64,000 nt of DNA from Verrucomicrobiota bacterium. Lineage in GTDB: Bacteria > Verrucomicrobiota > Verrucomicrobiia > Palsa-1439. This document shows, piece by piece, positions 1-64,000 of the stretch; the stretch's first letter is position 1; every line of letters starts with the position of its first letter. The notes under the pieces were generated by a model, which saw only the letters and a program-made list of their open reading frames with translations, did no database searches and was not told the origin of the DNA. The stretch covers positions 1 to 64,000 of the forward strand of contig PLZV01000027.1 of the NCBI GenBank assembly GCA_003152315.1, read 5' to 3'. The position numbers and the translations under genes are program-made.

Positions 1-619
1 AGCCGGCGGCGGTATTGCGCGGGTTTTGGAAGAGCGGTTCGCCTGCCTTCTCACGCGCTACGTTCAGCTTCTTGAAGTCTTCAACAGGGATATACGCTTC
101 GCCACGAACTTCGAGTTGTTTAGGCGGGTTCTTCACACGGAGCTGCAGCGGGATCGCGCGAATGGTCTTGAGATTGGAGGTGATGTCGTCGCCCGTCGTG
201 CCGTCGCCTCGAGTAGCGCCAACGGCCAGTTGGCCGTCATCATACCGAACGGTAATCGATACCCCGTCGATCTTTGGTTCGAGGACGTATTCGACCTTTT
301 CGTCCGGCAGAAGTCTGCGCACACGAGTGTCGAACTCGCGCAATTCCTCGATGTTGTAGGTATTGTCGAGAGACATCATCGGCACGGCGTGCTGAACGCT
401 CTTGAACTCCTTCAAGGGCTGACCGCTTCCGCGCTGGGTGGGCGAGTCGGGGGTGACGAGATCGGAGAATTGCCCTTCGAGCGCCTTCAGTTCGGCGTAG
501 AGCTTATCGTATTCAAGGTCGGAAATCTCGGACTTCGCCTCGACGTGGTAGAGGTGGTCGTAATGGCGAATCTGGTCGCGGAGTTCAGCGATTCGTTTTT
601 TGGCTGCGGCGCGATTCAT
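1..619 (-). CDS. ligA: NAD-dependent DNA ligase, N-terminal part (runs off the window)
   Basis: NAD+-dependent DNA ligase, which seals nicks in replication and repair. About 206 codons are visible from the ATG at 617-619; the rest lies beyond base 1. The protein starts MNRAAAKKRIAELRDQI and has the Ia-domain pattern YHVEAKSEISDLEYDKLY, then TPDSPTQRGSG, MMSLDNTY and the adenylation motif EPKIDGVS, whose Lys accepts AMP. The nucleotidyltransferase domain continues to the edge (NPRNTAAG). The 5' end overlaps the 3' end of the upstream VanZ-like gene by 35 bases, so the two are probably co-transcribed. Identification is firm from the motifs. The zinc finger, HhH and BRCT parts cannot be seen. 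Confidence 0.95.
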   Translation of the reverse strand, partial: MNRAAAKKRIAELRDQIRHYDHLYHVEAKSEISDLEYDKLYAELKALEGQFSDLVTPDSPTQRGSGQPLKEFKSVQHAVPMMSLDNTYNIEELREFDTRVRRLLPDEKVEYVLEPKIDGVSITVRYDDGQLAVGATRGDGTTGDDITSNLKTIRAIPLQLRVKNPPKQLEVRGEAYIPVEDFKKLNVAREKAGEPLFQNPRNTAAG

Positions 620-974
620 AGGCTGCGAAGACGACAACACCGAGAATGCCTCCAATTGTATCGGCTGTCCAGTCCCACACGTCACAGGAACGGTTAGGCA
701 CGAACCGTTGGTGAAACTCGTCGGAAGCGCCGTAGGCCGATGTAATCAAAACAGCCACCAGCGCGGCCTTTGGCAACGCCAGCGTGGTGGAGCGGCGCAC
801 CGCGTTAATCACCAGGATGCCGAGGAGTCCATACACCCCGAAATGCTCGACCTTATCAAAGTCCGGAACCGTGGGCGCGATAGTCGGGAGGGAAGATTGT
901 GCCGACAGAAAGAAGAGCGTCGCAGCCCACAGAATTGCGGGCAGCCAAGCCAGAAACTTTCGTCGCGCCATCAT
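585..974 (-). CDS. VanZ-like small membrane protein
   Basis: A membrane protein of about 129 residues with four hydrophobic segments (near residues 6-25, 50-65, 75-92 and 108-122). It carries the VanZ-like signature SDEFHQRFVPNRSCDVWDWTAD followed by a glycine-rich last helix. VanZ-like proteins are widespread and mostly without assigned function; the founding member gives low-level teicoplanin resistance. The frame stays open further upstream, but that extension has no family similarity, so I start at the ATG pair 969-974. No clear ribosome-binding site precedes it. It lies just upstream of ligA and overlaps it. A resistance role should not be assumed. Confidence 0.85.
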   Translation of the reverse strand: MMARRKFLAWLPAILWAATLFFLSAQSSLPTIAPTVPDFDKVEHFGVYGLLGILVINAVRRSTTLALPKAALVAVLITSAYGASDEFHQRFVPNRSCDVWDWTADTIGGILGVVVFAAYESRRSQKTNR

Positions 975-1080
975 AATAAGCAGTGATGATGGTGCAGAGG
1001 GGGGAACGCGACAAGAAGTATTTGCTGTTGTTTGTCGCCGCGAGCTTCCGTACACTGTTAGGGCGCAAGGAGGCGCAACC

Positions 1081-2334
1081 ATGTTCAAGAGCTTGGCGCG
1101 TTCCAGACGGGCAAGACAGCTGCTGGGTACGACGCGTTTTGTCGTTCTCAGCAACTTTCTGCGGTCGGGCATCGTCGACTTTCTGGCGTCTCAACCGGAC
1201 CGGGCGGCCAGTCTGGATGAGATCGTCGATTTCTACTTCGCGACCGCGACTCCCGCACCGCCGGAAGACGTTGATCTGTTGCAGCAGTACTACAAGGAGT
1301 CGGCGAAACCGACCAAGGCCGGGTTCGTCCAGTTTCTCATTGAGCGGGCGAACTGGCTGCAGGAGCGGCGCAAGGAAGTGAAGTTCGAAACGCCCGGGGC
1401 GACGGTGTACGATTGGAATCCGCTCCTCCGCGCGCTGCACGCGAAGTATGACCCGAAATTCCCGGGCAAAGACCCAACCAGGCGTGACGCAGCCCGCACG
1501 CACTGGAATAACTTCCTCACGATGGCGGACGCGTTTGACATCGTGCGTTACGAAGGCGGGCGCCTGCGGCTTTCCGGGGGCAAATTGGCGGGGCTGCGGC
1601 GGGAATTGGAATTATTCGGCGACGGCTACTACGGCGTGGACGATTTGTTGGGGGTGTTGTTGAAAGTCGAGTCATTGCGCGGAGAGACAAGCTGGATCGT
1701 CCGGCCGCCGCCATTCATGCTGGAGACGTGCGACGCGCTGGCCCGGCGACGCGGCATCGACTCTTATTGGCGGTTCTCACCACGGCTGCGCGAAGGCGGT
1801 TGTCGCGTGCTGGATCTGGGCTGCGGCAGCGGTATTTATTCCAACGCCTTCGCCGAGAAGGGAAACAAATGTGTGGCGGTGGACATGACCCCGTGGGTGT
1901 TCTTCCGCGCCTTTCTCGGTGCGCGCGACGGTGTTCAAGTCGAGTGCTGCGATATGAATGAGATGCCGGAGCGCGTCACCCGGGAGCCGTTCACCCATGC
2001 GATTTCCAATATCGCCGCGCATCACCTCAAGAACCGTCCCGCGCTTTTCGCCAAATTGAGCGAGCGGCTCGGCGGGGGCGGCGAGGTTTGCATGCTGAAC
2101 TTCAACTACTCGCTGCGAGAGCGGGCGTTGTATGATCCCATTGCCAAGTTGAAGCGACAGTTTGCCGCACAGATTCACTACAACTGGACCGTCCTCGAAT
2201 TCGATCGGGGCGGCGTGGATTTCATTTCGCCACGGGACATGGCGCGCGACCTGGAGTCGGCGGGGTTTCGGGCGAGCGTCCATGCCTGTGATCCGCTACG
2301 CGAATTGTTTTTTGTCAGGGGAATCAAACGATGA
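1081..2334 (+). CDS. SAM-dependent class I methyltransferase
   Basis: A 417-residue protein. The C-terminal half has methyltransferase motif I, VLDLGCGSGIYSNAF (near residues 243-257), then an acidic strand end (VAVDMTPW) and a motif-II-like region (CDMNEMPERV, HAISNIAAHHL). The N-terminal 200 residues look helical and winged-helix-like, as in O-methyltransferases that dimerise through such a domain. I chose the ATG at 1081 because an AAGGAGG ribosome-binding site sits just before it; the longer open frame from 784 lacks support. It overlaps the next gene by ATGA, so translation is probably coupled. The substrate is unknown; the downstream ICMT-like gene and kinase suggest a small-molecule or lipid methylation step. 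Confidence 0.8.
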   Translation: MFKSLARSRRARQLLGTTRFVVLSNFLRSGIVDFLASQPDRAASLDEIVDFYFATATPAPPEDVDLLQQYYKESAKPTKAGFVQFLIERANWLQERRKEVKFETPGATVYDWNPLLRALHAKYDPKFPGKDPTRRDAARTHWNNFLTMADAFDIVRYEGGRLRLSGGKLAGLRRELELFGDGYYGVDDLLGVLLKVESLRGETSWIVRPPPFMLETCDALARRRGIDSYWRFSPRLREGGCRVLDLGCGSGIYSNAFAEKGNKCVAVDMTPWVFFRAFLGARDGVQVECCDMNEMPERVTREPFTHAISNIAAHHLKNRPALFAKLSERLGGGGEVCMLNFNYSLRERALYDPIAKLKRQFAAQIHYNWTVLEFDRGGVDFISPRDMARDLESAGFRASVHACDPLRELFFVRGIKR

Positions 2335-2930
2335 CCGGGACGACATGGTTCGTTGCGGGGTTTCTGGCGCTCGTGGTTGTCGAACGAGCCGCAGCAACCT
2401 TTTCCCGGCGTCAGCTCGTGGCCGGGGAGCAGCGAATGCAGTGGTCGCTGTATGCGCTCTACGGATCGTACAGCCTGGTCGTAGGTGGCGCACTGGCTGA
2501 GCACCTGATTACGCGCCGACCCTTGATTCCATGGGTAAGCGTGGTGGGATTGCTGGCGTACCTGGGTTCATTTGTATTGCGGACGGTGGCCATCCGGACG
2601 TTGAGAGAGTTCTGGAGCCTGCAAATCGAAATCCGCAGTGAGCACCGGCTCATTCGCGAGGGAGTCTACAGTTGGTTGCGCCATCCCAATTACGCAGCCA
2701 TTCTGTTGGAAGTCCTGTCGATTCCCCTAGTGGTCAATGCGTGGGTCACATTGGCGCTGGCGTTGGCCACGTTCGTGCCGATGCTATTGTATCGGACGCA
2801 TTGCGAAGAAGCCGCGCTGGTGGAGAAGTTCGGGGAAAGGTATCGCGCTTATCAACGCGAGGTGGGCAAACTTGTGCCAAAATGGTCCGCGCGGAGACGT
2901 GGGCCGGGTTCTCCCGATAGAGATTCATGA
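2331..2930 (+). CDS. isoprenylcysteine carboxyl methyltransferase-like membrane methyltransferase
   Basis: A 199-residue polytopic membrane protein of the ICMT/PEMT-like family. It has four or five hydrophobic segments. The family signature near the C-terminus is clear: LRHPNYAA (Arg about 117) and then EEAALVEKFGERYRAYQREV. The hallmark is a His-Pro-x-Tyr loop plus a C-terminal Glu-rich stretch that bind S-adenosylmethionine in the membrane. Bacterial members methylate small or lipidic acceptors and their true substrates are mostly unknown. Start and stop codons overlap both neighbours by four bases (ATGA), placing it in one operon with the soluble methyltransferase and the membrane kinase. 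Confidence 0.85.
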   Translation: MTGTTWFVAGFLALVVVERAAATFSRRQLVAGEQRMQWSLYALYGSYSLVVGGALAEHLITRRPLIPWVSVVGLLAYLGSFVLRTVAIRTLREFWSLQIEIRSEHRLIREGVYSWLRHPNYAAILLEVLSIPLVVNAWVTLALALATFVPMLLYRTHCEEAALVEKFGERYRAYQREVGKLVPKWSARRRGPGSPDRDS

Positions 2931-5038
2931 TCTTGTTCTATTACTATTTGGTTTGTATTAACGCCGCGGTTGCCCTGGCCGTTGGGATCGCCGTGTTCGT
3001 GAAGAACCGATATGACTGGGTTGGCCCGATGCTCGGCACAGCCATGGTCGTTCTGGCCGTCTGGCTCGGATGTTTCGCGCAGTATTTCCGTCCGATGGAT
3101 ACCGCGCATGGCATGATGTGGGCGCGGCTGACGCTCACCCTGGCCATTGCCATGCAGCCCCTTTTGTTTCACAGCCTTTGCGGTTTGGGCGACAAGGCGC
3201 GATCCATGCGCTGGTGGGTGGTCGCATCATACACGAGTGCCGTTTGTTCAGAGTGGGTGCTGTGGGGGCAGCACGCAATTTCCGGCCTCAAGCAATCCCC
3301 CTACATGGATCACTACGTCGCCTACAACCGCATGTGGTACGGGGTGCTGGGCGCGCATCTGGTATTCTGGCAATTGATTGGCGCGGGGATCCTGATTTAT
3401 AGCGCCTACCATGCGATCGGGTATAAGCGCACCCAGTTGGTTTATTTCACCTTTGCCTGGTTGATTACGTTCCTGACCGCACACCTGACCATTCTCCCAC
3501 TGGAGTACGACATCAACATTCAGCCGTTCGGTTTCTTTGTCCTGCCGCTTAACCTGGGGATACTGGCGTATGTGATGAGCCGGGCACGGTTGGCGGACTA
3601 CAACGTGGTCATCGCGCGAGTAGTGCTGTATTCGGTCACGATGTTGGTGGTCGCCGGGACGGCCGTGGTTTTCCTGGCGGGAATGGCCGTGCTGTCGCCT
3701 GGATTCATGAATCAGCAGCAACTGATATTTGCGTTCATGCTTTCGATGACGATTGGTGTGGGGCTGACCGTTAGCCTGCCCAAACTGCTGCCGCGAGCGG
3801 AGCGGATGATGCAAGAACGGTTGTTCGCGGGCCGTTTCGGTTATCAGGACGCGCTCTCGGGGTTGGTGAGGGAGTTGAGCACGCTGCCCACCATCGACCA
3901 GCTACTCGACACCGTCGTGACCACCCTGCATTCCCAGATGCAGACCTCACGCGCGCTGGTACTGATGCAGGATTCGCTCTCCGGGGAATACAAGCTGCAG
4001 GCCGAAAGCGGGTTGGGGCCCCAGGATGATGCGGACTCGCTGCTGCTGAAGGAGGAGGCGGCGATCGTGAAGTGGCTGACGACCAACAAGGACGCGCTGG
4101 TCCGTGAAGAAATCGTGCGGCGTGTGCCAGCGCGGTTGCGGAATTTGTTGGAGACAGAGTTGAGCCAGCTCAAGGTGGTGTTGTGCGTGCCGATGATACT
4201 GGATGACCGTCTCGTGGGGTTGATCGGTCTCGGCGAGAAACTGAGCCGCGAGATGTTTTTCGTCGGTGACCTCCGCCTGCTGGGAACGCTCGCTACGGAA
4301 GTTGCGCTCGCCGTAAAGTACCGCCGCATGGAAGACGAGGTGTCCCGGAAGAACCGGCTCATCGAGCTCGGCACCATCGCGGCCGGCGTGGCCCACGAGA
4401 TTCGCAACCCACTGGCGTCCATCAAGACGTTCGCGCAGTTGATGCCCGAACACATGGATGACCCCGAATTCAAGAACGAGTTCAGCAAACTGGTCTTGAA
4501 GGATGTCGATCGGATCACAAAGGTCATCGAGAGCATGCTGGCGTTCGCGCGGCCGGCACAGGTGAATATCAAGGAACAACCTGCAAACGATCTCATTGAG
4601 GAAGCCATCCTGCTGGTTCAGCCCCGTCTGAAGGGCAAGCGGATCGAGCTGAGCCGCGAGTTTCACGGAAATCCAGTCGTTAATGTGGACAAGCACCAGA
4701 TCCTACAGGTGCTGGTCAATTTGCTCAGTAACGCGGCGGATGCCTCGCATGAACAGGGCAAGATTCGCGTCGCCACGGGCGTGAGCCAGCGTGATATCAA
4801 CGGCGGGGGCAATCGAAACCAGAAATTCACCGTCATCGAAGTGGCGGATAACGGGTCCGGGATTCCCGCAGCCGTCCGCAACCGTCTTTTCGATCCATTT
4901 TTTACGACAAAAAAGGACGGCACAGGCCTCGGTTTGTCCATTTCACAGAAGATTGTTCGTGATCATGGCGGGGCCATCACCGTGTCCAGTGTTGAGGGCA
5001 AAGGCACCTCCTTCCAGGTCAACCTGCCGATGAAATAG
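2927..5038 (+). CDS. membrane sensor histidine kinase with GAF domain
   Basis: A 703-residue sensor kinase. The N-terminal 285 residues contain about nine hydrophobic helices, resembling membrane-embedded sensor modules. A GAF-like domain follows (about 305-460), then the HisKA dimerisation domain with phospho-acceptor His490 in AAGVAHEIRNPLAS. The ATPase domain has the N box (NLLSNAADA), G1 (VADNGSGIP), F (FDPFFTTK) and G2 (GTGLGLSI), so it looks catalytically complete. No receiver is attached; the likely partner is the sigma-54 response regulator at 8905, whose kinase could be this one or the soluble kinase at 6493. Translation is coupled to the methyltransferase before it. A sensor buried in the membrane fits a lipophilic or envelope signal, which is inference. 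Confidence 0.9.
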   Translation: MILFYYYLVCINAAVALAVGIAVFVKNRYDWVGPMLGTAMVVLAVWLGCFAQYFRPMDTAHGMMWARLTLTLAIAMQPLLFHSLCGLGDKARSMRWWVVASYTSAVCSEWVLWGQHAISGLKQSPYMDHYVAYNRMWYGVLGAHLVFWQLIGAGILIYSAYHAIGYKRTQLVYFTFAWLITFLTAHLTILPLEYDINIQPFGFFVLPLNLGILAYVMSRARLADYNVVIARVVLYSVTMLVVAGTAVVFLAGMAVLSPGFMNQQQLIFAFMLSMTIGVGLTVSLPKLLPRAERMMQERLFAGRFGYQDALSGLVRELSTLPTIDQLLDTVVTTLHSQMQTSRALVLMQDSLSGEYKLQAESGLGPQDDADSLLLKEEAAIVKWLTTNKDALVREEIVRRVPARLRNLLETELSQLKVVLCVPMILDDRLVGLIGLGEKLSREMFFVGDLRLLGTLATEVALAVKYRRMEDEVSRKNRLIELGTIAAGVAHEIRNPLASIKTFAQLMPEHMDDPEFKNEFSKLVLKDVDRITKVIESMLAFARPAQVNIKEQPANDLIEEAILLVQPRLKGKRIELSREFHGNPVVNVDKHQILQVLVNLLSNAADASHEQGKIRVATGVSQRDINGGGNRNQKFTVIEVADNGSGIPAAVRNRLFDPFFTTKKDGTGLGLSISQKIVRDHGGAITVSSVEGKGTSFQVNLPMK

Positions 5039-5045
5039 CGGTTGG

Positions 5046-5061
5046 TGGACAAAATTGTCCA
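5046..5061. promoter_or_regulatory. 16-bp inverted repeat, possible operator
   Basis: Perfect 7-bp arms TGGACAA and TTGTCCA separated by AA, in the gap between the membrane kinase gene and the fabF-like gene. It sits about 17 bases upstream of a promoter-like -35 box, a place suited to an activator or repressor. The binding factor is unknown. Confidence 0.4.
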
Positions 5062-5077
5062 TAACGCCAAGAAGTTC

Positions 5078-5105
5078 TTTACTCGGTGGTGGAATCTGCT
5101 AATAT
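5078..5105 (+). promoter_or_regulatory. candidate housekeeping promoter for the fabF-like gene
   Basis: TTTACT at 5078-5083 and TAATAT at 5100-5105, spaced by 16 bases, about 100 bases upstream of the ketosynthase start. A hairpin with arms GCGGGA and TCCCGC (5160-5165, 5177-5182) lies in the would-be leader. Judged by eye only. Confidence 0.35.
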
Positions 5106-5204
5106 AGAACCTAGTGGGGAACTTTTCTGGAGGCGGTTCGCAGTGTAGGCGAGCCCGCCGCGGGACTTTTTTGTAATCCCGCTTGTGCAACGCGAAAGTC
5201 GTCG

Positions 5205-6518
5205 ATGAGCAAACGCAGGGTTGTTATTACGGGGATGAGTGTTTTTACCCCGGTCGGGATTGGTCTCGAGACGTTTTGGGCCAATATCCTTGCCGGTAAA
5301 TCAGGCGTGGAGCGCTCTCCCGTTCTGATGAAAGCCCACTGCCCTTGGCAGGTCGCTGGCGAAGTTCGTGATTTCCGTCCCGAGGATTGGATCAGTCGCA
5401 AGGACGTGCGGCGGATGGATCGCTTTGCGCAACTGGGGCTCGCTGCATCCTACATGGCTTTGCAGGACTCCGGGCTGGTGTTGGAAAAGGAGAATCGCGA
5501 GCGCATTGGCGTCGCAATGGGCACCGCCTATGCGGGCTGGGAGTTTGCCGCGCGCGAGTACGAGGTTTACCAGAAAAACGGGGTGGAAGCGTTAAGTTCC
5601 TACATGGGCATCGCGATCTTCACCGGGGCCTGCGGCGGCCAAATCTCGCTGCATTTGGGACTTCAAGGACAGAGCACCACCACCGCCACGGGGTGCGATT
5701 GCTCCAGCGCGACCATTGCGCAGTCCGCGGACCTGATTATTCGCGGCGATGCCGATGTGATGTTTGCCGGCGGAGCGGACGCGCCCATTCATCCTGTCAT
5801 CGTGGCCGCATTGGGTGCCAGCCGGGCGCTTACCGACCGGAACGACGAGCCCGCGCACGCCTCACGTCCATTCGACCGGAAGCGTGACGGGTTTGTCATG
5901 TCCGAGGGCGCTGGCGTGTTGGTCGTGGAAGAACTCCAGCACGCCTTGCAGCGCAAGGCGCGGATTTACGCGGAGTTGACCGGTTGGGCGTCCACCTGCG
6001 ACGCCTATCACATGTGCCAGCCGGATCCGGATGGCACACAAGCCGTGCGTTGTCTCCGAATCGCCCTCGCCCGGTCGGGTCTCCGTCCGGAGCAAGTGGA
6101 TTACCTCAATGCGCACGGCACTTCGACACCGTTGGGCGACCGCGCAGAAACGACGGTCGTCAAGAAGGCTTTTGGCGAGCACGCGTACAATCTGCCCATG
6201 AGTTCGCTCAAGGCGGCGCTCGGACACATGCAGGGCGCGTGCGGCTCGGTCGAGTTGGCAGCCTGCTGCCTCGCCATGCGCGACAACATTATTCCACCGA
6301 CGATCAATTATGAATTTCCCGATCCCGAATGCGATCTGGATTGCGTTCCCAATGTAGCCCGTCACCGCCGCGTCAACGTCGCGGTGAGCAACTCCCTGGG
6401 CTTCGGCGGTCGCAACACCGCCCTTGTTGTCGAGCGCTATCGGGACGGGCACGTCAGTGAATCGAGCGGTGCGAACGGAAAACCGGCGACACATGAAAAC
6501 GGCTTTGCTGCTGACTAA
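5205..6518 (+). CDS. beta-ketoacyl-ACP synthase (FabF/KAS II type)
   Basis: A 437-residue ketosynthase, full length for FabF. It condenses an acyl thioester with malonyl-ACP. The thiolase-fold active site is complete: Cys164 in TATGCDCSS, His in NAHGTSTPLGD and His in ALGHMQGACGS, with Lys in SLKAAL just before. The nucleophile context (Gly-Cys-Asp-Cys) differs from the usual Ala-Cys-Ser/Thr-Gly, and no fabD, fabG or acpP lies nearby. This suggests a dedicated synthase for a special lipid rather than the main fatty-acid enzyme. It sits between two histidine kinases, and its last 26 bases overlap the next gene. The C-terminal tail of about 20 residues is unlike the family and probably unstructured. 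Confidence 0.9.
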   Translation: MSKRRVVITGMSVFTPVGIGLETFWANILAGKSGVERSPVLMKAHCPWQVAGEVRDFRPEDWISRKDVRRMDRFAQLGLAASYMALQDSGLVLEKENRERIGVAMGTAYAGWEFAAREYEVYQKNGVEALSSYMGIAIFTGACGGQISLHLGLQGQSTTTATGCDCSSATIAQSADLIIRGDADVMFAGGADAPIHPVIVAALGASRALTDRNDEPAHASRPFDRKRDGFVMSEGAGVLVVEELQHALQRKARIYAELTGWASTCDAYHMCQPDPDGTQAVRCLRIALARSGLRPEQVDYLNAHGTSTPLGDRAETTVVKKAFGEHAYNLPMSSLKAALGHMQGACGSVELAACCLAMRDNIIPPTINYEFPDPECDLDCVPNVARHRRVNVAVSNSLGFGGRNTALVVERYRDGHVSESSGANGKPATHENGFAAD

Positions 6519-8820
6519 TTCAGCCGAGACACAACGGCTGCTGACCGACATTCTTGGCGAGAAAACGAACATCGTTTTGCTCCCCCCGCCGACCGAACCG
6601 TCGCAGGAACAATTCGACTCGCTCTTCTCGACCTGGCTGCGTCTTGTGGACGCGGTCATCCTGGACGCCGTCTCCCTGGGTGAAACGACCCGTTGGGCGG
6701 TCGATTCCCTTGCGGCGTCAACTCTCCAGGAACACCAGGCGGTCATCGTTCGCGTCACGGACGCGCAACGTATGGCGAGTTCCATGCCGTCGGGCTGGTT
6801 GATCGTTTCTGATGGCGATTCCGCTGACCGTTTGAAGCAGGCTCTGGGTACGTTTTTTGAATTGCGTGATGCACAATCCAAACTGAAGCGGGTCGATGCC
6901 GTGATGGCGCGTCAACGACAGGTGGCCACGCCGATGGTGACAGTGGTCCCGCAGTCCCGGTCTGTAGTGCCGCCAGCCACCGTTCCGTCTTTCGATGCCT
7001 ATCGGTACCGCGACGCTCTGAAGGATCTCTCGCGGATTCTCAGCCAATACGTGGACGAAGGCGAACTGCTCGCGGAGTTCCTGCGGCTGGTGCGCGAGTT
7101 GCTCGGCGTCGGCAAAGTGGCGATCTTCACGCGACAATTGCCCGGCGAACTGTTTCCTGGCCAATCAACCCCAGGGAGCAGGCAATTCGCGGCCACTCGC
7201 AGTGCCGGTATCGCGCAGCACGTTGTCGAACACTTGCGTTTGAGCGTTGATTCGGGCATTGGCGGTTACCTGGCGCGGGAAGCCAGGATTCTCCGGCGGA
7301 ACCAGGTGCTGGATTCGTTGGCGTTTGACTATGACCCCGAGATCGCCCGGGAGTTTGAAGTGTTGGGCACCGAGGTGGCCGTGCCGATCTTCGATGATGA
7401 CCAATTGTTGGGCGTTTTGACGTTCAGCGGCAAGATCACGGGCGAGCCCCTGGCCAGCGAGGAATTGGAGCTGGTTTACTATTTGATGGCGCAGCTTGCG
7501 CAGGCGGTCCGCAACCTGCATTTACGCGACCGGGTTGCCGGTCAGCAACGGTTCGTTAACGAAGTGTTGGCGCACGTACAGACCGGCGTGGTGGTTGTTG
7601 GCCAAAACAGCCGCATCCTCGCGGTCAACCGCCGCGCCAGCGAATTGCTTGAATTGGGCGGCAAAGTAATCGTCGGCCAGGACAGCCGGCTCTTGCCGAG
7701 TCGTGTGGCCGACGTGGTATTCGAGGCGCTGCAGACAGGCCGCGAGATTCACCAGCGAGAGGTGGTATTGCCACCGGGACATCGCCCGCTCGGTGTCAGC
7801 GCGACGCGTTTTGCAATGACGGCGGGCAGCGTGGCGACGGGAGAGGGCAGTTGGATCGCGGTGGCGCTGATTGAGGACCTCACGCAGATTCGGTTGCAGC
7901 AAGCACGCACCCGCGAGTTGGCCGATAAGGAGTTTTTTACGCGCCTGGCGGCGCGTCTGTCGCACGAACTGAAGAATTCGTTGGTGTCGATCAAGATTTT
8001 TGCGCAACTGCTGCCAGAGCGACACGATGACAAGGAGTTTCGTGAGCAGTTCAGCACGACGGTCGCCAATGAAGTGAACCGGGTGGACGTGTTGGTCAAT
8101 AATCTGACGTTCTTCGCCCATCCGCTGCTGTTGGTGTGTGAGGAACTCGTGCTCAGCGACGTCATTGACACCTGCGTCAAGAACGTCACGCAGGAATTCG
8201 GTCGCAAGCAGGTAGCGCACGTCATCGGCGTCGGTGAGAAGGCTCCCGAACCGCCCCAGGCGCCTGTGGTGACCGTGAAGAAGAATTTTGCGCACAAGTT
8301 TGCGCGGCTCGAAGGCGACCGTATCCGCCTGTTGCAGGCGTTCGAGCACGTACTGCGCAACGCGGTGCAGTCCATGCCGCAGGGCGGTCGATTGACCATC
8401 AGTACGAGTGACGCGCAGCAAACGGACTTTCCTGACGGCAATTTGCCGGCGGGAGGCGGCGTGCGCCTGGAATGGCAGGACACCGGCGGCGGGATCGCCC
8501 TGGAAGACTTGAAGCGCGTGACGGAACCGTTCGTGACCACGCGCAACGTCGGCGTGGGGTTGGGGCTGACGATTGTAAAAAAGATCGTCGAACGGCACGG
8601 TGGACGTCTGGAGATCGATAGCTTACTGGGCCGCGGGACGACGATTACGATGGTACTGCCGCTCAAGTCGCAGCCGCATCCTGACGATGATTTGTTGCGG
8701 GAGAATGTGAAGACGGTAGCAGCTTCCCCTCCGGCGGGCGCGGAGGATGCCGCCGTGGTGCGCAACCGCATTGCCGAGCGTTGGGGTGCGGACGCAGGCC
8801 GACAACCGGACCAGTCGTAA
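6493..8820 (+). CDS. soluble sensor histidine kinase (GAF-PAS-HisKA-HATPase)
   Basis: A 775-residue kinase without membrane helices. Residues 1-130 look like a degenerate receiver or Rossmann-like domain (ALLLTNS, DAVILDA, IVRVTD, LIVSDGD). A GAF domain follows (about 170-340), then a PAS domain (about 345-460, FVNEVLAHVQTGVVVV onward), HisKA with His491 in ARLSHELKNSLVS, and an ATPase domain with LRNAVQ, WQDTGGGI, EPFVTTR and GVGLGLTI. I take the ATG at 6493; the longer frame from 6424 only re-reads fabF sequence. The gene overlaps fabF and is 84 bases before the sigma-54 regulator, so it is the strongest candidate for that regulator's kinase. Its kinase core resembles that of the membrane kinase at 2927. 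Confidence 0.9.
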   Translation: MKTALLLTNSAETQRLLTDILGEKTNIVLLPPPTEPSQEQFDSLFSTWLRLVDAVILDAVSLGETTRWAVDSLAASTLQEHQAVIVRVTDAQRMASSMPSGWLIVSDGDSADRLKQALGTFFELRDAQSKLKRVDAVMARQRQVATPMVTVVPQSRSVVPPATVPSFDAYRYRDALKDLSRILSQYVDEGELLAEFLRLVRELLGVGKVAIFTRQLPGELFPGQSTPGSRQFAATRSAGIAQHVVEHLRLSVDSGIGGYLAREARILRRNQVLDSLAFDYDPEIAREFEVLGTEVAVPIFDDDQLLGVLTFSGKITGEPLASEELELVYYLMAQLAQAVRNLHLRDRVAGQQRFVNEVLAHVQTGVVVVGQNSRILAVNRRASELLELGGKVIVGQDSRLLPSRVADVVFEALQTGREIHQREVVLPPGHRPLGVSATRFAMTAGSVATGEGSWIAVALIEDLTQIRLQQARTRELADKEFFTRLAARLSHELKNSLVSIKIFAQLLPERHDDKEFREQFSTTVANEVNRVDVLVNNLTFFAHPLLLVCEELVLSDVIDTCVKNVTQEFGRKQVAHVIGVGEKAPEPPQAPVVTVKKNFAHKFARLEGDRIRLLQAFEHVLRNAVQSMPQGGRLTISTSDAQQTDFPDGNLPAGGGVRLEWQDTGGGIALEDLKRVTEPFVTTRNVGVGLGLTIVKKIVERHGGRLEIDSLLGRGTTITMVLPLKSQPHPDDDLLRENVKTVAASPPAGAEDAAVVRNRIAERWGADAGRQPDQS

Positions 8821-8904
8821 AGCCGCAATGGGGACGCGACCTCCGATTGGTCGCGTGATGGGGTGTCGTATGGATTTCGTATTGAGTCAAGGAGGCAAGG
8901 AGAG

Positions 8905-10395
8905 ATGTCGAAAGCAAGAATACTGGTTATAGATGATGAAGAGAGTCCGCGCGAGTCGATGCGGTTTATTTTAAAGGACCGCTATGATGTGACATTGACG
9001 GAAAGTGGTTCCAGCGGTTTGGAGGCGCTGGGAAAGAGCGGGCCGTTTGACGTGGTGCTGCTCGACATGAAGATGCCGCAGATGGACGGCCTCGAAGTTC
9101 TTTCCAAGATCCTGCAGTTCGCCCCAACCATGCCGGTCGTGATGGTCACGGCCATCACGGAAGCCAAACCCGCCGTACAAGCGATGAAGATGGGCGCGGC
9201 CGATTACCTGAACAAACCATTCGATGTGGACGAGATACGGCTCGTAGTCGATCGCATTCTCAAGGAGAAGGCACTCGAACGCGAAGTCGGCCGTCTCCGC
9301 ACGGAACTGCAAGTTGTCAGCAAGTTTGAAAACATCGTCGGCAACGGCGCCGCGATGCAGAAAGTGTATGGGTTGATCCAACGTGTGGTGGACACGGACA
9401 CGTCGATCCTGGTGCTCGGCGAAACGGGCACGGGCAAGGAATTGGTCGCCCGCGCACTGCATTACAACAGCGTGCGCCGCGAGGGACCGTTCATTCCGGT
9501 GCACTGTGCGGCGATTCCCAGCGAATTGCTGGAAAGCGAATTATTCGGCCACGAGAAGGGCTCCTTCACGGGCGCGTGGCAGCGGCGTATCGGCATGTTT
9601 GAGGCGGCCGGGGGTGGGACGCTGTTCCTCGATGAAATTGGCGAAATGCCGCTCGGCACGCAGAGCAAACTGCTGCGCGCCATCCAGGAACGCGAGATCC
9701 GGCGCGTGGGCGGACAGGAAACGATCAGCATCAACGTGCGGCTTGTCTGCGCGACAAACCGCGACCTGGAGCAGGAGGTTAAGAAGGGAACATTTCGTGA
9801 GGATCTTTACTATCGCATCAACGTTGTGCCCATTGTGATTCCATCGCTGCGCGACCGCCAAGAGGATATTCCACAGCTGACGCTGCATTTCGCGCAACGT
9901 TTCGCCAAGGAGTTGAACCGCGAAGTGCCGCAGTTCACACCGCCGGCGATGGATTTACTGCTTTCCTATCCGTGGCCCGGCAACGTGCGCGAGTTGGAGC
10001 ACGCGATCGAGCGGCTGTTGGTCACGTGCGATTCCAACAGAATCGTCGCGGAAGACCTGCCGTTTGTGATTTCGCAAGCGGACGCGGCGACGGCGCAGAT
10101 CGCATCGCGATTGGCCGCCAGCACGCCGAACACCCACCTTGGTGAGAAACTGGAATTCGAAGCCGGTGGGCTCGATCTGCCGAAGATCACCGAGGATCTT
10201 GAACGGCGCGCGATTGAGGAGGCCTTGCGGCGGACGGGCGGCGTGATCACAGAAGCGGCGCGTGCGCTCCACATCACGCGACGGATGCTCCGGTATAAGA
10301 TGGATAAACTCGGGATCACGTCGGGCCGCGCGGACGACGGAGCAGCGGAGCCCGAGGAGGCGGATGAGAGCACAGCGGCAACAGACGTAACGTAG
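8905..10395 (+). CDS. sigma-54-dependent response regulator (NtrC/AtoC type)
   Basis: A 496-residue enhancer-binding protein. The receiver domain (1-120) has phospho-acceptor Asp54 in VVLLDMKMP. The AAA+ domain (about 140-375) has Walker A GETGTGKE (172-179), the sigma-54-contact loop as GSFTGA (219-224, usual form GAFTGA) and Walker B-like TLFLDEIGEM. The Fis-type helix-turn-helix lies near 445-470 (EAARALHITRRMLRYKM). The ATG at 8905 follows AAGGAGGCAAGGAG; an upstream in-frame start adds 14 residues without support. An acidic tail follows the HTH. A sigma-54 promoter lies 138 bases after its stop, in front of fadL, and rpoN is at 36591, so both the partner sigma factor and a likely target are in the window. 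Confidence 0.95.
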   Translation: MSKARILVIDDEESPRESMRFILKDRYDVTLTESGSSGLEALGKSGPFDVVLLDMKMPQMDGLEVLSKILQFAPTMPVVMVTAITEAKPAVQAMKMGAADYLNKPFDVDEIRLVVDRILKEKALEREVGRLRTELQVVSKFENIVGNGAAMQKVYGLIQRVVDTDTSILVLGETGTGKELVARALHYNSVRREGPFIPVHCAAIPSELLESELFGHEKGSFTGAWQRRIGMFEAAGGGTLFLDEIGEMPLGTQSKLLRAIQEREIRRVGGQETISINVRLVCATNRDLEQEVKKGTFREDLYYRINVVPIVIPSLRDRQEDIPQLTLHFAQRFAKELNREVPQFTPPAMDLLLSYPWPGNVRELEHAIERLLVTCDSNRIVAEDLPFVISQADAATAQIASRLAASTPNTHLGEKLEFEAGGLDLPKITEDLERRAIEEALRRTGGVITEAARALHITRRMLRYKMDKLGITSGRADDGAAEPEEADESTAATDVT

Positions 10396-10532
10396 CCAAA
10401 CTTGTCCCCTCCAAGCGGGTGATTTGGCCAATTTTGCGCACGCTTGCCAGATGGGCGCTCGAATCGTTTCTTTCCACTCGAAAGGCAGCGCTTCAGGGGC
10501 TTTTGCATCTCGGTTCCATGCTTTTCCGGCCG

Positions 10533-10548
10533 TGGCATAACCATTGCT
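10533..10548 (+). promoter_or_regulatory. sigma-54 (-24/-12) promoter of the fadL-like gene
   Basis: TGGCATAACCATTGCT matches the consensus TGGCACRNNNNTTGCW with one mismatch (T for C). The GG and GC doublets are exactly ten bases apart. Transcription would start near 10559, about 50 bases before the fadL ATG. A TTGGCCAA palindrome at 10424-10431 and arms CTTTC/GAAAG near 10470 lie upstream, where an activator could bind, but I cannot tell which is a real site. Confidence 0.75.
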
Positions 10549-10609
10549 GGTTATGAATCCGAAGCCTCGTAATCGGGGGCCAAACAGCACAGTGCAGGAG
10601 GACAGAACG

Positions 10610-11830
10610 ATGAAAAAGCACATGCAAATGATGGTCTGCGCGGTGGCATTGGTAGCGATTGGCGCTTTTGCGGTTCCCCCCGTGTTTGGGCTTGGGTTCG
10701 ACAACCCGGATCAGGACGCGCGCGCCACGGGGCAAGGCGAAGCTTTCGTCGCCCAGGCGGATGACGCATCGGCAATCTATTACAATCCGGCGGGCCTGAC
10801 ACAATTGAAGGGAACCGAAATCACGTCGGGAATGAACGTGTCCTTTCCAGACTCTCGCTTGCAGGGAGGGGGTCCGGGCACAGAGATGAACACGATGGCG
10901 ACCATCCCGCATCTCTATGCGTCGACGGACTTCGGGATGACACAATCTCCATGGCGGTTTGGTCTCGGCTTCAACGTTCCTTTTGGCAATGCAGCCAATT
11001 TCCCCAGGGCCGGCGCATTCCGTTACCTGGTTACGAGCGCCAGCCTGGCTGTCTACGATATCCAACCGACGGTTGCGTTTCAGGTTAACGAACATTTATC
11101 CCTCGGCGTCGGTTTGAATGCCTACTTGGGCGACACCCGGTTGAATCGCCAGCTTTCGTTCGCTCCGTTCCCAGATGGTCGCTTCCATTTCGGTGGGAAA
11201 GGGGATGGCTTCGGAGGGACGGCAGGTTTGATGTGGAAAATCACGCCACAACACACCATCGGTCTGCTGTATCGCAGTCCATTCGACATCAAATTCGATG
11301 GTAATGGCAAGTTGGTCACGCCGCTCGGCGACCAACAAAACCCTGGCAATACGAGGATTGATTTCCCGCAATTTGTCAAGGGCGGCTATGCGTTTCGACC
11401 GATCCCGCAACTGAAACTGGAAGCCGACGTTGAATGGATAAACTGGGACACACTCAATACTGTCTCATTGCACGCCGCCCCGACCTCGCCCTTCAATGGA
11501 ACGGCGATTCCGTTCAACTGGAAGGACAGCTGGTACTATGAATTCGGCACCGAGTATGAAATCAACGAGCATTGGGCGGTGCGCGGTGGCTATATTTTCT
11601 CCGTGAACACCGTGCCCAGCAGCACGTTTGGTCCGTCGGTGCCCGACTCGAACCGCCACGTGTTCAGCGTGGGCGGAGGCTATTCCACGAAGCGCATCAG
11701 TGTAGACCTCGTGTACCAGTACAGCTTGTCGGTGGATCGCACGGTCAACAATAGCACTAGCACTGCGGCGGACGGTACCTGGAAGAGCGACGGTCAGGCG
11801 GTAATGGTCACCAGCAGCTTGAAATTCTGA
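10610..11830 (+). CDS. fadL: FadL/OmpP1-type outer-membrane lipid transporter
   Basis: A 406-residue outer-membrane beta-barrel of the FadL/OmpP1/TodX family, which takes up long-chain fatty acids or other hydrophobic compounds. It has a signal peptide (MKKHMQMMVCAVALVAIGAFA), then the conserved N-terminal hatch region LGFDNPDQDARATGQGEAFVAQADDASA and the NPAGL motif (YYNPAGLTQLKGTEI). Alternating strands run to the C-terminal aromatic residue (SSLKF), as expected for outer-membrane assembly. I use the ATG at 10610, preceded by GCAGGAGG; an in-frame start at 10544 would place the sigma-54 promoter inside the gene. It is flanked by the sigma-54 regulator and the hybrid kinase. Expression is probably sigma-54-dependent. 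Confidence 0.9.
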   Translation: MKKHMQMMVCAVALVAIGAFAVPPVFGLGFDNPDQDARATGQGEAFVAQADDASAIYYNPAGLTQLKGTEITSGMNVSFPDSRLQGGGPGTEMNTMATIPHLYASTDFGMTQSPWRFGLGFNVPFGNAANFPRAGAFRYLVTSASLAVYDIQPTVAFQVNEHLSLGVGLNAYLGDTRLNRQLSFAPFPDGRFHFGGKGDGFGGTAGLMWKITPQHTIGLLYRSPFDIKFDGNGKLVTPLGDQQNPGNTRIDFPQFVKGGYAFRPIPQLKLEADVEWINWDTLNTVSLHAAPTSPFNGTAIPFNWKDSWYYEFGTEYEINEHWAVRGGYIFSVNTVPSSTFGPSVPDSNRHVFSVGGGYSTKRISVDLVYQYSLSVDRTVNNSTSTAADGTWKSDGQAVMVTSSLKF

Positions 11831-11851
11831 GGAAACGGGAGAGGAGGCATC

Positions 11852-13078
11852 ATGGGAGCATTCGACACACTCGCCGTGGAACCGCCAGCAGCCAAGGCGG
11901 TGGAGAGACCGACTTTGCTGATCGTGGATGATGAGCCAGGTCCGCGCGAATCGCTGCGGATTGTTTTCAAAGACCGCTACCATTGTGTCATCGCCACCTG
12001 CGGCCGCGAGGGCATCGAGTATGCGCGCACACATGTCGTGGACGCCGCCATTCTCGATATCAAGATGCCGGACCTGACCGGTGTCGATGTCTTGCGCGAG
12101 TTGAAGGAAATCGATCCCGACACCGAATGCGTGATGCTCACGGGTTACGAGACCATCGAGACCGCGCGCGCAGCCGTGCGCTACGGCGCGGCCGATTACC
12201 TGAACAAACCCTTCGACGTGTTCTCCGTCCGTGAGGTACTCGACAAGTGCATGAAGCGCCGCCGGGAGAAGCTCGCCGCGGAAGAAAGTGTCCGGACACT
12301 GGAACAGACAAACGAGGATCTCGGGCGCGAGTTGGCGCAACTCAGTCGGGCAGTGGAAGCGGGCGTGCTTTCCGCCGGCGTCGTGCACGAGATGAACAAC
12401 CCACTGGCGATCATTGCGGGTTACACCGATTTGCTCGGCCGTGACCTCGCGGCGCTCGGCATGGCCGACCAGGAAACCGGGCAGCATGTGCGGCAGCGGC
12501 TCGCCTCGATTCAGCGCGAGATCGATCGTTGCAAGGACATTGCCCGCCGCTTTTTGAATTTCTCGCGGAGCCCCCAGGAATCCCAGGAGATTGTCGGCGC
12601 CCGCCGGCTGCTGGAAGACGCGGCGGCGTTGATCAAGGCCCATCCCTCCAACCACGGCGCCGAAATCGCGGTCTCCTCCGGCGATCCAGATCCGCAGCTC
12701 AAGGTGAATCCCGCGGAAATCCTGCAAGTGCTCATCAATCTCGGCGTGAATGCCCTGCACGCCATGGATGGGAGCGGAACGCTTCAGTTGTCCGCGACGC
12801 AGGCTACGTCCTTGCCCTCCGAGTGGGCCTTCCGGTCGGAGACCTTCGATACGCAGAAGCCGCTGGTAAAGATCTCCGTGGCGGACAGCGGTTCCGGCAT
12901 CGCACCCGAGAATATCAGCAAGATTTTCCAACCCTACTTCACGAGCAAGAGGGAAGGGACGGGACTCGGCCTGGCCATTACCTGCGAACTCGTTGCGCGT
13001 TACGGCGGCGCCATCGACGTGCGGAGCACCGTCTCGCACGGCACGACGTTCAGCGTCTACTTGCCGCTTACGGCCTGA
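11852..13078 (+). CDS. receiver-histidine kinase hybrid protein
   Basis: A 408-residue soluble protein with a receiver domain first (about 20-140, phospho-acceptor Asp69 in AAILDIKMPDLTG), a short coiled coil (about 145-170), HisKA with His179 in SAGVVHEMNNPLAII, and an ATPase domain with LINLGVNALHA, VADSGSGIA, FQPYFTSK and GTGLGLAI. The order receiver-then-kinase suggests that it is itself controlled by phosphorylation from another kinase. Its receiver closely resembles that of the sigma-54 regulator (PRESLRIVFKDRY against PRESMRFILKDRY, and GAADYLNKPFDV in both), pointing to a duplicated module. The start follows GGGAGAGGAGG, 21 bases after fadL, so it may be read from the fadL promoter as feedback control. 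Confidence 0.9.
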   Translation: MGAFDTLAVEPPAAKAVERPTLLIVDDEPGPRESLRIVFKDRYHCVIATCGREGIEYARTHVVDAAILDIKMPDLTGVDVLRELKEIDPDTECVMLTGYETIETARAAVRYGAADYLNKPFDVFSVREVLDKCMKRRREKLAAEESVRTLEQTNEDLGRELAQLSRAVEAGVLSAGVVHEMNNPLAIIAGYTDLLGRDLAALGMADQETGQHVRQRLASIQREIDRCKDIARRFLNFSRSPQESQEIVGARRLLEDAAALIKAHPSNHGAEIAVSSGDPDPQLKVNPAEILQVLINLGVNALHAMDGSGTLQLSATQATSLPSEWAFRSETFDTQKPLVKISVADSGSGIAPENISKIFQPYFTSKREGTGLGLAITCELVARYGGAIDVRSTVSHGTTFSVYLPLTA

Positions 13079-13099
13079 ATCTGCTAGCATTCCCGCCGC

Positions 13100-14815
13100 A
13101 TGGGTGGGGACCCGAAAGCTGGAACTCTTTTCCTGGGCATCGAAGGCGGTGGCACGCGCACCGTTGCCTTGCTTGCCGATGCGCGCGGCCAGATCCGCAA
13201 ACGCTTCGAACTCGGCCCCCTCAATCTCAAACTGGCTGCGGATGCGGACGTTCTCCAGCGGCTCCATGAGATCAAGAGTCGCGCGGCGGTTTGCCCTTCT
13301 TCATGGTCTCTTTGCCTTGCCGGTTGCCGCACAACCGCCGACCGCACGCGCCTTCGGTCGCTGGCGGAACGCATCTGGCCACGAGTGCCCGTTTACATCG
13401 GCAGCGATTTGGAATCCGGCTTCGCGACGGCATTCGGAGTGAACGGCGCGGGCCTCCTCGTGGTCAGCGGCACCGGCTCGTGCGTCCGGGGCCGCAACGG
13501 AAGACAAATCGCGCAGGCGGGCGGTTGGGGCCATCTGCTGGGCGACCACGGTAGCGGTTACTGGATTGCGTTAACCGGTCTGCGTACGGCGGTGCGCGAG
13601 CACGATCGCCGGGGGGCGATCAGTCCCGCGTTGCGTCGGGTGCTGAGTCGACTTTGCCTGAACTCGCCTGACGAACTGGTTGACTGGATTCAAGCTGCGA
13701 GCAAGGCGGAGGTTGCGGCGTTTGCCGGCGAGTTCCTCGATGAAGATGGGAGCCGGCTCATGCTGCAAGCCGCGTCCTTCCTAGCGATGGATTGCGAAGC
13801 TGTGGCGAGAAAGCTTGGCCTGGGCAGCCCCGATATTGCCCTCATCGGCGGACTGATCACCAAGCACAAGCGATTTCGCGACACGGTCACGCATCGGTTG
13901 CGAATGCTCTTCCCCCGCGCCCGCATATTTGTCCCCAAGCGCGAGTCCGCGGTAGGGGCGCTCTTGCTCGCCGGCGCGGAGTCGACCCGCGCCGATTCAT
14001 TTTCCATTCCCCACGCGACTTCATCCCTGTCTTTGACCGAGCAGCGCAATCCGCGGACGATGGATTTGGACAAGCGCCCGGTGTCGCGGCTCATCGACAC
14101 GATGCTCGGTGAGGAAGCCCTTGTGATTCCCGCGTTGCGAAAAAACAAGCTGGTGATTGCTCGGGCCATCAACGACATCGTCCGCGCATTCCGGCGCGGC
14201 GGACGGCTGCTTTACATCGGCGCGGGCACGAGCGGTCGTCTGGGTGTCCTGGATGCCAGTGAATGCCCGCCGACTTTCTCAACCGATCCCGGGATGGTGC
14301 AGGCGATTATCGCTGGTGGCGCGACGGCGTTGCGCACGGCGGTGGAAGGCGCCGAGGACGATTCGAAGGCGGGAGCGGAGGTCGTGCGAGCGCGCGGCAT
14401 TGGTCATCGCGATATTGTGATCGGCATCGCCGCCAGTGGTTCCACGCCGTTCGTGCTGGGTGCGCTGGACGAGGCGAAGCGTCTCGGCGCGAAGACATAT
14501 CTTCTGTGTTTCTCTCCGCCCCGATCCACAGTTCACACGCCGCTCTTTTTTCGTACCGGGCCGGAATTGATTGCTGGCTCGACCAGACTCAAGGCGGGTA
14601 CGGCCACCAAGCTTGTGTTGAACATGTTGACCACGATTTCGATGATTCGCCTCGGCAAGGTTGTCAGCAACCTGATGGTGGACGTGAAACCGACCAACGA
14701 GAAACTGCGCGCGCGCGCGTGCCGCATCGTGATGACACTCAAGGGCTGTGGCGAAGCGGAGGCCCGTCGGCGATTGTGTCGGAGTCACTGGAGCGTAAAG
14801 AAAGCCCTACGATGA
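13100..14815 (+). CDS. murQ: fused amino-sugar kinase (BadF/BcrA-type ATPase) and MurNAc-6-phosphate etherase
   Basis: A 571-residue fusion. Residues 1-295 are an ASKHA kinase of the BadF/BcrA/N-acetylglucosamine-kinase type: phosphate loop GIEGGGTRT, ADRTRLRSLAERIWP, VVSGTGSCV and GGWGHLLGDHGSGYWI. Residues 310-571 are MurQ: LTEQRNP, LLYIGAGTSGRLGVLDASE (the first catalytic Glu), VEGAEDD (the second), IAASGSTPFV, and LKAGTATKLVLNML with VYSN-like VVSNLMVDVKPTNEKL. MurQ cleaves the lactyl ether of MurNAc-6-phosphate to give GlcNAc-6-phosphate. The kinase half could phosphorylate MurNAc, GlcNAc or the anhydro-sugar, so one chain would do two consecutive steps of cell-wall sugar recycling. It overlaps the binding-protein gene by ATGA. 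Confidence 0.9.
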   Translation: MGGDPKAGTLFLGIEGGGTRTVALLADARGQIRKRFELGPLNLKLAADADVLQRLHEIKSRAAVCPSSWSLCLAGCRTTADRTRLRSLAERIWPRVPVYIGSDLESGFATAFGVNGAGLLVVSGTGSCVRGRNGRQIAQAGGWGHLLGDHGSGYWIALTGLRTAVREHDRRGAISPALRRVLSRLCLNSPDELVDWIQAASKAEVAAFAGEFLDEDGSRLMLQAASFLAMDCEAVARKLGLGSPDIALIGGLITKHKRFRDTVTHRLRMLFPRARIFVPKRESAVGALLLAGAESTRADSFSIPHATSSLSLTEQRNPRTMDLDKRPVSRLIDTMLGEEALVIPALRKNKLVIARAINDIVRAFRRGGRLLYIGAGTSGRLGVLDASECPPTFSTDPGMVQAIIAGGATALRTAVEGAEDDSKAGAEVVRARGIGHRDIVIGIAASGSTPFVLGALDEAKRLGAKTYLLCFSPPRSTVHTPLFFRTGPELIAGSTRLKAGTATKLVLNMLTTISMIRLGKVVSNLMVDVKPTNEKLRARACRIVMTLKGCGEAEARRRLCRSHWSVKKALR

Positions 14816-15996
14816 GAAGTTTACTGGTAGTCTTGTTGCTGTTGGGCGGCTGTGTCCGGCCGGCCGATAACCGGGTTGAAATCACCTACCAGACCATTGA
14901 GACGCTACCGGAGCAACAAGCGCTTCACCAAAAGATTATTGCCGAGTTTGAAAAATCGCATCCGCGAATTCATGTGCGGATCATTTACGACACATCCAAG
15001 TTTCAAAAACTGAACGTGCAACTGGCGGGTGGCGCGGCTCCCGATTTGTTCTACTATGTCGTTGATCGGCTGCCCGCGCTGGCGCAACGCGGTCAGATTG
15101 CCGACCTGACGGAAAACTTCTCGTCCCTGGCGGATCAATTCTTCCCGGAAGTCGTCGAGTCCTGTCGCGTCAACGGGAAGCTCTGCATGGTGCCGTTTCA
15201 CTACAGTACGGACAGCCTGTTCTACAACCGCGACTGGTTTGAGAAAGCCGGCGAACCAGTGCCGGATGAGTCCTGGGATTGGGAGAGATTTGCCGGGGCT
15301 GCCGCGCGGCTGGCCGCGCAACGACAGGCGCGGATACTCACCGTTTTGCCGCGACCGCTGCTGCTGGTGCAATCCTTCGGTGGGGTGCTGTTTGCGGACG
15401 GAAAATGCACGGTGAGCTCGCCCGAATCGATTGAAGCGCTCCAATTCTACCGCGACCTGGTGGCGCGCGGAATCGCGCCGACGACGGCGGCAATGGGTGA
15501 GGTGGAGGCGTTTGACGGTGTGAACCTGTTCCGTGACGGGAAAATCCCGCTGCTCGTTGGACGTACGTATATGCTAACGGAGTTCGACCACATTGCGGAT
15601 TTCCGCTGGGATGTCGCCCCGGTACCGAAGGGGAAGGTTCGCTGGTCCCGCTTGTCGGTCGGTGGTAATTGCGTGTGGAGCGGTACGAAGCATCCTCAGG
15701 AAGCGTGGGAGTTTGCGCGATTCTATTCCACCGAAGGCGCGAAGATCGCCGCGAAGAGCCGGAATGCGATCCCTGCGTTGCAAGTCGCGGCCGCATCGGC
15801 GCAGTTTCCACTGGCGATGATGGAAGCGTTGAAGTATTCCCATCTGGATAATCCGTGGGGCTACGCCTTTTGGGACGAATTCAACCAGAAGGCATTCTTT
15901 GAAACGACTGATGCCGTGGCCCTTGGGCAGCTTGCGCCGGCCGCTGCCGCACTGTCGATTGAATCTCTCGGGAATGGTCTGCTGCATCCTCACTAA
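14812..15996 (+). CDS. sugar ABC transporter substrate-binding lipoprotein (family 1)
   Basis: A 394-residue extracellular solute-binding protein. The N-terminus MRSLLVVLLLLGGCVRP has a lipobox with Cys about 14, so it should be a lipoprotein. Family features include YQTIETLPEQQALHQKIIAEFEKSHP, GGAAPDLFYYVVDRLPALAQRGQIADLT, CMVPFHYSTDSLFYNRDWF and WEFARFYSTEGA. It binds a sugar or glycan fragment for ABC import. Coupling to the kinase/MurQ fusion suggests an amino sugar or muropeptide-derived ligand, which is inference. No permease is next to it; two matching permeases are at 25801 and 26819, about 10 kb away. No ATPase subunit lies in the window. Confidence 0.85.
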   Translation: MRSLLVVLLLLGGCVRPADNRVEITYQTIETLPEQQALHQKIIAEFEKSHPRIHVRIIYDTSKFQKLNVQLAGGAAPDLFYYVVDRLPALAQRGQIADLTENFSSLADQFFPEVVESCRVNGKLCMVPFHYSTDSLFYNRDWFEKAGEPVPDESWDWERFAGAAARLAAQRQARILTVLPRPLLLVQSFGGVLFADGKCTVSSPESIEALQFYRDLVARGIAPTTAAMGEVEAFDGVNLFRDGKIPLLVGRTYMLTEFDHIADFRWDVAPVPKGKVRWSRLSVGGNCVWSGTKHPQEAWEFARFYSTEGAKIAAKSRNAIPALQVAAASAQFPLAMMEALKYSHLDNPWGYAFWDEFNQKAFFETTDAVALGQLAPAAAALSIESLGNGLLHPH

Positions 15997-16070
15997 ATCG
16001 CTTGACCGCTGTACCCCTCTGCGGCATTGTGTGCGCCGCTTCCCCGGTAAACTCAATGGAGATGACACAC

Positions 16071-16829
16071 ATGAAGATTAGAACTTTGACTATTGGTATT
16101 TCTGCATTCCTGATCGCGGCTGCAGCTGTCGTTTGGGCGCAGGGCGCCAAAGCGGACGATGTTACGACTACGAACTGGCACGGTAATGTGGCGTTTGGTT
16201 TGTCGCTTGCGAGAGGCAACAGCGACACGTTTCTGATGAACGCCAGCGCGTTGGCGGCTCGTGAATGGGACCAGAACGAGTTGAAATTCGGCGTCGACGG
16301 CCAATATGGACTCAACAACTGGGGCCAAAGCAACCAAACAAAGTCGGCAAGCAGCGTCCATGGGTTTGGAGACTACAAGCGACTCTTCACGGAGCGGGTT
16401 TATGGTGATCTGAACGTGGATGGAACTCATGACGATATCGCCGAGATTCGCTACCGCTTAATCGTCGGCCCGGCGATTGGTTACTACTTCATCAAGAGCG
16501 ACTTGACGAAGGTGAGTGGTGAAATCGGTCCTTCGTTTATTGATGAAAAACTGGGCAGCAACAACCTGAGCTACGTGACGATGCGCGTGAGCGAGCATGC
16601 AGAGCACTCTTTCAACAAGGGTTCGAAGATCTGGGAACAGGTCGATTACCTGCCCCAAGTGGATAATTTCAACAACTATCTGGTGAATTCAGAAGTCGGC
16701 GCGGAAGCGGCGCTGAACACGCGCCTCAGCCTGCGCATTGTCGCGAGGGATCAATTCAACAGCCAGCCAGCCGCGGGACGGAAGGAAAACGACATCACGT
16801 TAGTCAGCGCGCTTGTGTTCAAGTACTGA
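16071..16829 (+). CDS. DUF481-family (YdiY-like) outer-membrane protein
   Basis: A 252-residue protein with a signal peptide (TIGISAFLIAAAAVVWAQG, cleavage near AKA-DD). A DUF481 barrel follows: NWHGNVAFGLSLARGNSD, then paired aromatic strands ending in VSALVFKY, an outer-membrane-type C-terminal aromatic. The family is related to YdiY, a salt-induced outer-membrane protein; function is not firmly known. I use the ATG at 16071, with GGAG nine bases before it; an in-frame ATG at 16056 is possible. Confidence 0.8.
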   Translation: MKIRTLTIGISAFLIAAAAVVWAQGAKADDVTTTNWHGNVAFGLSLARGNSDTFLMNASALAAREWDQNELKFGVDGQYGLNNWGQSNQTKSASSVHGFGDYKRLFTERVYGDLNVDGTHDDIAEIRYRLIVGPAIGYYFIKSDLTKVSGEIGPSFIDEKLGSNNLSYVTMRVSEHAEHSFNKGSKIWEQVDYLPQVDNFNNYLVNSEVGAEAALNTRLSLRIVARDQFNSQPAAGRKENDITLVSALVFKY

Positions 16830-16867
16830 GCCACCGCTGGACGCTGATTTTTTCCTCGCAAGGCCTG

Positions 16868-16891
16868 CCGTGCATTTCGTATGTTGCACGG
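16868..16891. other. hairpin directly in front of trpS
   Basis: Arms CCGTGCA (16868-16874) and TGCACGG (16885-16891) flank a 10-base loop and end three bases before the trpS ATG. In the mRNA it would cover the place of the ribosome-binding site, and no good Shine-Dalgarno sequence is visible. It could limit translation or be a degenerate intergenic repeat. Confidence 0.4.
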
Positions 16892-16894
16892 GCA

Positions 16895-17860
16895 ATGCGA
16901 ATTCTATCCGGCATCAAGCCAAGTGGTAAGTTACACATTGGCAATTACTTCGGCATGATGCGCCCGGCGCTTGAACTGGCGCAGAAGGGCGAGGCGTACT
17001 ATTTCATCGCGGACTATCACGCGATGACGACCGTTACCGATCCCGCGAAGCTGCGCAGTAACTCGCTGGATATTGCCCTGGACTTTTTGGCTTGTGGGCT
17101 GGATCCATCCAAAACGGTGTTCTACCGCCAGAGTGACGTGCCGCAGGTGACGGAGTTGACCTCCATCCTGCTCAACCTCACGCCGGTACCCATGTTGGAG
17201 AACGCGCACGCTTACAAGGACGCCATTGCGCAGGGTCACAAGCCAAACGGGGGTCTCTTCACGTACCCCGTGCTCATGTCCGCGGACATTCTGATTGTGC
17301 AAGGCGAGCGGGTGCCGGTTGGCAAAGACCAGAAGCAGCACCTCGAAATCGCGCGTGACATCGCCGGCGCGTTCAATCGCCAATACGGCGAAGTCTTTGT
17401 CATACCCGAGGCGGACATTCAGCCCGATGTGGCCACGCTGCCGGGGATCGACGGCCGCAAGATGTCCAAGAGCTACAACAACACGATTGAGATCTTTGGC
17501 GACGAGAAGGCGACACGGAAAAAGGTAATGAGCGTTGTCACCGACTCGCAGCCGGTGGAAGCGCCCAAGACGGACTTCGACAAGAACATCCCCTTGCAAC
17601 TTTACAAGGCCGTCGCCACTCCCGAAAAAGCTCGGGAATTACAGGCGAAGCTGGCCGCCGGTGGTTTTGGTTATGGCGATGCGAAGAAAGAATTGCTGGC
17701 GACGTTGACGGATTACTTTGCGCCGTTCCGCAAGAAGCGCGAGGAACTCGTGAAGAACCTGGATTATGTGCAGGAGATACTGCGCAAAGGCGCGGAACGC
17801 GCCAACGTGGTTGCGACCGAAACCATGGAGCGTGTACGCCTGGCAGTGGGGTTGCGATGA
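16895..17860 (+). CDS. trpS: tryptophan--tRNA ligase
   Basis: A 321-residue class I tryptophanyl-tRNA synthetase. It charges tRNA-Trp with tryptophan at the cost of ATP. The ATP-binding motifs are present as HIGNYFG (from residue 15) and KMSKSYNN (about residue 190), with the Trp-site region SGIKPSGKLHIGNYFG and FTYPVLMSADIL typical of TrpS. Length and gap pattern are normal. The stop overlaps the lysA start (ATGA), so the two are translated together. Confidence 0.97.
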   Translation: MRILSGIKPSGKLHIGNYFGMMRPALELAQKGEAYYFIADYHAMTTVTDPAKLRSNSLDIALDFLACGLDPSKTVFYRQSDVPQVTELTSILLNLTPVPMLENAHAYKDAIAQGHKPNGGLFTYPVLMSADILIVQGERVPVGKDQKQHLEIARDIAGAFNRQYGEVFVIPEADIQPDVATLPGIDGRKMSKSYNNTIEIFGDEKATRKKVMSVVTDSQPVEAPKTDFDKNIPLQLYKAVATPEKARELQAKLAAGGFGYGDAKKELLATLTDYFAPFRKKREELVKNLDYVQEILRKGAERANVVATETMERVRLAVGLR

Positions 17861-19119
17861 ACGCCGAAGTGCTTCAGCATTTGGCGGAAAAAGTCGGCAC
17901 GCCGTTCTGGATTGGCGACGCGGCCTTGTTGCGCCAGCGGATCGCCGCCATCAAACTTCTCACCGAAGGCGTGGGATTGCAGGCGCGCTATGCCATGAAG
18001 GCGTGTCCGGCGACGCGGATCTTGAAGGAGATGCTGGAAGCCGGCATCTGGATCGACGCGGTTTCGGGCAACGAGGTGTTGCGGGCGAAGCGGGCGGGGT
18101 TTCCCGGTTCGTCGATCCTGTACACGAGCGACGTGTTTCGCGATGGTGCCATCGCGATCCTGCGTGAGCACGGTGTCATGCCAAACCTTGGCTCGCCGGG
18201 CATGTTGCGCGAATTGCAGACCGCAGGATACGCCGGGCCGATTTCATTGCGGGTCAATCCCGGTTTCGGTCATGGTCATGTCAACGCCTGCGACACGGGC
18301 GGTCCGAGTTCCAAGCACGGAATCTGGTTCAGCGACATCGGCGACGTGGCCATCCGGGCCGAAAGATTTGGCATGTCGGTCACCATGCTGCACGCACACA
18401 TCGGTAGCGGGCCGAAGTTTCCGGAGTTGCTGGATAATATGCGGCGACTGGCGAAGGAATTTGCCGAGTTCATCCCGAGGTTCCCGAAGCTGACTGCGGT
18501 CAGCCTCGGTGGTGGCATTCCGTACAATTACCGTAACGCAAACGACCAGCCTTCGTTGGAACCGCTGCGGACGGTGCTCGAAGACGCGCGCGCCAGTTTT
18601 TGCAGCGCCGCGGAACGTGACGTGCGGTTGGAAATCGAGCCGGGTCGTTATCTCGTCGCGCCCGTGATGACGTTGGTTGCGCGCGTGACCGATGTGAAGC
18701 GGACGGAGACGAACGAGCGGGGCAAAGGGGAAACGTTTGTGATGGTGGACGCGGGGTTCACGGACCTCGTGCGGCCCGCGATGTACGGGTCGTTCCATCG
18801 CATTACCATTGCCGGCCGGCACGAGCGCGATGGAATGGCGGACGTGGTGGTGGCCGGGCCGTTGTGCGAAACGGGCGATGTCTTCACGCGCGACGGACAA
18901 GAACTGCTGGTCCCGCGCCGTTTGCCGACGCCGCGCGTCGGCGACCTGCTCCTCCTGCACGACGCGGGCGCATACGGGTACGCGATGAGTTCGAATTACA
19001 ATTCAATGGGCCGTGCGCCACAGTTGATGCTGGAAGAGGATGGGTCGGTCACGATGTTTTCGCGGCGGGAGACGGTGGACGACTTGCTGGCCACGGAAGC
19101 GGACGAGAAGATTTCCTGA
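17857..19119 (+). CDS. lysA: diaminopimelate decarboxylase-type PLP enzyme
   Basis: A 420-residue fold-III PLP decarboxylase. LysA turns meso-diaminopimelate into lysine. The PLP lysine is in RYAMKACP (about residue 47). The glycine loop is VSLGGGIPYNY, and the C-terminal active-site motifs are EPGRYLV, GPLCETGDVF (Cys and Glu from the partner subunit) and GAYGYAMSSNYN. Related carboxynorspermidine or ornithine decarboxylases share the fold; CETGD and GAYGYAMSSNYN fit the LysA group best. It follows trpS with overlap and abuts scpA with no gap. Confidence 0.85.
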   Translation: MNAEVLQHLAEKVGTPFWIGDAALLRQRIAAIKLLTEGVGLQARYAMKACPATRILKEMLEAGIWIDAVSGNEVLRAKRAGFPGSSILYTSDVFRDGAIAILREHGVMPNLGSPGMLRELQTAGYAGPISLRVNPGFGHGHVNACDTGGPSSKHGIWFSDIGDVAIRAERFGMSVTMLHAHIGSGPKFPELLDNMRRLAKEFAEFIPRFPKLTAVSLGGGIPYNYRNANDQPSLEPLRTVLEDARASFCSAAERDVRLEIEPGRYLVAPVMTLVARVTDVKRTETNERGKGETFVMVDAGFTDLVRPAMYGSFHRITIAGRHERDGMADVVVAGPLCETGDVFTRDGQELLVPRRLPTPRVGDLLLLHDAGAYGYAMSSNYNSMGRAPQLMLEEDGSVTMFSRRETVDDLLATEADEKIS

Positions 19120-19848
19120 ATGGAAGCGGATTACAAAGTAAAACTGGAGGTCTTCGAGGGGCCGCTGGATTTGTTGCTGTACCTCATCAAAAAAGAGGAA
19201 GTAGACATCTACGATATTCCCATCGAGCGCATCACCAACCAGTACATGGAGTACCTGACGCTGATGCAGATGCTCAACCTGGAAGTGGCGGGTGAGTTTC
19301 TGGTGATGGCGGCCACGCTGATGTACATCAAGAGCCGCATGTTGTTGCCGGTCGATCAGCAGGTCACGGACGCGGAGGCCGAGGAAGCGGAGGACCCGCG
19401 CTGGGAATTGATCCGCCAACTCGTCGAGTACAAGAAGTTCAAGGACGCGGCGGCGCAGCTCAGCAAGCGCGAAGACGAACAGGCCAACATCTTCCCGCGC
19501 CAGGCCCCCGATGCGGGGATCGAGGCGAACAAGGACGTGCCACTGGCGGAAGTCAGCATTTTCGACCTGATCAACGCGTTTAACGATGTGTTGAAGAAGG
19601 CCACCGCGCGGGAGGACTTTCACGAGATCCTGGAGGAACGATTCACGGTTAGCGACAAAATCGAGGAGATCCTTTATACTCTGCGGGACCGGACGGAGAT
19701 GATCTTCAGTGAGCTGTTTGCCAATGCCGGTTCGCGGGCGGAGGTCGTGGTGACATTTTTGGCGTTGCTGGAATTGATTCGTATGAAACGGCTGAAGGTG
19801 CAGCAAACCGAAGCGTTCGGGGAGATACGGGTAATCAAGGTGGCATGA
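19120..19848 (+). CDS. scpA: segregation and condensation protein A
   Basis: A 242-residue ScpA kleisin, which links the SMC heads and, with ScpB, forms the bacterial condensin. The N-terminal signature YKVKLEVFEGPLDLLLYLIKKEEVDIYDIPI is near-canonical, followed by LVMAATLMYIKSRMLLP. The C-terminal winged helix is near LALLELIRMKRLKVQQ. The middle is acidic and variable (AEEAEDP). It starts directly at the lysA stop and overlaps scpB by ATGA. Confidence 0.95.
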   Translation: MEADYKVKLEVFEGPLDLLLYLIKKEEVDIYDIPIERITNQYMEYLTLMQMLNLEVAGEFLVMAATLMYIKSRMLLPVDQQVTDAEAEEAEDPRWELIRQLVEYKKFKDAAAQLSKREDEQANIFPRQAPDAGIEANKDVPLAEVSIFDLINAFNDVLKKATAREDFHEILEERFTVSDKIEEILYTLRDRTEMIFSELFANAGSRAEVVVTFLALLELIRMKRLKVQQTEAFGEIRVIKVA

Positions 19849-20558
19849 CACTGGAACTGAAAAAGATCGTAGAGGCGTTGATGTTCTCGGCGGAGCGACC
19901 GCTTTCGCCCAAGGAAATTCGCACGATTTTCGCCGAGGCGACGGACGAGGAGCATGCGGGTATGACCGAGCCATTCCGCAACTGCCGCGAGGTGCAGATC
20001 GTGGCGGCGCTTGACGAACTCAAGGCGGAATACGATTTGCAGCAGCGCAGTTTCCAGTTGGTGGAAATCGCCGGCGGTTGGCGACTCGTGAGCCGATCGG
20101 AATACGCACCGTGGTTGAAGAAGTTGTTGGATGAAGCGCGCCCGCACCGTCTCTCGCCGCCATCGCTCGAAACGCTGTCCATTATTGCGTTGCGCCAGCC
20201 GATCTGCCGGGCGGACATTGCGGCGATCCGCGGCGTGGAAGTCGACGGTGTTATTAGGACGCTGCTGGAACGCGATCTGATTACCGTTACCGGAAAAAGC
20301 GACGCGCCGGGTCACCCAATGCAGTACGGCACCACCCAGAAGTTTCTCGAACACTTCGGCTTGCGCGACCTGGATGACATGCCCAAGGCCGCCGAGCTGC
20401 GCCTGCAAGCCGCCACGCTGAAGACCGCGGAACAACAGGCACAAGAAGCAAAAAAAAGCGATGCGGCGGCGTCTGGCACAAATGCAACCGAACCGACCGC
20501 CGAAGCGGCAACGACAACAAGTTCCAATGAAGGACAAACTCCAACCGCTGCGCAGTAA
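19845..20558 (+). CDS. scpB: segregation and condensation protein B
   Basis: A 237-residue ScpB. Two winged-helix domains are recognisable: LKKIVEALMFSAERPLS at the start, and SPPSLETLSIIALRQPICRADIAAIRGVEVDGVIRTLLERDLI in the middle, the most conserved part of the family. YGTTQKFLEHFGLRDLDDMPK follows. The last 40 residues are low-complexity Ala/Thr/Lys, typical of the ScpB tail. It works with ScpA and SMC in chromosome organisation. Its 3' end overlaps the pheA start by 32 bases. Confidence 0.95.
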   Translation: MTLELKKIVEALMFSAERPLSPKEIRTIFAEATDEEHAGMTEPFRNCREVQIVAALDELKAEYDLQQRSFQLVEIAGGWRLVSRSEYAPWLKKLLDEARPHRLSPPSLETLSIIALRQPICRADIAAIRGVEVDGVIRTLLERDLITVTGKSDAPGHPMQYGTTQKFLEHFGLRDLDDMPKAAELRLQAATLKTAEQQAQEAKKSDAAASGTNATEPTAEAATTTSSNEGQTPTAAQ

Positions 20559-21597
20559 GATTGACGAGCTCGACTCGAAGCTGGTCCACTTGTTGAACGA
20601 GCGGACGAAGCTCGTGCTCGAGATCGGCAAGGTCAAACAGACTTCCGGCGGGGAAATCTATGCGCCCGACCGCGAGGACGCGGTGCTGCGCCGGATTGTG
20701 GAAAAAGGGGAAGGGCCGCTGCCCGCCGATTCGTTGCGCGCCATCTACCGCGAGGTCATGTCTGCGTCGCTGGCGCTGGAGAAGGCGCTCGTGATCGCCT
20801 ACCTCGGCCCCGAAGCTTCCTACTCGCATCTGGCCGTCACCAAGAAATTCGGGTCGAGCCTGAAATACGAGCCATTGCCGAGCATCACCGACGTTTTTGC
20901 GGAAGTGGCGAAGGACCGGGCCGATTATGGCGTCGTACCGATTGAAAACTCCACGGAAGGCGCGGTCACGCATACGTACGACATGTTCCTCGACAGCGAC
21001 CTGAAGATTTGCGCGCAGATCGTGCTGCCCATCCGGCACAACCTGATGGCCGCCGTCGCGCGCGACCAGATCAAGAAGATTTACTCCATCCCGCAAGTGT
21101 TGGCGCAATGTCGCCAGTGGTTGCAGCTCAACATGTCGCACGTCGAGTTGATCGAAACGTCGAGCAGCACCCGCGCCGCGCAGATTGCGAAGACGGAACC
21201 GAACGCAGGCGCGCTGGCGAGTTCGCTCGCCGCCGAGATGTACGGGCTGACGATTCTCGAGGCCAACATCCAGGATTCGAGCGAGAACGTGACGCGGTTT
21301 CTGGTGATTGGGCGCAAGTATCCCGGCCGAACGGGCAGTGATAAGACATCCATCATGTTCTCGGTGCAGGACCACGTCGGCGCATTGCACGATTCGATTG
21401 CGTCCTTCAAGAAGTTCAAGATCAACATGACCAAGATCGAGTCGCGTCCCAGCAAGAAGAAGGCGTGGGAGTATTACTTTTTCGTGGACATCCTCGGCCA
21501 CTGCGAAGATGCGCTGGTGAAGAAAGCGCTCGCGGAATTGGCCAAGCACACGATGTTTGTGAAAATCCTCGGCAGTTATCCGAATGTGAATGGGTGA
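20527..21597 (+). CDS. pheA: bifunctional chorismate mutase/prephenate dehydratase
   Basis: A 356-residue enzyme that makes phenylpyruvate from chorismate. The AroQ-type chorismate mutase domain is residues 1-88 (LQPLRSKIDELDSKLVHLLNERTKLVLEIGKVK). The prephenate dehydratase domain is about 92-270 with YLGPEASYSH, VVPIENSTEGAV, ETSSSTRAA and SSENVTRFLVIG (the Thr-Arg-Phe motif). A C-terminal ACT domain has ESRPSKKKAWEYYFFVDI, the usual site of feedback inhibition by phenylalanine. I start at the ATG at 20527 inside the end of scpB; the upstream reading repeats scpB sequence in another frame. Confidence 0.95.
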   Translation: MKDKLQPLRSKIDELDSKLVHLLNERTKLVLEIGKVKQTSGGEIYAPDREDAVLRRIVEKGEGPLPADSLRAIYREVMSASLALEKALVIAYLGPEASYSHLAVTKKFGSSLKYEPLPSITDVFAEVAKDRADYGVVPIENSTEGAVTHTYDMFLDSDLKICAQIVLPIRHNLMAAVARDQIKKIYSIPQVLAQCRQWLQLNMSHVELIETSSSTRAAQIAKTEPNAGALASSLAAEMYGLTILEANIQDSSENVTRFLVIGRKYPGRTGSDKTSIMFSVQDHVGALHDSIASFKKFKINMTKIESRPSKKKAWEYYFFVDILGHCEDALVKKALAELAKHTMFVKILGSYPNVNG

Positions 21598-21605
21598 GTG
21601 GAGCT

Positions 21606-21755
21606 ATGATTCGGAAACTTAAATCCGGCGAATACCGATTATACTCTCGAAAGAAAAATCCAAAGACCGGAAGGCGACGAAATCTGGGTACATTCAAGAC
21701 GCGGGGAGCGGCGGAGAAGCACGAGCGAGCTGTGCAGTATTTCAAGCGACATTAA
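21606..21755 (+). CDS. 49-residue conserved basic protein
   Basis: A short, very basic protein (MIRKLKSGEYRLYSRKKNPK..., ending AVQYFKRH). To my knowledge near-identical small proteins occur in many unrelated bacteria without known function. It resembles the strand-rich arm of some integrase AMP-binding domains (SGEYRLYSRK, RRNLGTFKTRGAAEKHE), which suggests nucleic-acid binding. It lies eight bases after pheA with GGAG in front of the ATG at 21606; a longer in-frame extension into pheA is not supported. Confidence 0.75.
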   Translation: MIRKLKSGEYRLYSRKKNPKTGRRRNLGTFKTRGAAEKHERAVQYFKRH

Positions 21756-21787
21756 GCTTATGAGTGCCCGCGGAATTTACTGATGCG

Positions 21788-22039
21788 TCACTTCCCGTAC
21801 TTCTCGCTGGGCTTCTCATGAATGAGCGCAGGGACAGACTTCCCGGAGGCAAGGGCAAATTCCAGCGACTCCGGCTCGGTGATTTTTTTGGAAGCGTCGA
21901 GCATCTCAAGACCGACGACATTGCCGTCCTTGTCATAGTCGAAGATAAGCCCTGGCTTTTGTTCGTCACTTTCGTCGATGGTGACGTCGCGGAAGATGAT
22001 GCGTAGTACATCCACTTCACGGTCATAGGTTATCTTCAT
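21788..22039 (-). CDS. DUF2283 protein, putative antitoxin
   Basis: An 83-residue protein starting MKITYDREVDVLRIIF, the usual beginning of DUF2283 proteins. The hydrophobic/acidic pattern LRIIFRDVTIDESDEQKPGLIFDYDKDGNVVGLEMLDAS is the family core. The ATG at 22037-22039 has GGAG seven bases ahead and overlaps the stop of the DUF4258 gene by ATGA, a layout typical of toxin-antitoxin pairs. DUF2283 is commonly found beside DUF4258; the toxin/antitoxin reading is inference. Confidence 0.8.
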   Translation of the reverse strand: MKITYDREVDVLRIIFRDVTIDESDEQKPGLIFDYDKDGNVVGLEMLDASKKITEPESLEFALASGKSVPALIHEKPSEKYGK

Positions 22040-22296
22040 TCCGTTCTCCAATATTTCTTGATCTTGCTTGTCCGATAAGCGGTGACCACCACAGCGGGAT
22101 CAACTGTCTCGTTGACCATCACCCGCAACAGGTAGGTCTTGCCGCCGCCGAAGTCCACGAGAGACCGATAGCACATTATGCCCGGCATTTCAGGCGCTTT
22201 CTGTTGCGGATTGGTCAACATGCCCAGAACAAGACTCACGGAAATATGTCTGTTCTTCAATTCCTGGTCGGCATGGTCTGAAAAGCGAAAAGTCAT
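22036..22296 (-). CDS. DUF4258 protein, putative toxin
   Basis: An 86-residue protein. It has the DUF4258 pattern FSDHADQELKNRHIS near the start, then IMCYRSLVDFGGGKTYLLRVMVNETVDPAVVVTAYRTSKIKKYW at the end, much like RelE/BrnT-fold small proteins. The family is often encoded next to DUF2283 or an HTH protein and is suspected to be a toxin. I start at the ATG at 22294-22296; a GTG at 22305 is also possible. It would be the first gene of the pair, read from the minus strand. Confidence 0.75.
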   Translation of the reverse strand: MTFRFSDHADQELKNRHISVSLVLGMLTNPQQKAPEMPGIMCYRSLVDFGGGKTYLLRVMVNETVDPAVVVTAYRTSKIKKYWRTE

Positions 22297-22368
22297 CAGC
22301 GTCACGCATCATAGCTTGTTCGCAAATACCTTGTCGAGGAGGCGGAACGGCGGTCTGAAAATTACCGC

Positions 22369-22944
22369 TTACTCAAGATCGCGGTTGAGAATGAACCGGC
22401 GATTGGGCAATTGAGACTCTCTGAGCATGTGAGCGTAAGCACGTCTGGCGAGCGCTGGATCCTGTGCGGTAACGATGAAGCAGGCGTGTGATTTATAGGC
22501 GAAAGCGAAAACTCCGTTTTCGGACAAGTGATCTAACTTCCGGTTCAAAGATTCATCGGGGGAACCTCGGGGATGGCTCTGGTCGAACACAACGGTAAGA
22601 AAGCCAGGCCGCTCCCCAATCAACCTGATAAATTCGTCCGCGAAGAGGTACTTTGCAGCACGCGTGCCTCCGAAGGATTCAAGCCGCAAGCCGGTGTCCG
22701 GATCAAGTAGGAGGTTGCCACACGTTGATGCGCAACCAAAGTAAGACAGTCGATTCGTATTGGCTGCGAGCACAGCATCCGACAGTAGCCGTGCATCAAG
22801 AAAGGCTGCGAAAGCAGTGGCCTCCGTCGGGTTAGTCGTTTCTGTAAACAGGGGATGCACCGACCACTGCCCGAAAGGTGCGAGCCAGCGAATGAGCGAC
22901 TGCTTGACGATGTCGTAGGAATCGCCGAAGTACTTACTATGCAT
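22369..22944 (-). CDS. uncharacterised 191-residue protein
   Basis: I do not recognise the family with certainty. The N-terminus MHSKYFGDSYDIVKQSLIRWLAPFG looks like a conserved module, and the rest is a compact alpha/beta sequence (RLESFGGTRAAKYLFADEFIRLI, GFLTVVFDQSHPRGS, ENGVFAFAYKSHACFIVTAQDPALARRAY) without membrane segments or a signal peptide. The pattern of a strand ending in VFDQS resembles a nucleotide-handling or nuclease-like fold, but that is weak. It is near the DUF4258/DUF2283 pair, on the same strand and 73 bases upstream of it. A palindrome spans its start codon. A defence or stress role is possible but unproven. Confidence 0.6.
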   Translation of the reverse strand: MHSKYFGDSYDIVKQSLIRWLAPFGQWSVHPLFTETTNPTEATAFAAFLDARLLSDAVLAANTNRLSYFGCASTCGNLLLDPDTGLRLESFGGTRAAKYLFADEFIRLIGERPGFLTVVFDQSHPRGSPDESLNRKLDHLSENGVFAFAYKSHACFIVTAQDPALARRAYAHMLRESQLPNRRFILNRDLE

Positions 22945-22948
22945 AGTA
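22935..22948. promoter_or_regulatory. 14-bp perfect palindrome on a start codon
   Basis: TACTATGCATAGTA reads the same on both strands and includes the start codon (22942-22944, minus strand) of the uncharacterised gene. A repressor bound here would block initiation. The fit to autoregulation is attractive but untested. Confidence 0.4.
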
Positions 22949-23042
22949 TCACGGATTGTCCTCCACTCTTGCTGACATAGGCAAGCGGCTTTGATCTGTT
23001 CGCTTTTCTCGGTAGGGATGGACGTGATATGCTGCGGCCGCT

Positions 23043-24164
23043 ATGAGCTTCACATCCCTTGCCAATCAATTTGTTTGTGACGTGCCGGTTTATGAGCCGG
23101 GGAGGCCGATTGAGGAAGTGGCGCGGGAGATGGGGTTGGATCCGCGGACGATCATCAAGCTGGCTTCGAATGAGAATCCGTTGGGGCCTTCGCCGAAGGC
23201 CCTTGTTGCGATGCGGAGGGCGCTGGCGACGGCGCATCTTTATCCGGATGGGGGCGGGTTTTATCTACGGCAGGCGCTGACCAAAAAGCTAAACGGCAGC
23301 GGTCGCGACAGAGCGCGACCCTCCATCAGCATGGACAACATTATCCTCGGCACGGGGTCGAACGAGATTATTGTGTTCTTGTATCACGCGTTTGTTTCTC
23401 CCGGAGATGAAGTGGTGGCGGGGGACCGGGCGTTTGTCATTTACAGCATCATGGCGAAGATGTTCCAGGCGCGGTGTGTGGAGGTCCCGTTTCGGGGGCA
23501 CACACACGATTTGAAAGCGATGTTGGCGGCGATCACGCCGAAGACGAAGTTGGTCTTCGTGGCGAACCCGAATAATCCAACGGGCACGCGCGTGACTGAT
23601 GCGGAACTGGACGATTTCATCCGACGTTTGCCGCCGCATGTGATTGCCGTGCTCGACGAGGCGTACATTGAGTTTTTGGACGATCCGCCGTCGTCCATCA
23701 AGTATGCGATGGAACGGAACGTGATCGTGCTGCGGACGTTTTCAAAGATTGTCGGCCTTGCGGGAGTGCGCATTGGGTACGGCGTGGCGCAGAAGGAATG
23801 TATCGCCTTGCTGCAACGGGTGCGGCAGCCGTTTAACACGAATGCCATTGCGCAGGCTGGGGCGCTGGCGGCGCTGGGTGATGCGGCGCATATTCGGAAG
23901 ACGAAGGCTCTTACACGGCGCGGGCTGGCGTATTTGGAGAAGGAGTTCAAGAAGCTCAAGCTCGAATTCGTGCCGAGTTGCGCCAACTTTGTGCTTGTCA
24001 ATGTGGGCGATGGGGATGAAGTATTCCGCGCTCTGCAGCGGGGCGGCGTGATTGTGCGGCCGATGCGCGGGTATAAAATGCCCGCGTGGGTGCGTGTGAC
24101 GGTCGGGACCATGCCCGAGAATCGGAGATTTATTGGGGCGCTCAAGGCGTCGCTCTCAAAGTAA
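23043..24164 (+). CDS. hisC: histidinol-phosphate aminotransferase
   Basis: A 373-residue fold-I PLP aminotransferase of histidine biosynthesis. Characteristic parts are LASNENPLGPSPKA, YPDGGGFYLRQAL, IILGTGSNEII, VFVANPNNPTGT, VLDEAYIEF, RTFSKIVGLAGVRIGYG (PLP lysine in SK) and GGVIVRPM. Between TKKLN and SMDNI, where relatives usually have only a few residues (KLGVSMDN-like), this protein has about ten extra residues, GSGRDRARPSI. The DNA for them (23301-23325) is a copy of the intergenic palindromic repeat, inserted in frame. The loop is on the surface before the cofactor domain, so activity may survive. The DAHP synthase gene follows after nine bases. Confidence 0.95.
   Translation: MSFTSLANQFVCDVPVYEPGRPIEEVAREMGLDPRTIIKLASNENPLGPSPKALVAMRRALATAHLYPDGGGFYLRQALTKKLNGSGRDRARPSISMDNIILGTGSNEIIVFLYHAFVSPGDEVVAGDRAFVIYSIMAKMFQARCVEVPFRGHTHDLKAMLAAITPKTKLVFVANPNNPTGTRVTDAELDDFIRRLPPHVIAVLDEAYIEFLDDPPSSIKYAMERNVIVLRTFSKIVGLAGVRIGYGVAQKECIALLQRVRQPFNTNAIAQAGALAALGDAAHIRKTKALTRRGLAYLEKEFKKLKLEFVPSCANFVLVNVGDGDEVFRALQRGGVIVRPMRGYKMPAWVRVTVGTMPENRRFIGALKASLSK
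23301..23325 (+). repeat. palindromic repeat, type A, inside hisC
   Basis: Stem arms GGTCGCG and CGCGACC around ACAGAG, followed by CTCCA. The same unit lies between genes at 25646 and 27781. Here it is translated in frame as part of hisC. Confidence 0.85.
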
Positions 24165-24173
24165 CAACATAAC

Positions 24174-25190
24174 ATGATCATCATCTGCAAACCGGAAGCG
24201 ACGGACGAGCAAATCGGGCACATTGAGGACGCGATTCGCACGTGGGGGTTGAAACCGCACACGAGCCGCGGGGTCGAGCGCACGATCATTGGCGTCATCG
24301 GGCCTGAAGACCTGATTCGCGAGAAGCCGCTGGCGGCGTTCCCGGGCGTGGCGTCGGTCACGCCGGTGATGAAGCCGTACAAGCTGACCAGCTACGATTT
24401 CACGCACAAGCGGACGGTGATCGATGTCGGCGGCGTGAAGATTGGCGACCAGAAGAAGGTGGTGTTGATCAGCGGGCCGTGTTCGGTGGAGAGCCGCGAG
24501 CAGATTTTGGAGATCGCGAAGATTGTGAAGAAGGCGGGGGCGACGGTGTTGCGTGGCGGCGCTTTCAAACCTCGCACGTCGCCATACACGTTCCAGGGCC
24601 TGGGCATCGAAGGCTTGAAACTGCTGGCAGAAGCGCGCGCGGCGACCGGCTTGCCCGTCATTACCGAGTTGATGGACACGAAGGACGTGGAGGTGGTCGA
24701 GCAATACGCGGACATCATCCAAATCGGCGCGCGCAACATGCAGAATTTTTCGTTATTGAAGGAAGTCGGCCGGTGCAAGAAGCCGGCGATGCTCAAGCGC
24801 GGCATGGCGGCGACGATCAAGGATGTGTTGCTCAGCGCTGAATACATTCTCAGCGAAGGCAACATGAACGTCATGCTCTGCGAGCGGGGCATCCGCACGT
24901 TCGAGACGTACACGCGCAACACGCTCGATCTCTCGGCGGTCCCTGCGTTCAAGAAGGAATCGCACCTGCCGGTTATCGTTGATCCTACGCATGGCGCGGG
25001 CCATCGCGAGCTGATTCCGACGATGGCGTTGGCGGCGGTTGCGGCGGGCGCGGATGGGATCATGGTTGAAGTCCACAACGATCCCGAGGCGGCGCTGTCG
25101 GATGGCGAACAGGCGATGCTTCCGGACAAGTTTGAAGCGCTCGTGGCGCAAATGCGCGCGGTGGCGGCGGCGATTGGGAAGACGATCTAG
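24174..25190 (+). CDS. aroF: 3-deoxy-7-phosphoheptulonate synthase (DAHP synthase, type I beta)
   Basis: A 338-residue first enzyme of the shikimate pathway, joining phosphoenolpyruvate and erythrose-4-phosphate. The N-terminal 70 residues are a ferredoxin-like regulatory domain ([18 protein letters not shown]...[19 protein letters not shown]). The TIM barrel follows with the metal/PEP motifs [68 protein letters not shown] and [17 protein letters not shown]. This matches the AroA(I-beta)/KDO8P-synthase-like group. With hisC and pheA nearby, it marks an aromatic/histidine biosynthesis neighbourhood. Only a weak ribosome-binding site is visible. Confidence 0.95.
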
Positions 25191-25204
25191 GCCAGCGTCC
25201 GTTT

Positions 25205-25576
25205 CTACTGGAGCGCGTTTTTCAGGTCGTTGATCCCTTTGTCGAAAGCGGATTTGAACTCGGACCAGGCGTTGGTGGTGGCGGTTTTCAGTTCGGCCAG
25301 TTTTGGTTTCAAATCGTCGATCTTCTGCTGGGCTTGGGCGATTTTCTTGTCCAAGGCGGCTTTGGCGTCGCCGGTTTGTTTTTGAGATTGGTCTTTGAGG
25401 TCGTCCAGTTTTTTTCCCATTTGATGAAACTGCCGCTCGGCTTTCCTATTAAAGGCTTGGAGCTGTTCTTCGGTGTAATTCTTTGCGGCGACGACTTTGT
25501 TTGTGGTGGCGGCGGGTGAAGCCAGCGAGATGCTGAAAAGCAGCGAAGCGACTGCAATCAGTTTCCATATTTTCAT
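25205..25576 (-). CDS. small secreted coiled-coil protein
   Basis: A 123-residue protein with a Sec signal peptide (MKIWKLIAVASLLFSISLASPA). A single long amphipathic helix follows, with heptad-like repeats rich in Lys, Gln and Ala (YTEEQLQAFNRKAERQFHQMGKKLDDLKDQSQ..., AKAALDKKIAQAQQKIDDLKPKLAELK). It resembles apolipoprotein-like or periplasmic spacer helices; function is unknown. The ATG at 25574-25576 has GGAGG in front, while the longer open frame to 25807 reads through palindromic repeats and is not real. It converges with the aroF gene. Confidence 0.7.
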   Translation of the reverse strand: MKIWKLIAVASLLFSISLASPAATTNKVVAAKNYTEEQLQAFNRKAERQFHQMGKKLDDLKDQSQKQTGDAKAALDKKIAQAQQKIDDLKPKLAELKTATTNAWSEFKSAFDKGINDLKNALQ

Positions 25577-25645
25577 TGGTGAAGGCCTCCATGACACCTC
25601 ATTTAACGCACGCTTTGCTTGAAGACAAGCATTGTTGACGGGCGC

Positions 25646-25720
25646 GGACGCGACGGAGCGCGTCCCTCCACTAGGGAGACCTTCGGTCGTATGGAACGGC
25701 GCGGTCGGGAGACCGGCGCC
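25646..25720 (+). repeat. cluster of palindromic repeats (types A, C and B)
   Basis: Type A at 25646-25670 (arms GGACGCG/CGCGTCC, tail CTCCA), type C at 25674-25689 (GGGAGACCTTCGGTCG) and type B at 25698-25720 (GGTC-GGGA-GACC core with GGCGC flanks) follow one another without genes between. The A stem differs from the hisC copy by a paired change, T-A to A-T. This fills most of the 224-base gap before the permease gene. Confidence 0.8.
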
Positions 25721-25800
25721 GAACGGTGGGGGGGAGGCAATTGGCTTGCGGTGGGTCTTGGGGCGGTGTAAGAGGGGGCGAGATTCCAAGGAGATCTCGG

Positions 25801-26721
25801 ATGGCACGAACGAAAAGGGGACGGACTGCGCTTGCGGGGTATTTATTCCTTTTGCCGAACCTGCTCGGGTTTCTGGCTTTTACCCTTATTCCCGTGGTGG
25901 CATCGCTGGGGCTGAGTTTTTTTGAATGGGACCTTTTCACCCCGCCGAAGTTCGTGGGGCTTCATAATTTCACCGCGCTGCTAAAGGACCACGATTTCTG
26001 GCGCTACGCTTTCAATACCGTGTTCCTGATGCTGACGATTCCGGTGAACATCCTGGGATCGTTGTTCCTGGCGATGGTGATGAACCAGAAGCTGCGTGGG
26101 ATCGTGGTATTTCGTACGATGTATTTCTTGCCGACCATTGTGATGGGTGTTGGGACGTATTTGCTTTGGAGGTGGATTTACAATCCCGACTACGGATTGA
26201 TCAACTCGATTATCACGCATTGGTTTCCGCGATGGTTGAACGACGGGATCAGCCGCCTCGGCGTGGAATGGCCGCCGCAATGGCTAACTTCCGTGACGTG
26301 GGCGAAGCCGGCGTTGATGTTCATGACATTTTGGACGGTGGTGGGGGGCTACAACATGATTCTGTTTCTTGCGGCGTTGCAGGGTGTGTCGCCGGAGTTG
26401 TATGAAGCGGCGGACATCGACGGCGCGAACCGGTGGCAGAAGTTTTGGGCGATCACGTGGCCGCTGGTCAGCCCGACGACGTTTTTTGTTTTCACGATGA
26501 GCCTGATTGGCGGACTGCAGGGCGGATTTGACCAGGCGTTCGTGATGACCCGCGGCGGGCCCGCCGGGGCGACCACGACGATCAGCTACTATATTTATAA
26601 TCACGCGTTCGCCTGGAACCATATGGGGTACGCGGCGGCGATGGCGTGGGTGCTGTTCACGGCGGTGTTCGCGGCGACCATGCTGAACTGGCGGTTTGGG
26701 GGACGAGTTGTTCATTACTGA
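25801..26721 (+). CDS. carbohydrate ABC transporter permease (UgpA/MalF type)
   Basis: A 306-residue inner-membrane permease with six hydrophobic segments. The first starts at GYLFLLPNLLGFLAFTLIPVV, as in UgpA-type sugar permeases. The EAA loop that contacts the ATPase is YEAADIDGANRWQKFWAITWPLV. The ATG at 25801 follows AAGGAGATCTCGG; the frame from 25726 crosses repeat sequence. It pairs with the permease at 26819. The substrate-binding lipoprotein at 14812 could be the partner, and the ATPase is likely a shared MsmK-type protein elsewhere. Confidence 0.9.
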   Translation: MARTKRGRTALAGYLFLLPNLLGFLAFTLIPVVASLGLSFFEWDLFTPPKFVGLHNFTALLKDHDFWRYAFNTVFLMLTIPVNILGSLFLAMVMNQKLRGIVVFRTMYFLPTIVMGVGTYLLWRWIYNPDYGLINSIITHWFPRWLNDGISRLGVEWPPQWLTSVTWAKPALMFMTFWTVVGGYNMILFLAALQGVSPELYEAADIDGANRWQKFWAITWPLVSPTTFFVFTMSLIGGLQGGFDQAFVMTRGGPAGATTTISYYIYNHAFAWNHMGYAAAMAWVLFTAVFAATMLNWRFGGRVVHY

Positions 26722-26750
26722 TAAGCGAAGCAGGACACCCCTCACCTTAA

Positions 26751-26773
26751 TCCTCTCCCCCAAGGGGAGAGGA
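26751..26773. repeat. interspersed palindrome between the two permease genes
   Basis: Ten-base arms TCCTCTCCCC and GGGGAGAGGA with loop CAA. It is preceded by a CCCCTCACC stretch, a combination I know as a dispersed repeat in many bacterial genomes. As RNA it would be a stable hairpin that could lower expression of the downstream permease gene. Confidence 0.75.
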
Positions 26774-26818
26774 GAAGGCGTAAGAGTTTGTGGTTAATAT
26801 GAAGATTACGGCGGTTGG

Positions 26819-27748
26819 ATGAAGAAATTTTTCTCATATGTGGTGCTCGGATGCGTTGGGTTGTTCATGCTCTTTCCGTTCCTGTGGATGTTCTCTACGT
26901 CCGTGAAACCGGCGGGCGATGTATTCAAGTCGGTCGACAGCCCGATCAAGGCGCTCGTCCCCGGCGAGGTGCAGTGGGCCAACTACGGGAAGGTCTACGA
27001 TACGACGCAGGGGATGGGCGGCGGGTTCGCGCGCTGGTACTTGAACAGCGTTCTCGTCGCGGTTGTCGTGACGTTGGGGCAGGTGACGACCAGCGCGTGC
27101 GCGGCATATGCATTTTCGCGGTTGCAGTTTCCTGGTCGCGACAAGCTGTTTCTGGGCTATCTCGGCACGATGATGATTCCTGGCGCGGTGACGATGATCC
27201 CGAATTTCATTTTGATGCGGAAGATCACCGATTGGCTGAGGGTCGCCGCGCCGTTTGTGAACTGGGATGCGCCGCGGGTGATCTCACTTTTTGGGCGGAC
27301 GTATGATGTGGGGCGGTTGGTGGGATTGGATTCTTATTTTGCGCTGATTGTGCCGGTGATGTTCTCGGCGTACGGGACGTTTATGTTGCGGCAGTTTTTT
27401 ATGAGCATACCGCGCGATTTGGAGGAGGCGGCGACGATTGATGGGTGCGGGCTGTTCCGCATTTTCACGACGATCATTTTGCCGTTGAGCAAGCCCGCGC
27501 TGGCGACGCTGGGGATTTTTACGTTTCTCGGCAACTGGCAGAGTTTTTATTGGCCGCTGATCATGCTGACGCAGGATTCGATGAAGACGCTGCCGCTCGG
27601 GCTGCTCTCGTTCATGGGGTTGTACAGCACGCAGTGGACGTTGCTCATGGCAGGCTCGGTGATGATGATTTTGCCGATGATTGTGGTGTTTGTGATCGGG
27701 CAAAAATGGTTCATTAGCGGTATTCAGATGGGGGCATTGAAGGGATAG
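26819..27748 (+). CDS. carbohydrate ABC transporter permease (UgpE/MalG type)
   Basis: A 309-residue inner-membrane permease. It starts MKKFFSYVVLGCVGLFMLFPFLWMFSTSVKP, the usual UgpE/MalG beginning, and has six hydrophobic segments. The EAA loop is LEEAATIDGCGLFRIFTTIILPLSKPALATLGIF. A non-membrane insert near residues 135-155 (ITDWLRVAAPFVNWDAPRV) is a little longer than usual. It works as a heterodimer with the 25801 permease, 97 bases upstream. The substrate is not readable from sequence. Confidence 0.9.
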   Translation: MKKFFSYVVLGCVGLFMLFPFLWMFSTSVKPAGDVFKSVDSPIKALVPGEVQWANYGKVYDTTQGMGGGFARWYLNSVLVAVVVTLGQVTTSACAAYAFSRLQFPGRDKLFLGYLGTMMIPGAVTMIPNFILMRKITDWLRVAAPFVNWDAPRVISLFGRTYDVGRLVGLDSYFALIVPVMFSAYGTFMLRQFFMSIPRDLEEAATIDGCGLFRIFTTIILPLSKPALATLGIFTFLGNWQSFYWPLIMLTQDSMKTLPLGLLSFMGLYSTQWTLLMAGSVMMILPMIVVFVIGQKWFISGIQMGALKG

Positions 27749-27763
27749 TAAGAGGTTGCTGTT

Positions 27764-27857
27764 CAATTAGATGCGGGTTCGGCCACGACAGAGCGTGGCC
27801 CTCCATAATTGCGGTCCCTGCTGGGCTGAATAAATTTAGATGGAGGCTGTCTAATTG
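27764..27857. repeat. palindromic repeat type A framed by an inverted repeat
   Basis: Type A unit at 27781-27805 (arms GGCCACG/CGTGGCC, tail CTCCA). It is framed by CAATTAGA at 27764-27771 and TCTAATTG at 27850-27857; extending to 14 bases, 12 match as an inverted repeat. The arrangement resembles a small mobile insertion with terminal inverted repeats. Confidence 0.65.
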
Positions 27858-27876
27858 AGCAGAATGGAGGATTCAG

Positions 27877-28134
27877 ATGAAAAGAATTCTTAAAGTGGTC
27901 GGTGGATTTGTGGCGGTGGTGACACTGGCCTGTTTGCTGGCGGCGCCGGCGCAGGCGCGGACGTTCGTGTCGGTCAATGTTGGATTTGGCGGTTACGGGT
28001 GCGGCGGCTATTCTTCGTACTACGGTCCAGCGTATTATCCCGGCTACTGCTATCGCGCGCCGGTGTTCTATCGGCCGGTCTACCGGTATTACTACCCGAG
28101 CTGTTACTACGGCCGCGGTTACTATTATCGCTGA
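27877..28134 (+). CDS. small secreted Gly/Tyr-rich protein
   Basis: An 85-residue protein with a signal peptide (MKRILKVVGGFVAVVTLACLLAAPAQA). The mature part of about 58 residues is nearly all Gly, Tyr, Pro, Arg, Ser and Cys, in patterns such as GGYGCGGYSSYYGPAYYPGYC and YRPVYRYYYPSCYYGRG. Such sequences are disordered and adhesive, and similar short proteins occur in bacterial envelopes and spore coats. The ATG follows TGGAGGATTCAG. The role is unknown; surface or matrix association is a guess from composition. Confidence 0.65.
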   Translation: MKRILKVVGGFVAVVTLACLLAAPAQARTFVSVNVGFGGYGCGGYSSYYGPAYYPGYCYRAPVFYRPVYRYYYPSCYYGRGYYYR

Positions 28135-28138
28135 GGGG

Positions 28139-29251
28139 TCAAAGGACTTCCCTGAGACTGGTCAAAGGCATTCGATACTGCGTGGCGAGGTCGGGATAAA
28201 CCACCCGGCCTCGCGCTATGTTTACCCCCAATGCGAGCGCGGGGTTTTTGCGGGCGGCGCGGCCAAATCCTTTGCAGGCGATTTCCAGGGCGTAGGGAAA
28301 AGTTGCATTTGTCAGAGCGGTCGTTGACGTTCGCGCGACTGCGCCGGGCATGTTCGTGACGCAGTAGTGCACGACGCCGTTGACGAGGTAGGTGGGTTTC
28401 TCGTGCGTCGTGGGCCGCGAGGTTTCGATGCACCCGCCCTGATCGATGGCCACGTCGACGATGACCGCGCCGCGTTTCATTTGCTTCACCAGCTTGCGCG
28501 ACACGAGCATCGGCGCGCGGGCGCCGGGGCGCAACACAGCACCGATGAGCAAATCCGCTTCGCGTACCTGCTCGCGGATGTTTTGGGTGTTGCTCATCAG
28601 GGTCTTGACGTTTTTCGGCAGCACATCGTCGAGGTAGCGCAGGCGGTTGAGGTTGATGTCGAGGATTGAAACATCTGCGCCGAGGCCAGCGGCCATCTTG
28701 GCGGCGTTTGCGCCGACGATGCCGCCGCCGAGAATCGTGACTTTTGCGGGCGCGACGCCCGGCACACCGGCGAGCAACAGGCCTCGGCCTTTCGTCGGTT
28801 CTTCGAGATACTTCGCGCCTTCATGGACGGCCATTCGTCCCGCGATCTCGCTCATCGGTGTCAGCAGGGGCAGGGAACCATCCGGCAACTGGATTGTCTC
28901 GTAGGCGATGGCGATGATGCCGCTGCGAAGCGTCGCGTTGAAGAGTTTTTTGTCGGCGGCGAAGTGGAAATACGTGAAAACGATTTGCCCGGCTCGCAAC
29001 CAGGAGATCTCCGAGGGTTGCGGTTCCTTGACCTTCACAATCAGGTCGGCGCGGCGGAAGAGGACGCGGGGGGAACTGACGATGCGCGCGCCGGCGGCCC
29101 GATAATCCTGGTCGAGCGCGCCGCTGCCTTCGCCGGCACGATGTTCGACGAGCACAGTGTGACCGGCTTCGGTCAATGCTTCGCAATGGACCGGCAATAG
29201 GCCGACACGATACTCATTGTTTTTGATCTCCCTGGGAACGCCGATGATCAT
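28139..29251 (-). CDS. ald: alanine dehydrogenase
   Basis: A 370-residue NAD-dependent alanine dehydrogenase (L-alanine to pyruvate, ammonia and NADH). The N-terminal signature MIIGVPREIKNNEYRVGLLP is canonical. Further motifs are VEHRAGEGSGA, DLIVKVKEPQPSE, YFHFAAD (active-site His), LTPMSEIAGRMAVHEGAKYLE, the Rossmann loop ILGGGIVGANAAKMAAGLGADV, VDVAIDQGGCIETSRPTTH, and VTNMPGAVARTSTTALTNATFPY. The ATG at 29249-29251 overlaps the stop of the upstream hydrolase gene by ATGA. It may supply alanine for the wall or use it as a nitrogen source. Confidence 0.97.
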   Translation of the reverse strand: MIIGVPREIKNNEYRVGLLPVHCEALTEAGHTVLVEHRAGEGSGALDQDYRAAGARIVSSPRVLFRRADLIVKVKEPQPSEISWLRAGQIVFTYFHFAADKKLFNATLRSGIIAIAYETIQLPDGSLPLLTPMSEIAGRMAVHEGAKYLEEPTKGRGLLLAGVPGVAPAKVTILGGGIVGANAAKMAAGLGADVSILDINLNRLRYLDDVLPKNVKTLMSNTQNIREQVREADLLIGAVLRPGARAPMLVSRKLVKQMKRGAVIVDVAIDQGGCIETSRPTTHEKPTYLVNGVVHYCVTNMPGAVARTSTTALTNATFPYALEIACKGFGRAARKNPALALGVNIARGRVVYPDLATQYRMPLTSLREVL

Positions 29252-30042
29252 AGCGACAGCGTGGCGGTCGGTTTGTTCTGGCTGGTGACGGCAACCTTGA
29301 TGTGACGGGCGCCGATTTTCTGGAGTTGATTACCGACTGTCTGCAGCGCGAGTTCGGGGCGGTTGCAATCCTGGCTGAGGTGCGCGAGAAAGACGTGGCG
29401 AAGTTTGTCGGAGGCGACTTCGCTGGTGAGCGTGGCGGCGGCGTCATTGCTGAGATGGCCGTGGCGGGACATGATGCGCTGTTTCAGGGCCCACGGGCGA
29501 ACGGCGTCTTCTTGCAGCAGTTTCAAATCGTGGTTTGATTCCACGACCAGTACGTCCATGGAGCGCATGCGTTCGGTCACGAGCTTCGTCGCATGGCCCA
29601 GGTCGGTGAGCACTCCCACGGCGATGCCGGAATTGGGATGGCGGATGACGTAGCCGACCGGGTCGTAGGCGTCGTGCGGGACGCTGAAGGATTCGACCAG
29701 TAGGTCGCCCACCTCGAAGGAGCCGCCCGTGGAAAACAGCCGCCACGAGATGCGGACGCGGTCCTGCCATTCGGGGTCGGTGGAAATGGCTTCGGCGGTG
29801 AGGCGATTGGCGTAGACGGGAAGGGCGCGCGTTTTGCAGAGCACGCCGAGGCCGCGGGTATGGTCGCTGTGTTCGTGGGTGAGGATTACTCCCGTGATTT
29901 CTTCGAGGTTGCGACTGATCAGGGCGAGGCGTTGTGAGATCTGGCGACCACTCAGACCGGCATCGACGAGAAGTTTCGTCGTGTCGGTCTCAATCAAGGT
30001 GCAATTGCCGGCGCTCCCGCTCCCCAAAATCGTGATTCGCAT
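29248..30042 (-). CDS. metallo-beta-lactamase-fold hydrolase (WalJ/YycJ-like)
   Basis: A 264-residue metallo-hydrolase. It starts MRITILGSGSAGNCTLIET, as WalJ/YycJ proteins do, and has the metal motif THEHSDHTRG, then TDLGHATK, VESNHDLKLLQ and RHGHLSNDAAA. WalJ proteins act as 5'-3' exonuclease-like or double-strand-break-related enzymes in some bacteria, and the family is widely conserved. I begin at the ATG at 30042; a GTG two codons upstream is possible. A copy of its first 15 codons and 50 bases of upstream DNA lies at 32453-32549. Confidence 0.9.
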   Translation of the reverse strand: MRITILGSGSAGNCTLIETDTTKLLVDAGLSGRQISQRLALISRNLEEITGVILTHEHSDHTRGLGVLCKTRALPVYANRLTAEAISTDPEWQDRVRISWRLFSTGGSFEVGDLLVESFSVPHDAYDPVGYVIRHPNSGIAVGVLTDLGHATKLVTERMRSMDVLVVESNHDLKLLQEDAVRPWALKQRIMSRHGHLSNDAAATLTSEVASDKLRHVFLAHLSQDCNRPELALQTVGNQLQKIGARHIKVAVTSQNKPTATLSL

Positions 30043-30186
30043 CCCCACGCGGGGGATTTTACACGGAGTGGGGAGGGACGCAAGATTTCTGAGAGGGGAA
30101 GACGGTTTTCAGCGGCGGGACTGGCCTGAGTTGGACAGTACCCAACAACAGAAAGAAGAGGTGTGACCCCTGTTCGCGTTCATTTA

Positions 30187-30645
30187 TTAAAGACCAAGCT
30201 CTTCCTTTTCTAGCGTAATGCTCGCTTGGGGGGCCTTCGCGCCGGTTTCTTTCCGAATCATTTCAATCATCCGTTCGTACCATAGCGACATGTAAAACAG
30301 ATAACCTCCTACAGCTGCCATGATAAATACCGAATAGGCAACACACTCCATGATGCTTTGGATATCTTCTGCGTCGCGAGTTTCACGCGCCGCCTCCGCT
30401 GCGGCCAACAGCCGGACATTCTCCTGAGAAGGCGCCAACTCTTCGCTTTCGTGTTGTCTACGCGCGATTGCTGCGGTAGACCGAGGGCCAGTAGTAGGGA
30501 TATTGTGACTAGACAACAAGAATATAGATCCGGCACAGAGTGAAACGATGGCAATTACTGCCCCCACAAACATGCAAAAAAACGCCCCCCGTTTCGCTTT
30601 TCGAAATATCTTTCCCAGGTCGTAGGTGTTCTTGCTGTTTTTCAT
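30187..30645 (-). CDS. small two-helix membrane protein
   Basis: A 152-residue protein with two hydrophobic segments (about 18-42, FFCMFVGAVIAIVSLCAGSIFLLSS, and about 105-125, YSVFIMAAVGGYLFYMSLWYE). Between them is a charged, alanine-rich helix (RRQHESEELAPSQENVRLLAAAEAARETRDAEDIQ). The family is unknown to me. The start at 30645 has GGAGG nine bases ahead; the longer frame to 30750 lacks support. Its base composition is lower in GC than its neighbours, and it is flanked by repeats, which suggests an acquired or rearranged gene. Confidence 0.6.
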   Translation of the reverse strand: MKNSKNTYDLGKIFRKAKRGAFFCMFVGAVIAIVSLCAGSIFLLSSHNIPTTGPRSTAAIARRQHESEELAPSQENVRLLAAAEAARETRDAEDIQSIMECVAYSVFIMAAVGGYLFYMSLWYERMIEMIRKETGAKAPQASITLEKEELGL

Positions 30646-30750
30646 CCTAGGCCTCCTTGTCTGTGTCCTATGCGCAACCGTGCGTGTGGACCGTAGCATT
30701 GGTCTGGTTTTTGTTCCAGATTTCATTGAGACGGAGAACGGCCGGCGCAC

Positions 30751-30970
30751 GGCAGGCGGGCCGCCTGCCCTACAATCGGCTTGCGGACGACAAAGGCTGA
30801 ATTGGAGATTTCAGGATTTGAGATTTCAGAGGGGTGGAGATGGGGAAGCACGCCGACAGAGTCCCGGTCTCGGAACCGTGGATGCCGACGGAGGGCGGCA
30901 CGGCGTGGTTACAACGCAGGCTAAAGCCTGCGACTACGGGACAGCGTGCGCGGTCGGGAGACCGGCGCAC
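30751..30970. repeat. cluster of dispersed palindromic repeats
   Basis: Three hairpin repeats fill this 404-base gap before the radical SAM gene: 30751-30769 (arms GGCAGGCGG/CCGCCTGCC, then CTACA), 30915-30932 (CGCAGGCT/AGCCTGCG) and type B at 30946-30970 (GTGCGCGGTC-GGGA-GACCGGCGCAC). No promoter stands out by eye. An in-frame extension of the next gene runs through them and should be ignored. Confidence 0.75.
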
Positions 30971-31049
30971 AACAGAGGGCGCGGCGACCGGGGCAAACGG
31001 GACGGGATTATCCATTGCTTTCCGCATTGCCGGTCCTACAATCGACTTG

Positions 31050-32429
31050 ATGGCTTCGCGAGTTCTCTTGATCAGCCAGAATCGGTGCGACCAGCCTTAC
31101 CCGGTCTATCCGTTGGGGCTGGCGCATCTTGATGCGGCGCTGCACCGGGCGGGACACACGACGCGCGTGCACGATTGCCGGGTCACGCGCGAGCCGGTGG
31201 AGGACATTCTTGCCGAATTTCGGCCGGACGTGGTGGGGATATCCCTGCGCAACATTGATGACATTCAGTTCGTGAGCCGGCAGACTTATTTCGGTGACGC
31301 CATCGCGCTTTGTCGGACGATTCGCAGCAGGTGCTCGTGCCCGGTTGTTCTTGGCGGCTCGGCGTTTTCCATTTTTCCCGAACCGCTGCTGCGGTTGACG
31401 GAGGCGGACTACGGCATCCACGGTGCCGGCGAGGTTGCATTCGAACGACTCATCAACGCCTTAGCTGCGGGCGCCGATCCGAGTGCCATCCCGGGGCTGG
31501 TTCACCATCGCGGCGAGAAGATTGTTATCAACCCGCGCGTTCCCGTTGAAGCGGCGTCGCTGGGGCCTGCCGAACGGCAACCGGACCTCGTGGAGTATTA
31601 CTTGAAACGCAGTTCCATGCTGAACATCTCGACGCAACGCGGTTGCGGTCTGCCCTGCTGTTTCTGCACCTATCCGCTGATCGAAGGCCGCGAGAATCGG
31701 CGGCGCGATCCCGAAGCGGTTGCCGATGAACTGGCGGGCCTCCAGCAACAAGGGGCCAAACACGTCTTCGTCACCGATGCCGTTTTCAATCTCACCAACG
31801 AGCATGTGGCGGGGGTCTGCGAAGCCATTTTGCGGCGCGGCATCCGGTTGACGTGGACCTGCTTCCTGCGACCGAAGAATCTCACTCGGGAACTGATGGA
31901 GTTGATGGCGAAGGCGGGGCTGACACACATCGAATTCGGCGCGGACAGTTTCTGCGACGAGGTGCTCGCTGAATACGGCAAGACATTCAGCTTTGCTGAC
32001 GTCGTCCAGTCCACCCAACTGGCTCGCGCGGCGCGGGTTCATTGCAGCCATTTCGTCATCTGCGGCGGGCCGGGAGAGACGCTGTCGACCCTGCAAGCCG
32101 GTTTCGAGAACGCGCAACACCTGACCGGCGCGGTCGTGTTTGCGTTGGCGGGGATGCGCATTTATCCCGGTACGCCGCTGTTCTCCCGCGCCCAGCGGGA
32201 AGGGGTTCTATCCGCGGATAGCGACCTGCTCGATCCCGTCTATTACGTTTCGCCCGCGCTGACCGGGGCGCAGGTCCTGGAGCAACTGGCTGAGTTTGGC
32301 CGGCGCGCTTCCCACTGGATCGTCGGCCCACTGCTACCACGTTTTGCCGCGATCGCCGACCAACTTCGCCAACGAGGGGTGGTCGGGCCGCTGTGGGAAT
32401 ACTACGGAGCGCTTCGGCGGATGAGTTGA
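31050..32429 (+). CDS. B12-binding/radical SAM protein
   Basis: A 459-residue protein. The first 130 residues are a B12-binding-like Rossmann fold (VLLISQNRC, YPLGLAHLDAALHRAGH, EFRPDVVGISLRNIDD), though I do not see the DxHxxG motif of base-off cobalamin binding. The radical SAM domain has the Cys motif CGLPCCFC (CxxxCxxC, about residues 198-205), HVFVTDAVFNLT and THIEFGADSFCDEVL. Such proteins modify lipids, tetrapyrroles or natural products; the overall build resembles radical SAM proteins of lipid clusters. I begin at the ATG at 31050. No neighbour gives the substrate. Confidence 0.8.
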   Translation: MASRVLLISQNRCDQPYPVYPLGLAHLDAALHRAGHTTRVHDCRVTREPVEDILAEFRPDVVGISLRNIDDIQFVSRQTYFGDAIALCRTIRSRCSCPVVLGGSAFSIFPEPLLRLTEADYGIHGAGEVAFERLINALAAGADPSAIPGLVHHRGEKIVINPRVPVEAASLGPAERQPDLVEYYLKRSSMLNISTQRGCGLPCCFCTYPLIEGRENRRRDPEAVADELAGLQQQGAKHVFVTDAVFNLTNEHVAGVCEAILRRGIRLTWTCFLRPKNLTRELMELMAKAGLTHIEFGADSFCDEVLAEYGKTFSFADVVQSTQLARAARVHCSHFVICGGPGETLSTLQAGFENAQHLTGAVVFALAGMRIYPGTPLFSRAQREGVLSADSDLLDPVYYVSPALTGAQVLEQLAEFGRRASHWIVGPLLPRFAAIADQLRQRGVVGPLWEYYGALRRMS

Positions 32430-32452
32430 AAGGAAGTTACAGGGATGTTGGA

Positions 32453-32549
32453 CTGTTGCCGGCGTTACCGCTGCCCAAAATCGTGATGTGCATCCCCATG
32501 CGAGAGATTCTACACCGAGCGGGAATTGACCCAAGCTTTCTGCGAGGGG
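32453..32549 (-). pseudogene. stray copy of the 5' end of the WalJ-type gene
   Basis: These 97 bases align without gaps to 30002-30098 with 78 identities. They read, on the minus strand, MHITILGSGNAGNS, against MRITILGSGSAGNC in the intact gene, plus about 50 bases of the region upstream of its start. Similarity ends after about 15 codons. It is a dead fragment, not a gene. Confidence 0.8.
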
Positions 32550-32642
32550 GGGCGATAAAACAAGTCGCACACTCCAATTGTCTGATGATGCCCTGACCGC
32601 TTTTCTGTCTGGCGTGTGGTCGGCGGCAGCCGTAAACAAGTT

Positions 32643-33431
32643 TCAAGTCTCTTCGCCGTCCGCATCTGTTTCGGTGTCATCCAAAACCGAAAACCTCAAC
32701 GAATCCAGTTTCAATTGGCGATCAGCCAAGCCTTTTTGGCGCTCAACCCACCTTGCTTTCTCTTGCGGGTTATTTTCAATTTCAAGGCTTTCTTTATATT
32801 GCGTGGCAACAGCTTTGTCCGTCCACAATTTGACGGTGAAGTCTTCACCTTGCTTTAGTTTCTCAACCTCTTGTTGAATGTCCGTTAGGGTCACACGGAA
32901 GAACTCCTTGCGAGTATTCATTTTGTTGACTTGCATCGCCAGAAACAGTCTGTGAAGTTTGTGCTCAAGCACAGGGGCATTCTCACTCTCAATCAGCGCA
33001 TGAACATCAAACTCGAACGGCACACTTGCATTACCAAGTTCATCAACACGTTCCTGCGGGTCGGGCCGCCGTGTTTGCCCAATTTTGTAAACGCCCGGAC
33101 CGAAAGCGCCGATGTTGGAGAGGATGTAAACGTGTCCCTTCTTCGTCTGCTGCGCAATTGTAAGTTTCTTTTGCGCGGCGTCATCTCGCTCTTGGCGTAG
33201 TCTCTGCACTTCCTGCTCCCACCGCGCTTTCTCTTCAGCATGCGCTTGGGCAAGTCTCTTTTCTGCTTCCTCCAGCGCCGTTCTTTTCAGTTCCTCCTCC
33301 TTTATCGCTTCGCGCATTTTCTGCTCATACTCCTTCCTTGCTTTCTCTTCGTCACGAAGCCGTTCCTTTAGATAGCGCTGTTCTTCCCGTTGCTTGAGGG
33401 CCAACTCGTGCACGACGACAGCCCACTTCAA
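32643..33431 (-). pseudogene. C-terminal half of a split DUF4041/GIY-YIG (T5orf172) protein
   Basis: The reading frame runs on the minus strand. It begins in the middle of a protein: ARILPAYLDTRLAELKWAVVVHELALKQREEQ can be read from about 33476, before any plausible start (33431 is a TTG). A long charged coiled coil (about 80 residues) follows. Next is the GIY-YIG/T5orf172 domain with GHVYILSNIGAFGPGVYKIGQTRR, VPFEFDVHAL and VNKMNTRKEFFRV. The missing N-terminal part of the same family is at 34841-35842 on the other strand. Above 33476 the frame reads only repeat DNA (hairpin at 33501-33517). The intact protein would be a phage- or defence-type nuclease-like protein. Confidence 0.8.
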
Positions 33432-33500
33432 TTCAGCCAGCCTCGTATCGAGGTAGGCTGGGAGAATACGCGCGTTGCCACCCCCCGCCTCCCTCGTAGA

Positions 33501-33517
33501 ACGGGCGTCCCGCCCGT
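33501..33517. repeat. short palindromic repeat at the GIY-YIG breakpoint
   Basis: Arms ACGGGCG and CGCCCGT with loop TCC. It lies about 25 bases beyond the point where homology of the split protein stops. The gap 33477-33737 otherwise holds only an AG-rich stretch (ACAGAAAGAAGAG at 33564) that also occurs near 30150. Confidence 0.65.
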
Positions 33518-33737
33518 TTGCCTCTGCCCCTTTCCGAGCGGGCGCCTACATCGGAAGCCACTTACAGAAAGAAGAGATGCGGCTCCGTATATTTATTCGA
33601 AGCGGTAGCGGACGACGGCTTCTGGGATAACCAAGACGCAAATACCTTGTCGGTATGGGTCACTGACTGTATTCTAATTTCCCAATTCTAATGACGCCAT
33701 TGGGGCCCTGAACGTTGCGCAAGAAGTTATTACTAGA

Positions 33738-34844
33738 ATGGGGTGGAAAGGAACACTTCGTGCAATGGAAGCTGCTGAGCGACGACAGCAGCGTGACGCT
33801 CAGCGCCGCCTTCGTGAATTGGCCCGTCAATTCAAGGACCGTGCCAAGCTCTCGGCAATCGAACAAGCTCACCTAGAGGTTGCGACTTACGAGAATCAAC
33901 TAGAAGTGCTTTTGTCGGTTCACAAGGAGCAAGGCCAAACTTGGGACTGGGCAGCGCTCGCGGCTTCGCTACCTCCTCCTATTCCACAGCGGAATTCGCA
34001 TCATGAATATCGTGCGAAACATCAAATGACGGTTGCACTTCCATCGCAGAAGGAAGGTTTGGAGGCAACGGTTGAGCAGGCTCGGTTGCAGGACGAGCAG
34101 GCATTTCAGGAAGCAACGCAAAGTTATTTAAAAGAGCGGGCCGAATGGGAGCGGATGAATGGTTTATCGCAGCGCATTCTTGCTGGAGATCACACGGCAT
34201 ACATCGAAGCTTTATCAGAATTCAGCCCTTTCGGTGAGATTTCAGAGCTTGGCTCCTCACTTCACTTCACAGTTCACAACGCAAAGCTGATCGAGTGCGA
34301 ACTGAAGGCGAACGGCAAGCAGGTTATTCCGTCGGAGGCAAAAACTCTGACGGCCAGTGGAAAAGTTTCCATCAAGCCGATGCCGAAGGGACGCTTTCAC
34401 GAGATTTATCAAGACTATCTAAGCGCGTGCGTGCTTCGTGTAGCACGTGAGGTGTTTGCCTTGCTACCGGTGGAAACCTTGTTGATTACAGCGTTCGCGG
34501 ATGTGTTCGATCCTCGCACGGGTCAGACGGGAGAGCAGTCAGTGTTATCCGTAATTGTACCACGCGCGGTTATTGCTCGACTTGATTTTGAGAAGCTGGA
34601 TCCGTCTGAAGCGGTGGAAAACTTTATACATCGTAGCAACTTCAAGGCGTCTCGGAAATCGGAGTTATTTCAAGCCATCATACCACTGACGCCTGCAGAT
34701 ACTGTGCGGACTGCAATTGAGGATATGGGCTTTCGCGATCTCCTTGATAGTGTCCAGAAGATGCGCGAGGACATAGCGTCAAAAATTGCTGGATTGAATC
34801 CGCATCTAAGTGTGCCTAGCCTGCAAAACAGTCCATCGTCATGA
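33738..34844 (+). CDS. uncharacterised protein paired with the DUF4041 gene
   Basis: A 368-residue soluble protein. The N-terminus MGWKGTLRAMEAAERRQQRDAQRRLRELARQ is a basic helix with a conserved look, followed by LEVATYENQLEVLLSVHKEQGQTWDWAALAASLPPP. I recall proteins with this beginning as conserved hypotheticals of many bacteria. A long helical middle is followed by a compact C-terminal domain (SVIVPRAVIARLDFEKLDPSEAVENFIHRSNFK). The gene overlaps the DUF4041 half by ATGA, so the two were an operon. The AT-richer base composition differs from the housekeeping genes around it, suggesting transfer on a phage or genomic island. Function unknown. Confidence 0.7.
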   Translation: MGWKGTLRAMEAAERRQQRDAQRRLRELARQFKDRAKLSAIEQAHLEVATYENQLEVLLSVHKEQGQTWDWAALAASLPPPIPQRNSHHEYRAKHQMTVALPSQKEGLEATVEQARLQDEQAFQEATQSYLKERAEWERMNGLSQRILAGDHTAYIEALSEFSPFGEISELGSSLHFTVHNAKLIECELKANGKQVIPSEAKTLTASGKVSIKPMPKGRFHEIYQDYLSACVLRVAREVFALLPVETLLITAFADVFDPRTGQTGEQSVLSVIVPRAVIARLDFEKLDPSEAVENFIHRSNFKASRKSELFQAIIPLTPADTVRTAIEDMGFRDLLDSVQKMREDIASKIAGLNPHLSVPSLQNSPSS

Positions 34845-35881
34845 TCGCATTCTTTGTAATTCTTGCCTTCATTCTTTTTGGTCTATTTATGGCTGCGTTC
34901 TTCAAGAGCAGGCAGCTTGAGGCCCTTGTTGCTCAGCGGGACGGAGAAGTAGCTGCTGCAAAGCAAGAGTCCGAAAGTGCACGTCAGCGGTACGAATCTG
35001 AAACACAGCGTACGTACGGCGAAGCGCAAGCGGCTGTCGCCGATGCTCAAAGGCAGATCGATCAACAACTTTCTGAAATGAAGCAAGAATCGGAGCGCAT
35101 TCGACAGCATTATGAGACGGAAGCGCGCAGAATCCAGGATACGGCTGACGCCCTTGTTTCCAAGACCACAAAGGAGTTTGAACCGCTTAAGAAATATGAG
35201 GGACTTCGGGATGCCGAAGCTGAAGTGCAACGTCAGCTTGCCGCCGCAATGAAAGAAGCGAACGGTTTGCTTGCGGAGGCGCATGCTTTGCTGGAACAAT
35301 CCCGTAGCGTAGCTGCCGACGAGCGAGCGCGGGCAATCCAAAGAGCTAAAGAAATCCGCGAACAGGCCGACGCCTTACTCAATCAAGCAACGCTTGACGC
35401 TGGGCGTATTTTCAAAGAAGCCAACAAACGCGCGGAGCAAATCGCAGGTGATGCCTATACTGCTCTTCGTGACAAGCAACTGTTGGAACGAGCCGCCGAA
35501 GCCATGCGCAATGTCATTGACGGGTATGGAGATCGTTACATTATTCCAACACGCAGTCTGCTCGATGAACTTGCCATAGAATTTGGTTACACCGCCGCAG
35601 GTGAAGCGCTCAAGTCCGCGCGCGACCTATCAAGACGCATGGTTGAGCAAGGTGAGGCGGCGACTTGTGATTACGTCGAAGCCAACCGGCGAGAGACCGC
35701 CATACAGTTTGTGATTGTTGCTTTTAACGGTCGAGTGGATGCAATTCTCTCTAGATCAAAACACGACAATTATGGAACACTTGAACGGGAAATACGGGAC
35801 GCTTACAGCCTGGTGAACTTGAACGGCAGCGCCTTTAGAAAAGTGGTGAGACGGCCTGCTGAGAGACCTTCGGTCGGTTAA
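34841..35881 (+). pseudogene. N-terminal half of a split DUF4041/GIY-YIG protein
   Basis: A 346-residue open frame. It has one N-terminal membrane helix (MIAFFVILAFILFGLFMAAFF), a coiled coil of about 180 residues, and the DUF4041 core near the end: YIIPTRSLLDELAIEFGYTAAGEALKSARD, AATCDYVEANRRETAIQFVIVAFNGRVDAILSR, KHDNYGTLEREIRDAYSLVNLNGSAFRK. Homology stops at about 35842. The last residues, VVRRPAERPSVG, are encoded by a type C palindromic repeat (35861-35877). In intact relatives the sequence would continue into the part now found at 33476-32643 in the opposite direction. So this is the front half of a gene broken by an inversion; whether a shortened protein is made is unknown. Confidence 0.8.
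35861..35877 (+). repeat. type C repeat at the DUF4041 breakpoint
   Basis: GAGAGACCTTCGGTCGG, a near copy of the units at 25674 and 36383. It supplies the stop region of the truncated frame. Confidence 0.7.
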
Positions 35882-36083
35882 GCAGCGAGCGAGAATGTGG
35901 TTTGACATCGTATTCCGATAGTGGTAAGGTCTTCAATATGCTATTGGCAAAAGGATCCGCCATTAGTCGCAGTGACTACTTCACTCGGCAAACTTATGGC
36001 GGACAAAATGGAACCAGTGTGCCGCTGTACGTGCGAAAATGCTACTAAAGCAAAGCCTTGGGTGGCCGATATACGTTTCTGCG

Positions 36084-36201
36084 AAACGAACCCACCGTTT
36101 TCGACGGCAAAAACAAGGGTTAAGTGATTGTGAGGCAAATAGAAGTGACAGAAATGTTAGCCGATTTTCGGTGGGTTCGTTTTGGGAAAACGAACCCACC
36201 G
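36084..36201. repeat. AACGAACCCACC repeats with a long perfect hairpin
   Basis: AAACGAACCCACCG at 36084-36097 recurs at 36187-36201 and, reversed, at 36169-36183. The latter two form a perfect 15-bp hairpin (CGGTGGGTTCGTTTT, loop GGG, AAAACGAACCCACCG), followed by GAGGGCTG and six T, so it may end transcripts. Open frames here (36039-36521 and 36124-36564) read repeat DNA and are not genes. The gap 35882-36590 therefore holds repeats only, plus the rpoN leader. Confidence 0.7.
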
Positions 36202-36355
36202 GAGGGCTGTTTTTTCTGGTTTTTTGGTGGATTTGTACCGTTTCTGAATGTTCTTGCAATTCTATGGGATTGGAAATGCTACGAGGCGGCGCGCCTTCGT
36301 TTGACTCGATTCGACAGGCTCAGTTTTGGGACACGACCGGTCGAAACCATCGGAC

Positions 36356-36479
36356 GCCGCGTGAGGGCACGCGGCCTACAACGGGAGACCTTCGGTCGGA
36401 CAAAATGCGCGGTCGGGAGACCGGCGCACAGCGAGAGAGGTCGGGCCCGAAACGGTGCGGGGTCGGGAGACCCGCGCAC
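36356..36479. repeat. cluster of palindromic repeats upstream of rpoN
   Basis: In order: 36356-36375 (GCCGCGTG/CACGCGGC, loop AGGG), type C at 36383-36399, type B at 36406-36430 (GCGCGGTC/GACCGGCGC) and type B at 36455-36479 (GCGGGGTC/GACCCGCGC). The two B copies differ by a compensated base pair. The last unit ends about 110 bases before the rpoN start. Confidence 0.8.
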
Positions 36480-36590
36480 AACGAGGCGCGGCCGACAACG
36501 ACCTGTGGGGCGGGGCGTTGAGAATCTTTCCCCTTTACTTGTTTCCTGCCGCGCCTATAGTTGAATTCGTCGAGCCGAGAGGAAAAAGAC

Positions 36591-38051
36591 ATGGCAGGAC
36601 CTGGATTACATCAAGTTCAGCGGATGTCGTTGCAGCAGATTTTGGCGCCGCAACTGCAGCAGAGTCTTCATTTGCTGCAAGTGCCGACGCTGGAATTGCG
36701 CACGCTGGTGCAGGAAGAGCTGCAGCAGAACCCGCTGCTTGAAGAGATTCCCAAGGATGAACCGACGGTCGAGATCGAATCGCCGGAAGGCGAAGTGGTC
36801 CCCGAGGTGGAAGTCGAGAAGGGTGTCACGGCCGAGGAACGGGCGGAGTTCAAGGAGGAGTTTGAGGTTCTCTCGAAGCTCGATGACGAGTGGCGGGAGT
36901 ACTTTTCGCAGACCAACACGGTGCGGTCACGTTCCCCCGAGCAGGAAGAGCAACGCCAACACTTTTTCGATTCGATCGTCCAACAGGAATCGCTGCAGCA
37001 ACACCTGCTGCAACAACTCAATTTTGCAAACATAGCCGAGGACCGTCGCAAGGTCGCCGAGTTGATCGTCGGCAGCATCAATGACGACGGGTATTTGCTC
37101 ACGCCGATCGAGGAGTTGGCGGTCAGTTCGGGCATCCCGCTGGAGCATCTGCAGGAAGCGCTGGAGCTGGTGCAGACCTTCCATCCCGTCGGGGTTGGCG
37201 CGCGGAATTTGAAGGAGTGCTTGTTGATTCAGTTGGATCGGCTCGGGAAGTCGGAGACGATTGAAGCGGTGCTGGTCAACCAGCATCTGGACGACCTGGG
37301 GCGGAAACGTTTTCCCGAGATTGCGCGGGCGATGAATCTCACGGTCGAGCAGGTGCAGAAGTTGGCGAATTTTGTTTCCACGCTGGAGCCGAAGCCGGGA
37401 CGGATGTTCACGACCGAGCAGCAACAGTACGTGGCGGCGGACGTGGTGGTGCAGAAGATCGGCGAGGATTACGTGGTGCTGCTCAATGACGAGCAGATCC
37501 CGCACTTGCGCATCAGCAATACGTACAAGGAGTTGATGGCGAGCAATGAGAAGTCCAATGAGGCGAAGGACTACATTCGCGACAAGATCCGGGCGGGCAA
37601 GTTTCTCATCAAGAGCATTCACCAGCGGCAGCAGACGATTTATAATATCGCGAAGGTGATCGTGGAACGGCAGCGGGAATTTTTGGAGAAGGGCATTTCG
37701 TGTTTGAAGCCGCTGACGATGGCGCAGGTGGCGGAAGTGGTGGGCGTGCATGAAACGACGGTCAGCCGCGCGGTGGCCAACAAGTACATGCAGACGCCGC
37801 AGGGTTTGTACGAGATGAAGTATTTCTTCACGCCGGGTTTTGAGACCGCGTCGGGCGGGGCGATGAGCAACACGAGCGTGAAAGAGCAGATATCGAAGCT
37901 CATCGAACGCGAAGATCCGTTGAAGCCGCTGTCGGATCAGGAGATCGTCGCCATCCTTAAAGAGCAGGGCATTCCCATCGCGCGACGCACCGTGGCGAAG
38001 TACCGCAACGAGTTGAATATCCTCCCGAGCAATCTGCGCAAGACGTATTAG
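36591..38051 (+). CDS. rpoN: RNA polymerase sigma-54 factor
   Basis: A 486-residue sigma-54. Region I is Gln-rich (QVQRMSLQQILAPQLQQSLHLLQVPTLELRTLVQEELQQNPLLEE), the part that meets the activator's GAFTGA loop. An acidic region II follows, then the core-binding domain (INDDGYLLTPIEEL, TFHPVGVGARNLKECLLIQLDRL). The C-terminal part has the HTH (MAQVAEVVGVHETTVSRAVANKYMQTPQGLYEMKYFFT) and the RpoN box ARRTVAKYRNEL. The ATG at 36591 follows GAGAGGAAAAAGAC. It is the partner of the response regulator at 8905 and should read the promoter at 10533. Confidence 0.97.
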   Translation: MAGPGLHQVQRMSLQQILAPQLQQSLHLLQVPTLELRTLVQEELQQNPLLEEIPKDEPTVEIESPEGEVVPEVEVEKGVTAEERAEFKEEFEVLSKLDDEWREYFSQTNTVRSRSPEQEEQRQHFFDSIVQQESLQQHLLQQLNFANIAEDRRKVAELIVGSINDDGYLLTPIEELAVSSGIPLEHLQEALELVQTFHPVGVGARNLKECLLIQLDRLGKSETIEAVLVNQHLDDLGRKRFPEIARAMNLTVEQVQKLANFVSTLEPKPGRMFTTEQQQYVAADVVVQKIGEDYVVLLNDEQIPHLRISNTYKELMASNEKSNEAKDYIRDKIRAGKFLIKSIHQRQQTIYNIAKVIVERQREFLEKGISCLKPLTMAQVAEVVGVHETTVSRAVANKYMQTPQGLYEMKYFFTPGFETASGGAMSNTSVKEQISKLIEREDPLKPLSDQEIVAILKEQGIPIARRTVAKYRNELNILPSNLRKTY

Positions 38052-38089
38052 ACCACAGTGGCCTTTTCGCGGAGGCTCATGAGCGCGCT

Positions 38090-38347
38090 ATGAGTGATGA
38101 GGAATTGGCACTCTTTTTTATCCCAAGCCTTTCCACGGTCCTTCTCAATCGTGAAAGAGCAAAGGGCTCTCCGCTGACCGAAGAGGAAGTCATATCGATT
38201 CGCGATCAGGCTGTCGTAGTTGCCTTGCGACCTGAGATTGCGAAAGGAATCGAGGAGGAGAGGGGTTATCGGGATATTAACGGAGAAAATTGTTGGGAGG
38301 AACGGCAGATTCTGCGAAGGCAGCTTGATCAGAAGGACACCGCGTAA
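38090..38347 (+). CDS. small conserved acidic protein
   Basis: An 85-residue soluble protein. The sequence LFFIPSLSTVLLNRERAKGSPLTEEEVISIRDQAVVVALRPEIAKGIEEERGYRDIN looks like a conserved domain that I have seen in hypothetical proteins of many bacteria, sometimes as a stand-alone gene. No catalytic motif or membrane segment is visible. It lies 38 bases after rpoN but without a strong ribosome-binding site. Base use is AT-richer than rpoN. Confidence 0.55.
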   Translation: MSDEELALFFIPSLSTVLLNRERAKGSPLTEEEVISIRDQAVVVALRPEIAKGIEEERGYRDINGENCWEERQILRRQLDQKDTA

Positions 38348-38433
38348 CAAGCGTCGAGCTTAATGGTGAAAACGGGAATCAATGCACACGATCATTGAGA
38401 TCGATGGTGGGAAAGAGGAATGCCTACCGCCCT

Positions 38434-38724
38434 TCAGTTTCTCTGTCGGGCGCGTTGCGCATCGAGCAGAGGCATACCGACTTTGTCTGCGATCTCGTAA
38501 AACTCTTCGTGGTCAACGGTCTCGAGGGTTTTGCCGCGACGCTTGAGTTGCTCGTTCACCTTGACGGCCTTCTCCTGCATCGAGCCGTGCGTTTCCTCGC
38601 TGCCGCCGACCAGCTTGAAATTCTCGCCGGTGGTGATGCGGGTATGGCCGTCCTTGGCGTCGAGGCCGAGGCCCAACAGCCACGCTTTCTTCTTCGTCTT
38701 GACGGCTTTAGCCTTCTTGCTCAT
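38434..38724 (-). CDS. small conserved protein ([13 protein letters not shown]...)
   Basis: A 96-residue protein with a Lys-rich N-terminus followed by [63 protein letters not shown] recall similar short proteins in Verrucomicrobia and Planctomycetes without known function. The basic start could bind nucleic acid. The ATG at 38722-38724 follows CAGGA; the longer frame to 38838 lacks support. It diverges from the rpmE gene at 38898, so both promoters lie in the 170-base gap. Confidence 0.7.
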
Positions 38725-38897
38725 GGTCCTGCAAAGTAGCAGACGCGGGCGGGGATTGCAATGGGGCAGTGGGCGCGGACGCCCTTCAACTTGGTGCTTT
38801 CCATCGACGGGGAAGGGAGCTTTTCGGGAGGTTTTCACGGTCCGCAGATTCGACTTGCAACGGGGCGCTTGGTCGTGTAGGTTTCGCGGCCCTGACC

Positions 38898-39104
38898 ATG
38901 AAAGCCAAGATACATCCAGAATACGTTGACGCGGTGATTCACTGCGCGTGCGGGAACATTCTCAAGACGCGTTCCACGCGAAAAGACATGCGTATCGGCA
39001 TCTGCTCCAAGTGCCATCCTTTCTTTACCGGCACGCAGAAGTTTGTCGATACCGCGGGCCGCGTTGAACGGTTCCAGAAGCGGTACGCCAAGAAGACGAA
39101 GTAG
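38898..39104 (+). CDS. rpmE: 50S ribosomal protein L31
   Basis: A 68-residue L31 of the zinc-binding (C+) type. MKAKIHPEY is the usual start. The Cys residues are in CACGN and [28 protein letters not shown]. It sits on the central protuberance of the 50S subunit. Its own terminator follows (39118-39153), then prfA, the usual partner of rpmE. I start at the ATG at 38898; the longer frame from 38769 is not real. Confidence 0.95.
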
Positions 39105-39117
39105 TTGCTTTTTCTGA

Positions 39118-39153
39118 AACTTCGTCCCGAAATTCTTCGGGACGAAGTTTTTT
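39118..39153 (+). terminator. intrinsic terminator after rpmE
   Basis: A perfect 14-bp stem (AACTTCGTCCCGAA and TTCGGGACGAAGTT) with loop ATTC, followed by a short T run (39148-39153). It separates rpmE from prfA, 24 bases ahead of the prfA start. Confidence 0.9.
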
Positions 39154-39177
39154 GCTTTCCCGGATGACAGGCTAGAA

Positions 39178-40251
39178 ATGAACGCGCTACCCAACATCGA
39201 TAAATTCCGCAAGCGAGCGGGTGAACTCGAGGCCGAGCTCGCCAATCCGGCGGTGTACTCCGATCAACGCCGCGCCGGTGACCTCGCGCGCGAACTGCTG
39301 CGCCTGAAGAAGCTGTTGGGTGATTACAGCGCTGCCGAGGCGGTCCAGAAACAGATGGCCGAGAACCAGGAACTGGTCACGGCCGGGGACGCGGAGATGG
39401 CCGAACTGGCCCGAGGCGAACTCGACGACTTGCAGCGCAAGCTGGAGAAGTTGTACCGGGACGTCCAACTGGGACTTGTTCCACCCGACCCGAATGACTC
39501 GCGCAACTCGATTATCGAAATTCGGGCGGGCACGGGTGGCGATGAGGCGGCCTTGTTCGCGGGGGATCTTTTCCGCATGTACAATCGTTATGCGGACGCG
39601 CAACGGTGGAAGATTGAGGTGATGGATACGAGCCCCAGCGAGCGCGGCGGTTTCAAGGAAATCGTGTTTTCCATCCAGGGGCAGGACATCTACAAGAAGA
39701 TGCGGTATGAGAGCGGCGTCCATCGTGTGCAACGTGTTCCCGCGACCGAGGCGCAAGGGCGCATTCACACGTCGACCGCCAGCGTTGCCGTGTTGCCTGA
39801 GGCTGAGGAAGTCGATGTCCAACTCAGGCCCGAGGACATGGAAATCACCGTGTGTCGCGCCAGCGGGCCGGGTGGCCAAGGCGTGAACACGACCGACAGC
39901 GCCGTGCAGATCAATCACAAGCCGAGCGGGTTGATCGTGCGCTGCGCCGATGAGCGTTCGCAGATCAAGAACAAGGCCAAGGCTCTGCGGGTTCTGCGGT
40001 CGCGCCTCCTCGCCCACAAGCAGGAAGAAGAAGAGGCGAGAATGTCGGCTGCGCGCCGCACCCAGATCGGCTCCGGCGACCGCAGCGAGAAGATTCGCAC
40101 CTATAATTATCCGCAGAACCGCGTCACCGATCACCGCATCAATGTCACGATCCAAAATCTCCCCGCCATCATGGAGGGTGATCTGGAGGATCTGATTGGC
40201 GCGCTTATGACCGATGATCTCACGCAGCGGCTCGCCGAGACGACGGCGTGA
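39178..40251 (+). CDS. prfA: peptide chain release factor 1
   Basis: A 357-residue class I release factor that reads UAA and UAG. The catalytic GGQ is in RASGPGGQGVNTTDSAVQI. The recognition domain has RVQRVPATEAQGRIHTS, the region carrying the RF1 tripeptide (P-A-T). RAGTGGDEAALFAGDLFRMY and YNYPQNRVTDHRI are as in the family. It is the methylation target of PrmC, whose gene lies two genes downstream. Confidence 0.97.
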   Translation: MNALPNIDKFRKRAGELEAELANPAVYSDQRRAGDLARELLRLKKLLGDYSAAEAVQKQMAENQELVTAGDAEMAELARGELDDLQRKLEKLYRDVQLGLVPPDPNDSRNSIIEIRAGTGGDEAALFAGDLFRMYNRYADAQRWKIEVMDTSPSERGGFKEIVFSIQGQDIYKKMRYESGVHRVQRVPATEAQGRIHTSTASVAVLPEAEEVDVQLRPEDMEITVCRASGPGGQGVNTTDSAVQINHKPSGLIVRCADERSQIKNKAKALRVLRSRLLAHKQEEEEARMSAARRTQIGSGDRSEKIRTYNYPQNRVTDHRINVTIQNLPAIMEGDLEDLIGALMTDDLTQRLAETTA

Positions 40252-40258
40252 TGGCCCT

Positions 40259-41188
40259 ATGATTCGCATACTTGCCGCCATCCAGTTGTTGCTTGCTGCG
40301 GCAACGTATGGTCAGGAAGCCGTGCCCAGGATGTCGCGCGACGACATCATCTCGGTGCAGATTGGACTGGATGACGTGGGATTTTCGCCTGGGCAGATTG
40401 ATGGGAAATGGGGCGCGGGTACGGAGCAAGCGCTGGCTGCCTGGCAACAAGCCCATGACCTGAAGCCGACCGGTAAGTTCGATAACGACACGGCCATTAA
40501 TTTTCCAGCAGGGCGGCCCAATTACACGAACTACGTTGTCACGGTTGAGGATCTTGTGAAACTGACGCACGTTTCCGAAGACTGGCTGGAACGTTCGCAA
40601 CTAACGAACATGTGGTTCGAGACGGTGCTGGAAATGATTGCCGAGAAGAGCCACGCGTCCGAAGGTTTGATACGGACACTTAATCCCGGCATCACCGATT
40701 GGAAATCGATCCAGTCGAATCAAACGGTGGTGCTGCTCAACATCGCTCCCGCGAGACACATCGCCGTGGCCAAACTGCGCGTCAATCTTTCCGCGAAAAC
40801 GATTGCCGCGTACGACAGCGACGGCAAAATCATTGCGCTCTTCCCGTGTTCCATCGCGGCTGACAAGGAAAAGCGGACGCCGGGACAGCTCACCGTGCAG
40901 ACCGTGGCGATCAACCCCAACTACACCTTCGACCCCGTGAATTTCCCGGAGTTGGATGACAAGCAAAAAGGCTATGGCAAGTTGATCGTGCCTGCCGGCC
41001 CGCACAACCCGGTCGGCGACGCGTGGATTGGCCTCAGCCGTTCGGGTTACGGCATTCACGGCACGCCGCACCCCGATCAGATCGGCAAGACATTTTCCCA
41101 CGGCTGTTTCCGCCTCGCCAATTGGAACGCCACACGGCTGGCGCAGATGGTGATTATCGGGACGCCGGTAGAGATCGTCCAAGAGTAG
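40259..41188 (+). CDS. L,D-transpeptidase with peptidoglycan-binding domain
   Basis: A 309-residue secreted enzyme. It has a short signal peptide (MIRILAAIQLLLAAATYGQ), a peptidoglycan-binding domain (about 25-75, QIGLDDVGFSPGQIDGKWGAGTEQALAAWQQAHDL), a LysM-like middle (about 85-165) and a YkuD domain with the catalytic HGTPHPDQIGKTFSHGCFRLANWNA (His/Cys/Arg). It cross-links meso-DAP stems (3-3 links) or anchors proteins to them. It lies between prfA and prmC. Confidence 0.9.
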   Translation: MIRILAAIQLLLAAATYGQEAVPRMSRDDIISVQIGLDDVGFSPGQIDGKWGAGTEQALAAWQQAHDLKPTGKFDNDTAINFPAGRPNYTNYVVTVEDLVKLTHVSEDWLERSQLTNMWFETVLEMIAEKSHASEGLIRTLNPGITDWKSIQSNQTVVLLNIAPARHIAVAKLRVNLSAKTIAAYDSDGKIIALFPCSIAADKEKRTPGQLTVQTVAINPNYTFDPVNFPELDDKQKGYGKLIVPAGPHNPVGDAWIGLSRSGYGIHGTPHPDQIGKTFSHGCFRLANWNATRLAQMVIIGTPVEIVQE

Positions 41189-41242
41189 GGGGTGTTCGGC
41201 TTTCGTCTTTTGCGCGCAGGATGGTTCGTGTAGTCTCCCACC

Positions 41243-42082
41243 GTGACGATCCTGGAAGTGATCAACAAGACCAAGCCCTACTTTGAGAAGCAGGGGATTG
41301 AGAGTCCGCGGCTGACCATCGAGTTGTTGCTGGCGCATTTGTTGAAGAAAAAGCGGATGGAGTTGTATCTGGAATTTGAGCGGGAGTTGGATGAGGGGAC
41401 GCTGGTCAAGCTGCGGGAAATGGTGAAGCGGCGTATCGCGGGCGAGCCGTTGCAGCACATCACGGGTGAGGTGGAGTTTTGTGGGTTGAAACTTCTGGTA
41501 GATAAGCGCGTATTGATTCCGAGACCGGAGACGGAGCTGTTGGTGGAAGCGGTGGCGCGGCGATCCCCGCAGAGGATAGTCGATGTGGGGACGGGGAGTG
41601 GGTGCATCGCGATTGCGCTGGCGAAGAAACTGCCGGACGTTGAAATCACCGCGTTGGATGTGAGTCCTGAGGCATTGGAAGTGGCGCGAGGGAACGCCGC
41701 GTTGCATCAAACCGAAAAAAACATTCGCTTTCTGGAAAGCGATTTGCTACAAGCACTCCCAGATAGCTTCGTGGTGGAGGCGATCGTTTCAAATCCACCG
41801 TACATCGCGGATGGGGAATTGGCGAAGCTGCCCAAGGAGGTTAGAGACTTTGAGCCCGTACGCGCACTTGCGGCGGGTGAGGATGGACTCAAAGTTATCC
41901 GACGCTTGGTCATGGATGCCAGGCGTGTATTGTCTCCCTCCGGGTTTGTGGCGCTGGAAATCGGCGCGGGACAGCGAGCGGCTGTCGAAGGGATTTTCGG
42001 CCAACAAGGCCATGAAGTAGTTGAAGTGGTGAAAGATTTACAGGGACATGAGCGCGTGATCGTGGCTCAGCCCAAGAAGTAG
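41243..42082 (+). CDS. prmC: release factor N5-glutamine methyltransferase
   Basis: A 279-residue SAM methyltransferase that methylates the Gln of the GGQ motif in release factors. The N-terminal five-helix domain carries SPRLTIELLLAHLL and GEPLQHITGEVEFCGLKLLVDKRVLIPRPETELLVE. Motif I is VDVGTGSGCIAIALA, and the NPPY catalytic motif is in VSNPPYIADGEL. Here the start is GTG at 41243; no ATG fits the family start better. PrmC in the same operon as prfA fits its target. Confidence 0.95.
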   Translation: MTILEVINKTKPYFEKQGIESPRLTIELLLAHLLKKKRMELYLEFERELDEGTLVKLREMVKRRIAGEPLQHITGEVEFCGLKLLVDKRVLIPRPETELLVEAVARRSPQRIVDVGTGSGCIAIALAKKLPDVEITALDVSPEALEVARGNAALHQTEKNIRFLESDLLQALPDSFVVEAIVSNPPYIADGELAKLPKEVRDFEPVRALAAGEDGLKVIRRLVMDARRVLSPSGFVALEIGAGQRAAVEGIFGQQGHEVVEVVKDLQGHERVIVAQPKK

Positions 42083-42142
42083 CGTCGGGCCCTGGGAAGC
42101 CCGGCGGCAGTAGAATAAATAGCTCACACCAAGGAGGTGGCT

Positions 42143-43408
42143 ATGGAAAAGATTATTATCAGTGGGGGAAATCCGCTTCGCGGGACCGTTCAGATCAGCG
42201 GCTCCAAAAACGCCGCCTTACCAATTATCGCCGCCACACTGCTCACGAGCGAACCCTGCGTTATCCGTGGCGTACCGAATCTCAGCGACATCCAGTTCAT
42301 GTGCGACATCCTGCGCTGGTTGAGCGTGAAGGTCGAGCATCACAAGACGGAAGGGGTCGTCGAGGTGCGCGCGGGACATCCGCTGGGCGTTGCGCCGTAC
42401 GAACTTGTCCGCAAAATGCGCGCGTCGGTTTGCCTGCTCGGGCCGTTACTGGCTCGCTTGCACAACTGCAAAGTTTCGCTCCCCGGTGGTTGCGTCATTG
42501 GCGACCGCCCGATCGACCAGCACATCAAAGGGCTCAAACGGCTCGGCGCGGACGTGGTGGTTGAGAACGGCTACGTCCACGCACGCTGCAACGAATTGAT
42601 CGGCAACGACGTGTTTATGGGTGGGCGCTTCGGCTCGACCGTTCTGGGGACCGCCAATGTCCTGATGGCGGCAGTGCTGGCCACGGGCACAACGTGGATT
42701 GAAGGCGCGGCGTGTGAACCCGAGATTGAAGACCTGGTGAACTTTCTCATCAAGATGGGCGCCAAGATCAAAGGCATTGGCGGTCACATGCTCGAGGTTG
42801 AAGGCGTCACGGAACTGCACGGCGCGGAGCACACTGTCATCCCCGACCGCATCGAAGCCGGGACGTTCATGGCCGCGGCAGCGATTACGGGCGGTGACGT
42901 TGAGATTCACGGCGCACGCGCCGAGCACCTCAGCGCCGTACGCGATAAACTTGAGGAATGCGGGGTTACGGTTGAGCGCAACAACGGCACGATCCGCGTC
43001 CGGAGCAACGGCGATCTCAAACCCGTCGATGTGATCACAATGCCCTATCCCGGTTTCCCGACAGACATGCAGGCACAAATGAGCGCCATGATGACCGTCA
43101 CGCCGGGCATCAGCGTGATTACGGAAAAGGTTTTCCCGAACCGGTTTATGCATATTAGCGAGATGGCACGGCTCGGCGCGGATGTTTCGCTCGAGGGCGC
43201 CAGTGCCATTGTCAAAGGCGTGAAGAGGCTCAGCGGCGCGCCGGTGATGGCCAGCGATCTGCGCGCAAGCGCGGGGCTCGTGTTGGCGGGACTGGCCGCC
43301 GACGGGGAGACGGAAGTGAATCGCATTTATCACGTCGACCGCGGTTACGAACGCATCGACCAAAAGCTTCGGCTTCTGGGAGCGAAGATCGAGCGCGTGG
43401 CGGAATGA
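42143..43408 (+). CDS. murA: UDP-N-acetylglucosamine 1-carboxyvinyltransferase
   Basis: A 421-residue enzyme for the first step of peptidoglycan precursor synthesis, transferring enolpyruvate from PEP to UDP-GlcNAc. ISGSKNAALPIIAATLL, MRASVCLLGPLLAR and GAEHTVIPDRIEAGTFMAAAA are canonical. The catalytic loop GGCVIGDRPIDQHIKGL keeps Cys, the fosfomycin target, so the protein should be fosfomycin-sensitive. I start at the ATG at 42143, five bases after AAGGAGG; an in-frame GTG two codons earlier overlaps that site. Confidence 0.97.
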   Translation: MEKIIISGGNPLRGTVQISGSKNAALPIIAATLLTSEPCVIRGVPNLSDIQFMCDILRWLSVKVEHHKTEGVVEVRAGHPLGVAPYELVRKMRASVCLLGPLLARLHNCKVSLPGGCVIGDRPIDQHIKGLKRLGADVVVENGYVHARCNELIGNDVFMGGRFGSTVLGTANVLMAAVLATGTTWIEGAACEPEIEDLVNFLIKMGAKIKGIGGHMLEVEGVTELHGAEHTVIPDRIEAGTFMAAAAITGGDVEIHGARAEHLSAVRDKLEECGVTVERNNGTIRVRSNGDLKPVDVITMPYPGFPTDMQAQMSAMMTVTPGISVITEKVFPNRFMHISEMARLGADVSLEGASAIVKGVKRLSGAPVMASDLRASAGLVLAGLAADGETEVNRIYHVDRGYERIDQKLRLLGAKIERVAE

Positions 43409-43557
43409 AAAAGCTGTTCCTGCTTGCGGCATTGGTCGCCCTGGCGTATGGGGCTTGGAAGTACCTGGAGAAGGTGCAGGATACTGCCGCGAAACAGCAG
43501 AATGCACTCAAGTCTCCCAGCGAGAAGGCCCTGAAGGACTTCGACAAAGAGAAATAG
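43405..43557 (+). CDS. 50-residue membrane-anchored peptide after murA
   Basis: A short reading frame, MKKLFLLAALVALAYGAWKYLEK..., whose start overlaps the murA stop (ATGA). It has one hydrophobic segment (residues 4-17), then a charged helix VQDTAAKQQNALKSPSEKALKDFDKEK, so it would be a single-pass membrane protein with a short soluble tail. It is followed after about 27 bases by a terminator, making a clean operon end. It is too short for confident family assignment; coupling to murA hints at an envelope role. Confidence 0.6.
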   Translation: MKKLFLLAALVALAYGAWKYLEKVQDTAAKQQNALKSPSEKALKDFDKEK

Positions 43558-43583
43558 CTCCGATTAATTGCTGGTTTGGCAGG

Positions 43584-43615
43584 AGAGGGCGGGCTTGGGC
43601 CCGCCCTTTCTCTTT
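43584..43615 (+). terminator. intrinsic terminator between the murA operon and ffh
   Basis: Stem GGGCGGGC and GCCCGCCC with loop TTGG (43587-43606), flanked by AGGAGA on the left and TTTCTCTTT on the right. Confidence 0.85.
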
Positions 43616-43676
43616 GCGGCAAATTTCCTTGCGCAATTGCGGGGAAGACTGATATTGCCTGCGGGCGAGAATAGCC

Positions 43677-45017
43677 ATGTTCGATTCACTTTCAGACAAA
43701 CTGCAGGGGATATTCAAAAACCTGCGCGGCTTCGGCAAGCTGACCGAAAAAAACGTTGCGGACGCGCTTCGTGAGGTGCGTCTTGTGTTGCTTGAAGCCG
43801 ACGTCAACTACAAGGTTGTAAAGGATTTCATTGAGCGTACGAAGCAGCGCGCGCTAGGGCAGGAGGTTCTCACCAGTATCACGCCGGGACAGCAGATCAT
43901 CAAGATCGTGCACGATGAGTTGGTCGCGTTGATGGGGGGGGCCGAAGACGGCGCGCCCGGCGGTCGTGCGCTGCCGCAGGGGAATTGGATGATGGTGGGG
44001 CTGCACGGATGCGGCAAGACGACGACGTGTGGGAAGTTGGCGAAGCTGCTGGCCAAACAGGGGCGCAAGCCGTTGTTGGTTGCGTGTGACGTGCACCGTC
44101 CCGCGGCGATCGACCAACTGGAAACCCTCGGGAAGCAAGTGGAGATCCCGGTGTTTTCCGTGCGCGGCGAGAACGATGTGGTGAAGATAGCCAAACAAGC
44201 GACGGCTTTCGCGCAGTCCCAAAAGCGCGACGTCGTGATTTTTGACACGGCGGGCCGTTTGCACATTGACGAGGCCCTGGTGCAAGAACTGGTGCGGATG
44301 CGTGAGGCGCTGGCCCCACAGGAGATTTTGCTGGTGGCCGACGCGGCGACGGGGCAGGAGGCCGTGAATATCGTCGAGCATTTTGACAAGGCCCTGAATA
44401 TCACGGGGATTGTGCTGACGAAACTTGACGGCGACGCGCGCGGCGGCGCGGCGCTTTCGATGCGGGCGGTCACGGGCAAGCCGATCCGGTTTGCGGGTGT
44501 TGGCGAAAAACTCGATGACTTGGAACCATTTTATGCCGAGCGGATGGCAGGCCGGATCCTCGGAATGGGCGACGTGGTTAGTCTCGTCGAGAAGGCTCAG
44601 GATGCTTTTGACGCCAGGAAAGCAGAGGAATTGCAGGGAAAAATCGCCGATCAGAGCCTGAATTTGGAGGACTTTCTGTCGCAACTGCAACAGCTTAAGA
44701 AGCTTGGGCCGCTGGAGAATCTACTTGGCATGCTGCCCGGAATGGGTAAAATGCCTGACCTCAGCGGTGGTGAGTCGCAACTCAAGCGCGTCGAGGCGGT
44801 CATTCAGTCGATGACACCCACAGAGCGACGCCGTCCCGAGATTTTGAACGCGGGTCGACGCACGCGGATTGCGACGGGGAGCGGTACGAGCGTCGCTGAG
44901 GTGAATGATGTATTGAAGCAATTCAATGCCATGAAGAAAATGATGCAGGAAATGGGTAAGATGCAAAAGGCGATGACCCGCAAGGGAGCGTTGCCGAAGA
45001 TGCGATTGGGGAGGTGA
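43677..45017 (+). CDS. ffh: signal recognition particle protein Ffh
   Basis: A 446-residue SRP GTPase that delivers nascent membrane proteins to FtsY. The N domain starts MFDSLSDKLQGIFKNLRG. The G domain has GLHGCGKTTT (G1; Cys in place of the usual Ser), ACDVHRPAAIDQL, DTAGRLH (G3), TKLDGDARGGAALS (G4) and FAGVGEKLDDLEPF (G5). The Met-rich M domain (FNAMKKMMQEMGKMQKAM) binds 4.5S RNA. I did not find the RNA gene itself in the window. rpsP follows after six bases, a common arrangement. Confidence 0.97.
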   Translation: MFDSLSDKLQGIFKNLRGFGKLTEKNVADALREVRLVLLEADVNYKVVKDFIERTKQRALGQEVLTSITPGQQIIKIVHDELVALMGGAEDGAPGGRALPQGNWMMVGLHGCGKTTTCGKLAKLLAKQGRKPLLVACDVHRPAAIDQLETLGKQVEIPVFSVRGENDVVKIAKQATAFAQSQKRDVVIFDTAGRLHIDEALVQELVRMREALAPQEILLVADAATGQEAVNIVEHFDKALNITGIVLTKLDGDARGGAALSMRAVTGKPIRFAGVGEKLDDLEPFYAERMAGRILGMGDVVSLVEKAQDAFDARKAEELQGKIADQSLNLEDFLSQLQQLKKLGPLENLLGMLPGMGKMPDLSGGESQLKRVEAVIQSMTPTERRRPEILNAGRRTRIATGSGTSVAEVNDVLKQFNAMKKMMQEMGKMQKAMTRKGALPKMRLGR

Positions 45018-45023
45018 CAACAA

Positions 45024-45287
45024 GTGCCGGTAAGAATCAGACTACGACGAGTGGGAACGAAGAACGTGCCGTGCTACCGTATTGTGGTAGCCGATGGACG
45101 GAGCCCGCGCGATGGGCGGTTCATCGAGAACGTGGGGACGTACGATCCCCGCAAGGCAGGCGAGAATTTCAAGGTGGACTTGGAGCGGGTGAAGCATTGG
45201 ATGCAGAGAGGTGCGCAACCCAGCAACACAGTGCGAAGCTTTTTGAAGAAAGCGGAGAAGGCTGCAGCCGCGACGAAAGCGGCCTGA
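45024..45287 (+). CDS. rpsP: 30S ribosomal protein S16
   Basis: An 87-residue S16 with the family start PVRIRLRRVGTKNVPCYRIVVADGRSPRDGRFIENVGTYDP. The start codon is GTG at 45024 behind GGGGAGG. It leads the typical S16, KH protein, TrmD and L19 set. Confidence 0.97.
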   Translation: MPVRIRLRRVGTKNVPCYRIVVADGRSPRDGRFIENVGTYDPRKAGENFKVDLERVKHWMQRGAQPSNTVRSFLKKAEKAAAATKAA

Positions 45288-45324
45288 CGGTAGCTGGCGG
45301 GTGGCCGACGATGGGAGCGCGCAC

Positions 45325-45615
45325 ATGAAAGCGTTTATCGAATACGTAGCAAAGGGCTTGGTCGATCACCCGGAGGAAGTCGATGTTCGCGAAATCGACG
45401 GCGAACACGCCGTGATCTTTGAACTGCGGTTGAACCAGACGGATATTGGCAAGGTCATTGGCAAGAGCGGGCGCACCATCACGGCGATCCGTACCTTGCT
45501 GACCAGCGCCGCCGCCAAGCAGGGCAAGCGGGCCATGCTCGAAATCATCGAACCCGAAGGCCGTCGCACAGAGGGTGCGCCGCCGCCACAGTCACCGCCA
45601 GAAGTGGTGGAGTGA
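45325..45615 (+). CDS. khpA: KH-domain RNA-binding protein KhpA
   Basis: A 96-residue single KH domain protein. It begins [25 protein letters not shown] and has the RNA-binding loop [19 protein letters not shown] (GKxG). KhpA and KhpB (Jag) form an RNA-binding pair affecting cell division in Gram-positive bacteria. The last 15 residues are Pro/Glu-rich. The ATG at 45325 has GGGAG eight bases ahead; an upstream GTG (45301) would add eight residues. It sits between rpsP and trmD, its usual place. Confidence 0.92.
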
Positions 45616-45643
45616 GCACGCGGCCCGGGCTGCGGGAGCCGGA

Positions 45644-46318
45644 ATGGAAATTGACGTACTGACGTTGTTCCCGCGCATCTTCGAGGGGCCGCTCGACGAA
45701 AGCATCCTCAAGCGCGCGCAGAAGAGCGGATTGGTTGCCGTGCGGGTGCATAATCTGCGGGATTTTACACACGACAAACACCGCGTCGTCGATGACAAGC
45801 CGTACGGTGGTGGACCGGGCATGCTCATGAAGCCCGAGCCAATCTTTGAAGCCGTGGAGACAATTCGGCGGGAAGAATCCTGCGTGGTCTTGATGACGCC
45901 GCAGGGTGCTCCGCTGACGCAGGAGCGGGCGCAGGAGTTCTCGCGCAAGCCGCACCTGGTCATCATCTGCGGCCATTACGAGGGTGTGGACGAACGCGTG
46001 CGCGAGGCGCTTGTCGATGAAGAAGTTAGCATTGGCGATTATGTCCTGACCAATGGCGCGCTCGCCGCGGCGGTGTTCGTGGATGCGGTGGTGCGGCTGT
46101 TGCCGGGGGTGCTGGGCGACGAACAGAGCGCGGGCGACGATTCGTTCTCGAGCGGGCTGCTCGAAGGGCCGCAATATACGCGGCCACCGGAGTTCCGCGG
46201 GATGCAGGTGCCGGAAGTGTTGTTGAGCGGCAACCATGAAGCCGTCGCCAGGTGGCTTGCGAAATCGGCGCGGCAACGGACCAAAGAGCGGCGGCCGGAT
46301 TTATTGAAGGAAGATTAA
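45644..46318 (+). CDS. trmD: tRNA (guanine-N1-)-methyltransferase
   Basis: A 224-residue SPOUT-class enzyme that methylates G37 of tRNAs and prevents +1 frameshifts. Canonical parts are [85 protein letters not shown] and [21 protein letters not shown]. These include the trefoil-knot SAM loop and the conserved Asp of the active site. I start at the ATG at 45644; the upstream frame overlaps khpA only by chance. Confidence 0.97.
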
Positions 46319-46360
46319 CATTTCAATTTGAGACGCGATACGCGATAAAGGAGTTGGAAC

Positions 46361-46702
46361 ATGAATGTCATTGAGAAGATTCAGTCGGAACAGTTGCGCA
46401 AGGACCTCGTCCCCTTCAAGGTGGGCGACACCATCAAGGTGTATTCGCGTATCAAGGAAGCGGACCGCGAACGCGTGCAGGCGTTTTCCGGCATCGTGAT
46501 CAACATGCAGGGCCGCGGTATCGCCGAGACATTCACCGTGCGCCGCATCAGCTACGGCGAAGGTGTCGAGCGCGTGTTCCCCTTGCACTCGCCGTTCATC
46601 CAAAAGATCGAAGTCGAGCGCGCCGGCAAAGTGCGTCGCGCCAAGCTCTACTACCTGCGCGACCGCATCGGCAAGACGGCCACCAAGGTCGCCGACGCGT
46701 AA
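46361..46702 (+). CDS. rplS: 50S ribosomal protein L19
   Basis: A 113-residue L19 with [95 protein letters not shown] precedes the ATG by eight bases. The protein is at the subunit interface. It follows trmD by 42 bases. Confidence 0.97.
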
Positions 46703-46717
46703 CCCGTAACGCGTGCC

Positions 46718-47347
46718 ATGCTCCGGTACGAAAAGAAAGTTTTCAAAGCCGGAGCGCAGATTATCGCGGGAATCGACGAGGCCGGCCGTGGGCCGTTGGC
46801 GGGACCCGTCGTGGCGGCTGCGGCGATCCTGCCCCCGAAGTTCAAACACAAGACGCTTACCGACTCGAAGCAGCTCTCCGAAAAGCAGCGCGAGGAAATC
46901 TACGCCGAGCTGACGGCCAATCCCGAGTTTCTCTGGGCGGTCGGCATCTCGGACGTGGATGTCATCGACCACTACAACATCCTCCGCGCCACCTGGCGCG
47001 CTATGCAGCTTGCCCTGGACAATCTGTACGTTCATCCTGACCACGTTCTCGTCGATGGCCTGCGAGTACCGCTCATGGGTGTGGAACAAACAGCGATTGT
47101 CAAAGGTGATGCCAAAAGCTTTTCCATTGCTGCCGCCAGCGTCATCGCCAAGGTCACGCGCGACCGCCTGATGCTGAAACTTCACGAACAGTTTCCCCAG
47201 TATAACTTTGCCCAACACAAAGGCTACGGAACGCCCGAGCACCTGGCCGCGCTCGGGCAATACGGCCCATCGCCTGTGCACCGCCGTTCTTTTGCCCCCG
47301 TGCGCAATGCCGTGGAGCCTGTGCAAGTAGAGTTCGCCGCGCTCTGA
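46718..47347 (+). CDS. rnhB: ribonuclease HII
   Basis: A 209-residue RNase HII that removes ribonucleotides from RNA-DNA hybrids. The metal-binding acidic residues are in GIDEAGRGPLAGPVVAAA, LTDSKQLSE and HVLVDGLRVP, with VKGDAKSFSIAAASVIAKVTRDRLM. It sits between rplS and yraN, its usual place in this conserved block. Length and motifs are normal. Confidence 0.96.
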   Translation: MLRYEKKVFKAGAQIIAGIDEAGRGPLAGPVVAAAAILPPKFKHKTLTDSKQLSEKQREEIYAELTANPEFLWAVGISDVDVIDHYNILRATWRAMQLALDNLYVHPDHVLVDGLRVPLMGVEQTAIVKGDAKSFSIAAASVIAKVTRDRLMLKLHEQFPQYNFAQHKGYGTPEHLAALGQYGPSPVHRRSFAPVRNAVEPVQVEFAAL

Positions 47348-47349
47348 AT

Positions 47350-47769
47350 ATGTTCCTCGGCTGGTTCAAAAAAACGAGCAACCTCACGCCCCGGCAGATC
47401 CTGGGTGCGCGCGGTGAAAAGGCCGCTGCCAAATACCTTCGCCGACGCGGCTACAAAATTCTCCTGACGAACTTCCGCAGTGGCAAAGCCGAGGTCGATA
47501 TCGTCGCCCGACACAAGGACTGGCTCGTGTTCGTCGAAGTCAAAACGCGCGAGACTGAACAGTTTGGCGCGCCGAGTGAAGCGGTCGACCACGACAAGCA
47601 ACGCAACCTCAGCAAAGGCGCGCTCGATTACCTGCGCATGCTCGGCAACCCCCGGATTCACTTCCGTTTCGACATCGTCGAAGTCATCATCGCCGATGGT
47701 TCCAGAAAACCGGACGACATTCGCCTCATCCAGAATGCCTTCGACCTGAGCGAACCTTTTATCTACTGA
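47350..47769 (+). CDS. YraN/UPF0102 family protein
   Basis: A 139-residue restriction-endonuclease-like fold protein. The nuclease-type core is NFRSGKAEVDIVARHKDWLVFVEVKTRE (Asp...Glu-x-Lys). GARGEKAAAKYLRRRGYKIL precedes it. The family is conserved beside rnhB and rplS, and its biological role is not settled. Two bases separate it from rnhB. The 3' end overlaps the convergent P450 gene by 11 bases. Confidence 0.92.
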   Translation: MFLGWFKKTSNLTPRQILGARGEKAAAKYLRRRGYKILLTNFRSGKAEVDIVARHKDWLVFVEVKTRETEQFGAPSEAVDHDKQRNLSKGALDYLRMLGNPRIHFRFDIVEVIIADGSRKPDDIRLIQNAFDLSEPFIY

Positions 47770-49201
47770 CAGTTTTCAAGAGGATGCCGCCTTTGGGGTA
47801 GAGTGTGATGGCTGGCCAGGGGGCGACCTGGTAGCCGGGCGGGGCGATCAAGCGGTATCTCTGCGAGATGGTAGCGAGGGCCAGCACGGCTTCCATCATG
47901 GCGAACGAATTGCCAATGCAGACCCGCGGACCGCCGCCGAAGGGAAAATAGGCATACTTCGGCAATTGCTTCATTTCTTCCTCGCGCCAACGCTCCGGCA
48001 GGAAGCTCCCGGCATTTTTGAAATAGCGCGGGTCGCGATGTTTCAGCCACTGGCTCATGAACAACGATTCGCCCGCCTTGATGGTCCGGCCGCCAACATC
48101 GCAATCCTGGAGCGCCTCGCGGGCGATAATCCAGACCGAGGGGTACAAGCGCATCGTCTCCTTTATCACCATCTCCGTGTAGCTCAACTGTGGCAGGTCG
48201 GCAAAGCCGGGCGCGCGCCCGCCGAGCACACGTTTGAGTTCCTCGTGGAGAAGCGCCACCGAATCGGGATTCTGCGACAACAAATAAAAAGTCCACGACA
48301 AGGCCAGCGCCGTCGTGTCCATCCCAGCCACCATCAAGGTGGTCAGTTCATCCCGCAACTGTTCATCGCTCATGCCGCTGCCGTCTTCGTGGCGGGCCTG
48401 CAGCAGCATCGACAACAGATCGCCCGCATCCTCGCCGCTGGCGCGTCTTTCGCGGATGAGACCGTAGATAAAATTATCCAGCCGACGCATCCCCCGCGAA
48501 AAACGCCACGACATGACCGAGGGCAGCAGCCCGAAGAGCGCCCGATACCATTTCCATTGCGTGGTGAAGCGTTCCATGACCACGCTTGAACTGGCGATCA
48601 CTTCATTAAGTTCTGGGGACACTGCAGAATTAAAAAGCGTCTTCGTAACCACGCGAACCGTCATCTGCATCATCTCGTGGTGGATGTCCCGGGTCTCACC
48701 GTCTTTCCAGATCGCGATCATTTCCTCGGTAAACCCGACGATGGTCTTCGCATACGTGGCGATGCGGTCCCGATGAAAGGCCGGTTGCGCGAGGCGTCGT
48801 TGGCGAACCCAGTGTTCTCCCTCACTGGTCACGAGGCCTGCCCCGAAAATCCGCCGCATGACAGGGGTGCGGTACCCGAGGGTTTTCCGGAAGTTGCGGG
48901 CCTGGGTCGTCAGCACATCCTCGATATCCGCTGGATCGTTCAGCAGATAGATCTTCTGGTGGAGAAATCGTACCGGGACAAAATCGCCATAATCCCGCAC
49001 GCATTTCTCCAGGAAGCCGAGCGGGTCCTGCCCGAAATCCGTCAGGTTTCCCGTCAGCCACGAGCCTTTCGGTCCGGCAAGGGGACTCGATGCTGGCGCG
49101 TGTGTATTCAATGTACCAGTAACATGGCTTTGGAAGTTTCCGTGGTCAACTCTGGCGTAGCTGGTACCGCCGTATGTGGGCGCGCACTGCCGGGTGGACA
49201 C
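47759..49201 (-). CDS. cytochrome P450
   Basis: A 480-residue P450 monooxygenase. The heme loop FPFGGGPRVCIGNSFAMMEAVL carries the thiolate Cys. The I-helix is MVAGMDTTALALSWTFYLLSQ (Thr for oxygen activation), the K-helix ExxR is KETMRLYP, and PERW is FLPERW. It begins with the proline-rich entry LAGPKGSWLTGNLTDFGQDPLGFL. There is no membrane helix. The GTG at 49201 is the listed start; a TTG near LNTHAPAS is an alternative. Redox partners are not nearby. It lies opposite to the yraN operon and next to plant-polymer hydrolases; the substrate is unknown. Confidence 0.9.
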   Translation of the reverse strand: MSTRQCAPTYGGTSYARVDHGNFQSHVTGTLNTHAPASSPLAGPKGSWLTGNLTDFGQDPLGFLEKCVRDYGDFVPVRFLHQKIYLLNDPADIEDVLTTQARNFRKTLGYRTPVMRRIFGAGLVTSEGEHWVRQRRLAQPAFHRDRIATYAKTIVGFTEEMIAIWKDGETRDIHHEMMQMTVRVVTKTLFNSAVSPELNEVIASSSVVMERFTTQWKWYRALFGLLPSVMSWRFSRGMRRLDNFIYGLIRERRASGEDAGDLLSMLLQARHEDGSGMSDEQLRDELTTLMVAGMDTTALALSWTFYLLSQNPDSVALLHEELKRVLGGRAPGFADLPQLSYTEMVIKETMRLYPSVWIIAREALQDCDVGGRTIKAGESLFMSQWLKHRDPRYFKNAGSFLPERWREEEMKQLPKYAYFPFGGGPRVCIGNSFAMMEAVLALATISQRYRLIAPPGYQVAPWPAITLYPKGGILLKTVSR

Positions 49202-49365
49202 ATCTGGTCTCCCATGCCACGCCGAATTTACTGGACTTTTGCCCCAGGTTTTGATTCACTTCCGCCTGGAGAAGCGATAAGAAGGCTGGCGAGTACATTC
49301 AACATCTTTGGATTGTTAAACGTCAGTCAGCATGGGGAGTGATCGACTCAGATCTTGAGGGAGAG

Positions 49366-49403
49366 GGCCAACCGAGCCGTCCGGCGGTTGGCCTTCTTGT
49401 TTT
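49366..49403 (+). terminator. terminator-like hairpin in the P450/CE15 gap
   Basis: Arms GGCCAACCG (49366-49374) and CGGTTGGCC (49385-49393), followed by TTCTTGTTTT. The flanking genes diverge, so no gene would need a terminator here. It may be a leader attenuator for the CE15-type gene or the end of an unseen small transcript. The 325-base gap otherwise holds the comM-like segment at 49487. Confidence 0.55.
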
Positions 49404-49486
49404 CTGCCCGCGACACGTTAAGCCTTGATTCCAAGGTACAACGGCACTCACAGGGCACCGCCAATTGGTCCTTACGGGCGACAAAA

Positions 49487-49560
49487 CCCATTCGACTTAC
49501 GTGGGTCAATAGTCTATTAGTTACAGCCATGCTCGCGAAAGCTCATTCCGCGGCGCTGCT
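49487..49560 (+). repeat. segment homologous to the 5' end of comM, in front of and inside the CE15 gene
   Basis: A stretch of 74 bases aligns without gaps to 60278-60351 with 58 identities. It covers about 42 bases before the start codon and the first ten codons, and includes ATTCGACTTACG upstream and CATTCCGCGGCG inside the gene. At 60320 the same DNA starts a ComM-family protein, so the copy here is a captured 5' end. Confidence 0.75.
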
Positions 49561-50995
49561 TGCTCTGGTTTTCTGCGCGACTGTTGGACTTTGGCCGGTC
49601 GCGGGCAGAGCCCAGTCGGCCAACTCCAATGACGGACCGGACCCGCGAGAAATTCCCTTGCCACCCATCAAGACCAAGATGGATGTGTTGCCGGGCGTGA
49701 ATGATTTGCCGGTGCGAACCGGTCTGCCCGATGCGCTGACGATGAACAACGGGCAAAAGGTCATGACGGTCAAACAATGGAAAAAGCGCCGTGAGGAGAT
49801 CAAACGGATCCTCGAATACTACGCCATCGGCCAGATGCCCCCTTCGCCGGGAAACGTGAAGGGGCGCGAGATCAAGTCGCAATTGGTGCTGGATGGAAAG
49901 GTGAAGTATCGGCTGGTGCACCTCACCTTCGGGCCGAAAGGGGAATTGGGATTGGACATTGGCATCTTCACACCCACGGACAGTGAAGGGCCGTTCCCGG
50001 CGGTGATCACGCCGGGCGGAACGGCTCCGGGAGCTACGCCGCTACCGACCCTGGCACACCCGCCGGGGCAAGGTCACGGTGTTGACGCATTATTGCCGGT
50101 CGTTCCCACGACGGAATCGACGAACGATACAACGAGTTCTGGCAATCCCACGAATCAACCCGCCGGTCGTCGTGGTCCCCGACCAGACAACACCGATCCC
50201 GAAGCCGTGGCCGGACGCAACCGTGAATTTTTCCGCCGCGGTTACGCCTATGTCCTCTTTATCAACAACGATTGCGCAGAGGACACCACGTTGCGCAACG
50301 CGGACGGCAGTTGGGCTTTCCGCACGACGCGATTCTATCCGGCGTATCCCGGTTACGATTGGGGAGTGCTGGCGGGGTGGGCGTGGGGCGTGTCCCGCAT
50401 TGTGGATTACCTGGAGACAGACCCGCTCGTCGACAAGACCAAGCTCATCATCTCGGGCGTATCGCGCACCGGGAAGCCGGCCATGATCGCCGCGGCCTTT
50501 GATGAGCGGCTGGCGATGGCGGCACCGGGTGTGACCGGCGGCGGCGGCATTGGTGCCTACCGTTTCAGCGGCGCCGGGCGCGGTGGCAAAGAGGGCCTGG
50601 CGGACATGATGAAGAAATATCCGAATTGGTTTTCGCCACATCTTCACGAGTTTTGGGGCCACGTGGACCAATTGCCGTTTGACGAGCATTGGTTTCTCGC
50701 GCTTGTCGCCCCGCGGCCCTTCATCGCCCTGGAAGGCTTGACCGATCAGGTGTCCCTCGAGAACGCAGTCAAGCAGTCATGGCTGGGCGCACAGCCCGCT
50801 TATGCATTGTTCGGCGTCACGGACCGCCTTGGCACGAACTACGCGAATCATGCCCATGCGTTCACACCGGAAGACTTGAAGGCAATGCTGGACTTTGCCG
50901 ACGAACAGCTGCGCGGCCTGAAGGTCAAACGGCGGTTCGACCAATTTCCGTCGGACGCAGCCCCCAAGACACCGGAACAACCCCCGACAAAGTAA
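49529..50995 (+). CDS. secreted CE15-type glucuronoyl esterase/acetylxylan esterase-like hydrolase
   Basis: A 488-residue secreted alpha/beta hydrolase. The N-terminus MLAKAHSAALLALVFCATVG (cleavage near GRA-Q) works as a Sec signal. The nucleophile motif is GVSRTGKPAMIAAAFDERLAMAAPGVTG, as in CE15 (G-x-S-R-x-G-K), and a C-terminal His lies in NYANHAHAFTPEDL. A Pro/Thr/Ser-rich insert (about 180-225, TTESTNDTTSSGNPTNQPAG) interrupts the domain. CE15 enzymes cut ester links between lignin alcohols and glucuronic acid of xylan. The first ten codons derive from the comM 5' segment. The GH28 gene follows after four bases. Confidence 0.75.
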   Translation: MLAKAHSAALLALVFCATVGLWPVAGRAQSANSNDGPDPREIPLPPIKTKMDVLPGVNDLPVRTGLPDALTMNNGQKVMTVKQWKKRREEIKRILEYYAIGQMPPSPGNVKGREIKSQLVLDGKVKYRLVHLTFGPKGELGLDIGIFTPTDSEGPFPAVITPGGTAPGATPLPTLAHPPGQGHGVDALLPVVPTTESTNDTTSSGNPTNQPAGRRGPRPDNTDPEAVAGRNREFFRRGYAYVLFINNDCAEDTTLRNADGSWAFRTTRFYPAYPGYDWGVLAGWAWGVSRIVDYLETDPLVDKTKLIISGVSRTGKPAMIAAAFDERLAMAAPGVTGGGGIGAYRFSGAGRGGKEGLADMMKKYPNWFSPHLHEFWGHVDQLPFDEHWFLALVAPRPFIALEGLTDQVSLENAVKQSWLGAQPAYALFGVTDRLGTNYANHAHAFTPEDLKAMLDFADEQLRGLKVKRRFDQFPSDAAPKTPEQPPTK

Positions 50996-50999
50996 ACCC

Positions 51000-52394
51000 A
51001 TGAAAAGCCCAACGCCTCTCAAGCCATTCTGTCTGGTTCCGCTACTCGCGTTTGCCTTCCTGTCCGGCTGCGTCGGGTTCGGCAGCACGGCCGAATCCAC
51101 CTCACCCAAAGCGTCGTTCAATGTTCGCGAGTCGGGAGCGGTGGGCGACGGAAAGACCAAGGATACGGCCGCGATCCAGGCCGCGCTCGATCGCTGCGCC
51201 GCCGCGGGCGAGGGCACCGTCGTCGTGCCCGCCGGCGAGTACCTTACCGGCAGCCTCGACGTGAAATCCCACACGACGCTACGCCTTGAAAAAGACGCGA
51301 CGCTGCTTGGCAGCCCTGATCTCGACGACTACCCGATTGTGAAAGGCCGTTGGGAAGGATGTTGGGTCGATGCGCACCGCGCGCTGGTTTCCGCGCATCT
51401 CGCGAACGGCATCGCCATTATTGGGCCGGGCACGATTGCCGGAGACCTGACACTTGGTGGCCGCCAGATGCCGCGACGCCCATGCGTCATTGAGCCGATC
51501 GAATGCCAGGACATCCGCTTCGAAGGTTTTACCGCGAAGCAGAAGCGCATGTGGACAATTCATCCGACCTACTGCGAAAACGTCGTGGTAAAAAACGTCA
51601 CCATTCGCAGTATCGGTGGCAACAGTGACGGCGTGGATGTTGACTCCTGCAAGCATGTCGTCATCGAAGGCTGCGACATCGAGTCCGGCGACGACTGCAT
51701 CGCCATCAAATCCGGTCGCGGCATGGAAGCGGTTCGCGAAGGGCGTCCCACCGAGGATGTGCTTATCCGCGATTGCACGTTCTCCGACAACATTTTTGCG
51801 TGTATCGGCATTGGCAGTGAAACCTCCGGCGGCATTCGCGGCGTGCGCATCGAGCACTGCGCCTTCAAACAGGCCAAGACCTACGCAATTTACATCAAGA
51901 GCCGCCCCGGCCGTGGCGCTTTCATCGAGGATATTTCGGGAAACAATCTGGACGTTCAGACGGCAACGAACGGTTTCCTTCGCATCAACCTCCTCAACAG
52001 CGGACTGCAGGACGCCGAGCCGGTTCTTGGCAATGAGGGCATTCCCACGGCGAAGAATTATCGTTTCACCAACGTCCGGGTGAATTGCGGAACGCTGGTG
52101 AACGCCGTGGCGATCTCCCCGGTGAAGCCGCTCGACGGACTCTCCCTCATCAATATCACCGGCACCTGCACCAAGGGCATTACGCTCGCCAATATCTCTG
52201 GTGCCGAACTGCATGGCATTCAGGTTACTGGCTACAGCAGGGCGCTCCTCGGAACCAACAACGTCAGCGGTACCGGGCTGGATGGCGCGGTTACGATTCC
52301 TCCCACGGCGGCGGGTCCGCCGGTCGTGCCAGCGACGGGGTCGAACATCGTCGGGAGGGCTGTTGGCAATACACCGACTCGTGAAGCCCCATGA
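51000..52394 (+). CDS. GH28-family lipoprotein (polygalacturonase-type)
   Basis: A 464-residue right-handed beta-helix protein of family GH28, which hydrolyses the galacturonan backbone of pectin. The N-terminus ends in a lipobox (FAFLSGCVG). FNVRESGAVGDGKTKDTAAIQAALDRCA is the GH28/pectate-lyase start. The catalytic core is NSDGVDVDS and GDDCIAIKSG (Asp pair). The usual GHG motif appears as ACIGIGSE, so the typical His is missing, and the RIK motif reads YIKS. It may prefer an exo or unusual substrate. It sits four bases behind the CE15 gene and 11 bases before an esterase, as one operon. Confidence 0.85.
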   Translation: MKSPTPLKPFCLVPLLAFAFLSGCVGFGSTAESTSPKASFNVRESGAVGDGKTKDTAAIQAALDRCAAAGEGTVVVPAGEYLTGSLDVKSHTTLRLEKDATLLGSPDLDDYPIVKGRWEGCWVDAHRALVSAHLANGIAIIGPGTIAGDLTLGGRQMPRRPCVIEPIECQDIRFEGFTAKQKRMWTIHPTYCENVVVKNVTIRSIGGNSDGVDVDSCKHVVIEGCDIESGDDCIAIKSGRGMEAVREGRPTEDVLIRDCTFSDNIFACIGIGSETSGGIRGVRIEHCAFKQAKTYAIYIKSRPGRGAFIEDISGNNLDVQTATNGFLRINLLNSGLQDAEPVLGNEGIPTAKNYRFTNVRVNCGTLVNAVAISPVKPLDGLSLINITGTCTKGITLANISGAELHGIQVTGYSRALLGTNNVSGTGLDGAVTIPPTAAGPPVVPATGSNIVGRAVGNTPTREAP

Positions 52395-52405
52395 ATCAAT
52401 AGATT

Positions 52406-53401
52406 ATGCGCACGTTACTTGCCCTCTCGATTGTCTTTCTTGCGATCCAAGTACAGGCGTCGTCGTCCGCAGCAGACACGCCGGCGACGACGAATGCTCC
52501 CTTCGCGTTGGTCACACTCACACCCAAACAAATAAACACTGCATCCCCGTTTTTTACCGTGGATGGAAAAGATCCCGTCATCCTGACGAAACCCCCGGTC
52601 CGGTTGGAAGATTTGCAAATCCTCCGGTTGTGGTCCGCTCGGGCGCCTCTCCAGCAAGACGATAATCCCGCCGTCGATATTCCCACCCTGACCGTTTTTC
52701 TTCCTCCGACGGGCAAAGCCAGCGGTGCCGCGATGATAGTCATGCCCGGTGGCGCCTACTCGCATCTTTCCCCGCGCGAAGGTCTCCCGGCGGCCCAATG
52801 GCTCGCGTCCAATGGTATCACCACCTTCATTCTCAAGTCCCGCCTTGGAAAGAAGTATCATCACCCGGCGGAAATGGACGATGCCCAGCGGGCGATTCGT
52901 TATGTCCGCGCGAATGCCGCGGCATGGGGTCTCGATCCCCAGCGCGTCGGAATCATCGGCTTCTCCGCCGGAGGACACCTGGCCAGCACCGTGGCCACGC
53001 ACTTTGATGCCGGCGATCCCACGTCCAGGGACCCCATTGAGCGGGTGAGTTCCCGTCCCGACCTCCACATCCTGCTCTATCCCGTGGTGACGCTTGCCGA
53101 CGGATCGAACGTCCATACCAACTCTCGCGCGTGCCTCCTGGGCGACAATCCCACTCCGGAAATCCTGGAACTCCTCAGCAACGAAAAGCAGGTGACCAAA
53201 GATACGCCGCCGGCGTTTATCATTCACTCCACCGGCGACACCACCGTTCCGGTTGCGAATTCCGATCAATACGTTGACGCCCTCATGAGAAACAACGTCC
53301 CGTTCGTTTACATTCGGGAACCCATCGGCAAACACGGCTTCGGCATCACCGACGCATGGTCCGGTCAGGCCATGGCTTGGCTGCACGCGCAGAAATTCTG
53401 A
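52406..53401 (+). CDS. secreted alpha/beta-hydrolase (acyl esterase)
   Basis: A 331-residue protein with a Sec signal (MRTLLALSIVFLAIQVQASSSA). An alpha/beta-hydrolase fold follows: MIVMPGGAYSHLSPREG (oxyanion region), GIIGFSAGGHLAS (nucleophile Ser, GxSxG), FIIHSTGDTTVPVANSDQYVDALMRNNVPFVYIREPIGKHGFG (acidic residue and catalytic His). It resembles acetylxylan or feruloyl esterases and polysaccharide-side-group esterases. Standing with GH28 and CE15 genes, it probably removes ester groups from pectin or xylan before backbone cleavage. Confidence 0.85.
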   Translation: MRTLLALSIVFLAIQVQASSSAADTPATTNAPFALVTLTPKQINTASPFFTVDGKDPVILTKPPVRLEDLQILRLWSARAPLQQDDNPAVDIPTLTVFLPPTGKASGAAMIVMPGGAYSHLSPREGLPAAQWLASNGITTFILKSRLGKKYHHPAEMDDAQRAIRYVRANAAAWGLDPQRVGIIGFSAGGHLASTVATHFDAGDPTSRDPIERVSSRPDLHILLYPVVTLADGSNVHTNSRACLLGDNPTPEILELLSNEKQVTKDTPPAFIIHSTGDTTVPVANSDQYVDALMRNNVPFVYIREPIGKHGFGITDAWSGQAMAWLHAQKF

Positions 53402-53497
53402 AGAACTACCGCATGCGGTTGGCGCTGTAGAGTGGGTACAGGTTACTGAAAGGGCGATACGGCTTGCGTCCCAAGCCTGTATTATGTTACGGAGTGT

Positions 53498-56400
53498 ATG
53501 GCTAGGCTCGGCGCAGGGGTCTATAACCAGATAATGGGAACCAAGGACATAATTCACGGTCAGGATCTTCACCGGCCGCGCAGGCAGATTCCCACTGCCA
53601 TCTCCGGCCTGGCAGTTTTGTTCGCTGTCCTATTGGTGCTCGCGCCGGCTGCGGTAGTTCGCGGTGATCCAACTTTGCCGACCATACCCGCGAATACTTT
53701 CACTATCACGAGCTTTGGCGCGGTCGGTGACGGATCAACGGACAACGCCACCGCGATTCAGAACACCATCAACGCGGCGGCATCGGTAGGCGGCGGCACG
53801 GTCGTGGTGGCGGCCGTCGGCGTGTTGACCAATTACCTGAGCGGGCCATTCAATCTGACCAACAACGTCAGCTTGCAAATCAATAGCGGTACCGTGCTGC
53901 GGATGCAGCCGATGAGCACCTGGCTAAGCAATTATGGCACCACGACCTTCATCAACGGTTCGAAGTTGCACGACGTTGAGATCAATGGTTCGGGAACTAT
54001 CGATGGCCAGGGCACGAACTGGTGGTTTCCGTTGGCCTCGGCACGTCCAAACATGGTCAATTTCAGCGGTTGCTCGAATGTGCTGATCCAGGGCGTGACG
54101 CTACAGAACCCGCCGACGTTCCACATCATGGTTAAGGGCAACAACATAAACCTGACGATTCAGGGGATTACTGAGAATACGCCGTTTGATTCGCACAACA
54201 CCGACGGGATGGACCTGGCTTCGACCAACGTATTGATCCGGAACTGCTCGATCAGCGTTGGTGACGATAACATCGAGATCGGAGGCAGCGGCGGCGCGGC
54301 GGCGAACGTTACCGTCTCCAACTGTGTTTTCGGAAGCGGGCATGGCGTATCGATTGGAAGCCTGATTGCGACCCAGTTAGTCGGCGACGTTCGAGGCGTG
54401 CATGATTTAATTGTGAGCAATTGCTCCTTCAGTGGCACGGACAATGGGATTCGCATGAAGACGGACCGGGACCGGGGTGGAGTATGTCAGAACCTGAAGT
54501 ATCTCGACCTCACCATGACCAACGTCGCCAACCCCATTATCATCTACGGGTACTACGATTCGATTGGGACGCCCACCAACATCACCCCTTTTCAGGCTTC
54601 CACCGACACGGTCCAGACGGTTACCGGCTCAACTCCGGTCTGGAGGAACATTACGATCAGCAATCTGACGGCGTCAGCCGACAGCGGACGTGGTGTCGTG
54701 GGGATCCTTTGGGGCGTGCCCGAGATGCTGATTTCCAACGTCACCCTCTATAACGTTCACTTTTCGGCCCCGAAGACATTTTGCATTTATAACGCACAGG
54801 CCATCCGGTTCATCGATTCGCAGATCGCCGCGCCGAGCAGCAGGAACACTTTGACGCTCTACAACGCCGACGTCACCGTTACCAATAGCGCGGCCAACAC
54901 GAATTTGGTGACGCTGGGCGGATTGGCCATACCCCCGACCAACAATACGCTGGCCTTCTTCAACGCAGTGGCCGCCATCACCGACACCAACATGCTCGGC
55001 GCCGGCCCCATTACTCTCGGCGGCAGCACGCTCACCATCGCACAGGACTCCGTGAGTTTCTCCAACAGCCTCGGTTGCGTCTCGGCCAGCACGCTCGTCA
55101 TGATCAGCGGAACCAACACATTCGGCGGCACGCTGACCGGCCCCGGCCCCTTGACACTCAATGTCCCCACCAACACAGTGCTGACGCTCATGCACGGCAT
55201 TTTGGGTTTCCCCACGGCGTTGACGATAGCGGGGGGCACGGTTGCGTTGTCCTCGAATCTCGTTGTCGGGGTCAACTCGACCACCACGGGATCGGTGTCA
55301 ATCGCCAGCGGCCAATTGCTAGTGGGCAGTGCGTCCACCTACATCGGCAGCAACGGCGTCGGCCAGCTCACGTTGTCCAATGGCATGTGGCTCGCGGCTG
55401 ACGTGAATCTGGGCAATGGTACCGGCTCGCAGGGCACTCTGACCGTGGCGGGCGGTACCGGTGTGGTGTCCTCGTACCTCTCGGTAGGGAATTCGGTGAA
55501 CGCTACCGGCACGGTCTGGCTCACCGGTGGCCAACTCATCAAGACCAACTTCACCGGGAGTGTGACCGCCGTTGGCTTCTCCGGTGTGGGGCAGATGACG
55601 GTGTCCAACGGCGTCTGGGTGGGGAAGGGAGGCGATGTCATGGTCGGCTACGGGGCCGGCTCGCAAGGGACGTTAACGATTGCTGGCGGCACGAATACGC
55701 TGATTGAACCCGGTTACGGAATGTACCTCGGATACGTTTCGACCGCGACCGGGACCGTGTGGTTAACGGGAGGGCTGGTCACGACGACCAACGGCAACAC
55801 CTACATTGGCGACAACGGGACCGGCCAAATGACGATCTCCAATGGAACATGGCGGGCATCGAACGTACTTGTCGGGGTGGTCTCGGGCGCGCGAGGCACC
55901 CTGACGCAGGCCGGGGGTACGGTGAACGTTTATGGCAGCTTGACAGTTGGCCGCTGTGGCCCGATGGCCACGGGGATCGTGACCCTCAACGGTGGCAGTC
56001 TGTTCATCACCAACGCCGCGCACAATGCGACCCTCAATATCATTGGCGGGACGTTTACGCTCAGCTCCGGCACACTGATGGTAGACGAGTTTGTGATGAC
56101 CAACAGTTGTGGCCACTTTGTTCGCACCGGCGGCACGCTGATCTACACCAGTGCGGTGCTCGATCCGAACCGCGACGACGACGGCGACGGCATCCCCAAT
56201 GGTTACGAGCAAAGCCACGGACTTGACCCGTTGAATGCCGCGGATGCGAATGCCGACAACGACGGCGATGGGTTTAGCAACCTGCAGGAGTACCTGGCCG
56301 GCACTGACCCGAACAGCAGCACCTCGTCTTTCCGGATCGCCAGCATGGTGATCACCGGTAACGACCTGCGCATTGGGTGGACAATGGGACCCGGCAAGAC

Positions 56401-56569
56401 CAATGCGCTCCAACGAATCACGGGTGGTGTCGGCGGTAGCTATAGCTCCAACAGTTTCGCGAACATTTTCATCGTCACCAACACCGTCGGCACGGTGACC
56501 AACTTCCTCGACGCCGGCGCGGCGACCAATTTCCCCGGCCGCTACTACCGCGTACGGCTCGTGCCGTGA
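53498..56569 (+). CDS. large secreted GH28 pectinase with T5SS/PEP-CTERM-type repeats
   Basis: A 1023-residue secreted protein. A Sec segment (LAVLFAVLLVLAPAAVVRG) ends near residue 56. Residues 65-430 are a GH28 beta-helix with full catalytic motifs: NTDGMD (about 234), VGDDN (about 254), GHG (about 282) and RMK (about 318). About 550-860 is a run of T5SS/PEP-CTERM-associated repeats (GTGSQGTLTVAGG, GAGSQGTLTIAGG, GVGQMTVSNG). Type-3 thrombospondin-like calcium loops follow (DPNRDDDGDGIPNGYEQ, ADNDGDGFSNLQEYLAGTDPNS). The C-terminal domain ends FPGRYYRVRLVP, a Verrucomicrobia-type tail. The ATG at 53498 follows GGAG; one at 53537 is possible. A signal-bearing enzyme fused to passenger-type repeats is unusual. 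Confidence 0.85.
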   Translation: MARLGAGVYNQIMGTKDIIHGQDLHRPRRQIPTAISGLAVLFAVLLVLAPAAVVRGDPTLPTIPANTFTITSFGAVGDGSTDNATAIQNTINAAASVGGGTVVVAAVGVLTNYLSGPFNLTNNVSLQINSGTVLRMQPMSTWLSNYGTTTFINGSKLHDVEINGSGTIDGQGTNWWFPLASARPNMVNFSGCSNVLIQGVTLQNPPTFHIMVKGNNINLTIQGITENTPFDSHNTDGMDLASTNVLIRNCSISVGDDNIEIGGSGGAAANVTVSNCVFGSGHGVSIGSLIATQLVGDVRGVHDLIVSNCSFSGTDNGIRMKTDRDRGGVCQNLKYLDLTMTNVANPIIIYGYYDSIGTPTNITPFQASTDTVQTVTGSTPVWRNITISNLTASADSGRGVVGILWGVPEMLISNVTLYNVHFSAPKTFCIYNAQAIRFIDSQIAAPSSRNTLTLYNADVTVTNSAANTNLVTLGGLAIPPTNNTLAFFNAVAAITDTNMLGAGPITLGGSTLTIAQDSVSFSNSLGCVSASTLVMISGTNTFGGTLTGPGPLTLNVPTNTVLTLMHGILGFPTALTIAGGTVALSSNLVVGVNSTTTGSVSIASGQLLVGSASTYIGSNGVGQLTLSNGMWLAADVNLGNGTGSQGTLTVAGGTGVVSSYLSVGNSVNATGTVWLTGGQLIKTNFTGSVTAVGFSGVGQMTVSNGVWVGKGGDVMVGYGAGSQGTLTIAGGTNTLIEPGYGMYLGYVSTATGTVWLTGGLVTTTNGNTYIGDNGTGQMTISNGTWRASNVLVGVVSGARGTLTQAGGTVNVYGSLTVGRCGPMATGIVTLNGGSLFITNAAHNATLNIIGGTFTLSSGTLMVDEFVMTNSCGHFVRTGGTLIYTSAVLDPNRDDDGDGIPNGYEQSHGLDPLNAADANADNDGDGFSNLQEYLAGTDPNSSTSSFRIASMVITGNDLRIGWTMGPGKTNALQRITGGVGGSYSSNSFANIFIVTNTVGTVTNFLDAGAATNFPGRYYRVRLVP

Positions 56570-56585
56570 TCCTTCCTCGCAATCC

Positions 56586-58655
56586 TCATGGAGACGTGGC
56601 GAGCAGCCGCGCCAGTTCGTTGCGCACGCGCGGATCGTCGGGGACTGCCTCGGTGCCCTGGCGAAGGACGGCGATGGCTTCGGCGAATCGACTCTGCTCG
56701 GCCAGCACTTTGCCAAGCGCCAGGTAAGTCTCGGGAGTGTTCGGGCGAAAGGTGATGGACTTGCGGAAATGTTTGATGGCGCCGTCCGGATCATCGTCGG
56801 CCTGCAACGCGGTGGCGATGCGGTAATGTGTTTCGCCGAGACGTTCGGCGGACGATGCGGCAAGCGCGCTCTCTTGGTGAGCTTCTGGCAGCTTGTGCTG
56901 GGTGGCGAGGATGTCCGCCAGGTTCTGGTGAGGCTCCGGGTCGTCAGGCTTGCATCGCGCGGCTTCCCGGAACTCGGCGGCCGCTTCGTCGAGCCGGTGT
57001 TGCTGGAGCAAGACAATACCGAGATTTTCGTGCGCGTCAAAATCAGTCGGATGAAGCTGCAGCACCCGGCGGAATTGAGCTTCGGCTTCGGTGGGTTTTC
57101 CCGTACGCAGCAGTATCTTGCCCAGATTGTTGTGAGCGTCGACGTAATCGGGATCCAGTTCCAACGCGCGACGCAGATGCGCGGCGGCCTCCCCGGATTG
57201 ACCCAGTTGCAGCAGGGCGAATCCGAGGCCATTCTCCGCCTTGGCGAAACAGGGCGCAACTTGCAGCGCAGACCGCATTTGTGTTGAGGCCTGCGCATAC
57301 TGGCCGAGTTCCGTCAGCACCAGTCCGAGATTATAGTGTCCCTCGACAAAGTTGGGGTTCGCCTGCAGTGCGAGTTCGAAACATTCGATGGCGCGGCGGT
57401 ATTGAAGCTGGCCGTAGAGGATCAGCCCCAGATTGTTTTGCGCGATGACTGTCCGTGGATTTCTGGTGACGGTATCCCGCCACAGCGTTTCTTCGTCCGC
57501 AAAGATCGACAGGTGTTGTCGACTGAGAAAGCCAAGAGAGATCAACACCGCGCCGGCGATGGCGAGTCGCAGAGGCGGCGCCTGCACGACGTTGGCGACC
57601 GCCGCGACTGCGAGAGCGATGAGGCCAATACTGGCCAGATACTGAAAATGATCCGCCACAAAACTGTACCGATAGAAATACTGGTCGAAGAATCCGAGCA
57701 CGGGCGACAGGGCGACAACAGAATAGCCGAGCGCGAAAGTGGCCGCGCGGCCCGCCGCGGCGCGGCGGAACCGCCAGAGGAGGATACCCGCCACCACGGC
57801 GCCAGCCAGGGGCAACCAATCGGTCAGCAGGCGCGCGTTGTGTGACCACCGCGGATAGATGAACATGAGATCCACCGGGCACATGGTCTTGCTCGCATAA
57901 AACCAGAGGTCCTTGCCGGTGACGATCAATCGTTCCGGCAACTGCAACGACCAATCGCGGGCCACACCTTCCGAGATCTTTTCCTTCACCTGCGCCCAGA
58001 CCGCGACGAATGACGCTGACAGAGACAGCACAAAGAAGGGGAGGGTTCGCACAATATCAGCCCGCACCACGCGTCCGCGCTGCCACCACGCGAAGAGCAA
58101 CAGCACGGCGGGCAGCATGACCGTTGAGGATTTGCTCAGCAACGCCGCGGCAAAGCAGAGCAACGCGCCGGCAAACCATTTCTGGTGGAGTTCGCGTTCG
58201 TAGCGCAGGAAACACAGGAGGGAGGCGAAGAACCAGACACCGGAGAGAGTGTTCTTCAATTCGGTGGCCCAGGCCACCGACTCGACGTTAACAGGATGGA
58301 CGGCCCAGAGGGCAGCGACAAGCCACGCCCCGCGAACCTTCAGTCGCCGGAGGATGAACAGCAGCAATACCGCGTTCACTGCGTGCAGCACCAGCGTGGC
58401 CACGTGGTACGGCAATGGATTCGCCCCCGCCAACTGGTAGATGAGCCAAAACACGGTGAACGTTATGGGGTAGTAAACGGGCAGGACGAACGACGTCCAG
58501 ATGGCTCTCAGCCCATCAGGCGCGATGACCGCATGGTTTTCGAGGAAATGGCTCTTGTCATCCCAAATAATTCCCGCCTCCTTGACGGGCCAGTACACGA
58601 TGACGGTGAGGGCCAACAACCCCAGCGCGAGTCCCAATGTCCGAGCGGAAGACAT
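56586..58655 (-). CDS. membrane protein with C-terminal TPR repeats (TMTC/GT-C-like)
   Basis: A 689-residue protein. The N-terminal 390 residues have about nine hydrophobic helices in the style of GT-C glycosyltransferases: WPVKEAGIIWDDKSHFLENH (acidic residues in the first loop), YYPITFTVFWLIYQL, LHAVNAVLLLFILRRL, AALWAVHPVNVESVAWATELKNTLS. The C-terminal 290 residues are about eight tetratricopeptide repeats (NNLGLILYGQLQYRRAIECFELALQANPNF and so on). Eukaryotic TMTC proteins with this build are O-mannosyltransferases; many Planctomycetes/Verrucomicrobia proteins look similar. I choose the ATG at 58655; a GTG at 58676 behind GAAGG is equally possible. Confidence 0.8.
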   Translation of the reverse strand: MSSARTLGLALGLLALTVIVYWPVKEAGIIWDDKSHFLENHAVIAPDGLRAIWTSFVLPVYYPITFTVFWLIYQLAGANPLPYHVATLVLHAVNAVLLLFILRRLKVRGAWLVAALWAVHPVNVESVAWATELKNTLSGVWFFASLLCFLRYERELHQKWFAGALLCFAAALLSKSSTVMLPAVLLLFAWWQRGRVVRADIVRTLPFFVLSLSASFVAVWAQVKEKISEGVARDWSLQLPERLIVTGKDLWFYASKTMCPVDLMFIYPRWSHNARLLTDWLPLAGAVVAGILLWRFRRAAAGRAATFALGYSVVALSPVLGFFDQYFYRYSFVADHFQYLASIGLIALAVAAVANVVQAPPLRLAIAGAVLISLGFLSRQHLSIFADEETLWRDTVTRNPRTVIAQNNLGLILYGQLQYRRAIECFELALQANPNFVEGHYNLGLVLTELGQYAQASTQMRSALQVAPCFAKAENGLGFALLQLGQSGEAAAHLRRALELDPDYVDAHNNLGKILLRTGKPTEAEAQFRRVLQLHPTDFDAHENLGIVLLQQHRLDEAAAEFREAARCKPDDPEPHQNLADILATQHKLPEAHQESALAASSAERLGETHYRIATALQADDDPDGAIKHFRKSITFRPNTPETYLALGKVLAEQSRFAEAIAVLRQGTEAVPDDPRVRNELARLLATSP

Positions 58656-58785
58656 GTTTCGTAGAGTAGCAACCACGCGCCTTCAGGGGAAGCCCGGCAT
58701 TAGCGGTCGTCACGAGCCGTTGGCTGGAAAGGCTCGACCCGGGATTGCCGCAATGCTAGGATTTCTGTGCTAAAGGGCGAGGTCA

Positions 58786-60258
58786 ATGTCTGAGAGAGAG
58801 GCGTCGGGTATGAACAAACCGGTTTATGTCGGGCTACCGATGGTGAGATCACTCTGCCCGATCATTGTAGCTATCCTATTGGTTCTGGCTGGCCGCTCTA
58901 CCAACGCACAGACGGTGACGAATCTTCACTCGTTTGGCAGCTCCCCGAGCGATGGAAAAAATCCATATGCCGGGCTGGTGCAGGGCAGCGACGGCAATTT
59001 CTACGGGACGGCCGTATCCGGTGGGACGAACAACAATGGTACTATGTTTCGGATCAGTCCCAGCGGCAACTACACGAATTTTCATATCTTTGTCGGTTCC
59101 CCCACTGATGGATCCACTCCCTATGCCGGGCTGGCGCAGGGCAGCGACGGCGATTTCTACGGGACGACCTACTTCGGCGGGACGAACAACGACGGGACTG
59201 TGTTTCGGATTGGTCCTGGCGGCAGTTACACGAATCTGCACTTCTTTGGTAGTTACCACGCCGATGGGGCCAATCCATCCGGCAGACTGGTGCTGGGCAG
59301 CGATGGCAATTTCTACGGGACAACCTCGCTAGGCGGGACGAACAACGACGGGACTCTGTTTCGGATTGGTCCTGGCGGCAACTACACGAATCTGTACTCC
59401 TTTGCCGGTCATCCTGCCGACGGTGAACAACCAATTGCCGGGCTGGTTCAGGGCAACGACGGAAATTTCTACGGGACGACCTACTTCGGTGGGACGAACG
59501 ATGACGGTACCGTGTTTCGGATCGGCCCCGATGGCAGCTATACGAATCTGCATTTTTTTGCCGGCCATCCCGGTGACGGGGCCAATCCGTATGCCGGGCT
59601 GGTTCAAGGCAGCGACGATGATTTTTACGGTACGACGGTTTCAGGCGGGACGCACAACCTTGGCACCGTTTTCAAGATTAGTCCGAGCGGCAGCTATACG
59701 ATTCTGTACAGCTTTGGCAGTTTCGACACCGATGGGGCCAATCCATCGGCCGCTGTGGTGCAAGGCAGCGACGGGAATTTCTATGGGACGACGAATTCAG
59801 GCGGAACGAATAACAACGGCTACGGCAGCGTGTTCAGGATCAGTCCTGGTGGCAGCTATACGAATATTTACTCCTTCAACGGCTCTCCCAACGATGGAGC
59901 CAGTCCATTTGCTGCGTTAGTGCAAGGCAGCGATGGGATATTCTACGGGACGAACCGCGGAGGTGGGACGAACAACGACGGCACCGTAATCAAACTGACT
60001 GTTCCCCTTAACCCTCCGCCCTATCCAATCAACCAAATTACTGGAATCCAGTTATTGGGAACGAACATCGTTTTCAAAATCCCGTCCATAGCCTACGAGA
60101 CCTATCAATTGCAGTTTAGCAGTTCGATGACCCCCACCAACTGGGTCAATGTCCCTGGCATATCAGTGACCAACAGCATCGGGGCGCTCCTGACGTTGAC
60201 CAATTTCGGTGGGGCCTTGCAACCGCAAGGATTCTATCGGTTCGATATTACGCCATAG
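58786..60258 (+). CDS. GloVer tandem-repeat secreted protein
   Basis: A 490-residue secreted protein. A signal segment (SLCPIIVAILLVLAGRSTNAQ) precedes seven copies of a 52-residue unit: L-QGSDGNFYGT--GGTNN-GT-FRI-P-GSYT-LH-F-----DGANPYAG. Six spacings between the FYGT codons are exact (156 bases at 58999, 59155, 59311, 59467, 59623, 59779) and the last is 162. The pattern is the GloVer tandem repeat, best known from Gloeobacter and Verrucomicrobia, thought to form a beta-propeller or solenoid. A C-terminal domain of about 80 residues ends GFYRFDITP. The exact repeats invite slippage or recombination. Function is unknown; a surface or binding role is likely. Confidence 0.85.
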   Translation: MSEREASGMNKPVYVGLPMVRSLCPIIVAILLVLAGRSTNAQTVTNLHSFGSSPSDGKNPYAGLVQGSDGNFYGTAVSGGTNNNGTMFRISPSGNYTNFHIFVGSPTDGSTPYAGLAQGSDGDFYGTTYFGGTNNDGTVFRIGPGGSYTNLHFFGSYHADGANPSGRLVLGSDGNFYGTTSLGGTNNDGTLFRIGPGGNYTNLYSFAGHPADGEQPIAGLVQGNDGNFYGTTYFGGTNDDGTVFRIGPDGSYTNLHFFAGHPGDGANPYAGLVQGSDDDFYGTTVSGGTHNLGTVFKISPSGSYTILYSFGSFDTDGANPSAAVVQGSDGNFYGTTNSGGTNNNGYGSVFRISPGGSYTNIYSFNGSPNDGASPFAALVQGSDGIFYGTNRGGGTNNDGTVIKLTVPLNPPPYPINQITGIQLLGTNIVFKIPSIAYETYQLQFSSSMTPTNWVNVPGISVTNSIGALLTLTNFGGALQPQGFYRFDITP

Positions 60259-60319
60259 GTGTGGCGGACACAGAAAACTCGTTCGACTTACGGGGCTCAT
60301 TCGACTATTACTTGCCGTC

Positions 60320-60562
60320 ATGCTTGCCAAAGTTCATTCCGCGGCGATCCTCGGCACCGATTCCTATCCTATTGAGATTGAGGTGAACGCGGGGTGGGGG
60401 CAGCCGGCGGTCATCATCGTCGAGTTGCCGGATGCGGCGGTGAAGGAGTCGCGCGACCGCGTGAAGACCGCCATCGAGAACAGCGGGTTCAAGTACGTCA
60501 TGGGCCGGACAACGATTAACCTCGCGCCGGCGGATGTTCACTCCAGTAGGAAGGGCCGATAG
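60320..60562 (+). pseudogene. 5' fragment of a ComM/YifB-type gene
   Basis: An 80-residue reading frame: MLAKVHSAAILGTDSYPIEIEVN, then VIIVELPDAAVKESRDRVKTAIENSGF and TTINLAPADV. This is the N-terminus of the Mg-chelatase-like ComM/YifB family, involved in branch migration during natural transformation. The family normally runs about 500 residues; here homology stops after NLAPADV and the frame ends in HSSRKGR. The AAA+ domain is absent. It is therefore a truncated remnant. Its first 74 bases recur in front of and inside the CE15-type gene. Confidence 0.85.
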
Positions 60563-60644
60563 TACTCTGTGGCAGTCGTTTGTCTTGGAAAAACGCTCGA
60601 TCTGGCCTTGCCGGAATGCTGGCCTAGTTGGCTAAGAAGCGAGT

Positions 60645-60677
60645 CTTCGGAGGTTCGAGTCCTGCCTGCGGACTCCC
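60645..60677 (+). other. tRNA-like 3' remnant
   Basis: GGAGG, the loop TTCGAGT and CCTGC (60649-60665) look like a T-arm with one mismatched stem pair. Next come CTGCGGACTCCCA, which could be an acceptor strand with CCA nearby. No matching 5' acceptor (TCCGCAG or GTCCGCA) or anticodon arm precedes it. The surrounding gap 60563-60798 has no gene. It could be an attachment-site remnant of an integrated element or coincidence. Confidence 0.3.
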
Positions 60678-60798
60678 ATTTGTGCTTTCCTCGCGGTTCC
60701 GTCAGAGATTTAGTGGGAACGCACCGATCTGGAGGGAAAAGTGCAAGCCGGATAGGTAGGACTTTTGCTACTTAATGCACATAAGGCTGGGCGATAAT

Positions 60799-61045
60799 AT
60801 GAAGCCAATTCGCAACTCTATCAAAGCGATCATAATCCGTGACCGTCATGTACTCCTTATCAAGAACATTGATAAAGATGGCTTCTGGTACGTTTTCCCT
60901 GGAGGTGGGCAAGATTCCGGCGAGGACACACATAAGCAGGAAAGCCTGCACACATCGGATCAACTATCTGATTTTGAAAGCTCTCCATTTTGAACACCCA
61001 TTCCGGATTATCGAAACCACGGAATTCTTACCGGAGTCAGAATAA
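60799..61045 (+). pseudogene. NUDIX hydrolase remnant
   Basis: MKPIRNSIKAIIIRDRHVLLIKN... and DGFWYVFPGGGQDSGED form the first half of a NUDIX domain. The catalytic box breaks off after GGGQDSGE: the REUXEEXGU part is missing, and the next bases hold a GCAGG/CCTGC hairpin (60936-60949). A frame change beyond it reads HFEHPFRIIETTEFLPESE, which looks like the tail of such a protein. The stretch is clearly AT-richer than its surroundings, hinting at foreign origin. Confidence 0.65.
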
Positions 61046-61048
61046 GAG

Positions 61049-62293
61049 CTAGGTCCTTTCTTGGGCGTCGAGCAGCGTGCGGGCTTCCGAACATGCTCCT
61101 TTGTTTAGCAGTTGAGAGATGCGATCCAACTCGGCGGCAGGGACGTTTCCTTTCTTGCGGAGCGCGTAGAGGCGAGAGGGCAGCCGGAGGTCTTCGGCTG
61201 TGAATGTGAAAACTCGACCCAACTCTTTGCGCCGTGCTTGCTGGATAATCTCCAGGAAGGTGTACCCAAACTCGTGGGTCGGCTCGATCATTGTTCCTTC
61301 GCCGTAGTCGTTCCACGTGACCAACTGGATGAGGGGCCACTGACCTTCCATGCCCACCTCGAGAGTTTCCTGCAGCGTCTTGCCGCCGCGGTAATCGAGA
61401 GGCCGTTGGTGTTGCGCGTACACGTCATCGAAGCCGGGGTAGGCTGACACGATCACCTCGTCGCGGTTCGTGGAGAAGTACGTGAAGACCTCTCGGATAC
61501 GTTCGCGGATTCTCGCTTCGGTTGGCGTGCCTTCCCAAGGATCCCAGTGAATCCACGTGAAACCGCCATCTCCCCCGGCTTTTTTCCAAAGATGATGCAA
61601 GGCGTAGAACGACGGCCGGTTGGGAATGGTTTTGAATGCGGCATCCCAAACGGCTCTATCGGTAAGATAAATCGGCCCGAAGTTCAGGAACAACGGTCGG
61701 CCGCGGTATTGGAGATATTGCGGTTTCGTGAACCATTCCTTCTGCAACCACTGCATCGTCTCAGCAAGGTGGTTGGTGATCTGGTCCCGCTGGAGTTTTT
61801 TCCAATCGATCAGCAGTTGGACTGAGCGATCTTCGTAAGAGACCGCGAACTTCATCCCGAATTTTCCACAGGCGTCAAAGAGAGCGCTCGTGGCCTTGTG
61901 AATGGCTGGGTAGTCGGCCGTGTCGCTAATCCCGTACCAGTCGGGAATCACGCCATCGATTCCCGCCAACTTCATTTGCAGGAGGTGACACTCCAGAACG
62001 TCCGGATCAGTCGAATCGTACAAGCCGATCAGCGGGTGATAATTCGACCAGATATCCGGCAAGCCATTCGTCGTGGTTTGGTCGGGGTGATGCTTGGTTT
62101 CAAACCCCGTCCAATGACCGCCCCATTCTCCTCTGATCGCGGGCGTCATGTACCAGGGCATGTAGTGCGCCATCAGGATTTTCTTCCCGGTCTCTGGTGC
62201 GGGTGTGGGTTGTTCCCGCGCGCCGCATGACGTCAGCGCGAAGCCGGCGAGAACGACGGCCAACCGCCGCATTTGTTCCAGCCCGCGATTCAT
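61049..62293 (-). CDS. GH99-like (GH71/99) lipoprotein
   Basis: A 414-residue protein with a lipoprotein signal (RRLAVVLAGFALTSCGA). It has the GH71/99-type pattern: ILMAHYMPWYMTP, GIDGVIPDWYGI, KFAVSYEDRS, GRPLFLNFGPIYL, WIHWDPWEGTP, VSAYPGFDDVY and VTWNDYGEGTMIEPTHEFGY. GH99 enzymes cut alpha-mannosides by an unusual epoxide mechanism; the present relatives are poorly characterised. An AAAGGAG site lies ten bases before the ATG at 62291-62293, so the longer open frame to 62374 is unlikely. The LacI gene is directly upstream, with a shared operator. Confidence 0.8.
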   Translation of the reverse strand: MNRGLEQMRRLAVVLAGFALTSCGAREQPTPAPETGKKILMAHYMPWYMTPAIRGEWGGHWTGFETKHHPDQTTTNGLPDIWSNYHPLIGLYDSTDPDVLECHLLQMKLAGIDGVIPDWYGISDTADYPAIHKATSALFDACGKFGMKFAVSYEDRSVQLLIDWKKLQRDQITNHLAETMQWLQKEWFTKPQYLQYRGRPLFLNFGPIYLTDRAVWDAAFKTIPNRPSFYALHHLWKKAGGDGGFTWIHWDPWEGTPTEARIRERIREVFTYFSTNRDEVIVSAYPGFDDVYAQHQRPLDYRGGKTLQETLEVGMEGQWPLIQLVTWNDYGEGTMIEPTHEFGYTFLEIIQQARRKELGRVFTFTAEDLRLPSRLYALRKKGNVPAAELDRISQLLNKGACSEARTLLDAQERT

Positions 62294-62413
62294 GAACGCA
62301 TGTCTCCTTTCAGAAAGTTCGATCCGTGGATCTCGCCAGGATATTGCTTCTGTGGAGAATTCACTGTGTTTCAACTTATCAAGCAGTGTGATGGAACCAA
62401 CGACCGATACGAA

Positions 62414-62423
62414 TTTACGTAAA
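62414..62423. promoter_or_regulatory. LacI-type operator between the regulator and the GH99-like gene
   Basis: TTTACGTAAA (perfect 10-bp palindrome with the central CG typical of LacI/PurR operators) about 121 bases upstream of the GH99-like start. The identical core lies upstream of the LacI gene at 63527-63538. Confidence 0.7.
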
Positions 62424-62440
62424 GCCGGTCTTCGAGAAGA

Positions 62441-63508
62441 TTAAGACACTGCGTTGCGTTTTCTGACCGTACTCTTGCCCGGCCTCCAGGAACCTTCCAC
62501 CTCGGAACGCAAAGGGTAGACGGGTATGCCGCGGTGACCCCGATGAATTGCGGCAACCAGCATATCGACGGCCGCAGCGCCGACAATCTCCGAGTTTTGG
62601 TCGATTCCGCTCACATCCGGATATTCATTCGCATCCCCGTCCACATCCAGCGACGCGTACCCGACCTCGCCCGGTATATCCAGCCCTCTTTCGATTAGGA
62701 GATGCAACCCGAAGCGATCAACACTGATGATCGCATTCGGCCGGTAGCGGTCGAACCAGCGGTCAAAAGCCGGTTGTCTCGGAGAGTTCAAGATCAAGGG
62801 AGGAGGCAATCTCTTGGCGCCCCACTGGTTTCGATAACGCAGGTAGGCGGCCGTCCATTTGCCGTTTACACGCAGATCCAACGCTTCCTCGAGCACCAGC
62901 CCGATGGTCTTGTAGTTGAGGTCCGAAAGCTCGTCGAGCGCCTTGAACATTGAGGTGTACTGATCGTGAACCGCCCGGTCCAAATCCGGCCACTCGACGG
63001 TTTCGCTGATTTCCACGGCAGAGAACAGGTTGAAATCAAGCCGGATCGAACGCGGTGCCTTCTCCGAGAGCTTGCTTTGTAATGGCGCGATGATAACGCC
63101 TTCAATTCCTCGGCTCCAGATGATGTTGCCGAGGCGGGAAAGTGTCATGCCGGGCTCGTTCATCCAAAACTCTTCGATGTGGTAACCGTATTCCTTCGCG
63201 CGGGCGTGCGCGCCTTCGACATATTTGCGTTCCGTCAGGTACAGTTTCCAATCTTGCGACGTCGCACCGGAGGTCAGCAATGCGAGGCAGGCGTTCATAT
63301 TGACGGGTTTCTTGACGCGAATGTGGGAGAGCAATCTCGCAACCTCCGGATCCGGTTCATACCCCAGTTCCTTGGCGATCTTCAGAACCTTCTTGCGAGT
63401 CGCTTCTGAGACGCCGGATTTGTTCCGGAGCGCGAGCGAAACTGCCATGCGTGAGATACCGGTCTTGTCGGCAATTTCCCGGAGCACAACTCTGAACTTG
63501 GTCTCCAC
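62441..63508 (-). CDS. LacI-family transcriptional regulator
   Basis: A 355-residue repressor. The helix-turn-helix is LREIADKTGISRMAVSLALRNKSGVSEATRKKVLKIAKELGYEPD (LacI-type with hinge helix). The effector domain is the periplasmic-binding-protein type (GIEGVIIAPLQ, DLNYKTIGLVLEEALDLRVNGKWTAAYLRY, PNAIISVDRFGLHLLIERGLDIPGEVGYASLDVD, NSEIVGAAAVDMLVAAIHRG). A GTG start at 63506-63508 (VETKFRVVLREIA) fits the family; the frame open to 63592 would overlap the next gene. It probably represses itself and the GH99-like gene through TTTACGTAAA sites. The inducer is unknown, likely a sugar released by the hydrolases. Confidence 0.9.
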   Translation of the reverse strand: METKFRVVLREIADKTGISRMAVSLALRNKSGVSEATRKKVLKIAKELGYEPDPEVARLLSHIRVKKPVNMNACLALLTSGATSQDWKLYLTERKYVEGAHARAKEYGYHIEEFWMNEPGMTLSRLGNIIWSRGIEGVIIAPLQSKLSEKAPRSIRLDFNLFSAVEISETVEWPDLDRAVHDQYTSMFKALDELSDLNYKTIGLVLEEALDLRVNGKWTAAYLRYRNQWGAKRLPPPLILNSPRQPAFDRWFDRYRPNAIISVDRFGLHLLIERGLDIPGEVGYASLDVDGDANEYPDVSGIDQNSEIVGAAAVDMLVAAIHRGHRGIPVYPLRSEVEGSWRPGKSTVRKRNAVS

Positions 63509-63526
63509 GTCATTATTATGGGCGAT

Positions 63527-63538
63527 CTTTACGTAAAG
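63527..63538. promoter_or_regulatory. LacI-type operator in front of the regulator
   Basis: CTTTACGTAAAG, a perfect 12-bp palindrome 19 bases upstream of the LacI start, sharing its core with the site at 62414. Autoregulation is the simple reading. Confidence 0.7.
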
Positions 63539-63554
63539 TCCAGTGGATTCGGGG

Positions 63555-64000
63555 CTATGGCGAGCCAACCCGATAGAAGCGCTGAGGGTCACTGGCGGCG
63601 TTGGGATCGATGAAGATGATGATGCTCCCCGCGGCGTTAGTCATGCTTCCGGGTACCATCATCCACGGGGACGAAGTCAGGTTGGTTGTGGTTTCGACAT
63701 GATAGGTAAGGCCCGACGTGGTGGTGTAACTGATCGTCACTGAGCCATCGCCGCCGATCATAATTCCCGTAATCTCCGCCAGGAAGTTGAAGCTGGCTGT
63801 CTGCGTTATTGGCCCATTCATCGTGACCGAAGCGGAACTGTTCGTTCCTGAAAACGAACCGCTGCCACTGCCGGCCCAGGTGCTGAAAGCATAGCCGTTG
63901 GACGCGGTAGCGCTGATGTTCACTACCGCATTGCTGTTGTTCCAACCGCTGCCTGGGTTCACGCTGCCTCCCGGCCCGGCGTTCATTGTCAGGAAATACT
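63555..64000 (-). CDS. C-terminal part of a secreted protein with InlB B-repeat-like domain
   Basis: About 148 codons of a larger protein whose beginning lies beyond base 64000. Read from the window edge: YFLTMNAGPGGSVNPGSGWNNSNAVVNISATASNGYAF, the divergent InlB B-repeat pattern, then a domain of about 75 residues ending FIDPNAASDPQRFYRVGSP, the tail common in Verrucomicrobia secreted proteins. Part of the frame from 63986 looks like a start but is inside the domain. Cell-surface adhesion or carbohydrate binding is the usual guess for such proteins. Confidence 0.8.
   Translation of the reverse strand, partial: YFLTMNAGPGGSVNPGSGWNNSNAVVNISATASNGYAFSTWAGSGSGSFSGTNSSASVTMNGPITQTASFNFLAEITGIMIGGDGSVTISYTTTSGLTYHVETTTNLTSSPWMMVPGSMTNAAGSIIIFIDPNAASDPQRFYRVGSP

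Follow-up and report, generated by a model that had tools for sequence, protein, structure and literature searches.

PD-Lambda-1, an anti-phage system first reported in PMC9519451, has recently been characterised under the name SNIPE and is described in PMC13190303 as a membrane-bound nuclease that cuts incoming phage DNA. According to that source, 66% of SNIPE homologues carry one or two predicted transmembrane segments, the anchor keeps the characterised protein at the membrane, and its DUF4041 domain binds DNA and, probably, the tape measure protein of the phage. The same paper reports that the nuclease is essential in the characterised protein, with an E414A mutant abolishing defence, and that SNIPE without its membrane segment is toxic unless the nuclease is inactivated. 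The locus analysed here lies in a 64,000-nucleotide stretch of DNA (hereafter, the window) and shares with SNIPE a hydrophobic segment, a DUF4041 domain and a C-terminal GIY-YIG domain, in the same order once an inversion is undone. It differs in being split by that inversion, in having a long coiled N-terminal region and in possessing a conserved upstream companion gene, of which the accessible part of PMC13190303 makes no mention. We put the probability at roughly 0.76 that a recent illegitimate inversion inactivated a horizontally acquired SNIPE operon, as a one-off event and not as an on/off switch, and we regard the case as a commonplace inactivation of an already known defence gene that came about in an unusual way.

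The list of open reading frames of the window contains a plus-strand frame at 34841-35881 and a minus-strand frame at 33476-32643, which divide the domains of the family between them. The front half (34841-35841, plus strand, with its frame running on to 35881) comprises an N-terminal hydrophobic segment, represented in the sequence by MIAFFVILAFILFGLFMAAFF, a coiled coil and a DUF4041 domain (Pfam PF13250, E 1.9e-7) that matches profile positions 2-44 of 56 and is cut at position 44, the remainder being found on the tail. The back half (32643-33476, minus strand) supplies this end of DUF4041, a helical linker and a C-terminal T5orf172/MUG113 (GIY-YIG) nuclease (PF13455, E 4.1e-16; PF10544, E 8.7e-15). 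The tail matches the PADLOC PD-Lambda-1 model from model position 244 onwards (E 6.5e-79), and the front matches the preceding part of the model, weakly. Judged from these matches and the alignments described below, the two halves are one DUF4041/GIY-YIG protein of the SNIPE (PD-Lambda-1) family. A single continuous reading frame for all SNIPE domains is absent, the halves lying on opposite strands, and the break parts the putative membrane anchor, along with most of DUF4041, from the linker and nuclease; as far as its sequence tells, the window gene is a broken member of the family and not a working one.

The earlier note had placed the end of plus-strand homology near 35842 and the start of minus-strand homology at about 33476, and had proposed that some 2.4 kb holding the companion gene and the front half had been turned round without the loss of a residue. 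Alignment with intact relatives refined the former position to 35841, where homology ends two bases into the codon that follows residue 333 (...NGSAFR); the residues of the front frame beyond this point, KVVRRPAERPSVG, are read-through after the break. The latter position was confirmed, tail homology beginning at N-A-R-I-L-P-A-Y-L with its first base at 33476 and running to the stop at 32643, and no plausible start codon for the back half was found at the break. Intact relatives read ...AFRNARILPAYL... across the joint, with FRNARILPAYL or close variants, and front residue 333 and the N of the tail are consecutive codons in them (joining FR to NARI). In the window, the front side keeps AGA-AA up to 35841 and the tail side keeps AAC-GCG-CG from 33476 onwards; no base is missing at the joint, and only the 2 bp 'AA' are present twice. 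Re-inverting about 33477-35841 (~2.4 kb), a segment made up of the region upstream of the companion (33477-33737), the companion gene itself and the front half, brings back the reading frame and the order of genes seen in all intact relatives and yields a minus-strand operon of upstream region, companion and SNIPE gene. By our own estimate, two independent truncations would fall within one codon of a gene of ~610 codons with a chance of about 1 in 200, so that a single event is the simple reading. The case shows that an apparent split DUF4041 gene and a stray GIY-YIG gene can be one broken system, which an annotation would count as two.

The proposed inversion gains further support from the arrangement of the gene in its relatives. 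A front-half scan of the genome contig collection returned 27 loci, and relatives of the front half match it at 53-67% over residues 1-333. Both halves were found by BLAST in 42 loci, and in all 42 they were adjacent (within 6 nt) on one strand, with none opposed. In a broader set, which overlapped the first in part and included viral loci, both halves were found in 102 loci and were adjacent in all 102, again with none opposed; two distinct loci of this set presented a front without a tail. No split arrangement was seen among the genome and viral loci examined, nor any inverted or split state in the phylum, in which 388 genomes were sampled and 28 matched. Relatives with the same broken arrangement, which the earlier note had named as the mark of a fixed, old break, were sought without success, and their absence indicates a private event of this genome. 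No second genome of this species was present in the collections searched.

The companion gene (33738-34844, plus strand, 368 aa) overlaps the start of the front half through an ATGA and was found directly upstream of every long-form SNIPE homologue examined in the Verrucomicrobiota, including nine or ten loci of the front-half scan (L009, L011-L019) as well as G311, G138 and G201. Its similarity is to the C-terminal portion of proteins annotated as DUF4236, with plasmid proteins among the matches, and a Fibrella plasmid (L296) has a relative of the companion on the other side of SNIPE, after that gene. A confident AlphaFold2 model of the companion (pLDDT 83) gave no significant fold match in the PDB. 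This conservation suggests that the companion and long-form SNIPE may possibly constitute a two-gene SNIPE variant, and the identification of a conserved companion gene in verrucomicrobial SNIPE operons is the more useful by-product of the analysis. In one of the scanned loci (L012, 4906-5998) the companion gene is frameshifted.

The nearest named relatives at the locus are Verrucomicrobia. In the two same-genus genomes (G001 and G002) the front gene is absent; both keep the neighbours on either side, the metallo-beta-lactamase-fold (MBL-fold) gene and rpoN, which are 78-94% identical to those of the window and have unrelated DNA, and no operon, between them. Third-position GC content is 0.48-0.55 in the three operon pieces and 0.73-0.78 in the neighbouring genes. 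Together, the lack of the operon in same-genus genomes and its low GC3 point to an acquired island to which both halves alike belong, and on these grounds the companion and SNIPE operon is foreign, horizontally acquired DNA. On the MBL-fold side, ~87 bp of the start region of the MBL-fold gene form a direct repeat at about 30007-30093 and 32456-32542, the second copy lying on the far side of a radical-SAM gene (31056-32429) that is absent between these flanks in the same-genus genomes.

Hin/fim-type switches and invertible promoters rely on inverted-repeat recombination sites and a dedicated recombinase. Like them, the locus has a segment whose reversal relative to its flanks would alter expression; in contrast to them, neither feature was found here. 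A repeat scan of the window detected no inverted pair spanning both breakpoints, which share only 'AA', and local alignment of the inverted flanks scored 18, where shuffled sequence gave a median of 17 and a 95th percentile of 22, and so did no better than chance. The earlier note was right that repeats stand next to both ends, but its description is misleading, for they belong to unrelated families and are not inverted copies of each other. On the left, ~18 bp inside the breakpoint, lies a short dispersed palindrome (33494-33524, plus strand) matched at some twelve or more other places in the genome, as counted by sequence searches of the genome collection; on the right, ~20 bp outside the breakpoint, lies the 15-mer GAGACCTTCGGTCGG (35863-35877, plus strand), with a second exact copy at 36385-36399. 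These repeats could make the DNA fragile, yet they cannot recombine with each other. Rfam searches of the flanking repeats gave only sub-threshold miRNA matches, attributable to chance. Resolvase (PF00239) and phage integrase/tyrosine recombinase (PF00589) domains matched 6 and 17 times in the genome, in every case on contigs other than that of the window.

The programmed or recombinase-driven switch that the earlier note had called unproven, in which the segment would flip the nuclease on and off, is accordingly disfavoured. Its appeal lies in an inversion that is reciprocal and leaves the frame intact on reversal, in two undecayed halves, in the serine and tyrosine recombinases encoded elsewhere in the genome, and in another broken homologue (L029, discussed below) that stops at nearly the same codon. 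Such a switch would nevertheless have to operate without an inverted repeat or a shared core beyond 2 bp and without a recombinase on this contig, with one breakpoint inside coding sequence whose conservation is explained by the protein; moreover, no inverted relative was found in the 102 loci with both halves or the 28 matching genomes of the phylum, and no E. coli copy broken at this codon among the matches listed (291 genomes). We therefore consider it very unlikely. We give scarcely any credence to its more elaborate form, a switch of costly immunity in which a reversible inversion would part the nuclease of a two-gene SNIPE system from its membrane anchor, driven by a trans-acting recombinase that needs only minimal sites at a conserved DUF4041 codon, where the L029 homologue breaks too. 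A population of mixed orientation would reveal an unrecognised way of switching immunity, and the evidence argues against it.

The main rival, though still improbable, is an assembly or library chimera, in which the gene is intact on the true chromosome and the inverted order reflects a mistake or the joining of a rare variant. The assembly (4.9 Mb in 62 contigs, the window being on contig C20) has an estimated contamination of 3.29%, dispersed and palindromic repeats occur within ~20 bp of each breakpoint and both half-genes are undamaged, all of which would suit such an artefact. However, with no more than 2 bp in common and no inverted repeat, the breakpoints leave a k-mer assembler nothing to misjoin on, and two independent chimeric joints, perfectly reciprocal and without lost bases, would be needed. 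That the frames are instead two unrelated truncated genes, a front operon and a back remnant of other origin brought into convergence by chance, might be read from their somewhat differing closest relatives (L011 and L012 for the front, L014 and L012 for the tail), but L012 is a near relative of each (66% and 70%), GC3 is similar in both halves, and front and tail divide the protein between them at one codon, without a residue skipped or repeated, leaving this reading with almost no weight. It is also highly doubtful that the inversion creates a selected new product, a companion plus a membrane-anchored, nuclease-free DUF4041 protein: the companion and front half do stand together behind their own upstream region, both open, but the E414A nuclease mutant abolishes defence in the characterised SNIPE, according to PMC13190303, and no conserved nuclease-free form was seen, save for two truncated copies.

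Under the favoured reading of a one-off inactivating inversion, the ancestral state would have been a two-gene operon of companion and SNIPE homologue on the minus strand between the MBL-fold gene and rpoN. A single illegitimate inversion of the end-joining or template-switch type, for which we infer 0-2 bp of microhomology, would then have turned round SNIPE codons 1-333 together with the companion gene and the region upstream of it, with breakpoints at 33476/33477 and ~35841/35842. The presumed promoter of the operon, assigned to 33477-33737 (now plus strand) by position only, would have moved with the inversion; no strong sigma-70-like site was found in this interval. The putative anchor and most of DUF4041 would now lie on the plus strand, still behind the companion and ending in about a dozen junk residues, and the linker and GIY-YIG nuclease would have been left on the minus strand, promoterless and startless. 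With its nuclease half cut off from the anchor, the upstream region and a start codon, the window SNIPE is expected to have lost its anti-phage activity, since the protein requires all three parts, anchor, DUF4041 and nuclease, within a single chain (PMC13190303). Both halves are free of stops, whereas 5% of neutral divergence should have introduced ~4 (P(0)=0.018), suggesting that the break is recent or an artefact; we favour recency. Two observations sit less comfortably with an isolated accident: the proximity of the left breakpoint to a palindromic repeat, which might not be coincidental, and the L029 break at nearly the same codon, a weak hint of a fragile or targeted site.

Loss of a single defence gene in single strains is shared with the E. 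coli SNIPE types, which were found in 128 and 163 genomes (291 in total). There, among the best 60 of 128 and the best 60 of 163 matches, individual copies are truncated or carry an insertion of IS5 or ISVsa5, and a few copies among the matches listed look frameshifted through apparent small indels; the window gene, by contrast, was broken by inversion, and no inverted E. coli SNIPE was reported among the matches listed. L029 (Pseudomonas sp. S31, 5848-6780) is a homologue that stops at ...SFRN, followed by unrelated sequence, and no tail or nuclease half was found in its 6.4-Mb genome. Few broken copies were seen, and by our own estimate the L029 match stands at the ~1% level; it is probably a coincidence. 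A break hotspot at the DUF4041 codon, hinted at by L029, was considered and rejected, since L018 breaks elsewhere and no copy does so at this codon among the E. coli matches listed. In L018 (1201-1920) the SNIPE gene stops after ~230 residues, at a site different from that of the window, and housekeeping genes follow.

The right flank also carries a dispersed hairpin element, 60 bp beyond the 15-mer. This element (36067-36205) has a near-constant length of ~135 bp and at least 30 copies in the genome (L038-L067), gave no Rfam match above threshold, and occurs upstream of rpoN in a same-genus genome as well (L109, 12971-13111). Of the 14 pairs in its outer stem (ACGAACCCACCG / CGGTGGGTTCGT), 5 show compensatory changes. 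Many copies of the hairpin are preceded, at a distance of 120-540 bp, by a nearly invariant promoter-like motif, TTTGACATCGTATTCCGATAGTG (35901-35926 in the window).
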